Virus record (IMG/VR): IMGVR_UViG_3300036850_000037
Location: 1-40,373 of that record
Reading direction: 5' to 3' (one strand)
Source: a virus
DNA: 40,373 nt
In this document: positions 1 through 40,373 of the stretch, in pieces
How positions within the stretch are numbered: position 1 is the stretch's first letter
How the letters are laid out: every line of letters starts with the position of its first letter
Translations under genes and position numbers: made by a program
Notes under the pieces: model-generated
What the model was told of the DNA's origin: nothing
Database searches by the model: none
What the model saw: the letters and a program-made list of their open reading frames with translations, nothing else

Positions 1-127
1 ACGCGCTCGCGCCAGTGCTCGCCAAGCACGGCCTCGTAATTCTACCGCGCATCCTGTCGAGGGAGTGCGTCGAGCGGCAGACCCAGAAGGGCGGGACGCT
101 CTTCTACGTGACGGTGGAGGCCGAGTT
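1..127. repeat. Left copy of the 127-bp terminal direct repeat (assembly overlap)
   Basis: Bases 1-127 are identical to bases 40247-40373. An exact terminal overlap of 127 bases equals a common maximal assembly k-mer, so I read it as a circular contig rather than a biological terminal repeat. The reading frame of the Erf-like gene continues perfectly through it, which supports circular closure and a unit length of 40,246 bp. Confidence 0.95.
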
Positions 128-503
128 TGACTTCGTGGCGGCGGTGGACGGCAGCAAGCATACGGCCCGGACCTACGGGGAAGCGATGGACAGCGCCGAC
201 AAGGCCACGAACAAGGCCATGAGCGCGGCATACAAGTACGTCACGTTTCAGACGTTCTGCATCCCGACCGAGGGCGACAACGACGCGGACGCGCACACGC
301 CGGAGCCGGGCCGGCCGACGCCTCCGTCTGGCTATGCGGATTGGTACGCGGATCTGTGCGGGGTCGCGGATGAAGGCTCCGAGCGGCTGAAGGCGACATG
401 GAACGTCTCAACGCTCGAATACCGGAAGTTCCTCGCGGAGCATGAGAACGGCGCTTGGGAAGGACTGAAGGCCCGGGCCGCGAAGGTGAAAGCAAGTGCG
501 TAA
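3..503 (+). CDS. erf: ERF-family ssDNA annealing protein, 3' portion (gene spans the contig junction)
   Basis: This is the C-terminal part of a single-strand annealing protein that pairs complementary strands during phage recombination and genome circularisation. The gene begins at 40117 and, once the terminal repeat is collapsed, runs 633 nt (210 residues), a normal ERF length. Its N-terminal part carries the typical region with KNEQQHYKFRGVDDVYNAL; the part here includes YGEAMDSADKATNKAMSAAY, a conserved ERF core helix. The C-terminal tail, rich in Pro then Trp/Lys, is variable in the family. The stop at 501-503 overlaps the GTG start of the exonuclease gene at 496, so the annealing protein and nuclease form a coupled recombination pair like Red beta/exo. 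The GTG at 15 is internal and not the start. Confidence 0.85.
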   Translation, partial: ALAPVLAKHGLVILPRILSRECVERQTQKGGTLFYVTVEAEFDFVAAVDGSKHTARTYGEAMDSADKATNKAMSAAYKYVTFQTFCIPTEGDNDADAHTPEPGRPTPPSGYADWYADLCGVADEGSERLKATWNVSTLEYRKFLAEHENGAWEGLKARAAKVKASA

Positions 504-1137
504 TTTCACGGTCGTATCCGCTGAGCAGCGGTCGCCTGAGTGGTTCAAGGCGCGGGCCGGCCGTCTCACGGCGAGCAGGGCCAAGGACATGCTGGCGACC
601 ATCAAGAGCGGCGAAGCAGCAGCGCGGCGCGACCTCCGCGTGCAATTGGTCTGCGAAAGGCTCACCGGAGAGCCGCAGGAAGACGTCTTCGTGAACGCCG
701 ACATGAAGCGTGGCGTCGAGCTCGAGGCGGACGCCTTCGCAGCCTACGAAGCACTGACCGGCCAGATGGCGCAGCGGTGCGGGTTCGTGGCCCATAACGA
801 GCTACTGATTGGCTGCTCGCCAGACGGTGTCATTGATGACTTTGTGGGCATCGTGGAATTGAAGGTGCCGCGCTCGGCGACGCACCTCGGGTATCTGAGG
901 GCCGGGGCGTTGCCAGTGGAACACAGGGCCCAAGCGACGCACTCGCTACTGGTGACCGGCGCGGAGTACTGCGATTTCCTCTCGTTCGACCCGCGTTTCC
1001 CGCCGCATCTGCAGACGTTCTATGTGCGGGTCTTGCGTAAAGACGTGGACTTAGCGGCCTACGAACTGGCGGTGAGGCTCTTTCTGAGCGAAGTCGAGAA
1101 GGAAGTAGAAGCCGTGGCTGGGATGGCCGCGGCATAG
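496..1137 (+). CDS. YqaJ/lambda-type 5'-3' exonuclease
   Basis: A 213-residue alkaline-exonuclease-fold nuclease that would resect double-strand ends to give 3' overhangs for the Erf-like annealer encoded just upstream. The N-terminus has the family signature QRSPEWFKARAGRLTAS. A central GCSPDGVIDDFVGIVELKVP stretch supplies the acidic D...E-x-K nuclease residues, and HRAQATHSLLVTG is the family's Q motif. Length and motif order match viral YqaJ recombinases. The GTG start overlaps the previous stop, implying translational coupling. Function is inferred from family motifs; confidence is high. Confidence 0.88.
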   Translation: MRNFTVVSAEQRSPEWFKARAGRLTASRAKDMLATIKSGEAAARRDLRVQLVCERLTGEPQEDVFVNADMKRGVELEADAFAAYEALTGQMAQRCGFVAHNELLIGCSPDGVIDDFVGIVELKVPRSATHLGYLRAGALPVEHRAQATHSLLVTGAEYCDFLSFDPRFPPHLQTFYVRVLRKDVDLAAYELAVRLFLSEVEKEVEAVAGMAAA

Positions 1138-1140
1138 GAG

Positions 1141-1341
1141 ATGGACGTGGCAGAGAAGAATCCGGATGAACTCGGCGCACTGTGGGAGAAAGAAGGGCCG
1201 CGAGGGGTCTACTTCACAGGCACTATCGGGACCGAACGCGTGGTGGTGTTCCGCAATGACAAGAAGGCCAACGAGAAAGCGCCCGACTGGCGCGTACTGA
1301 AAGCCAAGCCGAAGCCGCAGACTGATTCGGTACCGTTCTAA
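1141..1341 (+). CDS. Small DUF736-like protein
   Basis: A 66-residue protein that begins four bases after the exonuclease stop with a GGAG ribosome site just upstream. The pattern YFTGTIGTERVVVFRN followed by APDWRVLKAKPK resembles the short DUF736 fold often found beside phage recombination genes, where a beta hairpin ends in a PDWRV-type strand. No catalytic residues are apparent. Its position suggests a co-expressed accessory of the annealing/exonuclease pair. The family link is by eye and moderate. Confidence 0.7.
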   Translation: MDVAEKNPDELGALWEKEGPRGVYFTGTIGTERVVVFRNDKKANEKAPDWRVLKAKPKPQTDSVPF

Positions 1342-1352
1342 CCCTGGAGGCC

Positions 1353-1475
1353 GTGGTGGCTGATTATCTTGATTGGCTCTGGTCTTGGCTATTCGGCCCC
1401 TGTGAGGAGATTAATACCGATTCCTATGCGGGCTGGGCGGCTCATGAGCGGTGTGTGAATCGAGGTTGCCGATGA
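1353..1475 (+). CDS. Small Cys-containing protein, 40 aa
   Basis: An ORF starting GTG at 1353 (or GTG 1356) three bases after a strong CTGGAGG ribosome site, with the stop overlapping the next ATG as ATGA at 1472-1475. The product is Trp/acid-rich, with DWLWSWLFG near the N-terminus and Cys/His residues (C-E-E, H-E-R-C, R-G-C) near the C-terminus. I do not recognise a family. The RBS plus tight overlap with the next gene supports it being real. Confidence 0.55.
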   Translation: MVADYLDWLWSWLFGPCEEINTDSYAGWAAHERCVNRGCR

Positions 1476-1675
1476 GCGCTGATTACGTCGATGACCGTCA
1501 TGAGCGGCAGTGGGGCTGGGGGATTTGCGTTGTCTGCGGCGTGGACTGCGAAGAGGACGACTACGACGAGGACCGCCGTAGCAGCGTCTGTAAAGACTGC
1601 CGCGCGGAGCAACGCGAGCAGCAGCGACTGAGCGACGAGGACCGGCTGGCACTCGAAGTCTTTGCGAGGCGGTGA
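1472..1675 (+). CDS. Small zinc-ribbon-like acidic protein
   Basis: A 67-residue protein. The ATG at 1472 is preferred over the GTG at 1451 because GAGG sits at 1462-1465 with good spacing and the start overlaps the previous stop. It has two CxxC pairs, CVVCGVDC and CKDC, separated by a very acidic EEDDYDED stretch, so a zinc-binding knuckle is likely. The C-terminus is a charged helix. The stop overlaps the next ATG (TGATG). Role unknown; such proteins are common in early phage operons. Confidence 0.65.
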   Translation: MSADYVDDRHERQWGWGICVVCGVDCEEDDYDEDRRSSVCKDCRAEQREQQRLSDEDRLALEVFARR

Positions 1676-2070
1676 TGCCGTCTTTCTTCAAATGGGATGC
1701 GCCGTCTCGGTTCGACCTCGCGAAAGAGAAAGAGCTAGAAGAGGCGGCGGCATGGGAGAAGGCCCGCAAGGCGGTGGATGCGCGGGACAAGCGCATCTGC
1801 CGGGCCTGCGGCAAGCGGAGCGAGTTAGACGCGGTTGGACTGACAAAGAGGGGGCACAGGCACCACCTCGTCTATCGGAGCGCAGGCGGGAAAGATATCT
1901 CGAGCAACTTAGTAACACTGTGCAGCAAATGCCATAACGAAGAGCACATGCACAGGCTACGAATCGACGGCGACGCGGACGTGAAATTGGAGTTCTGGCG
2001 GTTGGCGGTGGATGACGAGTGGTATCTGGACCGGCGCGAGGTCGCGCCTGGCATAGTGGAAAAGGATTGA
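1675..2070 (+). CDS. HNH endonuclease
   Basis: A 131-residue protein with a canonical HNH module: CRACGK near residue 40, then HHLVYRSAGG (catalytic His pair), SSNLVTLC (Asn) and CSKCHNEEH (Zn-binding Cys pair and final His). An N-terminal Lys/Glu-rich helix precedes the domain. HNH enzymes of this size nick or cut DNA and in phages act as homing nucleases or with terminase. Here it lies in the early region, far from terminase, so a mobile nuclease is more likely. ATG at 1675 overlaps the previous stop; a GTG at 1672 is an alternative start. Confidence 0.88.
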   Translation: MPSFFKWDAPSRFDLAKEKELEEAAAWEKARKAVDARDKRICRACGKRSELDAVGLTKRGHRHHLVYRSAGGKDISSNLVTLCSKCHNEEHMHRLRIDGDADVKLEFWRLAVDDEWYLDRREVAPGIVEKD

Positions 2071-2078
2071 GCAGACAC

Positions 2079-2426
2079 ATGAGACTATCGATTATTGGGC
2101 TGGTATGTATTCTCGGCAGCGCGGCGTGTAACCAGGGCGGCGCCCCGTCAATCGCGGGACCCTCGGGCATAGCGGCACCTACGGTGCAGTACTCGGCAAC
2201 CGTCACTGTCCTCGACGGGGCCGATCCGGACTGCAACGGTGTGTGCCAGGTCTCGAAGTATGAGAACTATCCGGCCGAGCCTCCGTCGCCTGTCTACTAT
2301 CAGCAGTCCTATAGCGATCCCTGCACGACCAAGTGGGGTTCACCGTGGCACACCTATGCGCTGTGGTGGGAAGGCGAGCCGAACGACCCATGGGGACCGG
2401 CGCCAATCCATTTGTGCGGTCAGTAG
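2079..2426 (+). CDS. Predicted phage lipoprotein
   Basis: A 115-residue secreted protein. The N-terminus MRLSIIGLVCILGSAAC is a short signal peptide ending in a lipobox (G-S-A-A-C), so Cys17 would be lipidated. The mature part is Pro/Trp/Tyr-rich with several Cys (PDCNGVC, SDPC, HLC) that could form disulfides in the periplasm. Early phage lipoproteins often act as superinfection-exclusion or surface-conversion factors; that role is inference only. The open frame extends upstream to 2019 but overlaps the HNH gene; the ATG at 2079 gives the clear signal peptide. Confidence 0.75.
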   Translation: MRLSIIGLVCILGSAACNQGGAPSIAGPSGIAAPTVQYSATVTVLDGADPDCNGVCQVSKYENYPAEPPSPVYYQQSYSDPCTTKWGSPWHTYALWWEGEPNDPWGPAPIHLCGQ

Positions 2427-2437
2427 TAACACATTAC

Positions 2438-2543
2438 GGCAGTGTCGGCGTTGATGGTGAAACGCAGAAGATCGTGGGATCTGGAGAGGGATAGCGCCCA
2501 CGTCGCTAAACCCTCAAGCCGGTTCGAATCCGGCACACTGCCT
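2438..2543 (+). tRNA. Non-canonical tRNA-like RNA with 8+5 bp acceptor/T stack and long variable arm
   Basis: Perfect 8-bp acceptor (2438-2445 with 2535-2542), 5-bp T stem (2518-2522 with 2530-2534) and a canonical TTCGAAT T loop. The D arm can form 5 bp (2448-2452 with 2461-2465) around a GG-containing loop. A long two-part variable arm pairs 2486-2490 with 2511-2515 and 2492-2496 with 2504-2508. The anticodon arm is odd: AGATC/GATCT (2469-2473, 2478-2482) pairs perfectly but leaves only GTGG as loop. A forced 7-base loop with CGT anticodon needs two mismatches. The 13-bp acceptor/T stack is otherwise typical of selenocysteine tRNA, but no TCA anticodon is present. No CCA is encoded. It may be a degenerate tRNA or a tRNA mimic. 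Confidence 0.6.
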
Positions 2544-2680
2544 TCATATCGGGTCCATTTTCAGGCGCGTGATCAGAGGAGAGGCGCGGCTGCAGGTAGT
2601 CATGCACCGACAGCGGCGCACTGGAACGCGGGGGCTAGTCGGGAGTGATTGGCCCCGCCCGATTCACTCGGAGGCCACCC

Positions 2681-2851
2681 ATGATCCTGCTACGAAATCT
2701 CTTGTATCGGCTGTATGAGCTGACGACGAAACAGCTCTCGCCGCTGGAAGCGAAGCGCCGGATTGTGCAGATTGACGTGTATCGAGGCCAACGGTTGCAG
2801 AGACGATTTGAGCGCAGGCTGGCCGAGCAAGGGCCTCCGGGGGCGGCGTGA
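2681..2851 (+). CDS. Small basic helical protein, 56 aa
   Basis: ATG at 2681 follows a strong GGAGG at 2670-2674. The open frame reaches further upstream (2645) but only this start has a ribosome site. The N-terminal half is hydrophobic/amphipathic (MILLRNLLYRLYELTT), the rest is Arg-rich (YRGQRLQRRFERRL). It overlaps the start of the RuvC-like gene by four bases (GTGA). Family not recognised; co-transcription suggests a DNA-metabolism accessory. Confidence 0.6.
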   Translation: MILLRNLLYRLYELTTKQLSPLEAKRRIVQIDVYRGQRLQRRFERRLAEQGPPGAA

Positions 2852-3333
2852 CGGTGTTGGCGATCGATCCGGGCTACGAGCAGAGCGCAGTAGTGCTCTA
2901 CGACGGCTCGCGCGTCGAGACACACCGCATTCTGCCGAACGACGAACTCTTGTCGCACCTGTGCCACGACGACGACTTGCCGGAGACGTGCGTGATTGAG
3001 CAGATCGCTAGCTATGGAATGCCGGTCGGGGCTGAGGTGTTCGGCACGGTTCGGTGGTCTGGGCGCTTCGAGCAGGCGTTTCTCATGCGAAACCGTCTCC
3101 GTAACAGCGTCGCGCTGATGCCTCGCCGCGACGTCAAGCTGCACCTGTGCAACAGCGCCCGCGCCAAGGACGCCAACGTTCGTCAGGCGCTCTTGGATCG
3201 CTTCGGAGGGGAGAAGGTCGCCAAAGGGACGAAAGCCGCGCCTGGGCCGCTCTACGGGCTCAAGAAGGATGAATGGGCGGCCTTGGCAATTGCGGTGACG
3301 TGGATGGATACGAAATGTCCTGCTGCGCCCTAG
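2848..3333 (+). CDS. RuvC-like Holliday junction resolvase
   Basis: A 161-residue RNase H-fold endonuclease. The N-terminus TVLAIDPGYEQSAVVLYDG is the first strand pair with catalytic Asp7. VIEQIASYGMPVG supplies Glu51, and the C-terminal KKDEWAALAIAV has the final acidic residue Asp141 in a helix. This motif order is that of RuvC-type crossover junction resolvases. It would cut branched recombination intermediates made by the Erf/exonuclease pair, or debranch DNA before packaging. The GTG start overlaps the previous stop. Confidence 0.85.
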   Translation: MTVLAIDPGYEQSAVVLYDGSRVETHRILPNDELLSHLCHDDDLPETCVIEQIASYGMPVGAEVFGTVRWSGRFEQAFLMRNRLRNSVALMPRRDVKLHLCNSARAKDANVRQALLDRFGGEKVAKGTKAAPGPLYGLKKDEWAALAIAVTWMDTKCPAAP

Positions 3334-3491
3334 AGGGCTGTCAGTCTCCGCAGTGTCCAGTCTGTCGGTTTGCGGGCCGCACAGCAATTGAGATTGAGCG
3401 ATCGTTACGCGTGGCGTGGCGAGCGAAACGTGGGATACGTGAAGAGTTGCCAGCGTTGAAGTATCCGGAACCGAAAAAGAAGAAGACATGA
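3315..3491 (+). CDS. Small Cys-rich basic protein, 58 aa
   Basis: ATG at 3315, overlapping the resolvase C-terminus by 19 bases. The N-terminus MSCCALEGCQSPQCPVC has six Cys and probably binds zinc. The rest is basic and ends KYPEPKKKKT. Its stop overlaps the ATG of the methyltransferase gene (ATGA). No recognised family. The tight overlaps on both sides support translation. Confidence 0.55.
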   Translation: MSCCALEGCQSPQCPVCRFAGRTAIEIERSLRVAWRAKRGIREELPALKYPEPKKKKT

Positions 3492-4339
3492 CGCCCTATA
3501 GATCACGCTGCGATTCTACCAACGGCATTCAACATTTGGATGCTAGCTCGCAGGGCCGTCCATTGGTGTCAATTGTACTACGGAAACCATTAATGATTCG
3601 CCCCTATTACGAGCAGGACGGCATAGCCATATTCCACGGCGATTGCCGAGACATTCTGCCGCAGCTCGGGCCGGTGGACCATGTGATTACAGACCCGCCG
3701 TACGCCCTGATTGTTGTGAATACGTCAAAGGGTGCTCCGAATGGGAAGATTGGCTTAGCCTCACGTCGCGACTTAGGTTACTCAGGCATCTCGGACGATG
3801 ACCGCTTACTCGTCGGCGCTTGCGTTGGTCGTGTTACGAAACGATGGGCGCTTGTCTTCTGCGATGCGGAAAGCCTGACAGCGTGGCGTATCGCGCTTGA
3901 AGGTGGAGGGCTGCGCCATGTCCGAATGGGCTCATGGGTTTCTCCTGCCTGCACGCCGCAATTTACCGGCGACCGTCCAGGCACCGGGTGGGAAGGGTGC
4001 GAGATTGCGCACGGCAAGGGCAAGAGTCGGTGGAACGGTGGCGGCAAGCCTGCGGCGTGGGTGATCAACAGGCCACTCAATGGAAGTCAAGAGCGCGCAG
4101 AGACCGGCCATCCAACACCGAAGCCGGTCGCGTTGTTCAATCAGATCGTGGCCGACTACACCGACCCCGGTGAAACCATCCTCGATCCCTTCATGGGCAG
4201 CGGCACCACGTTAGTCGCGGCCAAGCGGTTAGGTCGTAAAGCCATCGGCATCGAGTTGGAAGAGAAGTATTGCGCCATTGCCGCTCGCAGGCTTTCGCAA
4301 GGCGCGCTGAACCTGTTTGCTGAGGAACAACCAGCATGA
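3488..4339 (+). CDS. DNA adenine/cytosine-N4 methyltransferase (DPPY type)
   Basis: A 283-residue (or 248-residue) site-specific DNA methyltransferase. DPPY at residues 69-72 is the catalytic motif IV, HPTPKP at 208-213 precedes the AdoMet pocket, and DPFMGSGTT at 233-241 is motif I. The order, catalytic motif before AdoMet motif, is the beta class. The ATG at 3488 overlaps the previous stop, but conserved family similarity begins only at MIRPYYEQDG, whose ATG is at 3593; the 35 N-terminal residues may be extra. No partner restriction enzyme is visible, so it is an orphan enzyme, likely for anti-restriction or genome marking. Confidence 0.88.
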   Translation: MTPYRSRCDSTNGIQHLDASSQGRPLVSIVLRKPLMIRPYYEQDGIAIFHGDCRDILPQLGPVDHVITDPPYALIVVNTSKGAPNGKIGLASRRDLGYSGISDDDRLLVGACVGRVTKRWALVFCDAESLTAWRIALEGGGLRHVRMGSWVSPACTPQFTGDRPGTGWEGCEIAHGKGKSRWNGGGKPAAWVINRPLNGSQERAETGHPTPKPVALFNQIVADYTDPGETILDPFMGSGTTLVAAKRLGRKAIGIELEEKYCAIAARRLSQGALNLFAEEQPA

Positions 4340-4578
4340 AACCAGAAACCATCTGTCTCGCACCAAAAGCCAAGCCCGCGTCGAGCTCCTGGTGGGCATG
4401 TTCCTACCCAACTCGGGCAGGCTGGTATCAAGCCGCGCACGACGCCTCTGAACGGCTCAAAGGCGCCAAGAAGGTCTATCCCAGCGACTGCGATACGGGA
4501 CGGTTTGGCGACTACTGGAAGAAGCCAAAGACCTACGAGCGGCCGTATGTGGCGGACGACGTCGAGCAGGTGGCGTGA
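4336..4578 (+). CDS. Hypothetical protein, 80 aa
   Basis: ATG at 4336 overlaps the methyltransferase stop (ATGA). The protein is aromatic-rich (SSSWWACSYPTRAGWYQAAH) with a basic/Tyr C-terminal half (GRFGDYWKKPKTYERPY). No family recognised. It is the last gene before a 455-base non-coding stretch. Confidence 0.6.
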   Translation: MKPETICLAPKAKPASSSWWACSYPTRAGWYQAAHDASERLKGAKKVYPSDCDTGRFGDYWKKPKTYERPYVADDVEQVA

Positions 4579-4609
4579 AATAGAGAGATTTATGTTGCAG
4601 GAAGGGCGA

Positions 4610-4673
4610 GCCGATGTGACACTGAGAGGGAAAGCAGGATGTTTGGAACCTGCTTCCCCTCGTCACCCTCGGC
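4610..4673 (+). ncRNA. Candidate structured RNA hairpin
   Basis: Nested helices stack into one long stem: 4610-4614 with 4669-4673, GTGAC 4616-4620 with GTCAC 4662-4666, GAGGG 4626-4630 with CCCTC 4657-4661, and AAGCAGG 4632-4638 with CCTGCTT 4649-4655, closing a 10-base loop. About 22 pairs occur in 64 bases. There is no T run after it, so it is not a simple terminator. The strand is assumed from neighbouring transcription. Confidence 0.5.
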
Positions 4674-4845
4674 TGTTGAGAGCAGCTTTGAGCGACTGAC
4701 TCAAGCCTAACACAAAGCCAAGGAAACGAAGCGTCACCCGAGCAGCACGGCGGCGGGCGGGTGCGTGGCAAGGTGGCTACCCGGCGATCTGCACAGCCAC
4801 AGCGTGGAGCGCAACTCCTAGAGCGCGCAGAGGCGTCCGAAACAT

Positions 4846-4893
4846 GGGCGGAGAGTCTGGGAGAGCGGAGCAGATGATTTCCTGACTCCGCCC
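4846..4893. repeat. GC-rich inverted repeat
   Basis: GGGCGGAG at 4846-4853 pairs perfectly with CTCCGCCC at 4886-4893. An inner TCTG (4856-4859) can pair with CAGA (4871-4874), and flanking CAT/ATG can extend the stem past one unpaired A. It may be an RNA hairpin or a DNA site in the non-coding region. Confidence 0.55.
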
Positions 4894-5033
4894 AATGGTG
4901 ACGGCCGACTTCCGTACGGGATGGCACGTCATGCAGGCGAGCGCGCTGCAAACTGCGGCGATAGCTTCGCCTGCTGGCAGACGAACCAAGCTTCCACCGG
5001 GATGTTAAGAGAGTACGGATAGAGAGGTACGGG

Positions 5034-5291
5034 ATGGTAGTAACGATTGAATGGATCGAAGCGAACCGTACTGTCAGAGGAGCATGGACGAAGGCGCAAC
5101 TCGCAGCGATCGGCGTCGATTGGCCACCGAAAAAGGGGTGGAAGCATCGCGCGGTCGGGCGGTCTGTCACGGCAGAACAACAGAAAGTGTTCGAGGCGTG
5201 GCGTGGACCCTATAGAGAAGTTCGAACCAAACTTCCGCGATTTGGTGAACTAAGAGAGCGCGCCATCCTTGGCGGCGAGCCGTCGCTGTGA
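5034..5291 (+). CDS. Hypothetical protein, 85 aa
   Basis: ATG at 5034 with an AGAGAGGT ribosome site about ten bases upstream. It has a Trp/Lys-rich middle (DWPPKKGWKHRAVGR) and charged helices; MVVTIEWIEANRTVRGAWTK may form a strand-helix. It resembles small proteins with GW-K-H motifs in phage early operons, but I cannot assign a family. The stop overlaps the GTG start of the next gene. Confidence 0.65.
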   Translation: MVVTIEWIEANRTVRGAWTKAQLAAIGVDWPPKKGWKHRAVGRSVTAEQQKVFEAWRGPYREVRTKLPRFGELRERAILGGEPSL

Positions 5292-5638
5292 CTGACCGTC
5301 GCGAGCCGGCCGCACATCCAATTCGGGAACTCCTGGCCTATTGGGACGGTCTGTATCAAGCCAACGTCGGGGCGCGGTATCCCTTCAGTGGTGGGAAAGA
5401 AGCCAAGCTCGTTAAGGATTTACGCGAGATGTTCAGCGACGAGGACATACGAACCTACATGGCGGCGTTCTTCGAGGTGCCGGACGCGTTTATCGAACAA
5501 TCCGGCTACAGTTTCTCAGCATTCCGGGGCTGTTTGCCTAAAGTAATCGCATTTGCCAAGGGCCGGCAAGTCCGCAAGCCGGTGATGTCGGAGGCGGCGG
5601 CCTCAGTGTTCCGGGTGATTGGAGGGAAGGCGTCGTGA
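5288..5638 (+). CDS. Probable phage replication accessory protein
   Basis: A 116-residue protein. The segment from LLAYWDGLYQANVGARY to YSFSAFRGCLPKVIA matches the general pattern of the C-terminal domain of phage replisome organisers and helicase loaders (an aromatic helix, a GGKEAKLVKDL helix, then a FxxxxGYSFSAF helix). It lies two genes upstream of a G39P-like protein. A role in recruiting host replicative helicase is inference. GTG start; the stop overlaps the next GTG. Confidence 0.6.
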   Translation: MTDRREPAAHPIRELLAYWDGLYQANVGARYPFSGGKEAKLVKDLREMFSDEDIRTYMAAFFEVPDAFIEQSGYSFSAFRGCLPKVIAFAKGRQVRKPVMSEAAASVFRVIGGKAS

Positions 5639-5724
5639 GCGAGTGCCTGAAGCAATGTATGGCGTCGATCGCTTTGGGTTTTGTGGTCGCTGGCCTGTTG
5701 GTCGCGTTGTTCCGCCGTGACTAA
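5635..5724 (+). CDS. Tiny single-span membrane protein, 29 aa
   Basis: GTG at 5635 overlaps the previous stop and has GGAGGG at 5621-5626 upstream. After SECLKQC comes one hydrophobic span, MASIALGFVVAGLLVALF, then RRD, giving a predicted N-out/C-in topology. No family. The RBS and fit between neighbours support it. Confidence 0.5.
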   Translation: MSECLKQCMASIALGFVVAGLLVALFRRD

Positions 5725-6166
5725 GCAGCACGCCGGAGCTGTTGGTATGGCGATCGCCACCTTAGTCGAAGCCTTCGGCGTCAAGGACATCTCGCCTGTC
5801 CGGGTCAAGGTCTACGAGAAATCGCTGTCGAAGGTGCCGGTTAGCCTGCTTGAGCCGATGGTGAGCCGGGCGATTGAAACACGCGTCGCGAAGTGCAAGG
5901 ACTGGTTGCCTGCGGTGGCCGATCTCTTGGCCGATGCGGAAGCATGCCGGCGGGAACTTGTGGCGGCCAATCCGTACGATGGTTGTTGCGAGTGCGAGGA
6001 CGGCCCGAAGGGTTGGCGGAAGCTGACGGTCAACGGCTACGAATACATGCAAAGGTGTCCGTGCTGGGTGCGCTATCAGGAAAAACTTGAGCATCTAGGC
6101 GTGAGGGATCAGCCGTTGGCCTTGCCGCCAGCGGAGCCACGCGAGTTGACGAGGGTTGGAGAATGA
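5717..6166 (+). CDS. G39P-like helicase loader/inhibitor with zinc knuckle
   Basis: A 149-residue protein. The N-terminal helical part (LVEAFGVKDISPVRVKVYEK to CKDWLPAVADLLADAEA) has the periodicity and closing 'WLPAVADL' helix typical of the loader-and-inhibitor domain of phage SPP1 gp39. The C-terminal half adds a Cys cluster (CCECEDG ... RCPCW) likely to bind zinc. It would load host DnaB-type helicase on the phage origin. The GTG at 5717 overlaps the tiny membrane gene; an ATG at 5747 with GGAG upstream is an alternative start. Confidence 0.65.
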   Translation: MTKQHAGAVGMAIATLVEAFGVKDISPVRVKVYEKSLSKVPVSLLEPMVSRAIETRVAKCKDWLPAVADLLADAEACRRELVAANPYDGCCECEDGPKGWRKLTVNGYEYMQRCPCWVRYQEKLEHLGVRDQPLALPPAEPRELTRVGE

Positions 6167-6411
6167 GAGGCTTTAAGCGCGCCTGCGCGGTCTGCGGCGA
6201 GAAGTTCTACGCGGACAATCGTCTGCACACGCATTGCGAAGGCTGCCGACAACCAAACGGGCCGAAACGGTTTCGTCAGCAGGAGCAGGAGCGGCTGTGG
6301 GCGATGTGGCTGATTCGGCAACTCGAGCCGTTCTTGGGCAAGAAACACGTATCTGTCAACGAGATCATCCTGCATCTGCGGGAGCAGGCGAGCAAAGGTC
6401 GTGCGGCATGA
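6163..6411 (+). CDS. Zinc-finger protein, 82 aa
   Basis: ATG at 6163 overlaps the previous stop. CAVCGEKFYADNRLHTHCEGC gives a Cys2-Cys/His zinc knuckle near the N-terminus, followed by a Gln/Glu/Arg helix and a C-terminal helix. Probably nucleic-acid binding; exact role unknown. The stop overlaps the following ATG. Confidence 0.65.
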   Translation: MRGFKRACAVCGEKFYADNRLHTHCEGCRQPNGPKRFRQQEQERLWAMWLIRQLEPFLGKKHVSVNEIILHLREQASKGRAA

Positions 6412-6740
6412 GTTGTCTCATATGCGGCAAGCCCAGGATCGTATCGCATTATCGGCGCCTGAAAACATGCGGCGATCCAGACTGCGTGTCGATTCTTAAA
6501 TCGCGCAACATGCAGGCGTGGTACGCCTCTGGTGACAGCCGGCGTCTCGTTGAGTCGCGACTCGCCGCCTATGCGCAGCGCGTGAGCGGGGAAGTGCGCC
6601 ATGTGGTGCAGGAGTTGGCCGGGGATGCGGAGATGATCCCGCGCTGGAAGGTCTTACGGATCGCGGCGCGGTCTAGGCGAATCGGGTATCACCGCGGTTT
6701 TACCGCCTGCTTTCTTAAAGGACGACGGAGGGCGGCATGA
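6408..6740 (+). CDS. Zinc-ribbon protein, 110 aa
   Basis: ATG at 6408 (ATGA overlap); the frame extends upstream to 6234 inside the previous gene but this start fits. MSCLICGKPRI and TCGDPDC form a zinc ribbon at the N-terminus; a Lys/Arg helix follows and the C-terminus is highly basic (FLKGRRRAA). Likely DNA-binding. Function unknown. Confidence 0.62.
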   Translation: MSCLICGKPRIVSHYRRLKTCGDPDCVSILKSRNMQAWYASGDSRRLVESRLAAYAQRVSGEVRHVVQELAGDAEMIPRWKVLRIAARSRRIGYHRGFTACFLKGRRRAA

Positions 6741-7108
6741 GTCAGAAGGTTCGCTACTGGGATTACGACACGAACGCGTGGGCCTACGGTCTGAGCACCT
6801 GGGACGGCAAGGCGTTACCCTTTGATGATTCAGGCTGGCAGCAGAAAGAACCAGTTTTGGGTCAAGGCGCGTATGATCAGGGGAAATTCATTACGCCAAC
6901 CGAGATGCGCAAGGCCAAGCACGTCGTGCCGGCCGAGATGGGGGTTTGGTCGAAGTCGGCAGGGTATGCTGAAACCACACCGTCGGTCGTATCCTGCGGA
7001 TGTGGCAAAAAGCTCAATATGCGCGATGCGAGATTGAGACTGCGGCGCTGTCAGAAGTGCCGGGATGCAAATCGAGCAACGTTGAGAAAGCCGAAGAGGG
7101 CGGCGTAG
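6737..7108 (+). CDS. Hypothetical protein with C-terminal zinc ribbon
   Basis: A 123-residue protein; ATG at 6737 overlaps the previous stop and GGAGGG lies at 6727-6732. The N-terminal 80 residues are Trp/Asp-rich (VRYWDYDTNAWAYGL) and unfamiliar. The C-terminal CGCGKKLNMR ... LRRCQKCRD forms a zinc ribbon, and the end is basic. Function unknown. Confidence 0.62.
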   Translation: MSQKVRYWDYDTNAWAYGLSTWDGKALPFDDSGWQQKEPVLGQGAYDQGKFITPTEMRKAKHVVPAEMGVWSKSAGYAETTPSVVSCGCGKKLNMRDARLRLRRCQKCRDANRATLRKPKRAA

Positions 7109-7534
7109 ATGTCAGCGCGGTATTACGGCTGTGATGCGGAGGCGAAGTGGATGTGCGAAGAACATCAGGCGGCTGCGGATCTTGGGGCATGGGCCAAGTG
7201 GGCGGAGCCAGCAACGACGGCCGGCGCGGTAGGGCTATCGCAGGGATTACCCGTCGCGCCCACGCGCGCGAGATGTTCTTTCTGTGACGCGGCTAAGGCG
7301 AATTTAAACCAAGCCAAGGAGGACTTTGAGGCCGCGCGTGTGGGATTAGAGCAGCAGGTCGCCACGCTCACCGAAGCGCTGAAGCAGGCCGAGAATTTTA
7401 TGGCGACGGCACGCGAGATACTGTGGTCCGCCCTCGCCGCTGTCCGTGGGGAGCGCCATCCGGACTGCACGTGTAAATGGGATCTCCCGGATCCCTTTAC
7501 CCCGGATTGCCCAGTGCATGGGCCCAAGGAGTGA
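7109..7534 (+). CDS. Hypothetical coiled-coil protein, 141 aa
   Basis: ATG at 7109 directly abuts the previous stop. An N-terminal Cys/Trp region and CSFCDAAK are followed by a coiled coil (about residues 65-100, ALKQAENFMATARE), then a C-terminal CTCKW...DCPVHG cluster that could bind metal. No family recognised. Confidence 0.6.
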   Translation: MSARYYGCDAEAKWMCEEHQAAADLGAWAKWAEPATTAGAVGLSQGLPVAPTRARCSFCDAAKANLNQAKEDFEAARVGLEQQVATLTEALKQAENFMATAREILWSALAAVRGERHPDCTCKWDLPDPFTPDCPVHGPKE

Positions 7535-7537
7535 GAG

Positions 7538-7684
7538 ATGGCACGCTGGCGATCGTGGGGCGAGGTCTTTCGGTTCTACCTCAACGTGAAGGGCTACGAC
7601 CACGGCTACGCGGCCTTCATGGCGGATCGGTGGGAGGCTCGGCGAACGCGTAAGAAGCGGGCCGCCGTCCGTGGGGAGCGATAG
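7538..7684 (+). CDS. Small basic protein, 48 aa
   Basis: ATG at 7538, three bases after the previous stop. MARWRSWGEVFRFYL and an Arg/Lys-rich end (RRTRKKRAAVRGER) make it strongly basic. Possibly nucleic-acid binding. Not recognised. Confidence 0.5.
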   Translation: MARWRSWGEVFRFYLNVKGYDHGYAAFMADRWEARRTRKKRAAVRGER

Positions 7685-7736
7685 ATGCAGGAAGAACAAG
7701 ACTTGACGCGCGTGGACGGCGTTCCCGAAGTGGCGC

Positions 7737-7856
7737 ATGGGGATCTACCGCGCCGAGACAACGAGGCAAGTCGAGCTTGAGGACGCGATTACTTTGGCCG
7801 TGTCAACCGGAAATGCAGGCCATGCTCAGCGTAGTGCTGGAGAAGCAGCAGAATGA
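7737..7856 (+). CDS. Possible small protein, 39 aa
   Basis: ATG at 7737; a competing 31-residue frame begins at ATG 7685. Its end overlaps the minus-strand ribbon-helix-helix gene (7789-7947), so at most one strand is likely coding there, and the antisense gene has clearer homology. Low confidence. Confidence 0.25.
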   Translation: MGIYRAETTRQVELEDAITLAVSTGNAGHAQRSAGEAAE

Positions 7857-7947
7857 CCGTGCGGGCGCCGTGGCCGTCCACCGCGGCTCTCGCCTTGACG
7901 CGTTCCCACAGGTCGTCTGGGATGTCGCGGAGTAGGTACGTGGCCAT
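7789..7947 (-). CDS. Ribbon-helix-helix (Arc/FitA-like) DNA-binding protein, 52 aa
   Basis: Minus-strand ORF starting at 7947. MATYLLRDIPDDLWERVKAR is the beta strand and first helix of the FitA/Arc fold, and GARTVILLLLQHYAE is the second helix. Such proteins bind inverted repeats as dimers and often repress their own operon. It follows the 59-residue gene by three bases, forming a two-gene cassette opposite to nearly all neighbours, downstream of a perfect palindrome at 8154-8172. A partner toxin would be expected for a FitA-type antitoxin, but the upstream product does not look like a PIN-domain toxin. Confidence 0.75.
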   Translation of the reverse strand: MATYLLRDIPDDLWERVKARAAVDGHGARTVILLLLQHYAEHGLHFRLTRPK

Positions 7948-7950
7948 TTT

Positions 7951-8130
7951 TTAGGCCACCTCCACTCGGCGTGCGAACTGGCCGCGCTCTTGGAGCCACC
8001 ACGCCCCGGCGATTTCGTAGACGTAGGAGCCGCCCTTGAGTTCGTAAGTGTGCGGCGCGCAGTTGGGGCCGGAGGACAAGCTGTTGAGAACCAGAGTTTC
8101 GCGGCCGTTGACGTTGATTGACTTGGTCAT
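7951..8130 (-). CDS. Unknown small protein in a minus-strand cassette, 59 aa
   Basis: ATG at 8130 on the minus strand has a strong AAGGAG ribosome site; the frame extends further upstream but only this start has one. The sequence MTKSINVNGRETLVLNSLSS and GGSYVYEIAGAWWLQERG suggests a small beta-rich fold; no signal peptide or membrane span. Family not recognised. The RHH gene follows three bases after its stop, so the two are co-expressed, perhaps as a regulated moron or a small toxin/antitoxin-like pair. Confidence 0.65.
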   Translation of the reverse strand: MTKSINVNGRETLVLNSLSSGPNCAPHTYELKGGSYVYEIAGAWWLQERGQFARRVEVA

Positions 8131-8153
8131 TGTCTCGCTCCTTCTGAAGACAA

Positions 8154-8172
8154 GATTATCATATAGATAATC
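8154..8172. promoter_or_regulatory. Perfect palindrome in divergent promoter region (candidate RHH operator)
   Basis: GATTATC at 8154-8160 and GATAATC at 8166-8172 are perfect inverted 7-mers around ATATA. The site is AT-rich in a GC-rich genome, between divergent starts at 8130 (-) and 8192 (+), and includes -10-like boxes on both strands (GATAAT, TATGAT). TTGACT at 8178-8183 on the minus strand is a possible but short-spaced -35. Likely bound by the RHH protein. Confidence 0.65.
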
Positions 8173-8191
8173 ACAGTCAAGAGGAATCGAC

Positions 8192-8401
8192 ATGCCGATA
8201 GAGAAACATGCAGTTCCTCCGGAGTTGTCGGCGCCGCTTGGCGACGCTGAGCGCGCGGAGATAGAACGGTTTATTAGGGTTTTAGACTACGAAAAGCACA
8301 GCGGCGCCGAACATCGCGCAGTCGGCTATTTGCGGCGCCTCTACGGCCGCCTTGTGACGTTGGAAGCAGCTCAGTCCGCCGATGCGGTAGGGCAACGATG
8401 A
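8192..8401 (+). CDS. Hypothetical protein, 69 aa
   Basis: ATG at 8192 with GAGGAA upstream; first + strand gene after the palindrome. Largely helical and charged (GDAERAEIERFIRVLDYEK, YLRRLYGRLVTLEAA). No family recognised. It restarts the early + strand operon and may be controlled by the operator at 8154-8172. Confidence 0.6.
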   Translation: MPIEKHAVPPELSAPLGDAERAEIERFIRVLDYEKHSGAEHRAVGYLRRLYGRLVTLEAAQSADAVGQR

Positions 8402-8480
8402 CAACACACCGGATGCCCACGCGCGCATGAAGTTCTTTGTCTTGTTCTATTTACCAGCTCCCCGTGGGGAGGAGTAGCGC

Positions 8481-8693
8481 ATGAGCGCTTGGCGTGAAAT
8501 CTCGACGGCACCGAAGGATGGGACGCCGGTGCTGATCCACGTTCCGACAGGCCAGCGACCAGTGTACGAGGCTGAATGGCATCGTCCTTGGGAAGCGGCG
8601 CCTGAGGAGAAATGCTGGTGGCAGACACGGAGCGGCATGGTGCTGCCGGAGCATGCGGTTAGCTGGATGCCTCTTCCGGATCCGCCGCGATGA
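8481..8693 (+). CDS. DUF551-like protein
   Basis: ATG at 8481 with a strong GGGGAGGAG ribosome site. A 70-residue protein with the DUF551 hallmarks: N-terminal WREISTAPKDGTPVLIHVP and C-terminal SWMPLPDPPR. This family is widespread in temperate phages near early accessory genes; its function is unknown. The stop overlaps the next start. Confidence 0.75.
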   Translation: MSAWREISTAPKDGTPVLIHVPTGQRPVYEAEWHRPWEAAPEEKCWWQTRSGMVLPEHAVSWMPLPDPPR

Positions 8694-8917
8694 CTCCTGC
8701 TGACGCGAGCAAGAAGCAAGATGGAGCCGGTGGGAGTTTGCCGAATACACGAATAAGGCAGAGCGGGGCGCCAGTTGACGCTCCGGTACGAGGCTCCCAA
8801 CCGGCTCCAAAGGCCGCGTGTCCTCGATGCGGACGATTATCAGTAGTCACGGCGCGCACTGGTGGCGAGTGTTGGTGGTGCCAGCATGCAAAAGGGGAGA
8901 CACACCGATGGCGATGA
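8690..8917 (+). CDS. Small zinc-ribbon protein, 75 aa
   Basis: Starts ATG-overlap at 8690. The N-terminal half is low-complexity (Gly/Pro/Ser); the C-terminal half has CPRCGRL ... CWWCQHAKGETH, a four-Cys zinc ribbon. It overlaps the next gene by about ten bases. Unknown role. Confidence 0.55.
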   Translation: MTPADASKKQDGAGGSLPNTRIRQSGAPVDAPVRGSQPAPKAACPRCGRLSVVTARTGGECWWCQHAKGETHRWR

Positions 8918-9195
8918 CCCCTGCTGATGTGAAGGCGCTGAAGACGTTGCGAGACGAGATCCGAGGGATGGCAACCGCTGCCGCGATGGCAGGGAATACG
9001 ACCTTAGCGGAAGTATTCAAACGGTGGGCCGACGAACTTGACGCCCTCCTCCAAGGAGCCGGACCGGAAGAACAGCCTATTGATCTCGGGCCGTATCCAC
9101 GCTGTCCGCAGTGCCACGGAACCGGCGAATGCTCGAACGCCCAATTTCGCTGTCCGTGTCGCTGGAGCACGTCATCGTATCGGCCACGAGGTTGA
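8908..9195 (+). CDS. Helical protein with C-terminal zinc knuckle, 95 aa
   Basis: ATG at 8908, with AAGGGGAG at 8891-8898 upstream; the frame begins earlier but lacks a ribosome site. Helices MTPADVKALKTLRDEIRGM and FKRWADELDALL precede CPQCHGTGECS ... CPCRW, a CxxCxGxG-like zinc knuckle resembling DnaJ-type repeats. Role unknown. Confidence 0.6.
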   Translation: MAMTPADVKALKTLRDEIRGMATAAAMAGNTTLAEVFKRWADELDALLQGAGPEEQPIDLGPYPRCPQCHGTGECSNAQFRCPCRWSTSSYRPRG

Positions 9196-9200
9196 GCGGG

Positions 9201-9236
9201 ATGCGCTGGTATGCCCCTGAGGGGTATGTGGTATAA
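9201..9236 (+). promoter_or_regulatory. Possible 11-codon leader peptide with hairpin and -10 box
   Basis: ATG at 9201 encodes MRWYAPEGYVV, ending immediately before a TTG start at 9237. CCCC-TGA-GGGG (9214-9224) forms a short hairpin and TATAAT lies at 9232-9237 with no good -35. This could be a translational-coupling leader, or a promoter directly upstream of the following gene. Confidence 0.35.
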
Positions 9237-9587
9237 TTGGCCATCATTCCCACGCCGATCCGCGAGCGCGTCCGCAAGATCCAGTGCGATCTCAGAGATG
9301 GTGCGCTGACGCCAGATATGGCGCGCGAATCGCTCGTGCAATTGACGGCGCTTCTCGGCAACTGCGCGGACGAGTACCGGGAGGCCGAAATGGCCTACAA
9401 GCCTGTGCTTTTGGCGTGCCTCAAAGGCGGCGGCGCGGCAAACCGAGCACGAATCGAGGCGGAGTGTAGCGACGAATACGCCCGCATGAGGACCGCGAAG
9501 GACACGACGGATCAGGTCAGGCAGATGATCGTGACATGCCGCGCTTACTTGCGTTCCCTAGACGAGGAGATGAGGCTCAGTAGATGA
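9237..9587 (+). CDS. Helical protein, 116 aa (TTG start)
   Basis: The only reasonable starts are TTG 9237 or codons downstream; TTG directly follows the leader stop. The protein is helical and charged: IRERVRKIQCDLRDG, DEYREAEMAYKPVLLACLKG and DQVRQMIVTCRAYLRSL. No motif recognised. Its last codons (EEMRLSR) are nearly identical in DNA to the end of the following HNH gene, a sign of insertion or duplication at the boundary. Confidence 0.6.
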   Translation: MAIIPTPIRERVRKIQCDLRDGALTPDMARESLVQLTALLGNCADEYREAEMAYKPVLLACLKGGGAANRARIEAECSDEYARMRTAKDTTDQVRQMIVTCRAYLRSLDEEMRLSR

Positions 9588-10111
9588 AGACGTGCGAGTG
9601 CGGCTGCGGACGAGCCGTGTCGATTGCGGTGAGGAACGATGCCGGCAAGGGTCTCGTCAAGGGTCAGCCGAGGCGGTTCATTGTTGGCCACCAGCGCCGT
9701 CTTATCCCGCCAAAGTCAGGCTACCGAAAGACCGTCGTCGGCGGCTCCCAGAAGCTGTTACACGTGGCGATCGCTGAAGCCGCACTCGGTAGGCCGCTTC
9801 CTAGCGGCGCGGAAGTGCATCATGTCGACGGCGACTCTCTGAACAATTCATGCGGCAACCTGGTCATTTGCCAGAGCAGCGCCTATCACAAGCTCCTGCA
9901 CGCTAGGGCGCGTATCGTCAGGTCCGGCGGCAATCCGAATACCGATAACGCGTGTTGCGCGTGCGGCTGCGCTAAGCCGCTATCCGAGTTTTATCGTTCG
10001 ACCGCGAACCCTTTAGGCACCAGGTCGATCTGCAAGGCGTGCCAAAGAGATAGGGACGCGGCTCGCTACGCTAGGAACAAAGCCGTCGAAGAGATGAGGC
10101 TGGCTCGTTAA
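9584..10111 (+). CDS. HNH endonuclease with flanking zinc clusters
   Basis: A 175-residue HNH_3-type nuclease. The N-terminus CECGCGRAVSIAV is a Cys cluster; VEHH-type core HHVDGDSLNNSCGNLVIC holds the catalytic His pair and Asn; SAYHKLLHAR is the closing helix; a C-terminal CCACGCAKPL ... CKAC completes a second zinc site. It resembles phage homing nucleases. It shares architecture with the HNH protein at 39077. Flanking short repeats (9564-9577 and 10088-10101) suggest it was inserted. The start overlaps the previous stop (TAGATGA). Confidence 0.85.
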   Translation: MKTCECGCGRAVSIAVRNDAGKGLVKGQPRRFIVGHQRRLIPPKSGYRKTVVGGSQKLLHVAIAEAALGRPLPSGAEVHHVDGDSLNNSCGNLVICQSSAYHKLLHARARIVRSGGNPNTDNACCACGCAKPLSEFYRSTANPLGTRSICKACQRDRDAARYARNKAVEEMRLAR

Positions 10112-10119
10112 ATGAAGCA

Positions 10120-10380
10120 GTGCGTACGATGACATGGCGAAAAGGCGTCGTAACGGCGCATGTGCAGCACCACGAGAACTACAACGTGCGTGGAGATGAC
10201 AATCCTCCCTATACCCGAACAGTACGCTTTAAGGACGGCGCAGAAACATCTTTCACCTGGAGTGATTTATGTCGCAACAGGACGGGGATGGACAATACCG
10301 CTATTGGGTGTGAAGTCTGGGTCCGGAGCGATGGAGCTGTGAGTGCGTTCCTACCAAGCGAATTGAGGAGCAAGGCGTGA
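10120..10380 (+). CDS. Hypothetical protein, 83-86 aa
   Basis: Start is GTG 10120 or ATG 10129; neither has a strong ribosome site. A beta-rich sequence with TWRKGVVTAHVQHHENYN and DDNPPYTRTVRFKDGAETSF. Possibly a small OB/SH3-like fold; no family. The stop overlaps the next GTG. Confidence 0.6.
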   Translation: MRTMTWRKGVVTAHVQHHENYNVRGDDNPPYTRTVRFKDGAETSFTWSDLCRNRTGMDNTAIGCEVWVRSDGAVSAFLPSELRSKA

Positions 10381-10652
10381 TCGAGCCGAAAGTCTTATTC
10401 GACCTCGAGTTCCAGTTCAAGAGCGGCGACACACTCTGCCTCAGCGCTGAGGAAGGACGTGACCGCATCGCAGCCGATGAAGCGCGCGTCCGGATCGAGA
10501 TCCACCAGAGCGATGATGTCGTCGAAGAGATCATCGTGACCCGCTCAGAGCTGGCCTACATGCGCACCATCAGGCGCGCGGTGAAGCCTGAGACACGCGT
10601 TGAGGATGCCGGGACGCTCAGGCTGGTTGGGGTCAGCCCGCAAGCCGAATGA
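10377..10652 (+). CDS. Hypothetical protein, 91 aa
   Basis: GTG at 10377 overlaps the previous stop. The N-terminus PKVLFDLEFQFKSGDTLCL and acidic helix EEGRDRIAADEARVRIEI suggest a strand-helix fold. No family recognised. It precedes the terminase module, and its stop overlaps the next ATG. Confidence 0.6.
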   Translation: MIEPKVLFDLEFQFKSGDTLCLSAEEGRDRIAADEARVRIEIHQSDDVVEEIIVTRSELAYMRTIRRAVKPETRVEDAGTLRLVGVSPQAE

Positions 10653-10819
10653 GCGAAGCCAAGGTCGCCCAGATTCGTAAGTTGCTGGATGCTGCGATCG
10701 TCAGGCATGAGGCTGAGTTGATGCGCGCGGTAGCCGAATTCAACAAGCTGACACCGAGCGAGCAGATGGCCGAGCAGCTCCGCAAGTGGCAGGCGCTCAT
10801 CGCAGGCGATAGTAAGTGA
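10649..10819 (+). CDS. Small helical protein before terminase, 56 aa
   Basis: ATG at 10649 overlaps the previous stop, and its own stop overlaps the GTG of small terminase. It is fully helical and charged: SEAKVAQIRKLLDAAIVRHE, LMRAVAEFNKLTPSEQMAE. It may help packaging or be a regulator; not recognised. The tight overlaps make it likely real. Confidence 0.6.
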   Translation: MSEAKVAQIRKLLDAAIVRHEAELMRAVAEFNKLTPSEQMAEQLRKWQALIAGDSK

Positions 10820-11250
10820 GCGAGCTGAAGCGTAAGGCCTTTGTGCGCTTCTACTTAGGCGAAGCGCAAGGCAACGCCACGAGAGCCGCCATTATGGCGG
10901 GATACAGCCAGAAGACCGCCAGACAGCAGGCCTCCGATCTCCTAACAAGACCGGACATCCAAAAGGCCATCCAGAAGTACACCACCAAGGTCGACATCAG
11001 CACCGAGCGCAGCCTGGAGCGCGTCGGCATCATTGCAGATGCCAAAGCCGAGAAGATCACAGCTCGAGAGATTCTTAAGGCAAATGAGCTGCTTCTAAAG
11101 GTCAGCGGAGCGTTGAACGAGTCGCGCAGCGAAGCACGCGTCACGGTCAACATAGGTTTCCTCACTAATAACGGAGAGAAGCCAACAACGACGCTAGTCA
11201 TTCCGTCGGCCCAACGTGTGCCTGTAGTTGACGAACGCGAGGGCGAATAA
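10816..11250 (+). CDS. terS: Terminase small subunit
   Basis: A 144-residue Terminase_2-type protein that recognises phage DNA and recruits the large subunit. The N-terminal HTH is typical: KRKAFVRFYLGEAQGNATRA, then AGYSQKTARQQASDLLTRPD. A long helical oligomerisation region and C-terminal tail follow. The GTG start overlaps the previous stop. The large subunit gene lies 740 bases downstream, separated by two or three small genes. Confidence 0.85.
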   Translation: MSELKRKAFVRFYLGEAQGNATRAAIMAGYSQKTARQQASDLLTRPDIQKAIQKYTTKVDISTERSLERVGIIADAKAEKITAREILKANELLLKVSGALNESRSEARVTVNIGFLTNNGEKPTTTLVIPSAQRVPVVDEREGE

Positions 11251-11359
11251 GGTAACCATAACCGGCATTATGCGACGCGAATACAAAGCGAATGCCTTAC
11301 GTATCAACCACTTACAGCCAGGCGAATGAGGCAATTCGAGGCGAAAGCCAGAGGCGAAA

Positions 11360-11596
11360 GTGCAGTGCTTGAGCGCGGCGCCAGCCGTCAGTCAGGGCCA
11401 GCGATTTGGTTTCTGGCGCCGGGCGTGGAGTAAGTGGCTCCCGCAGCGCGACCTTGTCGCTCGCATGGAGGCGATGCTGAGGCGACTGGAGTATGTCGAT
11501 GATGGCCGCTGCCCTGAGTGCGGGCTCATGGCGATGAGACACCGGAAGGGCTGCGAATTTGGCGCGTTGATACGCGACATGGAGGCTCGCGGCTGA
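11360..11596 (+). CDS. Zinc-binding hypothetical protein, 78 aa
   Basis: GTG at 11360 with GAGGCGA upstream. An N-terminal Arg/Trp region (FGFWRRAWSKWLPQR), a helix, then CPECGLMAMRHRKGCEF, a CxxC...H...C zinc site seen in many phage orphan proteins. It sits between the terminase genes. Function unknown. Confidence 0.6.
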   Translation: MQCLSAAPAVSQGQRFGFWRRAWSKWLPQRDLVARMEAMLRRLEYVDDGRCPECGLMAMRHRKGCEFGALIRDMEARG

Positions 11597-11602
11597 CATC
11601 TG

Positions 11603-11683
11603 ATGCCTAAGACGAAACGCACACCCTGGGACGTCAAGCTCTCGCCAGAACCGTCGTTGCCTCAAGCCTCTACGCGCGCGTAG
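11603..11683 (+). CDS. Possible tiny protein, 26 aa
   Basis: ATG at 11603 encodes MPKTKRTPWDVKLSPEP and a short tail. There is no clear ribosome site. Weak evidence only. Confidence 0.25.
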   Translation: MPKTKRTPWDVKLSPEPSLPQASTRA

Positions 11684-11772
11684 GTAAGTGGGCCCGTCGA
11701 GAACACTCAGGGCCAGCGTTTGCAAAGTAAGTTACAAGTATGTACCGAAACCGTAATCTGCGGAAATACTGA

Positions 11773-11997
11773 GTGAAAATGCAAATCGCCACGGGTGAGA
11801 ATAAACGCGCCGCGCCTGTAAGTGGTACTGAGCGCACGGTGGCTGATCTGTTGGCTGATGTTCGGGCGGCGGGCGAGCGCATGAGTCGCAGGAATGCCCA
11901 TCGGCGGGTGCTGGTGGAGGTGGAGCGGGCTTTGATCCAGTTGGCGCAGCGGGTGGTGGACCTGCAGGCCAGGGTAGATTCGCTAGAGAGCCTATGA
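11773..11997 (+). CDS. Small coiled-coil protein before terminase, 72-74 aa
   Basis: Start GTG 11773 or ATG 11779, the latter beginning MQIATGENKRAAPVSG. The helix ERTVADLLADVRAAGERM and the heptad-rich VEVERALIQLAQRVVDL predict a coiled coil. The stop overlaps the ATG of the large terminase gene. Function unknown. Confidence 0.6.
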   Translation: MKMQIATGENKRAAPVSGTERTVADLLADVRAAGERMSRRNAHRRVLVEVERALIQLAQRVVDLQARVDSLESL

Positions 11998-13457
11998 GTC
12001 CGAGCCCCTACGCCTTCACCATCGGCGGGGAGGTCTTCTTCGACCCGCATCCAGGGGCGCAGTTAGAGCTCGTCCAGCGTGTGGCTCGTCGAGTGATGAC
12101 CGGGGAGGGGCCGAGGCGCTACTTCCTGCGGGGGAACAGAGGCGGGGGCAAGTCGTTCTGCGTCCGTCGGGGCGTATTACACGCCTTGGCGATGGCGCTG
12201 CCGGGGCTGCGTTACGTGGTCGTCCGGCGGAACATGCCGGACCTGAGAACGAACCATCTGATTTACGTCGGGCCGGAGATGCGGCAGTTAGGCGGGGAGT
12301 GGAACGAAACCCACGCGATCGCCCGGTACGATAACGGCTCGATGGGGTTCTACCGGCAGTGCGAAGACGACGCGGACGTGGAAAAGGTGGTCGGGTCTGA
12401 GGCGGCTATTCTGTTTGTTGATGAGGCCCCGCAGATTAAGTGGGACCATCAGCGGACGATGGCGCCGTCGCTGCGCGTGCCAAGGCGGGCGGACGGGACA
12501 CAGCCGTACTACGCGGTGGAGGTTTACAGCGGAAACCCGATGGGGGAGTCCATTGAGGAGATGGACAAGTATTTCGTTGACCAGGTGGTGGACGTGACGG
12601 AAGACAGGCTCTATCGACCGGAAGACTGGTGCCACATCCCGATCCACCTGAAAGACAATCCGAGCCTGGACCCGGAGGAGTATTTGGAGCAGTTCGCCGG
12701 GGTGCCGGCGCACTTCCGGGCGGCGTGGATTGACGGCGTGCGGATGGACTCGCGGACGCTGTTTGATGTTCAGAAGGTGAAGGATGGAAAACCGTATCAC
12801 TATATTCAAGAACTCCCGTCAGTTGGTAACGTTTCTCTGCTCAAAGTGCCGTGGCTGCAGATATTTCGGGCCTTTGACATGGGGTACTTCCCAGATCCCG
12901 CAGTGTGTGTGTGGTTCGCCATTCTGGGACGCCGTGTCATTGCTTTCCACGAAGAAACCTGGTTCCGCACGGTCGCGAAAGACCTCGCGGCGAGCATCAT
13001 CGACACGACGAAAGAGCTCGTCGGCGAGACGTCGGTCGGGATGACCTACGTGGACCCGCAGATCAACATCCGGACAGGCTCCGACACGGTCACAGTCATG
13101 GACGTCATGGAAATGAACGGCGTCCCGTGTGAAGCCTCGATTAACGACCGCGTGCTGTATGCGGACGCGATCCACGGGCTCTTGGGTGAGGAAGTCGAGC
13201 CTGGCGTGCCGCGGCTGCAGATTTACGAACCTGGCTGTCCGATGTTGGCGAAGTATTTACCAAAGATGCGCTGGGACGAGAAGAACCCGCGGAAGATGGC
13301 GGATCACAAGTTCGACCACTGGATTGTCTGTCTGGCCTACTTTGCGATTTCCTCGGGCGTGCTGGGTATGTCGCAGGCGGAAGAGCAGAAACAGCGGCCG
13401 GCGTGGATGGATTGGATCGATGAGGGGCGCGGACAGCGCCGATTGAGGAGAGCTTAG
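11994..13457 (+). CDS. terL: Terminase large subunit (ATPase-nuclease)
   Basis: A 487-residue packaging motor subunit. Walker A GNRGGGKS is at 47-54 and Walker B ILFVDEA at 139-145. The C-terminal RNase H-like nuclease has AFDMG (about 293-297), VDPQ (Asp354) and KFDHWIVCLAYF (Asp441). It would dock on the portal, pump DNA and cut it at headful or specific ends. ATG at 11994 overlaps the previous stop. Length is normal for the family, and motif order supports a complete gene. Confidence 0.93.
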   Translation: MSPSPYAFTIGGEVFFDPHPGAQLELVQRVARRVMTGEGPRRYFLRGNRGGGKSFCVRRGVLHALAMALPGLRYVVVRRNMPDLRTNHLIYVGPEMRQLGGEWNETHAIARYDNGSMGFYRQCEDDADVEKVVGSEAAILFVDEAPQIKWDHQRTMAPSLRVPRRADGTQPYYAVEVYSGNPMGESIEEMDKYFVDQVVDVTEDRLYRPEDWCHIPIHLKDNPSLDPEEYLEQFAGVPAHFRAAWIDGVRMDSRTLFDVQKVKDGKPYHYIQELPSVGNVSLLKVPWLQIFRAFDMGYFPDPAVCVWFAILGRRVIAFHEETWFRTVAKDLAASIIDTTKELVGETSVGMTYVDPQINIRTGSDTVTVMDVMEMNGVPCEASINDRVLYADAIHGLLGEEVEPGVPRLQIYEPGCPMLAKYLPKMRWDEKNPRKMADHKFDHWIVCLAYFAISSGVLGMSQAEEQKQRPAWMDWIDEGRGQRRLRRA

Positions 13458-13847
13458 ATGGACGACGGTATTCGCGTGCTCGATGCGAGCGGGGCCGATG
13501 TGCCACCGGAGCCGGCAACTCGGCTGGGCCGGTGCGTCAGGCGCGTGCTGAAGCGAGCGCCGAAATTAGGCGACTGTACGGGGTGCGGGACCGTCCTGTA
13601 CCAAGCCTCGGCTGCGGAGCGCGGCCTCTGTTGGGAGTGTGCCTTGAAACAGGAGGAGCGCCGACAGTTCGACGGCACGACGGCGCAGCCAATCACGCGC
13701 GCGGAGGCGTTGGCCCAGTTACGGGATCTCGCGACGTCGAAACACCCGGACGACGCGCACGGCTACGCCGACCATATTCTGCTGCGTCTGCTGAATGATC
13801 CGGACATTGCCGCGGCGTGGTACGCCGTTCCGAAATGGTACGCATAG
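13458..13847 (+). CDS. Hypothetical zinc-ribbon protein, 129 aa
   Basis: ATG at 13458 begins directly after the terminase stop, with GAGGAGA upstream. CTGCGTVLYQ ... CWECA is a four-Cys ribbon at about residues 40-60, followed by a helical C-terminal half ending in Trp/Tyr residues (AAWYAVPKWYA). Role unknown; late-operon position. Confidence 0.6.
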   Translation: MDDGIRVLDASGADVPPEPATRLGRCVRRVLKRAPKLGDCTGCGTVLYQASAAERGLCWECALKQEERRQFDGTTAQPITRAEALAQLRDLATSKHPDDAHGYADHILLRLLNDPDIAAAWYAVPKWYA

Positions 13848-13857
13848 GAGCCCATAA

Positions 13858-14937
13858 GTGAGCGAGATCGCGCAGAGCACCACCGTCACCGAATCCGCCC
13901 CAGCGACCACGAGTTCAGCCGAAGCGGCCTCCGCGGTCATTGACGCCCTTGAGCAGACCACGACGAGCGACGGTGTTGAAGTCTCCGGCGACACGCCAGC
14001 TCCAGAGGCTACGACAGAAACGCCCGGTGTTGTTGAGCCGCCTGCGACTCCTGAGCCTGCGAAAGAGCTGAGCGAGGAAGAAAAACTCCTCGCCGAGTTC
14101 GGCTTCAAGCAAGCCTTCAAGCCAGACGGTCGAGAGCACTACATCCCCCGCTCCAAGGTCCTCCAGATGATCGGCTCCGGCCTCAAGAGGGGGCTCGAGA
14201 AGTGGACCGGCGAGAAATCGACGCTGGAATCGCGGACAACCGAGCTGCAAGGCCACCTGAACGAGATGTACGCCGACGTGATGGGCGAGCCGAAGGCCCT
14301 GATCGAGAAGTTGGCCGGCGTCAATCCCAAGTTCCGCTCATTGCTCGAGCAGCCGCAGACAACGGCCGCGCAGACACCGGCGCCGGATGCCGAGATGCCG
14401 CAGCCGGACCTCACGCTGTCGGATGGATCGAGTACCTACAGTCTTCAAGGCCTGCAAAAATTGTTGGAATGGAACACGAAGCGGGTCGAATCCAAGATGG
14501 AGGCGCGGCTCAAGCCGTGGGAAGACCGCGATAAGGCGCAGCAGGCTGAACGCGAGCGGGAAGCATTAGCGCAGCACACGCGGGGCCAGATGCAAGAGGC
14601 GCAGGGCTGGCCGGGGTTCGGGCAGATGGCGGCGGATGGCTCATTGTCCGACTTTCAGCAGGCCGTACTAGACCGGCTGAAGCAGGACTCGACGACGGCA
14701 CGGGCGGCCGGCCGGCGTCCGAGCATGACCCTGCGGGAAGCCTACTTAGAGGTGCGGGCAGAACGGCTCTCGACAGATCACAACAAGGTACGGGAATCCG
14801 TGCTGAAGGAACTGAATCAGGCGCCGCGGAGTCCTGTGGTGACGCGACAGGCCACGGATGCGCCGAAGGTGCCGGCTGGCGCGAGCACGGCAGATATTGC
14901 GGCGCGGACGCTGGATCGTTTAGAGCGTGGACGCTGA
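13858..14937 (+). CDS. Scaffolding-like protein
   Basis: A 359-residue protein between terminase and capsid, where scaffolds usually lie. The first 75 residues are low-complexity Ser/Thr/Ala/Glu/Pro. The middle has EKLLAEFGFKQAFKPDGRE and charged helices, and a Gln/Glu/Arg coiled-coil region (about 230-260, RDKAQQAEREREALAQ) follows. These are typical of phage internal scaffold proteins. GTG start with AGGAG upstream. No sequence family is certain. Confidence 0.65.
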   Translation: MSEIAQSTTVTESAPATTSSAEAASAVIDALEQTTTSDGVEVSGDTPAPEATTETPGVVEPPATPEPAKELSEEEKLLAEFGFKQAFKPDGREHYIPRSKVLQMIGSGLKRGLEKWTGEKSTLESRTTELQGHLNEMYADVMGEPKALIEKLAGVNPKFRSLLEQPQTTAAQTPAPDAEMPQPDLTLSDGSSTYSLQGLQKLLEWNTKRVESKMEARLKPWEDRDKAQQAEREREALAQHTRGQMQEAQGWPGFGQMAADGSLSDFQQAVLDRLKQDSTTARAAGRRPSMTLREAYLEVRAERLSTDHNKVRESVLKELNQAPRSPVVTRQATDAPKVPAGASTADIAARTLDRLERGR

Positions 14938-15538
14938 AGGCGATTACGGCCTCGTCTGGCCACCTGACTTCAAGTTCCGCGCGCGCAAGATCGGGGTTGC
15001 GATGGCTGCCGCCCAGATGATCGCGTGGATCTGCCCACAGCGACGCGTGGTCGTGCAGGCTGGTGGATGTGCCGGGCTCTGGCCTCGAGCGCTGGCCGCG
15101 CACTTTGAGGCGGTCTATACCTTCGAGCCGGACGAGCAGAACTTCGACTGCCTGACTCGGAATACTGCTGGCACCCCTAACATCTATAAGCATGACTGTG
15201 CCCTGTCCGACCGGCGCGGGACCACGGGCCTAGCGCGCCCAAAGGCGGGGGCAGGGCTCTGGCACTTGGCCGGGGATGGTGACATTGAGGTCGTCACGCT
15301 GGACTGGTTCCTGATTGACTGTCGGCCTGACGTGCCGGTCGATGCGCTGGCGTTGGACGTCGAGGGCTCAGAACCCGCCGTCCTGCGCGGAGCTGAACGG
15401 ACCATAGCCAGACATCGGCCGCTCCTGTGGTTCGAATACTTGCACAACCAGGAGGCGATTGCGGAGTGGCTGACGGGCCACGGCTACGGGCCGCCACGGC
15501 CTGGGCTTGGCCCTGACTGGTATAGCCTGCCGTTATGA
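14927..15538 (+). CDS. FkbM-family methyltransferase
   Basis: A 203-residue Rossmann methyltransferase. VVVQAGGCAGLWPR is the AdoMet-binding motif I (a GG replaces the usual acidic residue), YTFEPDEQNFDCL is motif II, and VDALALDVEGSEPAVLRGAE is the FkbM signature. It would O-methylate sugars or other hydroxyl substrates. In a phage head module the substrate might be a modified virion glycan or surface component, but that is speculation. GTG 14927 overlaps the scaffold stop. Confidence 0.85.
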   Translation: MDAEGDYGLVWPPDFKFRARKIGVAMAAAQMIAWICPQRRVVVQAGGCAGLWPRALAAHFEAVYTFEPDEQNFDCLTRNTAGTPNIYKHDCALSDRRGTTGLARPKAGAGLWHLAGDGDIEVVTLDWFLIDCRPDVPVDALALDVEGSEPAVLRGAERTIARHRPLLWFEYLHNQEAIAEWLTGHGYGPPRPGLGPDWYSLPL

Positions 15539-15540
15539 TG

Positions 15541-15569
15541 TTGACAAGATCATAAGCAACGCTTATACT
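15541..15569 (+). promoter_or_regulatory. Strong sigma70-type promoter with operator-like palindrome
   Basis: TTGACA at 15541-15546, a 17-base spacer and TATACT at 15564-15569 match consensus closely. ATAAGC-AAC-GCTTAT (15552-15566) is a perfect inverted repeat spanning the spacer and -10 box. It lies just upstream of the capsid module and likely drives it under repression. Confidence 0.85.
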
Positions 15570-15607
15570 CAGATTAGGGAACTCACCTCCCGACTTAAAG
15601 GTGCAGT

Positions 15608-16108
15608 ATGCGAGAGTGCCCCAACTGTGGGCAGCGTCGGCACGACGATTCGTTCTACCCGGACGCCGCGTGGCGATCGGGGGCTTGGTGTAAGACCTGT
15701 ATTAATGAAAAACGGGCGGCCAAGACCCGCAAGGCGGTCGATGATTCAGGTCGGCAGCTTCGCGAGCAGGACGCGATTTGCGCTGTGGTCGATGGCTTCC
15801 AACAGAATGGCGAGCCTTATGTCTATCTCTTGGACGTCGGGCAAACCTACAAAATCGGGTATAGCACCTCGGTTTCCCAGCGTGTGCGGACGTTCAATAC
15901 CGCGCATAGCAAGCCCGTCAAGGTCGTGGCCGTGGCTCCTGGCGGGCGCCGCATCGAGTGTCAGTTACACGAGCGGTTCAAACACTGCCGCATTGCCCGG
16001 GAATGGTATGGCCGGAGCCCCGCTGTGCTAAGGGCTTTCAAGTCGCTTCCCGGTGCTATGGTGTTCTTGTCGGGACACACCGCCCAAGACGCTCCTGCGT
16101 CTGCGTAG
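15608..16108 (+). CDS. GIY-YIG-like (T5orf172/MUG113) nuclease with zinc ribbon
   Basis: A 166-residue protein. The N-terminal CPNCGQRRHDDSFYPDAAW ... CKTC is a zinc ribbon common on phage homing nucleases. The C-terminal domain PYVYLLDVGQTYKIGYSTSV, then ECQLHERFKHCRIAREWYG, is the GIY-YIG-like T5orf172/MUG113 fold. ATG at 15608 with AAAGGTG upstream. It sits between the promoter and the capsid gene, probably a mobile insertion. Confidence 0.8.
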   Translation: MRECPNCGQRRHDDSFYPDAAWRSGAWCKTCINEKRAAKTRKAVDDSGRQLREQDAICAVVDGFQQNGEPYVYLLDVGQTYKIGYSTSVSQRVRTFNTAHSKPVKVVAVAPGGRRIECQLHERFKHCRIAREWYGRSPAVLRAFKSLPGAMVFLSGHTAQDAPASA

Positions 16109-16118
16109 CACAATCTTA

Positions 16119-16167
16119 GGGGCCTGCACCCCTCATCAGCAGATTGGCATAACCCTCCGGGGCCTAA
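16119..16167 (+). promoter_or_regulatory. Hairpins in the capsid gene leader
   Basis: AGGGG-CCTGCA-CCCCT (around 16119-16134) and a CCTCCG/CGGGGG stem with one GU pair (around 16151-16173) lie before the capsid ribosome site. No poly-T follows, so they may stabilise the mRNA rather than terminate it. Confidence 0.4.
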
Positions 16168-16205
16168 CTACGGGGGACCAATGACTTTCTTTCTGAGAGG
16201 GCTCA

Positions 16206-17153
16206 ATGGCCATCCCATTTGAACAGCTCGTGGCGGCGACGTACGACGACGTCGTCAACGAGAAGAACAAGGCTGCGGACCAGTGGTCCGACAGTTCCTT
16301 CCTGAAGACGCTGGAGCGTCTGGGCGGGGTCAAGAAGATCCCTGGCGGTGCCACGCTCCAGCTCACGCTCGATTACAAAGCGAACCCGGCAGCGGACTTC
16401 CTACTGACGGACGTTACCAGCACCTCGACCTCAAAGACAGAAATCCTGACGGCCGCGAGTTACGACCTCGTGCCGCTGGTGGTGCCGGTCAATTGGTCGT
16501 TCTTCGACGAGGCCGTCAACAGCGAGCGCAACCAGAAGGTGGATCTCGTCTCGTCCATCGTCGATAACGCGCTAGCCAGTCACGATCAGTCGCTTGAAGA
16601 CGCGATGTTTGCCGCAACGGGCGGGACGGACGGCTTCAATACCATGATCGACATCTACTCGGAGAACGGCGAGGGCACGGTCGGAACCATCGTGTCTGGC
16701 ACGGAAACCTGGTGGAAGTCGCAGTTCAAGGACTGGGGCACCGACACCGGCGCCACGCTCCTGGCGGACTACACCACGCTCTACAACTCCTGCGCGAAGG
16801 GCTCGGGTGGGCGCAAGCCGAACATCATCGTTGGCGGAGCGGCAATGCACGCCAACTATGAGGCGGCCCTGACGGCGAATCAGCGGTTTGTGAGTTCGGA
16901 CAAGGCCTCGGGCGGGTTCACGGACCTCGCGTTCAAGACCATTCCGTACATCTTCAGCTCGGAGGTTGCGGCCAACGAGAACGCGTTCATGTTCAACACG
17001 AACGATACCAAGCTGTTCGTGGTGATGAGTGCATGGCGGAAGCGTCGCAAGGTCCAGGATCACGTCAACGCCGCAATGTCGAACTTGAAGATTTTCTCGG
17101 TCTGCCAGATTGCCACGCGAAATCGGTCGCGTGGTGGCGTGATCTTCAGCTAA
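16206..17153 (+). CDS. Major capsid protein
   Basis: A 315-residue protein in the expected place, with GAGAGGG upstream. Its sequence has the character of HK97-fold capsid proteins: an N-terminal helical arm (EQLVAATYDDVVNEKNKA), a beta-rich region (PGGATLQLTLDYK), a helix near LVSSIVDNALASHDQSLEDA (spine-like), and a C-terminal RNRSRGGVIF strand. PNIIVGGAAMHANYE matches the pattern seen in many P22/Mu-like capsids. Fold assignment is inference, the MCP role is confident from context. Confidence 0.85.
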   Translation: MAIPFEQLVAATYDDVVNEKNKAADQWSDSSFLKTLERLGGVKKIPGGATLQLTLDYKANPAADFLLTDVTSTSTSKTEILTAASYDLVPLVVPVNWSFFDEAVNSERNQKVDLVSSIVDNALASHDQSLEDAMFAATGGTDGFNTMIDIYSENGEGTVGTIVSGTETWWKSQFKDWGTDTGATLLADYTTLYNSCAKGSGGRKPNIIVGGAAMHANYEAALTANQRFVSSDKASGGFTDLAFKTIPYIFSSEVAANENAFMFNTNDTKLFVVMSAWRKRRKVQDHVNAAMSNLKIFSVCQIATRNRSRGGVIFS

Positions 17154-17169
17154 GGGAGGCGAGAGTCAC

Positions 17170-17652
17170 ATGGCCTATAGCGTTGATTCGTCTCCCGCGG
17201 TTGGCGAAACCGGGGAAGTGCACACCGAGCAGAAGAACGAGCTCGGAGCGGTTCGGCTGTTCTCGGACCGGAACCATTACATCTACCTCAAGGGCGTCAC
17301 ATCGTGCGTGGACGGCTCGATGGTGGTCTTTCAGCCGGGCGTCTGGACGGCCGTGCTGCTCGCGACTGGCCTGAAAGGGAGTCTCGCCATCGCTACAGCG
17401 GCGGTCGATGCGGCCACCGAGTTCGGCTGGTTCGCGTACATCGGGCAGGACGTGGGGATCGCGCGGTCGGCGATCGCGTCGAACACCACGCTGTTCGCCG
17501 GTGGCGTGGCGGGTTCTCCTGACGATGTTGCGGTGAAGGGCGATCAGCTCATCAACTGCATATCCCGTAATGCGGCGGCTGGTGGCGGGGACTCGGTCAT
17601 CATCCAACTGGATCGGGCCTTCATCGGCTTGTCCAACGAGTCCACTGGCTGA
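17170..17652 (+). CDS. Capsid decoration-like protein
   Basis: A 160-residue beta-rich protein, Gly/Ala/Val-rich, directly after the capsid gene with a good GGGAGGCGAG site. Segments YIYLKGVTSCVDGSMVVFQP and TEFGWFAYIGQDVGIARS resemble head-decoration and head-fiber proteins. It probably coats or stabilises the capsid. No firm family. Confidence 0.6.
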   Translation: MAYSVDSSPAVGETGEVHTEQKNELGAVRLFSDRNHYIYLKGVTSCVDGSMVVFQPGVWTAVLLATGLKGSLAIATAAVDAATEFGWFAYIGQDVGIARSAIASNTTLFAGGVAGSPDDVAVKGDQLINCISRNAAAGGGDSVIIQLDRAFIGLSNESTG

Positions 17653-18155
17653 TGAAGTCGTGCAAGACGTGCGGGGGCGTAAAGCCGCTAGAGGCTTTCG
17701 CTCCCCACTCCAGATACAAAGACCGCGTCTATCGCAAGAACGTGTGTCGGCAATGCGATGCGGCACGCAGGCTGCGGCAGTTCAACGGAAGCAAGCACGA
17801 GCCAGGCGTGATGGAGCGGAAGCGGCGTTATCAACGCAAGTGCTACGAGAAGACGCTGTCCGCTGGTAGCGATGGGCGAGCGTGGCGGCACCTTCGGTTG
17901 GTGTTAAAGCGACGCGGTTTGACGTTGGATCAATTTCATTCGCTCTTTGAGAACCAAGACTTCTCGTGTGCAATTTGCGGCGATGAGTTGGTGCTCGGCG
18001 GTAAGCGTGGCGCGTGCGTGGACCATTGCCACGCGACGGGCAGGGTCAGAGGCATTCTGTGCGCCAAGTGCAATCTTGGCGTTGGGCACTTCAGGGACGA
18101 TTCTGCACGCATGATCGCTGCGGCCGGATACATCGAGAAATGGAAGGCTGCGTGA
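17652..18155 (+). CDS. Endonuclease VII-like HNH/zinc nuclease
   Basis: A 167-residue protein. An N-terminal CKTCGGVKPLEAF ... CRQCD zinc ribbon and a central basic helix precede the Endo VII core: CAICGDELV, DHCHATGRVRGILCAKCN, then GVGHFRDD. Endo VII resolves branched DNA in T4, but many copies on phages are homing nucleases. It lies inside the head operon like an inserted gene. ATG at 17652 overlaps the previous stop. Confidence 0.85.
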   Translation: MKSCKTCGGVKPLEAFAPHSRYKDRVYRKNVCRQCDAARRLRQFNGSKHEPGVMERKRRYQRKCYEKTLSAGSDGRAWRHLRLVLKRRGLTLDQFHSLFENQDFSCAICGDELVLGGKRGACVDHCHATGRVRGILCAKCNLGVGHFRDDSARMIAAAGYIEKWKAA

Positions 18156-18826
18156 AGAAGGCCGTCATCATAGGTGGTTTTAGGCACACAGTCGAAAGTC
18201 CGCGATATCACTACCCGCACGCAGAACTGTGGCTGCAATCCACCAGCGCACGTGCGTGGGATTGGATTCTCTACGACTGGTCACGGTGGTTCGACATCCA
18301 CACGATCGAGCCCAATTCGTTCTACCCAGGCATTCGGATCATGCGGCCTGATGTGCTGGCGTGGTACTACAAGCAGGGAAGCGAACGTCCGATCTATTTC
18401 ACAAAGCAGTACCTGGACATCTTGGCGAGCCGTGCCTACCCGATCGAGAAGATCACCGAGACGTTTGGCGCGGGCTATTTCGGGTGCCAGCTCGATTACA
18501 TGGGCGCGATGGCTCTTGATGAAGGGTTCGATCTGTGGATTCTCTACGGAGTTGGTCAGCCCTATGTGAAAGACCGCACGGGGGCGCGGGCGCAACACTG
18601 GTTCAAGCACCACGGCACGTTTCTATATTGGCTCCGTCTCGCAAAAGCGCGCGGGGTTGAGATTGTGTTGGACACGCCAGAATCCAACATGTTCACGCCG
18701 GAGATGATCGCGGACGAGGAGCAGTATCCGACGCCGCCTCCGCTCGCCTACCGGTATGGATATGACATGGGTGTTGAACGCGAGCAGATCAGAGAGGCCC
18801 AGACGGCGGAGTACGTGTTTGATTAG
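18152..18826 (+). CDS. Rossmann-fold phage protein (DUF115-like)
   Basis: A 224-residue protein. KAVIIGGFRH begins a Rossmann-like strand; FGAGYFGCQLDYMGAMALDE followed by GFDLWILYGVGQP and LAKARGVEIVLDTPESN matches a family of phage proteins with a 'FxATYxxSxxAYMxAxAIE' motif whose activity is unclear (related to motility-accessory/DUF115-type glycosyl enzymes). GTG 18152 overlaps the previous stop. With the FkbM enzyme nearby, a surface-modification role is possible but unproven. Confidence 0.65.
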   Translation: MKKAVIIGGFRHTVESPRYHYPHAELWLQSTSARAWDWILYDWSRWFDIHTIEPNSFYPGIRIMRPDVLAWYYKQGSERPIYFTKQYLDILASRAYPIEKITETFGAGYFGCQLDYMGAMALDEGFDLWILYGVGQPYVKDRTGARAQHWFKHHGTFLYWLRLAKARGVEIVLDTPESNMFTPEMIADEEQYPTPPPLAYRYGYDMGVEREQIREAQTAEYVFD

Positions 18827-18833
18827 GAGCGAT

Positions 18834-19235
18834 ATGGCACGACAGACAGAGCAGGACACGAACGATCGCATTGCCGCCGTGCTGGAACAGCTCGCGGCCA
18901 ATGCTCCTGTGCAGGAAATCGGCTACGGCCATCCGAAGTATCAGGAGCGGTTGCGTGAGGAAGGCTTCTTCGATGAGTTCGCGGCGCCGGTCTACCAGAA
19001 CGGTAAGGAAGCACAGGCCAGAGGCCTGAAGCCGGAAACGATCGAGCGGGCGCCGAAACTACGTGCTGGCAAGTATCTCGGCGGCAAGGTGGAAGTGGCG
19101 CGGGACAACCGCGATCGCGTGCACCTGATCTATAAGATCTCGAAAGTGGAAGACCGGATGCGGTTTCAGTCTGTCGTCAAGAGCTTTGACGACATGATCG
19201 ACCAGATCTGGAACGAAATGCACGCGGCGGCGTAA
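18834..19235 (+). CDS. Hypothetical head-module protein, 133 aa
   Basis: ATG at 18834 with TAGGAGC upstream. Helical N-terminus (DTNDRIAAVLEQLAANAP), then GHPKYQERLREEGFFDEF and a C-terminal beta/helix region. Last gene before a strong terminator, so it ends the first part of the structural operon. No recognised family; likely a head-completion or accessory protein. Confidence 0.62.
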   Translation: MARQTEQDTNDRIAAVLEQLAANAPVQEIGYGHPKYQERLREEGFFDEFAAPVYQNGKEAQARGLKPETIERAPKLRAGKYLGGKVEVARDNRDRVHLIYKISKVEDRMRFQSVVKSFDDMIDQIWNEMHAAA

Positions 19236-19269
19236 CGCACACGACAATCTGACCCACCCTGGGGTGATG

Positions 19270-19308
19270 GGGCTGCGCTCGGCCGGGATGCCGGGGCAGC
19301 CCTTTTTT
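19270..19308 (+). terminator. Rho-independent terminator
   Basis: GGGCTGC (19270-19276) pairs with GCAGCCC (19296-19302), with a GGC/GCC inner pairing, followed by TTTTTT at 19303-19308. It divides the capsid transcript from the portal/tail genes. Confidence 0.9.
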
Positions 19309-19333
19309 ATTGGGACTGAGAGGGCCGAAGGCC

Positions 19334-19735
19334 GTGAACAAACGAGTACGGATAGTCGCGGGGCTGTTAATCGCGTTCGTCCTACTGGCCGACACCGGAT
19401 ACGCGCAGCGCAATCTTGGCCTGCGGACGACACTGCAAAGCGCGGCCACGACGGGCAACGGGACGGCTGTTGACGTCTCGAAGGCGACTGCGGGCGTCAC
19501 GATCTACTGCGAAGGCACAGGGACGATCACGAGCGGGGTCATCACGATTGAGGAATCGCGGGACACGGCCACTGCGGGCGCATGGTCATCGCTGACCACG
19601 ATTACAGGCACGAATATCACGGCCGGAGCCGTTGAGGCGGTACATCTCACAGGCGTCTATATCGCAGTCCGCGCACGGATCTCTACCACCATCGGCGGGG
19701 GCGGGTCTGTGACGTGCGAACTGCTGGCGAACTGA
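19334..19735 (+). CDS. Exported virion-module protein, 133 aa
   Basis: Start GTG 19334 gives a clear signal peptide: NKRVRIVAGLLIAFVLLADT then GYA|Q. The mature part is beta-rich, Thr/Gly/Ala-dominated (TTGNGTAVDVSKATAGVTIY) and resembles a small jelly-roll or fiber-like fold, such as host-attached phage tail decorations. A Sec signal on a gene set among virion genes is unusual; it may be an exported protein that interacts with the cell surface. It immediately precedes a second exported protein. Confidence 0.6.
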   Translation: MNKRVRIVAGLLIAFVLLADTGYAQRNLGLRTTLQSAATTGNGTAVDVSKATAGVTIYCEGTGTITSGVITIEESRDTATAGAWSSLTTITGTNITAGAVEAVHLTGVYIAVRARISTTIGGGGSVTCELLAN

Positions 19736-19736
19736 C

Positions 19737-20378
19737 ATGCGCGCGAAGCACCTGCTCTTCGCTCTCGCGCTCGTGGTTGGCGCTGCGTTCCTGGTGGACG
19801 CGCAGACGAGCCAGTTTATCGGTGGCGCGGTCGGTCGCGGGCTCTTCGCGGATGGCTCGGCGAGCGCGCCGAGTGTGTCGTTCGCAAGCGATACAAATAC
19901 GGGCCGCTTTCGTAACGGAGACGGCGATCAGATCGACGTGGCCAGCGGTGCTTCGATCTGGCGAGTCTACAGCTCAGGAGTTATTGTCGCCCAGAATAAA
20001 TATCTAGGCTTCGGCTCGTCCGGCTCTGGAGTCGAAGACACGATCCTGCAGCGTGGCGGCGCGGGCCTCCTGAATCTCTCTGACGCAGATGGCACACCCG
20101 ATCTGAATCTCAATGTCGGTGGCTCGCCCGCGCTTTCGACTTGCGGCGATGGGGCGCTTGCGACCGGCTCCAGTAACACGTCGGGTCGCGTAACCGGCAC
20201 GACCCAGACCGCCTGCACCCTTACGTTCTCAGCCAGTTTCGGGGGCAATTCTGCAGATTGCGTGATGGCGAATCTTATCGCGAATCGCGGGTTCGTGTCT
20301 GCGGCCTCCGCGACGGCGTTTACCGTGTCCTCGCTCACGGCTGGTGACGACTTCATGTACTGGTGCGCGGGCCGCTAG
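19737..20378 (+). CDS. Exported fiber-like protein, 213 aa
   Basis: ATG 19737 one base after the previous stop. Signal peptide MRAKHLLFALALVVGAAFLV ends in DA|Q. The mature protein has tail-fiber-like beta repeats: SAPSVSFASDTNTGRFRNGD, SIWRVYSSGVIVAQNKYLGF, and NLSDADGTPDLNLNVGG, as seen in phage side-fiber and host-range proteins. A fiber-like protein with a Sec signal suggests export to the cell surface or periplasm. Function unproven. The stop overlaps the portal GTG. Confidence 0.6.
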   Translation: MRAKHLLFALALVVGAAFLVDAQTSQFIGGAVGRGLFADGSASAPSVSFASDTNTGRFRNGDGDQIDVASGASIWRVYSSGVIVAQNKYLGFGSSGSGVEDTILQRGGAGLLNLSDADGTPDLNLNVGGSPALSTCGDGALATGSSNTSGRVTGTTQTACTLTFSASFGGNSADCVMANLIANRGFVSAASATAFTVSSLTAGDDFMYWCAGR

Positions 20379-22309
20379 TGGCTGAATCGAACGAGAGCGA
20401 CAAGGATATACCGACTTCCACTGGGGACGTCTGGGCGCCGTGGCGTGCGCGCGTCAGTGCGTCGCGCAAGCGTCGCGAAGAGCGCGTATCCGAGTGGCAA
20501 GAGAACGTCGATCTCCGCAAGGGCGCCATTGGCCGCACGCGGGATGCCTACGACCGCATCTCGGTCAAGTCTGATAGCCGCATCAGCACCAATCAGGACT
20601 GGCCGCTCACCAAAGCCAAGATCGCGCAACTCTACTCGCAGACGCCGGAAGTTCGCCTCTCGCCGCGGAATGAGCGGTTCAAGGGCGCCGTCGCGCCGTT
20701 CGGCCGTGAACTGAACGACACGGTCGCGACGACAAGCGTCGGCAGCACGATGGAAGAGTGTCTCGCTGACGTGGTGAATGCCTCCGGCGTTGCCGCTGTC
20801 CTAGGTGGCTGCGAGAAGCGCACAGAACCGCGGATCGATCCGGTCACTGGGATTGAAGCGCAGTTCCCGGTGGATATTCGGTATCTGGCACAGCGCATCA
20901 GCCCCGCCGACCTGCTCGTGCCGGACGACTTCACGGGCAGTAACTACGATCACGCTCGGTGGCTTGGCGAAGACGGGCGGATGACGTGGGCGCAGTCTGT
21001 CAAGAACCTCGGCCTGACCGAGGACGTGAAAGAGAAGGTGCTCGGGACCGACAAGCGGGCCGGCGGGACTACGCACAGCCTCAACACCGATACGACGAAG
21101 TTTCGCGATACCGAAGTTGTCAGCTACACACAGATTTTCTACTGGCGGCACTTCTATCACGAAGACGAGACGAACTTCCGCGCACTGCAACGGCTGGTGT
21201 TCGTGGACGGGCTCGAGGAGCCGGTCGTCAACGAGCCCTATCAGGCGCAAGTGCGGCTACAGGACGGCCGCATTGCCGGCGTCACGAAGAACCCGATCCA
21301 GGTTTTGACGCTGACCTACATCAGCGACGAGAACCTGCCGCCGTCAGATTCGTCAATCGGTCGAGGCGCGGTCGATGAGCTGGAGCAGTCCCGCACTGAC
21401 ATGATGCTCCAGCGGAAGCATTCGATTCCGATCCGCTGGGCCGACAGCAACCGAGTCAGTCAAGGTACGCGCTCGCTGCTCGAGAAGGGCACATATCAGG
21501 GTTTCATCATGACCAACGGCCCCGGCGATCGGGCTGTTGGGGAAGTCTCACGCGCGTCGTTCCCGCCAGAGAAGTTCGAGATCGACAGGATCATCAAAAG
21601 CGAACTCACCGAACTGTGGCAGGTCGGCACGAATCAGGCCGGCGCGTTTTCGAGCGGCGAGCGGTCTGCGCGGGAAGCCGGGATCATCGAGCGTAATTTC
21701 CAGCGTCGTGTTGGGCAGGAGCAGGACAAGGTCTCGAAGTTCTTCCTTGGGATCGTGGAAGTCCTCGCTGGTCATCTGGCGCTGTACGGGACGTTTGATC
21801 TGCCCGACGAAATCGGGCCGATGCGGCAGGAACTGGCGAATGGCTTTACCTACAGCGTACGCGTCGATTCGACCGTTCGCTTGGATGCCGATGAGCAGAT
21901 TGAACGACTGACGAAGGGCCTCAATCTCACCGGACAGAGCGGCTACGTCAATCTCAAGTATGTCAACGAGCGGATCTGGGAACTGCTCGGCGAAGACCCT
22001 GCCAAAGTCATCGTCGATCCGCAGCCCAAACCGCCGGAACCCGTGAAGATCAGCGTCAGCGATGCGATGAACTTCCATGACCCTATCGTTCTGGCGACCA
22101 TGATGCGGACGCAGCAGGCCCCGACGCCGCAAGACCTCTCCGCTGCGATTGCGTTGCTCCAGTCGGCCGGCGCGATGGCTCCGCCGCCAGTGGCACCGGA
22201 CGAGGGAGACGGTCAGCAGCCGCGCGAAGTGCAGAAGCCGGACATCGCGAACGCGGACTGGTCGGCGGCGCCGAGGATCGACAAGCGCGACGAGGATGGT
22301 GGTGCGTGA
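20378..22309 (+). CDS. Portal protein (P22-like)
   Basis: A 643-residue portal, similar in length to podoviral portals. The N-terminus SGRTRDAYDRISVKSDSRIS-type segment and LTKAKIAQLYSQTPEVRLSP are typical of the P22/portal-like family; DPAKVIVDPQPKPPEP and a Gln/Pro-rich C-terminus follow. It forms the dodecameric DNA entry ring, binds terminase and later the tail adaptors. GTG 20378 overlaps the previous stop (CTAGTGG); an earlier GTG at 20363 is possible. Confidence 0.85.
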   Translation: MAESNESDKDIPTSTGDVWAPWRARVSASRKRREERVSEWQENVDLRKGAIGRTRDAYDRISVKSDSRISTNQDWPLTKAKIAQLYSQTPEVRLSPRNERFKGAVAPFGRELNDTVATTSVGSTMEECLADVVNASGVAAVLGGCEKRTEPRIDPVTGIEAQFPVDIRYLAQRISPADLLVPDDFTGSNYDHARWLGEDGRMTWAQSVKNLGLTEDVKEKVLGTDKRAGGTTHSLNTDTTKFRDTEVVSYTQIFYWRHFYHEDETNFRALQRLVFVDGLEEPVVNEPYQAQVRLQDGRIAGVTKNPIQVLTLTYISDENLPPSDSSIGRGAVDELEQSRTDMMLQRKHSIPIRWADSNRVSQGTRSLLEKGTYQGFIMTNGPGDRAVGEVSRASFPPEKFEIDRIIKSELTELWQVGTNQAGAFSSGERSAREAGIIERNFQRRVGQEQDKVSKFFLGIVEVLAGHLALYGTFDLPDEIGPMRQELANGFTYSVRVDSTVRLDADEQIERLTKGLNLTGQSGYVNLKYVNERIWELLGEDPAKVIVDPQPKPPEPVKISVSDAMNFHDPIVLATMMRTQQAPTPQDLSAAIALLQSAGAMAPPPVAPDEGDGQQPREVQKPDIANADWSAAPRIDKRDEDGGA

Positions 22310-22680
22310 TCTGTGAACGCTGTTTCAAGGCCCTAGCCGAAGGCGAGCACGGGCTGTTTCTCTGCCCGCTGGAGCCGAGGCCGTACGGCTTGGCTGTTCG
22401 GCCGGACACGATCGTCGGCGGGCTCGTCATCGAACACGGTTTGTGTAACGAGGACGGAAGCCCGCGCACGTATTACTCGCACTCAGAGATCGCGCTGGAG
22501 TGTCAGAAGCGCGGGCTGATGCGCTGGACGGACATACACGCCGAGGACAAGACGAAAGACGCGCTGGTTCGTGCCGACTGGTACCAGAGCTCGGAAGCGA
22601 AGCTCGCGAAGGCCAGGCGCGATGAGGCGCGGAAAGAGAAGCGGTTGGCGCGCGATCGCGCAGCAGCGCAGACGCGATGA
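22306..22680 (+). CDS. Small zinc-ribbon head protein, 124 aa
   Basis: GTG 22306 overlaps the portal stop. CERCFKALAEGEHGLFLCPL forms an N-terminal zinc motif; GSPRTYYSHSEIALECQKRG resembles a 'RYYTSKSEY' motif of small portal-adjacent proteins in podoviruses. The C-terminus is strongly basic. Probably a head-completion accessory. The stop overlaps the next ATG. Confidence 0.6.
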   Translation: MICERCFKALAEGEHGLFLCPLEPRPYGLAVRPDTIVGGLVIEHGLCNEDGSPRTYYSHSEIALECQKRGLMRWTDIHAEDKTKDALVRADWYQSSEAKLAKARRDEARKEKRLARDRAAAQTR

Positions 22681-24236
22681 CGTTCACGCAGATTAAAACG
22701 AAGATTCTCAATTATTGCAATCTGTCCAGCACAGATGCGGATACCCGTGTCGGCCTGTCGATCAACGCGGCCTACCGTCGAATCACGTCTCTGCTCGGGA
22801 TGGACCCGGCGCGCTTTGTCACGCGCAGCCAGTCCACGACCAACGGCGTGGCGACGGTCGTATTTACCGAGATCGAGAAGATCGATCGCGTCATCGACGC
22901 TACGACCAGTACCGCGATACGGCTGCTGCAAGAAACGTCCATGCACGAGTTGCGGTCCTCGCAGCCTGGCACTGGTCAGCCGGTGCGCTGGGCATTCCAG
23001 ACATCAGACGCCGATTCCGTCACGATTCGTCTCGATACGCTCCCGCAGACGACGTATTCGCTGCAAGCCGATGGCTGGACGACGCTGTCGGATCTCAGCG
23101 GGTCGGACGAGCCGGTCTTCCCAGAATCGTTCCACGACGTCTTGGCGTGGTACGTCATCGCTGAAGAACTGCTCAAGAAAGAAAAAGACAAGCTCGCACG
23201 GGAATACGAGCGGCGCGCGGACAAGCTGCTGGCGGAACTGCGGTTCCACTTTGCCGACTCGCACACACGGGATACGCGGCAGGGCGGCGGCGTCACCGCG
23301 CCGGGCGGTGCGGCTGGCGGCAGTGGCAGCGGATCAGTCGGCGGAACAGCCTACACACAGACGGCGCTGCTTACGTTCGACCTCGGGGCCAGCACGGCAC
23401 CGTTCGCGGTGGCGCAGGCGACGGCGCCCTATGTCGCCAATCTCGGCGCGGAATTCCTCGGCAACATCACAACGGATCGCTTGATAGGGCGGGACACGGC
23501 AGGGACTGGCGAGAGCGAACAACTCACAGTTGGCGGCGGGATCGAGTTCACCGGCAGCGGTGGGATTCAGACGTCCGCCTTCACGGGCGACGTTACGAAA
23601 TCGGCTGGCGGGACTGCACAGACAATTCCGAACGACACCGTCACCTACGCCAAGATGCAGAACGTTTCAGCGGCCTCTCGGCTGCTCGGGCGTGGGAGTG
23701 CTGGCGGGTCTGGTGACCCGGAGGAGTTGACGCTCGGTGGCGGCTTATCACTGAGCGGCACAGTGCTCAGCGCGGCAGCTCCGCTACTGCTGAAGGCCAA
23801 CAGCGGAACGACGACAACGGCGACCGCCGAAAACGTTGACACGGTCGCGATCTCTGGCCTGACGGCGAAAGATACGCTGTTTATTTACTACACGATGGAG
23901 TCGGTCACGCAGGCCACGGCCAACCCGCGGTTCTACAACGACACTGATGCCGTACTTATCGCCCAGGTGAACAACCGCCTCGCCATCTCGGCCGGCGGGA
24001 AGTTGATCGGACACGCCCAAGCCATGCAGGCGCAAAGCGCGGCGACGCGTGTCTTTGGCATTGCGACTGACATCAACTTCGGCGTAGCCGACACAACACT
24101 GCTCGGGAGCGCCCACGATGTGACATTCACGACGAACTGGACTGGGTCATGGACGCTTGCGCTTAGGCAAGGCGGCGTCACGGCGGGCGGCACGTTTAAG
24201 TGGTCGTGGTCCGTGTACAAGGTCCCGGGGCAGTAA
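22677..24236 (+). CDS. Fusion of head-tail adaptor and fiber-like repeats
   Basis: A 519-residue protein. Residues 1-180 are helical, with FTQIKTKILNYCNLSSTDAD and EELLKKEKDKLAREYERRAD, matching podoviral gp4-like adaptors that plug below the portal. A Gly/Ser-rich linker (about 203-225) leads into repeats typical of tail fibers: LGNITTDRLIGRDTAGTG, SAASRLLGRGSAGGSGDPEE, then a C-terminal jelly-roll-like domain. Such a single chain is unusual and may place a fiber at the tail base. ATG 22677. Confidence 0.7.
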   Translation: MTFTQIKTKILNYCNLSSTDADTRVGLSINAAYRRITSLLGMDPARFVTRSQSTTNGVATVVFTEIEKIDRVIDATTSTAIRLLQETSMHELRSSQPGTGQPVRWAFQTSDADSVTIRLDTLPQTTYSLQADGWTTLSDLSGSDEPVFPESFHDVLAWYVIAEELLKKEKDKLAREYERRADKLLAELRFHFADSHTRDTRQGGGVTAPGGAAGGSGSGSVGGTAYTQTALLTFDLGASTAPFAVAQATAPYVANLGAEFLGNITTDRLIGRDTAGTGESEQLTVGGGIEFTGSGGIQTSAFTGDVTKSAGGTAQTIPNDTVTYAKMQNVSAASRLLGRGSAGGSGDPEELTLGGGLSLSGTVLSAAAPLLLKANSGTTTTATAENVDTVAISGLTAKDTLFIYYTMESVTQATANPRFYNDTDAVLIAQVNNRLAISAGGKLIGHAQAMQAQSAATRVFGIATDINFGVADTTLLGSAHDVTFTTNWTGSWTLALRQGGVTAGGTFKWSWSVYKVPGQ

Positions 24237-24239
24237 CCG

Positions 24240-24623
24240 ATGGGCGCGCTGAACCGCTGGGTGTATCGGGTGAGTGATGGGCAAATCCTCATGGGGTCTG
24301 GATTTGATCCGTCGGTGTATCTGACTGATCAAACCGCGTACGCCCTTCTTGATCTTCCGGACGATGCCCCGTGGCCGAATCCCCGCTCACAGCGTGCGGC
24401 TAGTAGCACGACGCTGCGGGCCGCGACATCATCGGAGCAAGCGGCATATGACGCTGTGGTCTTGGACGCGGAGGTTAGGGTCGAAATGGACGCAAGGCGC
24501 CTGATGTCGGCCCTCGTCTGGGCAATTATCGACACGTACTCGGCGCCGGCCACCGTCGCCAAGTATCAAGCGGCGCGCACGAAGATCGTCAACGCGTATA
24601 AGTCCCAGCCGTGGAAGGCCTGA
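24240..24623 (+). CDS. Tail-fiber-assembly-like protein, 127 aa
   Basis: ATG 24240, just after the adaptor-fiber stop. NRWVYRVSDGQILMGSGF and DQTAYALLDLPDDAPWPNPR resemble short proteins that follow fiber genes in many phages; helices such as AYDAVVLDAEVRVEMDARR fill the C-terminus. Possibly a fiber chaperone or small tail component. Moderate at best. Confidence 0.55.
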   Translation: MGALNRWVYRVSDGQILMGSGFDPSVYLTDQTAYALLDLPDDAPWPNPRSQRAASSTTLRAATSSEQAAYDAVVLDAEVRVEMDARRLMSALVWAIIDTYSAPATVAKYQAARTKIVNAYKSQPWKA

Positions 24624-24624
24624 C

Positions 24625-26562
24625 GTGGCGGACCTGCAGATTACCTCGCTCCGCGGCGGCATGAACAACACGGACCCGGCGATTGCGCTGCCAGAGGATC
24701 AGTGTGTTCTAGCGCAGAACGTCGAGTACGTGGAGTCCATGCTCGGCGAACGGCGGCTCGGCACGACCGCTATTACGCTCCCGGCATTCCTGAGCGGCAA
24801 AGATCGCGTACCGTTCCTGTTCCGGCATCTGCCGACAGCGGACGAGACAGCGGCGGAGTTGTGGGCGCTGGGTGTCACAAGCACGACCACGGTGGCGCTG
24901 GGCCGCAAGACGGCAAGCTGGTCGGAGATCACGATCTCAGACACGCCGACGCTCACCGGGTTCAGTCAGTACCGCTGGCAGGCCGTGACGCTGCACGGAA
25001 AGATTCACTTTTTCTACGACTCGAACGTGGACAGGCCGCACGTCTGGGACGGGACCACGATGCGGCGTTCGGGGTTCGAGGACACATACAGCGCGCCGAC
25101 GTCCGCCGATGCGGGCTCCGGAACGCTCACGGGCACGCGCTACGGGCGAGTGCGGTTCGTCGAAGTCTCAGGGTCCACGGTCCTGCGGCGCAGTGAGCCG
25201 AGCGCTGTGAAGACGCACTCACCGAGCGGGACTGGCGCGTCGATTACGTGGACGCGGCCGACAGCGCCGAGCGAGGGTGAGACGCACTGGGAAGTCGAGT
25301 TGTCCACCGACAACGCGAATTTCTATCGCATGGACAGGATCGCGCTCGCGACCACGACGCATAGCGACTCAGTCGTATATGCCACGGGCTACGCAGCGAC
25401 AGGCACGCTCAGTGAGGACACCGGCGATTACACGCCGCTGTGGAGTGCGCGGTACGCGACGGCCGACGAAGACCGCTTGGTGATTGCGGGGAGCTGGGAA
25501 GACGACGCGCTCGCCTCGCGTGTGGGCTGGACGCCTGTATTCAATGCCGATGGCGTTGGCAATGACGAGCGGCTGGAATCGGACACGGACCCGACAAAAG
25601 ACCTCGACACGTACAAATACGGACCCGTCACGGGTTTGTCTGAACCCATCTTGGGCGGGATCTGGGTCACGAAACAGCACGCCGTGTACAAGCTGTCGCG
25701 AACTGGAAAGCGCGACGTCGCGTATGAAGCCGATCTGTTTTCGGCGGCACTGGGCGGGATTCACGGGTCGCTGGTCTCTGGTGTCGATGAAACCGGCCAG
25801 CCGTGTCTCTATGCGATTGACTTCGAGCAGGGACCGTATCGGATCGGCATCGGTGGCATCAAGCGGTGCGGCGAAGACCTGCGGGCGACATGGTCCACGT
25901 TGAACATCAACGCGACGGCGGTCGTGACGCAGGCGCTCTACTACCCCAAAAAGAAGCAAGTCATCTGGTGTCTTGCGACCGACGCAAACAACCGGCCGGA
26001 CAAGGCCGTCGTGCTGCACGTCGATAAAGCGCGGCCATACGCCGACGGTATTCGCAAGGGCTGGGCGCTCTGGACGGGCACGCGGGCTTCAGCGCTCTCG
26101 ATGTGCCTGTTCGCCAGCAACATTGATGACAACACGACACGAAACCTGAATCTTGTGCCGTTTATCGGGCTCGAGGGTTCAAGTCTCGTCCATCGCTGCG
26201 ACACCGGCACCGACGACAACGGGACCGCGTTTGTCTCCACGATTACGAGCAAGCCGTACTTTATGCGGAGTCCGGCGCACCATTTCGAGGCACGCGCTGC
26301 GGCGTTGATGGGCAAGGCCACCACGAACGCGAAGGTGGACGTCAAGTGCATCCGAGACTTCGGGATTGAGACGACGGTCACGGTATCTGACGTCACGTTC
26401 ACGGCATCGGGCAGCGAAACACAGGTGACGAATCTGCTGGACAGCTTCAAGGGCGCGGAGATGGAAGTCGGACAGTTCCAGTTTACGGACGTCGCGTCTC
26501 CTTCGGCGCAGTGGCAATTAAATCGATTTGACGTCGTCAGCACAGACGGGCAGGCACCGTAA
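24625..26562 (+). CDS. P22 gp10-like tail hub/packaged-DNA stabilisation protein
   Basis: A 645-residue beta-rich protein; GTG 24625. LQITSLRGGMNNTDPAIAL and DQCVLAQNVEYVESMLGERR match the N-terminal pattern of podoviral tail hub/stabilisation proteins. Repeated beta segments (LYAIDFEQGPYRIGIGGIK, KQVIWCLATDANN) suggest a beta-propeller. It would sit below the adaptor and seal DNA in the head. Length fits gp10-like proteins. Confidence 0.7.
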   Translation: MADLQITSLRGGMNNTDPAIALPEDQCVLAQNVEYVESMLGERRLGTTAITLPAFLSGKDRVPFLFRHLPTADETAAELWALGVTSTTTVALGRKTASWSEITISDTPTLTGFSQYRWQAVTLHGKIHFFYDSNVDRPHVWDGTTMRRSGFEDTYSAPTSADAGSGTLTGTRYGRVRFVEVSGSTVLRRSEPSAVKTHSPSGTGASITWTRPTAPSEGETHWEVELSTDNANFYRMDRIALATTTHSDSVVYATGYAATGTLSEDTGDYTPLWSARYATADEDRLVIAGSWEDDALASRVGWTPVFNADGVGNDERLESDTDPTKDLDTYKYGPVTGLSEPILGGIWVTKQHAVYKLSRTGKRDVAYEADLFSAALGGIHGSLVSGVDETGQPCLYAIDFEQGPYRIGIGGIKRCGEDLRATWSTLNINATAVVTQALYYPKKKQVIWCLATDANNRPDKAVVLHVDKARPYADGIRKGWALWTGTRASALSMCLFASNIDDNTTRNLNLVPFIGLEGSSLVHRCDTGTDDNGTAFVSTITSKPYFMRSPAHHFEARAAALMGKATTNAKVDVKCIRDFGIETTVTVSDVTFTASGSETQVTNLLDSFKGAEMEVGQFQFTDVASPSAQWQLNRFDVVSTDGQAP

Positions 26563-27081
26563 ATGTTTAACATCCGCCATCAAGAACTCTTACTGCTCAC
26601 GCCTGGACTCTATGAGGAGTTGAACGACTTCTATAAGCGCCTGAATGGGTTTCTCCGAGAGGGGCACGAAGACGACGGATCGCTGATTCCTGAGGAGTGG
26701 GTGTCTGTGCCGTATGACGCAAGGAACTTCCATACGGACTCGGGGACGTGGACGGTGGAAGCGGCCGATCAGTTGTTGTTCAAATACCTGCTCAGAGGGA
26801 AAGCGATGACGATCGCCTTCAACTTCGCCAACACCACGCTCTCGGGGGTTGGGAATGAGCTGCGCGTCAGGATACCAGGCGGCAAGCTGGCGCGGAATCA
26901 GGAGTGGACGGGATTTGTCTATGCGTTCGGGACGACCGAGGAAATCGCAGTTGTCGTGACGCGCCTTGAGACGTCTGGCGGGTCCGAGAATCTCTCGATT
27001 CAGCGGATTCCAGTGACGGCGTGGCCAAATTCCACGAATGCGCAGGTATTGCGCGGGTCGATTACGTTCGAGACGCAGTGA
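26563..27081 (+). CDS. Structural protein, 172 aa
   Basis: ATG 26563 directly follows the previous stop. Helical N-terminus (LYEELNDFYKRLNGFLREG), then beta-rich region (WTVEAADQLLFKYLLRG, SENLSIQRIPVTAWP). Probably a minor tail protein or needle/knob-like piece. No family recognised. Confidence 0.6.
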   Translation: MFNIRHQELLLLTPGLYEELNDFYKRLNGFLREGHEDDGSLIPEEWVSVPYDARNFHTDSGTWTVEAADQLLFKYLLRGKAMTIAFNFANTTLSGVGNELRVRIPGGKLARNQEWTGFVYAFGTTEEIAVVVTRLETSGGSENLSIQRIPVTAWPNSTNAQVLRGSITFETQ

Positions 27082-27097
27082 GGCGTACACTGAAGGC

Positions 27098-27718
27098 ATG
27101 AAGAACACGCTGATTGCTGGCTTCTGTGTCGCGGCGTTTGTGGCTGGTGGCGTCATCGGGTATGCGCAAGGGCAATACGGGTACATGCCGGACTGGTGGG
27201 CGGGATGGTCGGTTGTCTCGGTTGGGCCGCATATCGAAGGGCACCCGTCGTCACTGGGCGGCGTCGTCGGACAGGTTCAGCACGATGCCATGCCGAACGG
27301 CGGGCCTCAGGGCCTCGAGGGCTACGTCTACGACGACCACCAGGCCGGAACCACGCGGCTGACGTTCGGCCTCGTGAGCAATGTCGAGTTGGCTGGAGCG
27401 GGTCACACGCAGGAAGTCCGGAGCAGTGGTGGCGTCGTGACCGGGCCGGCGCGTGTCTCGAAATGGGACATGAACGGAGGCTCGGTGCATAACGTGAACC
27501 CGTCCGCGCAGATTGACGAGATTTGCGGGCTGTGTCCGCAGTGGTCAGGCAACATAGTGACAAAGCGCGGCGTGTGGCTCCCAGCAGACACGCAGGCGAA
27601 TCGACTACCTGGCACGACGGACGTGGAGACGCTGCGATTTTCTAACGGGTGGACGATCAGTGCGGCGGGCGACACGCTAGAGATCAGAGACCGGAACGGA
27701 GTAGTCCGGCGATGGTGA
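27098..27718 (+). CDS. Third exported virion-module protein, 206 aa
   Basis: ATG 27098 gives a signal peptide, KNTLIAGFCVAAFVAGGVIG then YA|Q. The frame starts upstream at 27038 inside the previous gene, but the signal peptide selects 27098. Mature region is Gly/Trp/Val-rich and beta (YMPDWWAGWSVVSVGPHIEG). It shares the same A|Q processing as the two proteins at 19334 and 19737. Unknown fold; fiber or surface-binding role possible. Confidence 0.6.
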   Translation: MKNTLIAGFCVAAFVAGGVIGYAQGQYGYMPDWWAGWSVVSVGPHIEGHPSSLGGVVGQVQHDAMPNGGPQGLEGYVYDDHQAGTTRLTFGLVSNVELAGAGHTQEVRSSGGVVTGPARVSKWDMNGGSVHNVNPSAQIDEICGLCPQWSGNIVTKRGVWLPADTQANRLPGTTDVETLRFSNGWTISAAGDTLEIRDRNGVVRRW

Positions 27719-27721
27719 GAC

Positions 27722-28648
27722 ATGGCAGACCAATACGAAGACTTTCTTAGCGAACTCTCGAAACGCTCTGGGGCCTCCGTGGAGCAGAGCGACCTCGAGG
27801 CGCTCCGCGGCAAGAACCCAGAAGACGTCGAGGCGCATAAGAGGGCGCTCGAGGCACAGTACGCGCAGCGAGGGAGCAATACACCGGGCCAGGGCAGTGG
27901 CAGTTCAGCGCCTACACCTCAGCCTGTCCAGGCGGCGCCGCCCGCGCAGACCTGGAACAATTCCGCGAACATGTTTCCGGACTGGTACCGGGACCAACAG
28001 CAGCAACAGAACGACTTGATGCGGCAGCAGATCGCCCAGCAGCAGGCCGCGCAAGCTGAGAATAAGACGCGCGCGGATGCGCTCTACGGCCAGTTGAACG
28101 CACGCGCGACTCAGGGCCTGCAGGTCAATGCGAACGACCCGATCATCCGTGGCCAGGTGGACGCGTATGCAGCCCAAGGCGAGCGGGCACGTCGGGGCTA
28201 CCTGAGCGACATTGCGGAACGCTCTGGTCCGCTGGCGAATATTCAGGGCGAGCGCCGGATGGCGGCGGAGCGGCTGGGGCAGGGCGCGAGCGCGTTTCAG
28301 GCGGAACTGCTCGGGCGGGAGCTGGGATCGCGGCGCGACGAGATTGCGCAGGCGCTTGCGATGCAGGGGTCGATGTTGTCGGGCGATCAGAATCGGAACC
28401 TGCAATCACAACTCGCCGCGATGGATCAGGCCATTGCGGAAGCCGGCGTCGGACTGCAAGGGCGCGGACTCGATCTCCAGCGCGAACTTGGTAACAGAGG
28501 GCTCGACCTGCAGCGCGACCTCGGCGGCCGAGGGCTCGATTTACAGAGTCGCGGGCAGGATCTCTCACAGGACCAATTTCTCCGAGAACTGGCGCTGAGG
28601 GAATGGGACCGCGGACAGTACTGGGATTACAACTACGCAGGGCTGTAG
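27722..28648 (+). CDS. Ejection-type internal virion protein with 11-residue repeats
   Basis: A 308-residue Gln-rich protein (QQQQNDLMRQQIAQQQAAQ) with long helices. Residues 247-279 form three 11-residue repeats: GRGLDLQRELG, NRGLDLQRDLG, GRGLDLQSRGQ, fitting an amphipathic hendecad coil. This composition and position match podoviral ejection proteins that enter the cell with DNA. No sequence family assigned. ATG 27722, TGAGAC upstream. Confidence 0.65.
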   Translation: MADQYEDFLSELSKRSGASVEQSDLEALRGKNPEDVEAHKRALEAQYAQRGSNTPGQGSGSSAPTPQPVQAAPPAQTWNNSANMFPDWYRDQQQQQNDLMRQQIAQQQAAQAENKTRADALYGQLNARATQGLQVNANDPIIRGQVDAYAAQGERARRGYLSDIAERSGPLANIQGERRMAAERLGQGASAFQAELLGRELGSRRDEIAQALAMQGSMLSGDQNRNLQSQLAAMDQAIAEAGVGLQGRGLDLQRELGNRGLDLQRDLGGRGLDLQSRGQDLSQDQFLRELALREWDRGQYWDYNYAGL

Positions 28649-28657
28649 GAGACGACA

Positions 28658-29371
28658 ATGGGCTGGCTCAAAAACATCGCGAGAGTCGCAGCAGTCGGCG
28701 CAGCGCCGTTTACTGGCGGGGCGAGTCTCGCCGCGCTGCCGATGATTAACGCTATTGGCGCGGGAGGCGCAGCCCTCAGCGCAGGGTCGCAAGCGAGCGC
28801 ACAGAACCGCGGATCGCAGTTCGGCGGGCAGATGGATCTCGCGAATCTGCTCATGCAACGCGACTTCGGGCGCCTTGGCCTAGAAGGGGAAGCTGACCGC
28901 GACTTCTTCAATCAGACGATCGGCCGCGAACAGGAAGGCCGCGCAGGTCGAGAGGACGCGTGGCGCAAGCTGCAGTCCGCCCAGCGCACGCTGAGCCCAG
29001 GCGCGCGGCCGTCACTGAGTCCCTATTCTGTCGCGCCACGACAGGCGACCGATATGGAACGGCAAGGCGCGGATGCGCTCTCACAGGAAGTCATGGCGCG
29101 ACTCACTGGCGGGAATCCGATCGCGATGCCGACGCGGCGGGACACCTCGTTCCAGTATGACCCGATGAGCACGATCGATCCGCGGCTGCTCAAGGCTGGC
29201 AAGGGCGAGAGGATCGCCGGCTGGTTAGGGGCTGGCCTCAGTGGAGCGAGCGGGCTGTATCGGCCACAGGTGGAGCCACGCATAGCCTCGCGCCCACAGC
29301 CGATGGATGAGCGTCCACGTCCCAACACGGGCGGCCCTGTTGACCCTAACGGTTTCAGGGTGTGGTTCTAG
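28658..29371 (+). CDS. Ejection-type internal virion protein, 237 aa
   Basis: ATG 28658 with AGGAGACG upstream. The N-terminus is Gly/Ala-rich and hydrophobic (KNIARVAAVGAAPFTGGASL), likely membrane-active; the rest is helical and Arg/Gln-rich (FNQTIGREQEGRAGREDAWR). It likely forms a channel during ejection, as expected of podoviral gp7/gp16/gp20-like proteins, but this is inferred from context. Confidence 0.6.
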   Translation: MGWLKNIARVAAVGAAPFTGGASLAALPMINAIGAGGAALSAGSQASAQNRGSQFGGQMDLANLLMQRDFGRLGLEGEADRDFFNQTIGREQEGRAGREDAWRKLQSAQRTLSPGARPSLSPYSVAPRQATDMERQGADALSQEVMARLTGGNPIAMPTRRDTSFQYDPMSTIDPRLLKAGKGERIAGWLGAGLSGASGLYRPQVEPRIASRPQPMDERPRPNTGGPVDPNGFRVWF

Positions 29372-29374
29372 ATC

Positions 29375-30607
29375 ATGGCTCGATACGATTTCGTCTCACC
29401 GGGCGCGATGGCTGGAAACGCTATCCAGCAATTCCTGATGCAGCGCGCGATGGAAGAGCGGCAAGCGAGGATGGACCAGCTTGCGGCAGAGCGACAGTCC
29501 GCAGAGATTGGCCAACGCGAAGCCGATCTTGGTCTGCGGCGACAGCAAGAAGCGCGCATAGCTGAAGCGCAGGCGCAGCAGCAGAAAGACCTTGAACAGG
29601 AACGGGAGTTCAGGCGCGCGTCTGTGCTCGCCGAAAACGCCATACCAGGCGATCCGATCGATCCGGACACCAAGGGCGTGATGGAGCGCCAAGGGTTCGG
29701 GGGCGCCATGCGGACCATTCCCGGCCAGCCGGCGAGCGAAGGGTTCGGTGTGCTCGAAAGCCTGGAGCAGCCCGCGCCCGGCGCGGGCGTGCTCCAGAAT
29801 TCGCCACCGCCTGGCATCCTGCAACCAGCGCAGCCAGAACGTACGATCGCCCGTGGCGGCTCAAAGTATCTCTCCGCTCGACAAGCAGCCGAGGAGCGCG
29901 CGGCGCAGGCGGCAGAAGCACGCGCGGCGCGAGAGGCAGAAGGCGAGCGCAATCGACAGTTCCGCGGCGAGCAGGGGGAGGCGAATCGCGCACTCCGCGA
30001 GGACTTGGCACGGGCGAGCGCGTCAGGTCGAGGCGAGACGACCGCGCTTCGCAACGACCTCTTGCGGACACAGGTTGACGCAGCCACCCAGAAGGCCGAA
30101 GACAAGCAGGTGGCTGATAAGCGCGCGCGGGATGCGGCGCGGGTAACGTCTGGCGCCACGATCGACGTCATCAAGGAGTTGGCGGACTTCGATGAGCGGG
30201 GCCGCGCAACGCTGAAGCCAGGAACCGCGAACCTATTCGGGGCCAGAAACCCGCTCGCCCGCTTGGTGCCTGGTTCGGACACCAACAACGCGAAGGCGGC
30301 CCTAGACCGACTCAAGGGCCGAGTGATCGTCGATCTGCTGAACGAGATGAAGAACCAGTCACGCACGGGCGCGACGGGGTTCGGCGCGCTGTCCGGGCCT
30401 GAGCTGAAGCTTCTGGAGAACGCAGCCGCAGAGCTGAATAGCTCGATGATCTCAGACACCCGCGCAGCCGCGGAGCTTGAGCGCATCTACAGCATGGCGA
30501 AGCAGTTATATGGCGACGAGCCGGGCAATGGGCCGGCGAACGGCGGGCCAAGCGGCGGCTCTGGCCGTGTCTACTACGACGAAGAAGGGAATCAGGTGCA
30601 GCGGTAA
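29375..30607 (+). CDS. Ejection-type internal virion protein, 410 aa
   Basis: ATG 29375, three bases after the previous stop. Gln/Glu/Arg-rich long coiled coil (QARMDQLAAERQSAEIGQRE; AAEERAAQAAEARAAREAE) with a Pro/Gly middle, ending in a Gly/Ser/Pro tail. Low-complexity helical composition is typical of ejection proteins. It overlaps the next ATG by one base. Confidence 0.62.
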   Translation: MARYDFVSPGAMAGNAIQQFLMQRAMEERQARMDQLAAERQSAEIGQREADLGLRRQQEARIAEAQAQQQKDLEQEREFRRASVLAENAIPGDPIDPDTKGVMERQGFGGAMRTIPGQPASEGFGVLESLEQPAPGAGVLQNSPPPGILQPAQPERTIARGGSKYLSARQAAEERAAQAAEARAAREAEGERNRQFRGEQGEANRALREDLARASASGRGETTALRNDLLRTQVDAATQKAEDKQVADKRARDAARVTSGATIDVIKELADFDERGRATLKPGTANLFGARNPLARLVPGSDTNNAKAALDRLKGRVIVDLLNEMKNQSRTGATGFGALSGPELKLLENAAAELNSSMISDTRAAAELERIYSMAKQLYGDEPGNGPANGGPSGGSGRVYYDEEGNQVQR

Positions 30608-30993
30608 TGCCTGAAGTCGTCATCATCGCCAAGGACGGCGCCGAGCACGTCTTTCCTGACGGCTTCGACCCGAAACGAGCAGCCGCGATTGTGCGCGGGG
30701 GGTCGCATCCGAAGCCGACAGGCTGGGCTGCTCGGCAGGTTGAGGAGAAGTACGGGCCGGAGATGGCGGAGCAAATCGCCAACGCGGACGCGATGGGCCG
30801 AGCGATGCCGCCGCCGGGCGTGCTCAGTCTCGCGCGAACGACTGTCCCTGGCGTGTTGAGCAAGGCGTCTGGGCTTGGGAGCCGAGCGGTGGCTTACGGC
30901 AAATCGCCGTCAGGGCGGCGACTACTACGGCGGGCGGCTGGAAAGGCCTTAGAGGGTACCGCGCTTGGCGCGGCGATGAAGTATTTCGACTAG
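30607..30993 (+). CDS. Small virion-module protein, 128 aa
   Basis: ATG 30607 overlaps the previous stop (TAATG). PEVVIIAKDGAEHVFPDGFD is a short beta motif resembling GYF-like phage peptides, followed by KYGPEMAEQIANADAMGRAM helix and a basic/Ala C-terminus with LLRRAAGKALEGTALGAA. Likely the last ejection/tail protein. Its 3' end overlaps a minus-strand ORF. Confidence 0.6.
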   Translation: MPEVVIIAKDGAEHVFPDGFDPKRAAAIVRGGSHPKPTGWAARQVEEKYGPEMAEQIANADAMGRAMPPPGVLSLARTTVPGVLSKASGLGSRAVAYGKSPSGRRLLRRAAGKALEGTALGAAMKYFD

Positions 30994-31140
30994 CTTGAGC
31001 AGCGCGGTCACTGCGAGACTGAACAAGAACACGTCGATCGCGGGCCTTCTGCCACCGAGTGCAACATAGACAACAGTCGCGACGATTGGGCAGATCATGA
31101 ACACGAGCCATGCGATGGCGAATAGATGCGGCAGGTTCAT
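30949..31140 (-). CDS. Minus-strand two-span membrane protein, 63 aa
   Basis: ATG 31140 on the minus strand. Two hydrophobic spans, LFAIAWLVFMICPIVATVV and DVFLFSLAVTALLKLVEIL, connected by GGRRPA, with a basic C-terminus (HRRAKRGTL). It overlaps the 3' end of the + strand gene by 45 bases. Holin-like or a small membrane moron; orientation opposite to all neighbours makes it odd. Weak ribosome site. Confidence 0.5.
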   Translation of the reverse strand: MNLPHLFAIAWLVFMICPIVATVVYVALGGRRPAIDVFLFSLAVTALLKLVEILHRRAKRGTL

Positions 31141-31176
31141 GCCAAGAGCCTAGCACGACACGGGGAGACGAGCCAA

Positions 31177-31362
31177 ATGGGAGTGACGGTTGAGGCCGTG
31201 ATGGCCGCAGCGGTGCCAGTAGTGGGCGTGATTGTCTGGCTGATACGCCTTGAGGGCCGCATCAATCTGCAAGACGCGCGGTACGAGGAGATCAAAGACA
31301 GCTTGGTCTACATCCGCGATCGTCTGGATCGTGCGTTGAATGGCATTGACACGCACCGCTAA
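31177..31362 (+). CDS. Small membrane protein with coiled coil, 61 aa
   Basis: ATG 31177 with GGGGAGA upstream. N-terminal span (VEAVMAAAVPVVGVIVWLI) followed by an amphipathic helix LEGRINLQDARYEEIKDSLV and a charged end. Typical topology of a holin accessory or small phage lysis protein. The frame extends upstream, but this start gives the cleaner RBS. Confidence 0.62.
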   Translation: MGVTVEAVMAAAVPVVGVIVWLIRLEGRINLQDARYEEIKDSLVYIRDRLDRALNGIDTHR

Positions 31363-31410
31363 CGGCGTGTTACCATTGGCACACCAACCTTCCAACATGA
31401 ACCTTCCCGC

Positions 31411-31869
31411 ATGGGGCGGCGAGTCGCAGTGGCGCTGGAGTTAACAGACCACCACGCACTAGCCTTGACCCTCTGGGGTGAGTCCAGATCTGGACCCATC
31501 GAGGGCAGGGTATCAGTTGCCAACGTCATCCGCAATCGTCTGAAAACCGGCCGGTGGGGTGATACCTACCGCTCGGTCTGTCTCGCGCCGTGGCAGTTCT
31601 CCTGCTGGAAGCCGCAAGGTGGCAAGGAGAATTACGAGGCCGTGCAGAACCTAGCCGCACGACTCGTGAACGATGAGAAGCCGGAAGACTCAGTGCTCAG
31701 AGAGTGTCTGTGGATTGCGCACGGCATGATCGGGGAGTGGATACAAGATACCGTGCGTAAGGCAACGCACTATCACGCGAAGTCCATGAGTCCGAAGCCC
31801 TATTGGGCGCGCGATCGGGAACCCATCACTGAAATCTGCGGCCACCTGTTCTATGTGGGGATTCGATGA
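31411..31869 (+). CDS. Endolysin, SleB-type cell-wall hydrolase
   Basis: A 152-residue (from ATG 31411) or 146-residue (GTG 31429) hydrolase_2/SleB-type lytic enzyme. LALTLWGESRSGPIEGRVSV holds the catalytic Glu (Glu24) and SVANVIRNRLKTGRWGDTYR the family signature; CLAPWQFSCWKPQGGKENYE fits the substrate groove. It should cleave peptidoglycan glycosidic bonds. No signal peptide, so it needs a holin. A short overlapping frame at 31397 (MNLPAWGGESQWRWS) may be a leader. Confidence 0.82.
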   Translation: MGRRVAVALELTDHHALALTLWGESRSGPIEGRVSVANVIRNRLKTGRWGDTYRSVCLAPWQFSCWKPQGGKENYEAVQNLAARLVNDEKPEDSVLRECLWIAHGMIGEWIQDTVRKATHYHAKSMSPKPYWARDREPITEICGHLFYVGIR

Positions 31870-32018
31870 ATAAGATCACATCAATAGCGAAGCTTGTTGC
31901 TGCGTTCGGGGCAGTCCTGGGCGCACATGCGGCCCTGCCAGAGCCGTATGGGGCCATCTTCGGCGCGATTGTCGCGGCGGCCACCTACCTGGCCAGGTCT
32001 CCGCTCGATGCTGCCTGA
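31866..32018 (+). CDS. Putative holin, 50 aa
   Basis: ATG 31866 overlaps the endolysin stop (ATGA). Two hydrophobic spans (SIAKLVAAFGAVLGAHAAL and YGAIFGAIVAAATYLA) with a short Pro turn and small polar ends, typical of class II holins. It would permeabilise the membrane to release the SleB enzyme. The stop overlaps the next ATG. Confidence 0.65.
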   Translation: MNKITSIAKLVAAFGAVLGAHAALPEPYGAIFGAIVAAATYLARSPLDAA

Positions 32019-32271
32019 AGATCTTTGGATCTGGAGTCGCTACGCGATAGGCGCAGGAATCATTGCGTCTATCCTCTTCGGCGCAACTACCGCCGCCGCG
32101 CCCGGTTTCTATGTCAGTGGCGAGTTATCCGCCACGGACACAGAGCGGGAAGAGGGCATGGTCGCCATCGGCAACGATGTGATTCTCATCGTGCGGGACC
32201 AGCCTATTTACGACCGGCAGATTGCGCCGCTGATTGGGTCGCGGGTCAGGCTCGTGCTGGTGGCGAAATGA
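32008..32271 (+). CDS. Membrane-anchored small protein, 87 aa
   Basis: ATG 32008 inside the previous gene's 3' end. N-terminal span (YAIGAGIIASILFGATTAA), then a beta-like region (FYVSGELSATDTEREEGMVA, RDQPIYDRQIAPLIGSRVRL). Probably located in the inner membrane with a periplasmic domain, perhaps a lysis accessory (Rz-like in role, not in sequence). Confidence 0.55.
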   Translation: MLPEDLWIWSRYAIGAGIIASILFGATTAAAPGFYVSGELSATDTEREEGMVAIGNDVILIVRDQPIYDRQIAPLIGSRVRLVLVAK

Positions 32272-32351
32272 TACCTGAGCTGCTGGTCGCAGTCCCGCTT
32301 GCCGTGGCCCTCGTGTATGTGATGGCTCTCTGGGCGGAGCGCAAGCCATGA
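32268..32351 (+). CDS. Tiny single-span membrane protein, 27 aa
   Basis: ATG 32268 overlaps the previous stop and its stop overlaps the next ATG. MIPELLVAVPLAVALVYVMA is one span followed by LWAERKP. Part of a compact string of membrane genes. Low intrinsic confidence for function. Confidence 0.5.
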   Translation: MIPELLVAVPLAVALVYVMALWAERKP

Positions 32352-32560
32352 CACCGCGCGCCTTCGTCCAGCAAGGCGAATCAGAGCCTTTGAAGGGCGC
32401 CTGTCATGCCACCGCGGCCGCCCTGCTCGGCATCATGACGGTCTATAACGTCACGGCTTGGCTGTACCGTCGCGAACCCCACCTCGCCTTCAACTCCATC
32501 ATCTATCTTGCTGGTCTCTGCCTGGAAGGCAAGAAGACCTATAACCACTTCACGTCCTAA
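32348..32560 (+). CDS. Small membrane-associated protein, 70 aa
   Basis: ATG 32348 overlaps the previous stop. A hydrophobic helix (ATAAALLGIMTVYNVTAWLY) and another weakly hydrophobic segment (AFNSIIYLAGLCLEG) with His/Tyr-rich end. Probably inner membrane. No family. The stop overlaps the next ATG. Confidence 0.55.
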   Translation: MTPRAFVQQGESEPLKGACHATAAALLGIMTVYNVTAWLYRREPHLAFNSIIYLAGLCLEGKKTYNHFTS

Positions 32561-33627
32561 TGGGGAAACCGCTCACGCGAGAGCAGGCCGATGAACTCTT
32601 GCAAGGCCTGCGTCGATACGCAAGCGTGACGGTCGCCGCCAAGGCGCTTGGTATTCACAGGGCCACGCTGGATAGCAGGGTGCGCGCGGCGCGACGGCTA
32701 CTCGACACTGCCACGCACGAAATCGAGGACACGGTAGCGGCCTTTGAAATGGCGGACCTGCCCAGCGAACTGCCCACGGCCGCAGAACTCCTGTCGCGCA
32801 GGGCCAAGCAGTTCGCCCGCAAGCAGAGCGCGCAAGAATCTAGACGCCTGATCCCGGTCAAGGTTAACATCGACGGGCCGATAGGAATCGCACATCTCGG
32901 CGATCCGCACGTAGACGACGATGGCACGGACATCGACATGTTGCAGCGACATGTCGCCATCATCAACAAGACGGAGGGACTGTTTGCGGGTAACGTGGGA
33001 GATTACAGCAATAACTGGGTCGGTCGCTTGGCCCGCCTATACGGACAGCAGTCTACGTCTGCTGCAGAAGCTTGGGTACTCGTGGAGTGGCTGGTCCGAG
33101 CGGTTCCATGGCTCTATCTGGTTGGCGGGAACCATGATTTGTGGTCCGGATCCGGTGATCCCATTCAGTGGATGGCCGCACAAGCCAGGGTCAGCTATGA
33201 AGCACATGGAATGCGTCTCGGACTGACGTTCCCGAACGGCCGCATCATCCGCGTCAACGCCCGCCACGACTTCTCAGGGCACAGCCAGTGGAACACCGTC
33301 CACGGCCCATCCAAGGCCGCGCAAATGGGCTGGCGCGACCATATCCTGACCTGTGGGCACAAGCATGTGTCCGGCTATCAGGTGGTCCGTGATCCTGCGT
33401 CAGGCCTGCTCTCGCACGCGCTGCGCGTCGGCACCTACAAGATTTACGACCGCTACGCCGAAGAGAAGGGACTACCGAACCAGAACTTTATGCAGGCGCC
33501 GGTCACGATCATCAACCCTGACGAGCCGGACGACAGCAATCGCTGTGTCCACGTTGTGTTCGACCCTGAAGAAGGGGCCGATTATCTGACATGGCTGCGC
33601 AAGCGGTGGAAGCGGAAGGCGGCATAG
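32560..33627 (+). CDS. Calcineurin-like metallophosphoesterase with N-terminal HTH
   Basis: A 355-residue protein. Residues 1-45 form a helix-turn-helix (YASVTVAAKALGIHRATLDS). The metal-binding motifs of calcineurin-like phosphoesterases follow in order: HLGDPHVDDDG (Asp115, His117), GNVGDYSN (Asp148), GGNHDLW (Asn191/His192), ARHDFSGHS (His236) and CGHKHV (His267/His269). It would hydrolyse phosphodiesters; a DNA or nucleotide substrate is likely given the HTH. ATG 32560 overlaps the previous stop. Confidence 0.87.
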   Translation: MGKPLTREQADELLQGLRRYASVTVAAKALGIHRATLDSRVRAARRLLDTATHEIEDTVAAFEMADLPSELPTAAELLSRRAKQFARKQSAQESRRLIPVKVNIDGPIGIAHLGDPHVDDDGTDIDMLQRHVAIINKTEGLFAGNVGDYSNNWVGRLARLYGQQSTSAAEAWVLVEWLVRAVPWLYLVGGNHDLWSGSGDPIQWMAAQARVSYEAHGMRLGLTFPNGRIIRVNARHDFSGHSQWNTVHGPSKAAQMGWRDHILTCGHKHVSGYQVVRDPASGLLSHALRVGTYKIYDRYAEEKGLPNQNFMQAPVTIINPDEPDDSNRCVHVVFDPEEGADYLTWLRKRWKRKAA

Positions 33628-33633
33628 AACCTC

Positions 33634-33945
33634 ATGGAACTTGAGGATTTGTGGGATGAGATGCAACGCGGGCGAATCTGGGAGTGCTCGCTCCGTGACC
33701 CCAAGTTTCATCTGGACGGCCTGCAGGACGGCGAGAACGTCTACATCGACCCACGTCCAGCGATTCTCGAAACGCTGGTGCATGAACTATTGCACCGGAG
33801 AAAACCGCGGCTCGGGGAAATGACGGTCCTGCGCCTGGCGCATCGGCTGGTGATGGAGATGGACGAGGCCACGAAAGCAAAGTGGTGGCGGGCGTACAAG
33901 CGGATTCGCAAGGTCGGACGACCCGTGGTGCTGGAGGACGATTGA
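33634..33945 (+). CDS. HExxH zincin-like metallopeptidase, 103 aa
   Basis: A small protein whose central LETLVHELLHRRKPRLGE holds the HExxH zinc motif. YIDPRPAILET before it is a family-like start of the catalytic helix. It lacks a signal peptide. Similar tiny zincins occur in phages near nuclease genes; a role in cleaving host or phage proteins is plausible. ATG 33634, six bases after the previous stop. Confidence 0.7.
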   Translation: MELEDLWDEMQRGRIWECSLRDPKFHLDGLQDGENVYIDPRPAILETLVHELLHRRKPRLGEMTVLRLAHRLVMEMDEATKAKWWRAYKRIRKVGRPVVLEDD

Positions 33946-34058
33946 TGATGAAGCGCCTTCGCTGTCTCTGGCGCACCTGGGGCCTGCATGAATTTGGACA
34001 GACGGATTACTGCCTGCACTGCGGCAAGAGCATATGGAAAACGTATTTGACACGATGA
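33945..34058 (+). CDS. Tiny Cys-containing basic protein, 37 aa
   Basis: ATG 33945 overlaps the previous stop; ATG 33948 is an alternative. KRLRCLWRTWGLHEFGQTDY then CLHCGKS gives a possible zinc knuckle. It overlaps the next gene's start (34034). No known family. Confidence 0.45.
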   Translation: MMKRLRCLWRTWGLHEFGQTDYCLHCGKSIWKTYLTR

Positions 34059-34435
34059 AGGCGACATTCACCAGCGGCGCAACCAGCAGCGAGGCCAAGC
34101 CCCGCTACGACCTGATCCCGCCAACAGCGCTCAAGCGGCTGGCCGAGCGGTTCGGCTACGGCGCGCGGAAGCACGGCGATCACAACTACAAGCAAGGCTA
34201 TCGGGATCATGAGTTCGTTCGCGATCGCATTAATCATCTCATCGAGCATGCTGTGCAGTACGCGAGCGGTGACCGGACCGAAGATCACCTCGGCGCCGTC
34301 ATGTGCAACGCCGCGATGCTAGCGGAGCTCGAGCGAATGGCTGTGGACTGCCGCGAAAGCTACGACGACCGGCAATTACGCTCCGGCGAAGCGCAGCGAT
34401 CCATCACGGAAGAACTGCGGGCCGCCGGTTACTGA
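34034..34435 (+). CDS. dATP/dGTP diphosphohydrolase-like (DUF5664) protein
   Basis: A 133-residue protein with the signature of the MazG-like DUF5664 N-terminal domain: KPRYDLIPPTALKRLAERFG, YGARKHGDHNYKQGY and then DRINHLIEHAVQY ... EDHLGAVMCNAAMLAELE. Members hydrolyse dNTPs, and MazZ relatives support 2-aminoadenine phages by removing dATP. No PurZ or DpoZ is visible here, so a full Z-genome pathway is not supported. ATG 34034 overlaps the small gene. Confidence 0.82.
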   Translation: MENVFDTMKATFTSGATSSEAKPRYDLIPPTALKRLAERFGYGARKHGDHNYKQGYRDHEFVRDRINHLIEHAVQYASGDRTEDHLGAVMCNAAMLAELERMAVDCRESYDDRQLRSGEAQRSITEELRAAGY

Positions 34436-34446
34436 GGATATTTCCC

Positions 34447-35058
34447 ATGCGCCATCTGATTCTCGCCCTGTCCCTGTTCGCGTTCTCGCTGCCGACGATG
34501 GCCTCGACCGACTGGCGTCTCGCTGCTGAGAAGGTCGCGCGGTCTGCCGTCTTCATCGAGAGCAAAGAGGGCAGTTGCACGGGGTTCGTGATCGACAACG
34601 ATCGGGACTACGTGCTCACGGCGGCGCACTGCGATGCTAAGGATCTGTTTGTCGATCAGTCGCCCGCCAAGGTCATCTCGAAGGACGTCAAGAAGGATCT
34701 GATGGTCGTCCACATCGACGACCTCGACCGGCCGGCGCTGAAGCTCGCCAAGGACAACCCGAAGACGGGCGACGAAGTGGCATCCTTCGGCTACGGCTAC
34801 GGTCTCGAGCGCCCCATGTTCCGGGTGACGCACATCTCAGACGACAAAATTTACATCCCCTATGAAGGGATTGGCGGGCCGCTGGTGGCCGTGGATGCCA
34901 CGTTCGTGCCTGGGCAGAGCGGCGGACCTGTGGTCAACGTCGAGGGCGACGTGGTGATGGTCGTCCAGCTCGGTACGCCGATTGTGGGATTCGGCGTTGG
35001 CGCCGAGACCATTAAAGACAAGGTCGGTAAATATTTCCAGCGGCCGGCCAAGCCATAG
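34447..35058 (+). CDS. Secreted trypsin-like serine protease
   Basis: A 203-residue protein with signal peptide MRHLILALSLFAFSLPTMAS. The trypsin fold triad is visible: LTAAHCD (His61), VKKDLMVVHIDD (Asp84) and PGQSGGPV (Ser158). A free-standing periplasmic chymotrypsin-fold protease from a phage is unusual; it could process phage exported proteins or host envelope proteins. The frame extends upstream to 34303 but the signal peptide fixes the ATG at 34447. GAGG at 34434-34437. Confidence 0.85.
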   Translation: MRHLILALSLFAFSLPTMASTDWRLAAEKVARSAVFIESKEGSCTGFVIDNDRDYVLTAAHCDAKDLFVDQSPAKVISKDVKKDLMVVHIDDLDRPALKLAKDNPKTGDEVASFGYGYGLERPMFRVTHISDDKIYIPYEGIGGPLVAVDATFVPGQSGGPVVNVEGDVVMVVQLGTPIVGFGVGAETIKDKVGKYFQRPAKP

Positions 35059-35067
35059 ACCCACAAA

Positions 35068-35238
35068 TCAATTGAGGAACCATGTCTGCGGCCGAGCCTC
35101 CGCGCGGGTCACCGTGAAATGACGGACCGCGTCGTTAAGAGCCTCGACGCACCGTCGTTCGCGATCACGTACAGCCTTCGTGCGCCGGTCCTCTTTCAAT
35201 GATTGCAGGGCTTCTTTGCGGACATCACGGAAGTTCAT
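35068..35238 (-). CDS. Small basic protein near attP, 56 aa
   Basis: Minus-strand ORF from ATG 35238. NFRDVRKEALQSLKEDRRTK then VRDRERRCVEALNDAVRHF is Arg/Lys-rich and helical; resembles a DNA-binding small protein. It converges with the protease gene. Weak ribosome site. Family unknown. Confidence 0.5.
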   Translation of the reverse strand: MNFRDVRKEALQSLKEDRRTKAVRDRERRCVEALNDAVRHFTVTRAEARPQTWFLN

Positions 35239-35329
35239 GCGCGTTACTGTAGCACGTCCCCTAAGCAGGCGCCCCTTATTTTAGGCTCAGGCCTCATCCT
35301 CAAATAGCGCGCGACGTATGCAAGGAACC

Positions 35330-35455
35330 TCAAAACAGCGGGATGCCCTCGTACCACAGAAGCGCTGCGGTCGTCAGCGACAGGACGAGCATATAGAAGG
35401 CGAGCACCGCGACGAAGAGGGCGACTTTGCCGAGGAACCTGAAGACGCACATCAT
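35330..35455 (-). CDS. Small single-span membrane protein, 41 aa
   Basis: Minus-strand ORF from ATG 35455 (or 35452). FRFLGKVALFVAVLAFYML and VLSLTTAALLWYEG form a long hydrophobic stretch, one or two spans. Possibly expressed from the prophage. No family. Confidence 0.5.
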   Translation of the reverse strand: MMCVFRFLGKVALFVAVLAFYMLVLSLTTAALLWYEGIPLF

Positions 35456-35462
35456 GGGTTGT

Positions 35463-35701
35463 GGTTCCACGTGTGGTGCCACGAATGTTAGTCCAGACAG
35501 TCTTTATATGTGCCATTTCATTCCAATTCCTGTGAAGTGGAACCAGCCGTGGAACCGAGGCGAAACCACAGATAAACGCCTGAAAACATGCGAGATAACT
35601 GGCGGAAGCGCCTGGGAGTCGAACGCAAAGCCCGCGCCTGTATCTGACTGCATACACGTCACTTCTCGTCGGTTCCACGTTGCGGTTCCACGCGGTTCCA
35701 G
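35463..35701. repeat. Cluster of GGTTCCAC repeats (putative integrase arm sites)
   Basis: The 8-mer occurs at 35463-35470, 35671-35678, 35684-35691 and (one mismatch) 35694-35701, and inverted as GTGGAACC at 35537-35544 and 35549-35556. They flank the tRNA-like core at 35600-35623, as arm-type sites flank a phage core. Three copies lie within the int 3' end. Confidence 0.65.
35600..35623 (-). other. attP: Putative attP core matching the 3' end of a selenocysteine tRNA gene
   Basis: On the minus strand this reads a T-loop TTCGACT, T-stem 3' strand CCCAG, an 8-base acceptor 3' strand GCGCTTCC, G73 and CCA. Five plus eight bases between the T loop and G73 are specific to bacterial tRNA-Sec, and the beginning and end match Escherichia coli selC (TTCGACTCC ... 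CTTCCGCCA). No 5' tRNA half is present. Next to the integrase gene and direct repeats, it is the likely attachment core, predicting integration in host selC. Confidence 0.82.
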
Positions 35702-36717
35702 CCATTGAACCGTCCGGACAAGCTCTCACTGAGGGCCTGCATGCGGCTGCCGAGCACTGGTACATAGTGCTTGCGGGTCGTCTCGCGGCGCTTGTGCCCG
35801 AGCGCGGCGCCGACGTCGTCGAGGTCAATCCCAGACTCTGAGAGCGTGATGCCGAGCGTGTGGCGGCTCTGGTAGGGCCGCACGCCTTCTGGCCAGCCTG
35901 CGGTCCTGAGCGTTCGCACGAACGAGCTCTCGTTGAAGTCGCCCCACGCATTCGCCTCCGCGAACAACCGCCACGCCGCAAGCTGGTCGTCGTTCAAGTA
36001 CAGCCCCGGCGTGAAGCCGCCCTTGCCGTCTCGAGGCACCCACACGCGCTGATCGAGGTCCACGTCTGTCGGCTGTGTGCGCGCAATTTCGGACGGTCGT
36101 CGGCCGAAGCTCACCATCACCCGGTACCTAGCTCGCGTCTTTGCATTTCTCAGCCAGCCACGGCGCTCATGCTCTTGGAGCTTCGCATCCACGGCCAAGA
36201 TCGTCTCGTCAGAGACGCGCTGGATCGGGGTGCGGTGAATCGGCAGATCATCGATCTCGTCGCAGGGTGTCTCGATATTTTTCCCGTCCAGCACGCGGTA
36301 CAAGTTCCCCATGGTCCAGATGCGGTTGTTGCACGTTTTCGGCGCCACGCCGGCTTGGAGCCACGCGGTACGCATGTCCAGCACGTCGGCCTTCAGGATC
36401 TGCGATCGTCGCTTGTCGCCCAGCGCACGCACTAGGGCACGCACCTCAGACCGCCGCTCGCGCCAGCTTGCCAGATGCCTTGTCAGCCGCTCGTAGGTGG
36501 CGGCGTCGGCCGCCAGCGTGCCACGGCTGGGCGTCGGCCTCGCCGTGTGCATCCGGGCCGCCCAGCGCTCCATGTCTTTGCGGATGTCTTTGAGCGCCGT
36601 ACCGTGCTGGAACCGCAATTCTTTCGGCGCGTGGCCTCGAACTCGGACAATGGCAGAAATGCCAGAGGCGTCACGAAAGACGTTGGTTGCGATCCGTGTG
36701 CGCTGGCCTCGGCTCAT
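35659..36717 (-). CDS. int: Tyrosine recombinase integrase
   Basis: A 352-residue phage integrase from ATG 36717; a TTG at 36738 gives 359. The catalytic pattern is visible: FGRRPSEIA (Arg206/207), RDGKGG (Lys232), PYQSRHTLG (Arg285, His286), GHKRRETTRKHY (His308, Tyr318). The N-terminal region would bind arm sites. It is adjacent to the attP core at 35600-35623, and its 3' end carries three copies of the GGTTCCAC repeat. Integrates the phage in the host tRNA-Sec gene, by inference. Confidence 0.9.
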   Translation of the reverse strand: MSRGQRTRIATNVFRDASGISAIVRVRGHAPKELRFQHGTALKDIRKDMERWAARMHTARPTPSRGTLAADAATYERLTRHLASWRERRSEVRALVRALGDKRRSQILKADVLDMRTAWLQAGVAPKTCNNRIWTMGNLYRVLDGKNIETPCDEIDDLPIHRTPIQRVSDETILAVDAKLQEHERRGWLRNAKTRARYRVMVSFGRRPSEIARTQPTDVDLDQRVWVPRDGKGGFTPGLYLNDDQLAAWRLFAEANAWGDFNESSFVRTLRTAGWPEGVRPYQSRHTLGITLSESGIDLDDVGAALGHKRRETTRKHYVPVLGSRMQALSESLSGRFNGWNRVEPQRGTDEK

Positions 36718-36765
36718 AGGGCGACTGTCCAAACACAACGCGAAGATGTAACGAAACCGTAAGTA

Positions 36766-36867
36766 ATGGCGCTAGAATCGAACACAGCGCGTGACGGCCG
36801 AGGTGCTTGCTGGCATAAAGAGTGCGGCGAATGTCTCTGGAGGCTTACGGCTCAACATTTGATATAG
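36766..36867 (+). CDS. Possible small Cys/His protein, 33 aa
   Basis: ATG 36766 encodes MALESNTARDGRGA, then CWHKECGECLWR, which could bind zinc. No clear ribosome site; a TAGAAT at 36773-36778 might be a -10 instead. Low confidence. Confidence 0.25.
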   Translation: MALESNTARDGRGACWHKECGECLWRLTAQHLI

Positions 36868-36925
36868 CGCCTGCACGGTTTTTCACCCGTTCGGCTTCGG
36901 ACTACCCAACAGGAGGGCGCCCATC

Positions 36926-37270
36926 ATGGAGCGTAAGGCTACGGTCGGCAGCACGGCCCCTTCGGCGCAAGTTCTGTCGATTGCTACGTTTCGCGAGGCA
37001 TCACTCATCGCGGCCGCTTACGTGGCTTGCTCAGAGGAGCAACGGCACGCGCTCCGGGTGCTTCTTGCGGCGTGGGGGATAGCGGCTTTTTCGGAAGCGT
37101 TTTCGTCACCGTCTTCACCACCGTCAGAAGCGCCAGCAGGCCCTCTGGCGTTAAGTCCCTGCATTCATCAAGAATCGCCGACGCCCTGGCCTCGTCCATG
37201 TTATTCGTCTCGCCAATCAAATACGCGACGGATACCCCAAAAAACCGCGCGATCTTCACGAGCAAAGTGA
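36926..37270 (+). CDS. Possible protein antisense to the repressor 3' end, 114 aa
   Basis: ATG 36926 has a very strong AGGAGGG ribosome site. The first 26 residues precede the overlap; after 37005 it runs antisense to the repressor gene. QVLSIATFREASLIAAAYVA is a plausible helix, but the C-terminal half is Ser/Pro low-complexity (FSSPSSPPSEAPAGP) as expected of a shadow frame. It may be a short regulatory ORF with a meaningless extension. Confidence 0.4.
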   Translation: MERKATVGSTAPSAQVLSIATFREASLIAAAYVACSEEQRHALRVLLAAWGIAAFSEAFSSPSSPPSEAPAGPLALSPCIHQESPTPWPRPCYSSRQSNTRRIPQKTARSSRAK

Positions 37271-37463
37271 TGTCAGTGACGTTACGGCGGCCAGCCATAA
37301 AGTGGTTGGCCCAGCTTGGCGTCAGATCGCCCATGGCCTGCGCGAAGCCGGTTTCCGTAAGGCCCTCTTTACGCGCTTTTTCTGTAAACAATTCCCGCAC
37401 ACGAGAACGAATCGTCTCGATCGGCGACGGCACCTCCACACGATAATAATTTTTTTTCTGCAT
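37005..37463 (-). CDS. CI-like repressor, HTH family
   Basis: A 152-residue protein from ATG 37463; upstream frame to 37547 lacks a start with homology. The XRE-type HTH is TETGFAQAMGDLTPSWANHF then VTDITLLVKIARFFGVSVAY. A charged helical segment and low-complexity C-terminus follow. It lacks a LexA-type peptidase domain, so induction may use another route. It is divergent from the Cro-like gene across a 50-base operator region. Confidence 0.83.
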   Translation of the reverse strand: MQKKNYYRVEVPSPIETIRSRVRELFTEKARKEGLTETGFAQAMGDLTPSWANHFMAGRRNVTDITLLVKIARFFGVSVAYLIGETNNMDEARASAILDECRDLTPEGLLALLTVVKTVTKTLPKKPLSPTPQEAPGARAVAPLSKPRKRPR

Positions 37464-37478
37464 AGCGCCACAAAGGGC

Positions 37479-37513
37479 TTGACTCCACGCCGCACACGCG
37501 TTACTGTGTCTGC
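37479..37513 (+). promoter_or_regulatory. Cro-like promoter (possibly leaderless) and operator
   Basis: TTGACT at 37479-37484, spacing 17 to TACTGT at 37502-37507. The transcript would begin at or very near ATG 37514, so the message may be leaderless. ACAC-N8-GTGT (37494-37509) is an inverted repeat that may be the CI/Cro operator. Confidence 0.55.
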
Positions 37514-37756
37514 ATGCCACAGAAATCGCGTCACCGAGCCGCATCACTGGCGGAATACATCAAGAACACCAGCGTCACGCAAACCGAGCTAGCTCGGCTA
37601 CTCGGCGTCTCGCCGTCCACCGTCAACTGCTATGTCTCTGGTCGGCGCACCCCCAGCTTGGGCGTAGCCGTCAAGCTCTCGCGCATCACCGGCGTCCCTG
37701 TCGAGCGCCTTCTAGGCCAGGGCAGCAATTCTACTGCCGACGCGCGGGTGGCGTGA
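37514..37756 (+). CDS. Cro-like HTH regulator, 80 aa
   Basis: ATG 37514. SLAEYIKNTSVTQTELARLL, GVSPSTVNCYVSGRRTPSLG is a complete XRE HTH, followed by VAVKLSRITGVPVERLLG. Divergent to the repressor and first gene of the early + operon, thus the expected place for Cro. It probably opposes the repressor at the shared operator. Confidence 0.82.
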   Translation: MPQKSRHRAASLAEYIKNTSVTQTELARLLGVSPSTVNCYVSGRRTPSLGVAVKLSRITGVPVERLLGQGSNSTADARVA

Positions 37757-38004
37757 TGATGAGCGCGACGAAGACCGTCCGCCCGCCGCTGAACCTCGCC
37801 AATCCGGAGACGTGGCCCGTGCTGCTGACGCTGCCAGAGGTCGCCCAGATCATCGCGCGTGGCGTGGGTGGCATTCGCAAGGAGCTACAGGCCCGCACGT
37901 TCGTCCCGGCGCCGTTTGCGACAGGTCCATACCGCTGGCGCCGAGACGACGTGATCCGTTGGCTACGCAACGACAGTGACGCCAAGAAAAGAAAGGTGGC
38001 CTGA
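37753..38004 (+). CDS. Excisionase/AlpA-like HTH protein, 83 aa
   Basis: GTG 37753 overlaps the Cro stop; ATG 37756 or 37759 are alternatives. WPVLLTLPEVAQIIARGVGG then TGPYRWRRDDVIRWLRNDSD matches the winged MerR-like HTH_17 pattern of excisionases and AlpA regulators. Could direct excision with the integrase, or regulate early genes. Confidence 0.7.
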   Translation: MMMSATKTVRPPLNLANPETWPVLLTLPEVAQIIARGVGGIRKELQARTFVPAPFATGPYRWRRDDVIRWLRNDSDAKKRKVA

Positions 38005-38005
38005 C

Positions 38006-38071
38006 ATGGCGAAAACGAAGAAGACCAAGGGCGTGACCTTTGTGCTCCGGCCGACATGCGGGAGGGCCTGA
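38006..38071 (+). CDS. Tiny basic protein, 21 aa
   Basis: ATG 38006, AAAGGTGG upstream. MAKTKKTKGVTFVLRPTCGR is a 20-residue basic peptide plus Ala. May be a small regulator or an uncoupled ORF; neighbour spacing is tight. Confidence 0.35.
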   Translation: MAKTKKTKGVTFVLRPTCGRA

Positions 38072-38072
38072 C

Positions 38073-38159
38073 ATGTCCTGGCTCATCGACGCAGTGGCAG
38101 TCGTGGCGATGGTCGGATTGGGCTGGTTGGCCGGGATCCCTTTCCGGAGGACTTCTTAG
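38073..38159 (+). CDS. Tiny single-span membrane protein, 28 aa
   Basis: ATG 38073 with GGGAGGG upstream. WLIDAVAVVAMVGLGWLAGI is one hydrophobic span, ending PFRRTS. Early-operon small membrane peptide, unknown. Confidence 0.45.
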   Translation: MSWLIDAVAVVAMVGLGWLAGIPFRRTS

Positions 38160-38161
38160 AC

Positions 38162-38353
38162 ATGACTCACCAGCTTGGAGAGTCGATCGCGCTCGAGCCG
38201 AAGCCGGACGAGCAGCAGTTGCACCCGGAGCGAGGCGACCTCAAGGCGCCACGCGCGGATCTGGTCGAGGCTGACCCGTTCTTGTTGGGCATGCGAATGG
38301 GCAATCTGATTTACGCCGCAGTGTTCGGCGTTGTGCGACGGGAAAGGAACTGA
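38162..38353 (+). CDS. Hypothetical protein, 63 aa
   Basis: ATG 38162, GGAGG at 38146-38150 upstream. An acidic N-terminal half (GESIALEPKPDEQQLHPERG) and a hydrophobic C-terminal segment (FLLGMRMGNLIYAAVFGVV). No family recognised. Confidence 0.55.
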   Translation: MTHQLGESIALEPKPDEQQLHPERGDLKAPRADLVEADPFLLGMRMGNLIYAAVFGVVRRERN

Positions 38354-38362
38354 ATCGTTCAT

Positions 38363-38713
38363 ATGGCCACTCTATCTGCCCCCAGCGTGGATGGTCATCG
38401 CGAACTTCCGGAGATACGGCCACGGATGGCCAAAGCGGATCTCCGGAATGCGGAGACCGTCGATTATCGCGAGCAAATTGGCAAGGCACTGCAGCGGGCG
38501 ACGAGTCTCGTCGGCTGGACGCTGAAAGAACTCGCCGGCAAGGTAAACCGCGATCCTCGACAGGTGGCGCGGTGGCTGTCTGGGCAGGAACGCGCACAAC
38601 TAGACGTGCTCTGGGAAGTCGAAGAACTGCGCGGGCCGCTGGTCCTGGCGCTGGCGGAACTCAGTCAGCAGGCAGAAGTGGTCACCACAATTTCGTTAAG
38701 GATGACGGCGTAA
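38363..38713 (+). CDS. HTH DNA-binding protein, 116 aa
   Basis: ATG 38363. YREQIGKALQRATSLVGWTL then KELAGKVNRDPRQVARWLSG is an XRE-like HTH, followed by an acidic helix (LDVLWEVEELRGPLVLALAE). Probably an early transcriptional regulator. The stop overlaps the next ATG. Confidence 0.7.
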   Translation: MATLSAPSVDGHRELPEIRPRMAKADLRNAETVDYREQIGKALQRATSLVGWTLKELAGKVNRDPRQVARWLSGQERAQLDVLWEVEELRGPLVLALAELSQQAEVVTTISLRMTA

Positions 38714-39048
38714 TGACGAACCTTGAAACACGCGTAGCTCGCGGCGCGGCGTGGCTGGATACGTTCGACCCGGACTGGGTGGACGCGATCGACCTCAACG
38801 CCCTGGACCTTCAGAGCTGCGAGCAGTGCGTGCTTGGCCAGAGATTCGGCCGGTACGACCATGGCGTGACGTTGCTGGCCTCTGACACGGGTCGGATCGA
38901 CATGCACGTGCGGAGCGAGTTCGGGTTCTCGACGTGGGGGATCGAGAAGCAGGTGTCGTACGACGATCTGACTATGCGCTGGCGCAAATACATCACGCGG
39001 CGCCGCGCGCACGCCTCGCAGCCTGAAGAAGTGGCGGTGGCCCAGTGA
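38713..39048 (+). CDS. Conserved phage protein, 111 aa
   Basis: ATG 38713 overlaps the HTH stop. RGAAWLDTFDPDWVDAIDLN, ALDLQSCEQCVLGQRFGRYD resembles a family of actinophage and temperate-phage orphans with a 'LDxxxPxWxxxIDxxxLDxxSCxxCVLGQxFG' pattern. C-terminal half is Arg/His-rich. Function unknown. Confidence 0.62.
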   Translation: MTNLETRVARGAAWLDTFDPDWVDAIDLNALDLQSCEQCVLGQRFGRYDHGVTLLASDTGRIDMHVRSEFGFSTWGIEKQVSYDDLTMRWRKYITRRRAHASQPEEVAVAQ

Positions 39049-39076
39049 CAGACGTGAATGGCCGGAGGACAGCGTA

Positions 39077-39586
39077 ATGGCGAGGCCGCTGTCTGAGCAT
39101 TTTGACGAGCAGGGCTACGTCAGAAGCACGGTGCGCCGCGGGCTCGGGCGCGGCCGCGAACGGCTCCATCGGGTAATCGCCAGTCGCGTCATCGGGCGCC
39201 CTATCGGCCGCGCCGTCGTGCATCACGTTGACGATGACAGGGCAAACAACAGGAACGACAACTTGGTCGTGCTAGAGAACCAGGGCGAGCACGCCTCGCT
39301 TCACTACCGACGCGATGTGCTCAGGGCCGGCGGAGACCCGTTCAGCGATGCTCTATGCGCTCTGTGCCGGTCTGTGCACCCGAAGGCGGAGTCTTTCAAG
39401 CAGGCTGGCGGTTCGTGGAGAGGGCGCGCATGCGACAACGCCTACAAACGGGAACGGTACGCGCGCAATCTACATACGGTGCGTGCCTACTGGCGTGCAT
39501 ATCGGCAGCGCAACCGAGCCGCCGTCAATGCGCAGCAGCGGGCTAGGCGAGCGGCGAGGCGGGCGGAACGCGAGGCGCAGTCATGA
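39077..39586 (+). CDS. HNH endonuclease, second large copy
   Basis: A 169-residue HNH_3-type protein with GGAGGAC upstream. Core HHVDDDRANNRNDNLVVLEN holds the catalytic His pair and Asn; QGEHASLHYRRDVLRAGGDP and CALCRSVHP follow, with a basic C-terminal tail. It has the same order as the 9584 HNH protein (VHHVDGD..., then VRSGGNPNTDNACCACG), so the two are paralogs within this phage. A homing-type role is likely. Confidence 0.83.
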   Translation: MARPLSEHFDEQGYVRSTVRRGLGRGRERLHRVIASRVIGRPIGRAVVHHVDDDRANNRNDNLVVLENQGEHASLHYRRDVLRAGGDPFSDALCALCRSVHPKAESFKQAGGSWRGRACDNAYKRERYARNLHTVRAYWRAYRQRNRAAVNAQQRARRAARRAEREAQS

Positions 39587-39786
39587 ATGACATTTCAGGA
39601 ACGTGGATCCCGCACGAAGAGGATGGAAGCCGCGACCAGGTGATAGCGATTATGCCACTACGCGACTACTTCGCGGCGCAGGCGCTCGCCGGCATGGCTG
39701 AGAACTACGCGCGAGGCAACCGGCAGATGCTCGCAGAGGATTGCTACGCCATTGCAGACGCGCTACTAAAGGCTCGTAAGGAGTGA
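39583..39786 (+). CDS. Hypothetical protein, 67 aa
   Basis: ATG 39583 overlaps the HNH stop. PLRDYFAAQALAGMAENYAR then EDCYAIADALLKARKE is a pattern common to small proteins in tailed-phage early operons. Role unknown. Confidence 0.62.
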   Translation: MNDISGTWIPHEEDGSRDQVIAIMPLRDYFAAQALAGMAENYARGNRQMLAEDCYAIADALLKARKE

Positions 39787-39788
39787 CA

Positions 39789-39814
39789 GCCCGCCACGCG
39801 AGAACGTGACGGGC
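39789..39814 (+). other. Intergenic hairpin
   Basis: GCCCG (39789-39793) pairs with CGGGC (39810-39814), and CACG (39795-39798) with CGTG (39805-39808). No T run. May stabilise mRNA or attenuate it upstream of the Erf operon. Confidence 0.45.
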
Positions 39815-39851
39815 CATCGAACAACCCCGCGCCAGAGGAGGGCGCAGAGTC

Positions 39852-40115
39852 ATGGCACAGATTACACCATTCCCCGGAGCGGTCGAAGCCGAAAGACGCC
39901 TCGCGGTCAAACGCGCAGACCCGAGCACGAAGCGCCTGGCCGAGAACTTGTTGATTGCCGCGCTTTACAACTTTCGCCAAGTGACAACGGGCGAGTCTGA
40001 CGACATCGTGAGTTACACCGAGGTGCCGGATGTGCTCCGTGAGTACTGGTACAGGCTATGGGCGGTCCCGATGGCGATGCAGGCGATTTGGCGAGACGGA
40101 GAGGACGAGAGCTGA
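39852..40115 (+). CDS. Hypothetical protein, 87 aa
   Basis: ATG 39852 with GGAGGGCG upstream. TPFPGAVEAERRLAVKRADP, STKRLAENLLIAALYNFRQV helices. It directly precedes the Erf-like gene (one-base gap), suggesting co-expression with recombination proteins. No family. Confidence 0.6.
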   Translation: MAQITPFPGAVEAERRLAVKRADPSTKRLAENLLIAALYNFRQVTTGESDDIVSYTEVPDVLREYWYRLWAVPMAMQAIWRDGEDES

Positions 40116-40116
40116 G

Positions 40117-40373
40117 ATGGAAGACACGCCGAAGGTCTACGGCTGTATTGCGGCGGTCAGTGCGGAGATCGCGAAAACAGGCATCGCGAAAGACCGCAAG
40201 AACGAGCAGCAGCATTACAAGTTCCGCGGCGTCGATGACGTCTACAACGCGCTCGCGCCAGTGCTCGCCAAGCACGGCCTCGTAATTCTACCGCGCATCC
40301 TGTCGAGGGAGTGCGTCGAGCGGCAGACCCAGAAGGGCGGGACGCTCTTCTACGTGACGGTGGAGGCCGAGTT
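40117..40373 (+). CDS. erf: ERF-family ssDNA annealing protein, 5' portion
   Basis: ATG 40117 is one base after the previous stop. The N-terminus EDTPKVYGCIAAVSAEIAKT, then KNEQQHYKFRGVDDVYNAL is the typical ERF beginning. The window ends mid-gene, but 40247-40373 equals 1-127 and the frame continues in the window's start to 503. The complete product is 210 residues. Confidence 0.9.
   Translation, partial: MEDTPKVYGCIAAVSAEIAKTGIAKDRKNEQQHYKFRGVDDVYNALAPVLAKHGLVILPRILSRECVERQTQKGGTLFYVTVEAE
40247..40373. repeat. Right copy of the 127-bp terminal direct repeat
   Basis: Identical to bases 1-127. Collapse one copy to obtain the circular genome. See the left copy for reasoning. Confidence 0.95.

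What the first reader, a model, noticed from the sequence alone, without database searches (positions are those of the whole stretch)
2438..2543. tRNA-like RNA with Sec-type 8+5 acceptor/T stack but a four-base anticodon loop
Acceptor, T arm and D arm pair perfectly, but the anticodon stem closes on GTGG, leaving no standard 7-base anticodon loop. A 30-base, two-helix variable arm is also unusual. The 13-bp coaxial stack matches tRNA-Sec, and this same phage targets selC. It might be a decoy for SelA/SelB/SerRS, a tRNA mimic that resists anticodon nucleases, or a degenerate tRNA.
Basis: partly seen in the sequence, partly recalled or inferred. Interest (0 to 1): 0.85.

Follow-up and report, generated by a model that had tools for sequence, protein, structure and literature searches.

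The report
Anticodon-less phage tRNA-like RNA
A phage carries an RNA that folds like a transfer RNA but has its codon-reading loop closed off by pairing with another loop, and it belongs to a widespread, apparently undescribed group of phage 'tRNAs' that keep the tRNA shell but cannot read codons.

Summary
Window 2438-2542 (+) folds as a perfect cloverleaf (MFE -47.8 kcal/mol; z about -4) with no 7-base anticodon loop. ARAGORN finds no tRNA, and the best Rfam match is sub-threshold. The selenocysteine reading does not hold. The D and T arms are of the tRNA-Leu type. The eighth acceptor pair is equivalent to an N-1:N73 pair, which 48 of 85 ordinary phage tRNA-Leu genes also have. The tRNA-Sec model scores an ordinary phage tRNA-Ser higher (40.8 vs 31 bits).

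The RNA is not alone. Pattern and descriptor scans of viral contigs and bacterial genomes gave 158 distinct ARAGORN-negative tRNA-likes with an intact Leu-like shell and no recognised anticodon loop (0-1 in shuffled sequence). They sit in phages and prophages, sometimes as arrays, and have hypervariable middles. In the window the would-be anticodon loop CGUGGG is complementary to the variable-arm loop CCCACG. Comparable loop-to-3' pairing is enriched in the class over ordinary class II tRNAs (p = 2e-8), and one related pair shows a compensatory change in it. This suggests a closed, non-decoding tRNA mimic. My best guess is a decoy against tRNA-targeting host factors; the function is untested.

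The parts
2438..2542 (+). tRNA-like RNA, 105 nt, starting 12 nt after the end of an upstream ORF
2438..2445 (+). acceptor 5' strand GGCAGUGU (8 bp; equivalently 7 bp plus a G-1:C73 pair)
2448..2465 (+). D arm GCGUU-GAUGGUGA-AACGC, tRNA-Leu-like; the same stem in relative L442 4364-4465
2469..2482 (+). anticodon-position hairpin AGAUC-GUGG-GAUCU (or AGAU-CGUGGG-AUCU when the loop is paired with the variable arm)
2473..2478 (+). loop strand CGUGGG, complementary to 2497-2502
   Evidence: sequence; duplex -9.2 kcal/mol; joint pseudoknot p 0.01 vs shuffles
2486..2515 (+). 30-nt variable arm, two helices GAGGG/CCCUC and AGCG/CGCU with loop CCCACGU
2497..2502 (+). variable-arm loop strand CCCACG, proposed loop-loop partner of 2473-2478
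2518..2534 (+). T arm GCCGG-UUCGAAU-CCGGC, canonical
2535..2542 (+). acceptor 3' strand ACACUGCC; followed by UUCAUAUC, CCA not encoded

Best explanation
The RNA belongs to a widespread, apparently undescribed class of phage and prophage tRNA-like RNAs. They keep a class II (tRNA-Leu-like) shell of acceptor stem, D arm and T arm, but the anticodon and variable arms are replaced by a hypervariable, often pseudoknotted domain. In the window the anticodon-position loop CGUGGG pairs with the variable-arm loop CCCACG, so the loop is closed and the molecule cannot decode. It is probably excised from a phage transcript by RNase P and RNase Z and given CCA (inferred). Most likely it works as a non-decoding tRNA mimic: a decoy or sponge for host factors that read the acceptor/elbow or cut tRNAs, with nothing in the anticodon position to cut (function inferred, about 0.35). 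Shown here: shell, missing anticodon loop, relatives, hypervariable middle, and enrichment of loop-to-3' pairing. Inferred: processing, charging, target.
For: Fold and controls. Leu-like D and T arms. 158 distinct ARAGORN-negative relatives in 4.07 Mb; the same descriptor gave 1, 0, 0 hits in three shuffles of 4.39 Mb. Nearest relative by D arm L442, with a complementary 3' segment of its own. Loop complementarity also in L183, L206, L243 and L302. Loop-to-3' pairing: 21 of 126 class members vs 4 of 117 ordinary Leu/Ser/Tyr tRNAs at p<=0.05, Mann-Whitney p = 2e-8. Compensatory changes in L302/L310: two in the anticodon-position stem, one in the loop-loop pairing. AGTCAGG-type shell identity 0.86 vs middle 0.50, the level of shuffled sequence. 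Prophage contexts with ERF, SSB, TerL and portal genes; sporadic in genomes, 3 of 150 and 5 of 301. Phage tRNAs are known to counter tRNA-cutting defences (PMC11555353, PMC13096335).
Against: No expression, charging or binding data. No close homologue of the window RNA itself, so its loop-loop pairing rests on one sequence (p = 0.01 jointly, 0.09 when the stem is chosen blind). The pairing is not universal in the class (L015 p = 0.68). The search patterns favoured Leu-like shells and long middles, so class size and limits are biased. Some genome hits are duplicated or part-assembled ordinary tRNA-Leu (for example L402, L413, L423, L440). Relatives of the phage checked at the homologous place (L084, L089) showed no such RNA. 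BLAST of the RNA against 50,697 phage records gave only short partial hits.
Confidence: 0.6

Rival explanations
1. Degenerate tRNA-Leu pseudogene: a phage tRNA that lost its anticodon arm by deletion and is drifting.
For: Single copy in this phage, no encoded CCA, absent from the relatives checked, clear tRNA-Leu resemblance.
Against: All stems perfect and very stable; many members keep the same shell; compensatory changes in L302/L310; arrays in one phage (L285).
Confidence: 0.15
2. Processing and stability scaffold: the tRNA shell recruits RNase P and RNase Z to cut phage transcripts and protects the ends of a variable regulatory RNA domain carried in the middle.
For: Constant shell with hypervariable middle (0.86 vs 0.50 identity); window RNA begins 12 nt after an ORF end; the L015 copy is followed by a terminator-like hairpin and T run.
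Against: Middles tend to be structured and to pair with their own 3' part; no antisense targets were looked for.
Confidence: 0.25
3. Non-ribosomal aminoacyl donor: LeuRS and SerRS do not need the anticodon (established knowledge), so the RNA could be charged and used outside translation.
For: Class II shell with Leu-like D and T arms; B. cereus tRNA-Other is a precedent for a pseudo-tRNA acting outside translation (PMC3399842).
Against: Discriminator in the window is C or U depending on register, not the A73 of tRNA-Leu; no aminoacyl-tRNA-using phage enzyme was identified.
Confidence: 0.12
4. Intron-containing tRNA spliced to a normal anticodon loop.
For: Some middles are long, and ARAGORN assigns scattered isotypes to some AGTCAGG-type members.
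Against: The window middle is only 52 nt and is taken up by two perfect hairpins; no common exon anticodon loop was seen across middles.
Confidence: 0.05
5. Selenocysteine tRNA mimic acting on SelA, SelB or SerRS.
For: 8+5 stack; best Rfam model is tRNA-Sec at 31 bits.
Against: Below cut-off 47; the same model gives 40.8 bits to an ordinary tRNA-Ser; N-1:N73 pairing is common in ordinary tRNA-Leu; D-arm sequence is Leu-type.
Confidence: 0.05

Closest known systems
Phage tRNA-Leu (class II tRNA)
   Same: D-arm sequence GGCG...UGGUGAAACGC, T arm GGUUCGAAUCC, long variable arm, phage-borne
   Different: No 7-base anticodon loop; anticodon-position loop complementary to the variable-arm loop; ARAGORN negative
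Bacterial tRNA-Sec (RF01852)
   Same: 8+5 acceptor/T stack as drawn, long variable arm, UGGU in the D loop
   Different: 31 bits vs cut-off 47, no UCA anticodon loop, Leu-type D-arm sequence
Pseudo-tRNA tRNA-Other of Bacillus cereus (PMC3399842)
   Same: tRNA-like RNA reported to act outside translation
   Different: It has a Trp anticodon, occurs in Bacilli and was linked to T-box regulation
tmRNA tRNA-like domain
   Same: tRNA acceptor and T arm joined to pseudoknots (established knowledge)
   Different: A real D stem, only 105 nt, no Rfam or ARAGORN tmRNA match
Plant-virus tRNA-like structures
   Same: pseudoknot-containing tRNA mimics (established knowledge)
   Different: Those are 3' ends of RNA genomes; here free-standing genes of DNA phages
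Phage tRNAs that evade tRNA-cutting defences (T5/T6 tRNA-Tyr; PMC11555353, PMC13096335)
   Same: phage tRNA genes, a possible decoy or supply role
   Different: Those are decoding tRNAs with ordinary anticodons

Membership tests
tRNA-Sec | Score above the Rfam gathering threshold | tested here: not met
   31 vs 47 bits
tRNA-Sec | UCA anticodon in a 7-nt loop | tested here: not met
   Loop is GUGG or CGUGGG
tRNA-Sec | 8+5 (13 bp) acceptor/T stack as a distinguishing trait | tested here: inconclusive
   8/8 pairs, but N-1:N73 pairs in 48 of 85 ordinary tRNA-Leu
Decoding tRNA | 7-nt anticodon loop on a paired stem | tested here: not met
   ARAGORN 0, fold; the register with U33 has two mismatches in the stem (read from the sequence)
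Decoding tRNA | Charging and polysome association | not testable with these tools
   needs biochemistry
Class II tRNA-Leu | Leu-like D arm and canonical T arm | tested here: met
Class II tRNA-Leu | A73 discriminator | tested here: not met
   C73 in the 7-bp register, U after an 8-bp acceptor
Anticodon-less phage tRNA-like class (defined here) | Intact shell, no 7-nt anticodon loop, ARAGORN negative | tested here: met
Anticodon-less phage tRNA-like class (defined here) | Anticodon-position loop pairs with variable arm or 3' segment | tested here: inconclusive
   6 bp in the window; joint p 0.01, blind p 0.09
tmRNA | Match to tmRNA models | tested here: not met

The most novel reading that the evidence does not exclude
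Phages carry a large class of tRNA-shell RNAs with interchangeable, fast-evolving pseudoknotted cores, some containing a second complete T arm (a tRNA-like nested in a tRNA-like, L387), deployed in arrays as tRNA decoys against host immunity.
Probability: 0.3. Interest if true: 0.92.

Novelty: new variant of a known kind. Interest (0 to 1): 0.78.

Why it matters
tRNA gene finders skip these RNAs or give them meaningless isotypes, so a layer of phage non-coding RNA may be hidden. If they are non-decoding decoys or scaffolds, phage tRNA genes are not only about codon supply, and it becomes directly testable which host tRNA-targeting systems they act on. A tRNA shell with a replaceable core is also a natural design for stable small RNAs.

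Tried and rejected
Rfam at gathering and permissive thresholds: no dedicated family; RF00005 catches several class members but the window RNA reaches no threshold. Exact 3'-half pattern in viral contigs: none. Phage BLAST: only short partial hits for the window RNA and none for L015 or L169. Of loci fetched through neighbour genes, most had no such RNA by the descriptor; L084 and L089 were read by eye. Moraxella and Klebsiella phage hits proved to be ordinary tRNA-Leu. Several genome hits are tandem-duplicated or gapped ordinary tRNA-Leu and were set aside. A first pseudoknot score that included the anticodon-position stem was not specific, because ordinary tRNA-Leu also scored, so a loop-to-tail test with an ordinary-tRNA control replaced it. 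The 8+5 stack as Sec evidence was rejected. Clustering of middles at 0.58 identity merged nearly everything and was redone at 0.66. The L300/L388 stem carries one non-standard A-G pair and is not used as covariation evidence. Literature searches found no description of such a class; only open-access papers were searchable.

Full report
Observation. The 105-nt stretch 2438-2542 (+) is a perfect cloverleaf: acceptor GGCAGUGU/ACACUGCC, D arm GCGUU-GAUGGUGA-AACGC, hairpin AGAUC-GUGG-GAUCU, variable arm GAGGG..CCCUC with an inner hairpin, T arm GCCGG-UUCGAAU-CCGGC. Folded with one extra 5' base it has MFE -48.1 kcal/mol against -34.2 +/- 3.4 in dinucleotide shuffles, z -4.06. ARAGORN reports no tRNA and Rfam nothing at threshold; at relaxed threshold the only match is tRNA-Sec, 31 bits against a cut-off of 47. 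The window is a virus record with a 127-bp terminal repeat, so probably a complete genome of about 40.2 kb. Nearby genes include a YqaJ recombinase and an HNH nuclease upstream and a DNA methylase downstream. The RNA starts 12 nt after the end of an ORF, and no promoter or terminator was predicted around it.

Not a Sec tRNA. An 8-bp acceptor in this register equals 7 bp plus an N-1:N73 pair. That pair is Watson-Crick in 245 of 586 ordinary tRNAs of the fetched loci and in 48 of 85 tRNA-Leu. The tRNA-Sec model gives 40.8 bits to a stretch that ARAGORN calls tRNA-Ser. A scan for the D-arm and T-arm sequences returned mostly ordinary phage tRNA-Leu(UAA) with the D loop UUGGUGAAACGC. The shell is therefore Leu-like. 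The selC-like 3' end sits near the integrase on the other strand (about 35612) and is an independent feature.

A class of such RNAs. The same scan gave ARAGORN-negative tRNA-likes in L183/L186 and L187. Wider pattern scans and a shell descriptor over 4.07 Mb of loci gave 158 distinct ARAGORN-negative RNAs; the descriptor gave 1, 0 and 0 hits in three shuffles of 4.39 Mb. Many loci were chosen by shell patterns, so 158 is not a frequency. Middles of 42-110 nt (descriptor score 7.4 or more) replace the anticodon and variable arms. A frequent type, UAGUCAGG...CCUGACUA, has 51 members in 39 contigs, with mean identity 0.86 in the shell and 0.50 in the middle, the same as shuffled middles (0.49). 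Contig L285 carries eight in about 3 kb, with ordinary tRNAs among them. A genome scan found members in Bacteroides, Sphingobacterium, Riemerella, Paenibacillus and others. Genes beside four of them were tested with Pfam: ERF and SSB in L422, TerL and portal in L434, TerL in L409, and a sigma-70 factor in L403. The pattern is rare among genomes, 3 of 150 and 5 of 301, as expected for a prophage-borne gene.

Closed loop. In the window CGUGGG (2473-2478) is complementary to CCCACG (2497-2502); the isolated duplex is -9.2 kcal/mol. Similar complementarity is seen in L183 (AUGUGG/CCACAU), L206 (AACGUG/CACGUU), L243 and L302, and L442, whose D-arm stem is the same as the window's, pairs GUUGC with GCAAC. 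With the stem chosen without looking at the tail, loop-to-tail pairing is stronger than in ordinary Leu/Ser/Tyr tRNAs: 21 of 126 vs 4 of 117 at p<=0.05, Mann-Whitney p 2e-8. It is not universal (L015 p 0.68), and for the window alone it is modest (0.01 joint, 0.09 blind). L302 and L310 show two double changes in the anticodon-position stem and one in the loop-loop pairing; L374/L435 show one in a stem.

Mechanism. Shown: shell, absence of a decoding loop, relatives, hypervariable middle, enriched loop pairing. Inferred: processing by RNase P/Z, CCA addition, and the role. A decoy or sponge role is preferred because phage tRNAs are already known to defeat tRNA-cutting defences (PMC11555353, PMC13096335) and a fast-evolving core would fit an arms race; a processing scaffold is the main rival.

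Limits. No close homologue of the window core was found, all evidence is sequence-based, and no description of this class was found in the open-access papers searched, which does not prove there is none.

Noticed in passing
L387 3501-3655; L327 333-478; L310 6302-6422; L311 5438-5577; L341 2005-2127; L382 4837-4946; L326 13211-13355: Class members with a second complete T arm inside the middle: 8 among 187 vs 0.05 expected from shuffles (one of the 8, L402, is probably an assembly duplication). L387 folds as a tRNA-like nested in a tRNA-like.
   Followed up: partly
L169 about 6992-7075; L173 about 6826-6905; L122 from 4113; L172 from 5262: Conserved segment GGGGGAAAGCGGAUGC...GCAGCGAGUACCCC in phages with YqaJ genes, pairable ends; no Rfam match in L169.
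   Followed up: no
L406, L416, L425, L427; L430: Leu-bodied tRNAs with anticodons read as GGA, GGC or CGC (and CCC in L430) in gammaproteobacterial metagenome assemblies.
   Followed up: no
window about 35612, - strand: GTTCGACTCCCAGGCGCTTCCGCCA near the integrase gene 35659-36738: a selC-like 3' end, probably attP.
   Followed up: no
window 1-127 and 40247-40373: Exact 127-bp terminal direct repeat: the record is probably a complete circular or permuted genome.
   Followed up: yes
L285 1-4957: ORF-poor region holding eight anticodon-less tRNA-likes and several ordinary tRNAs.
   Followed up: partly
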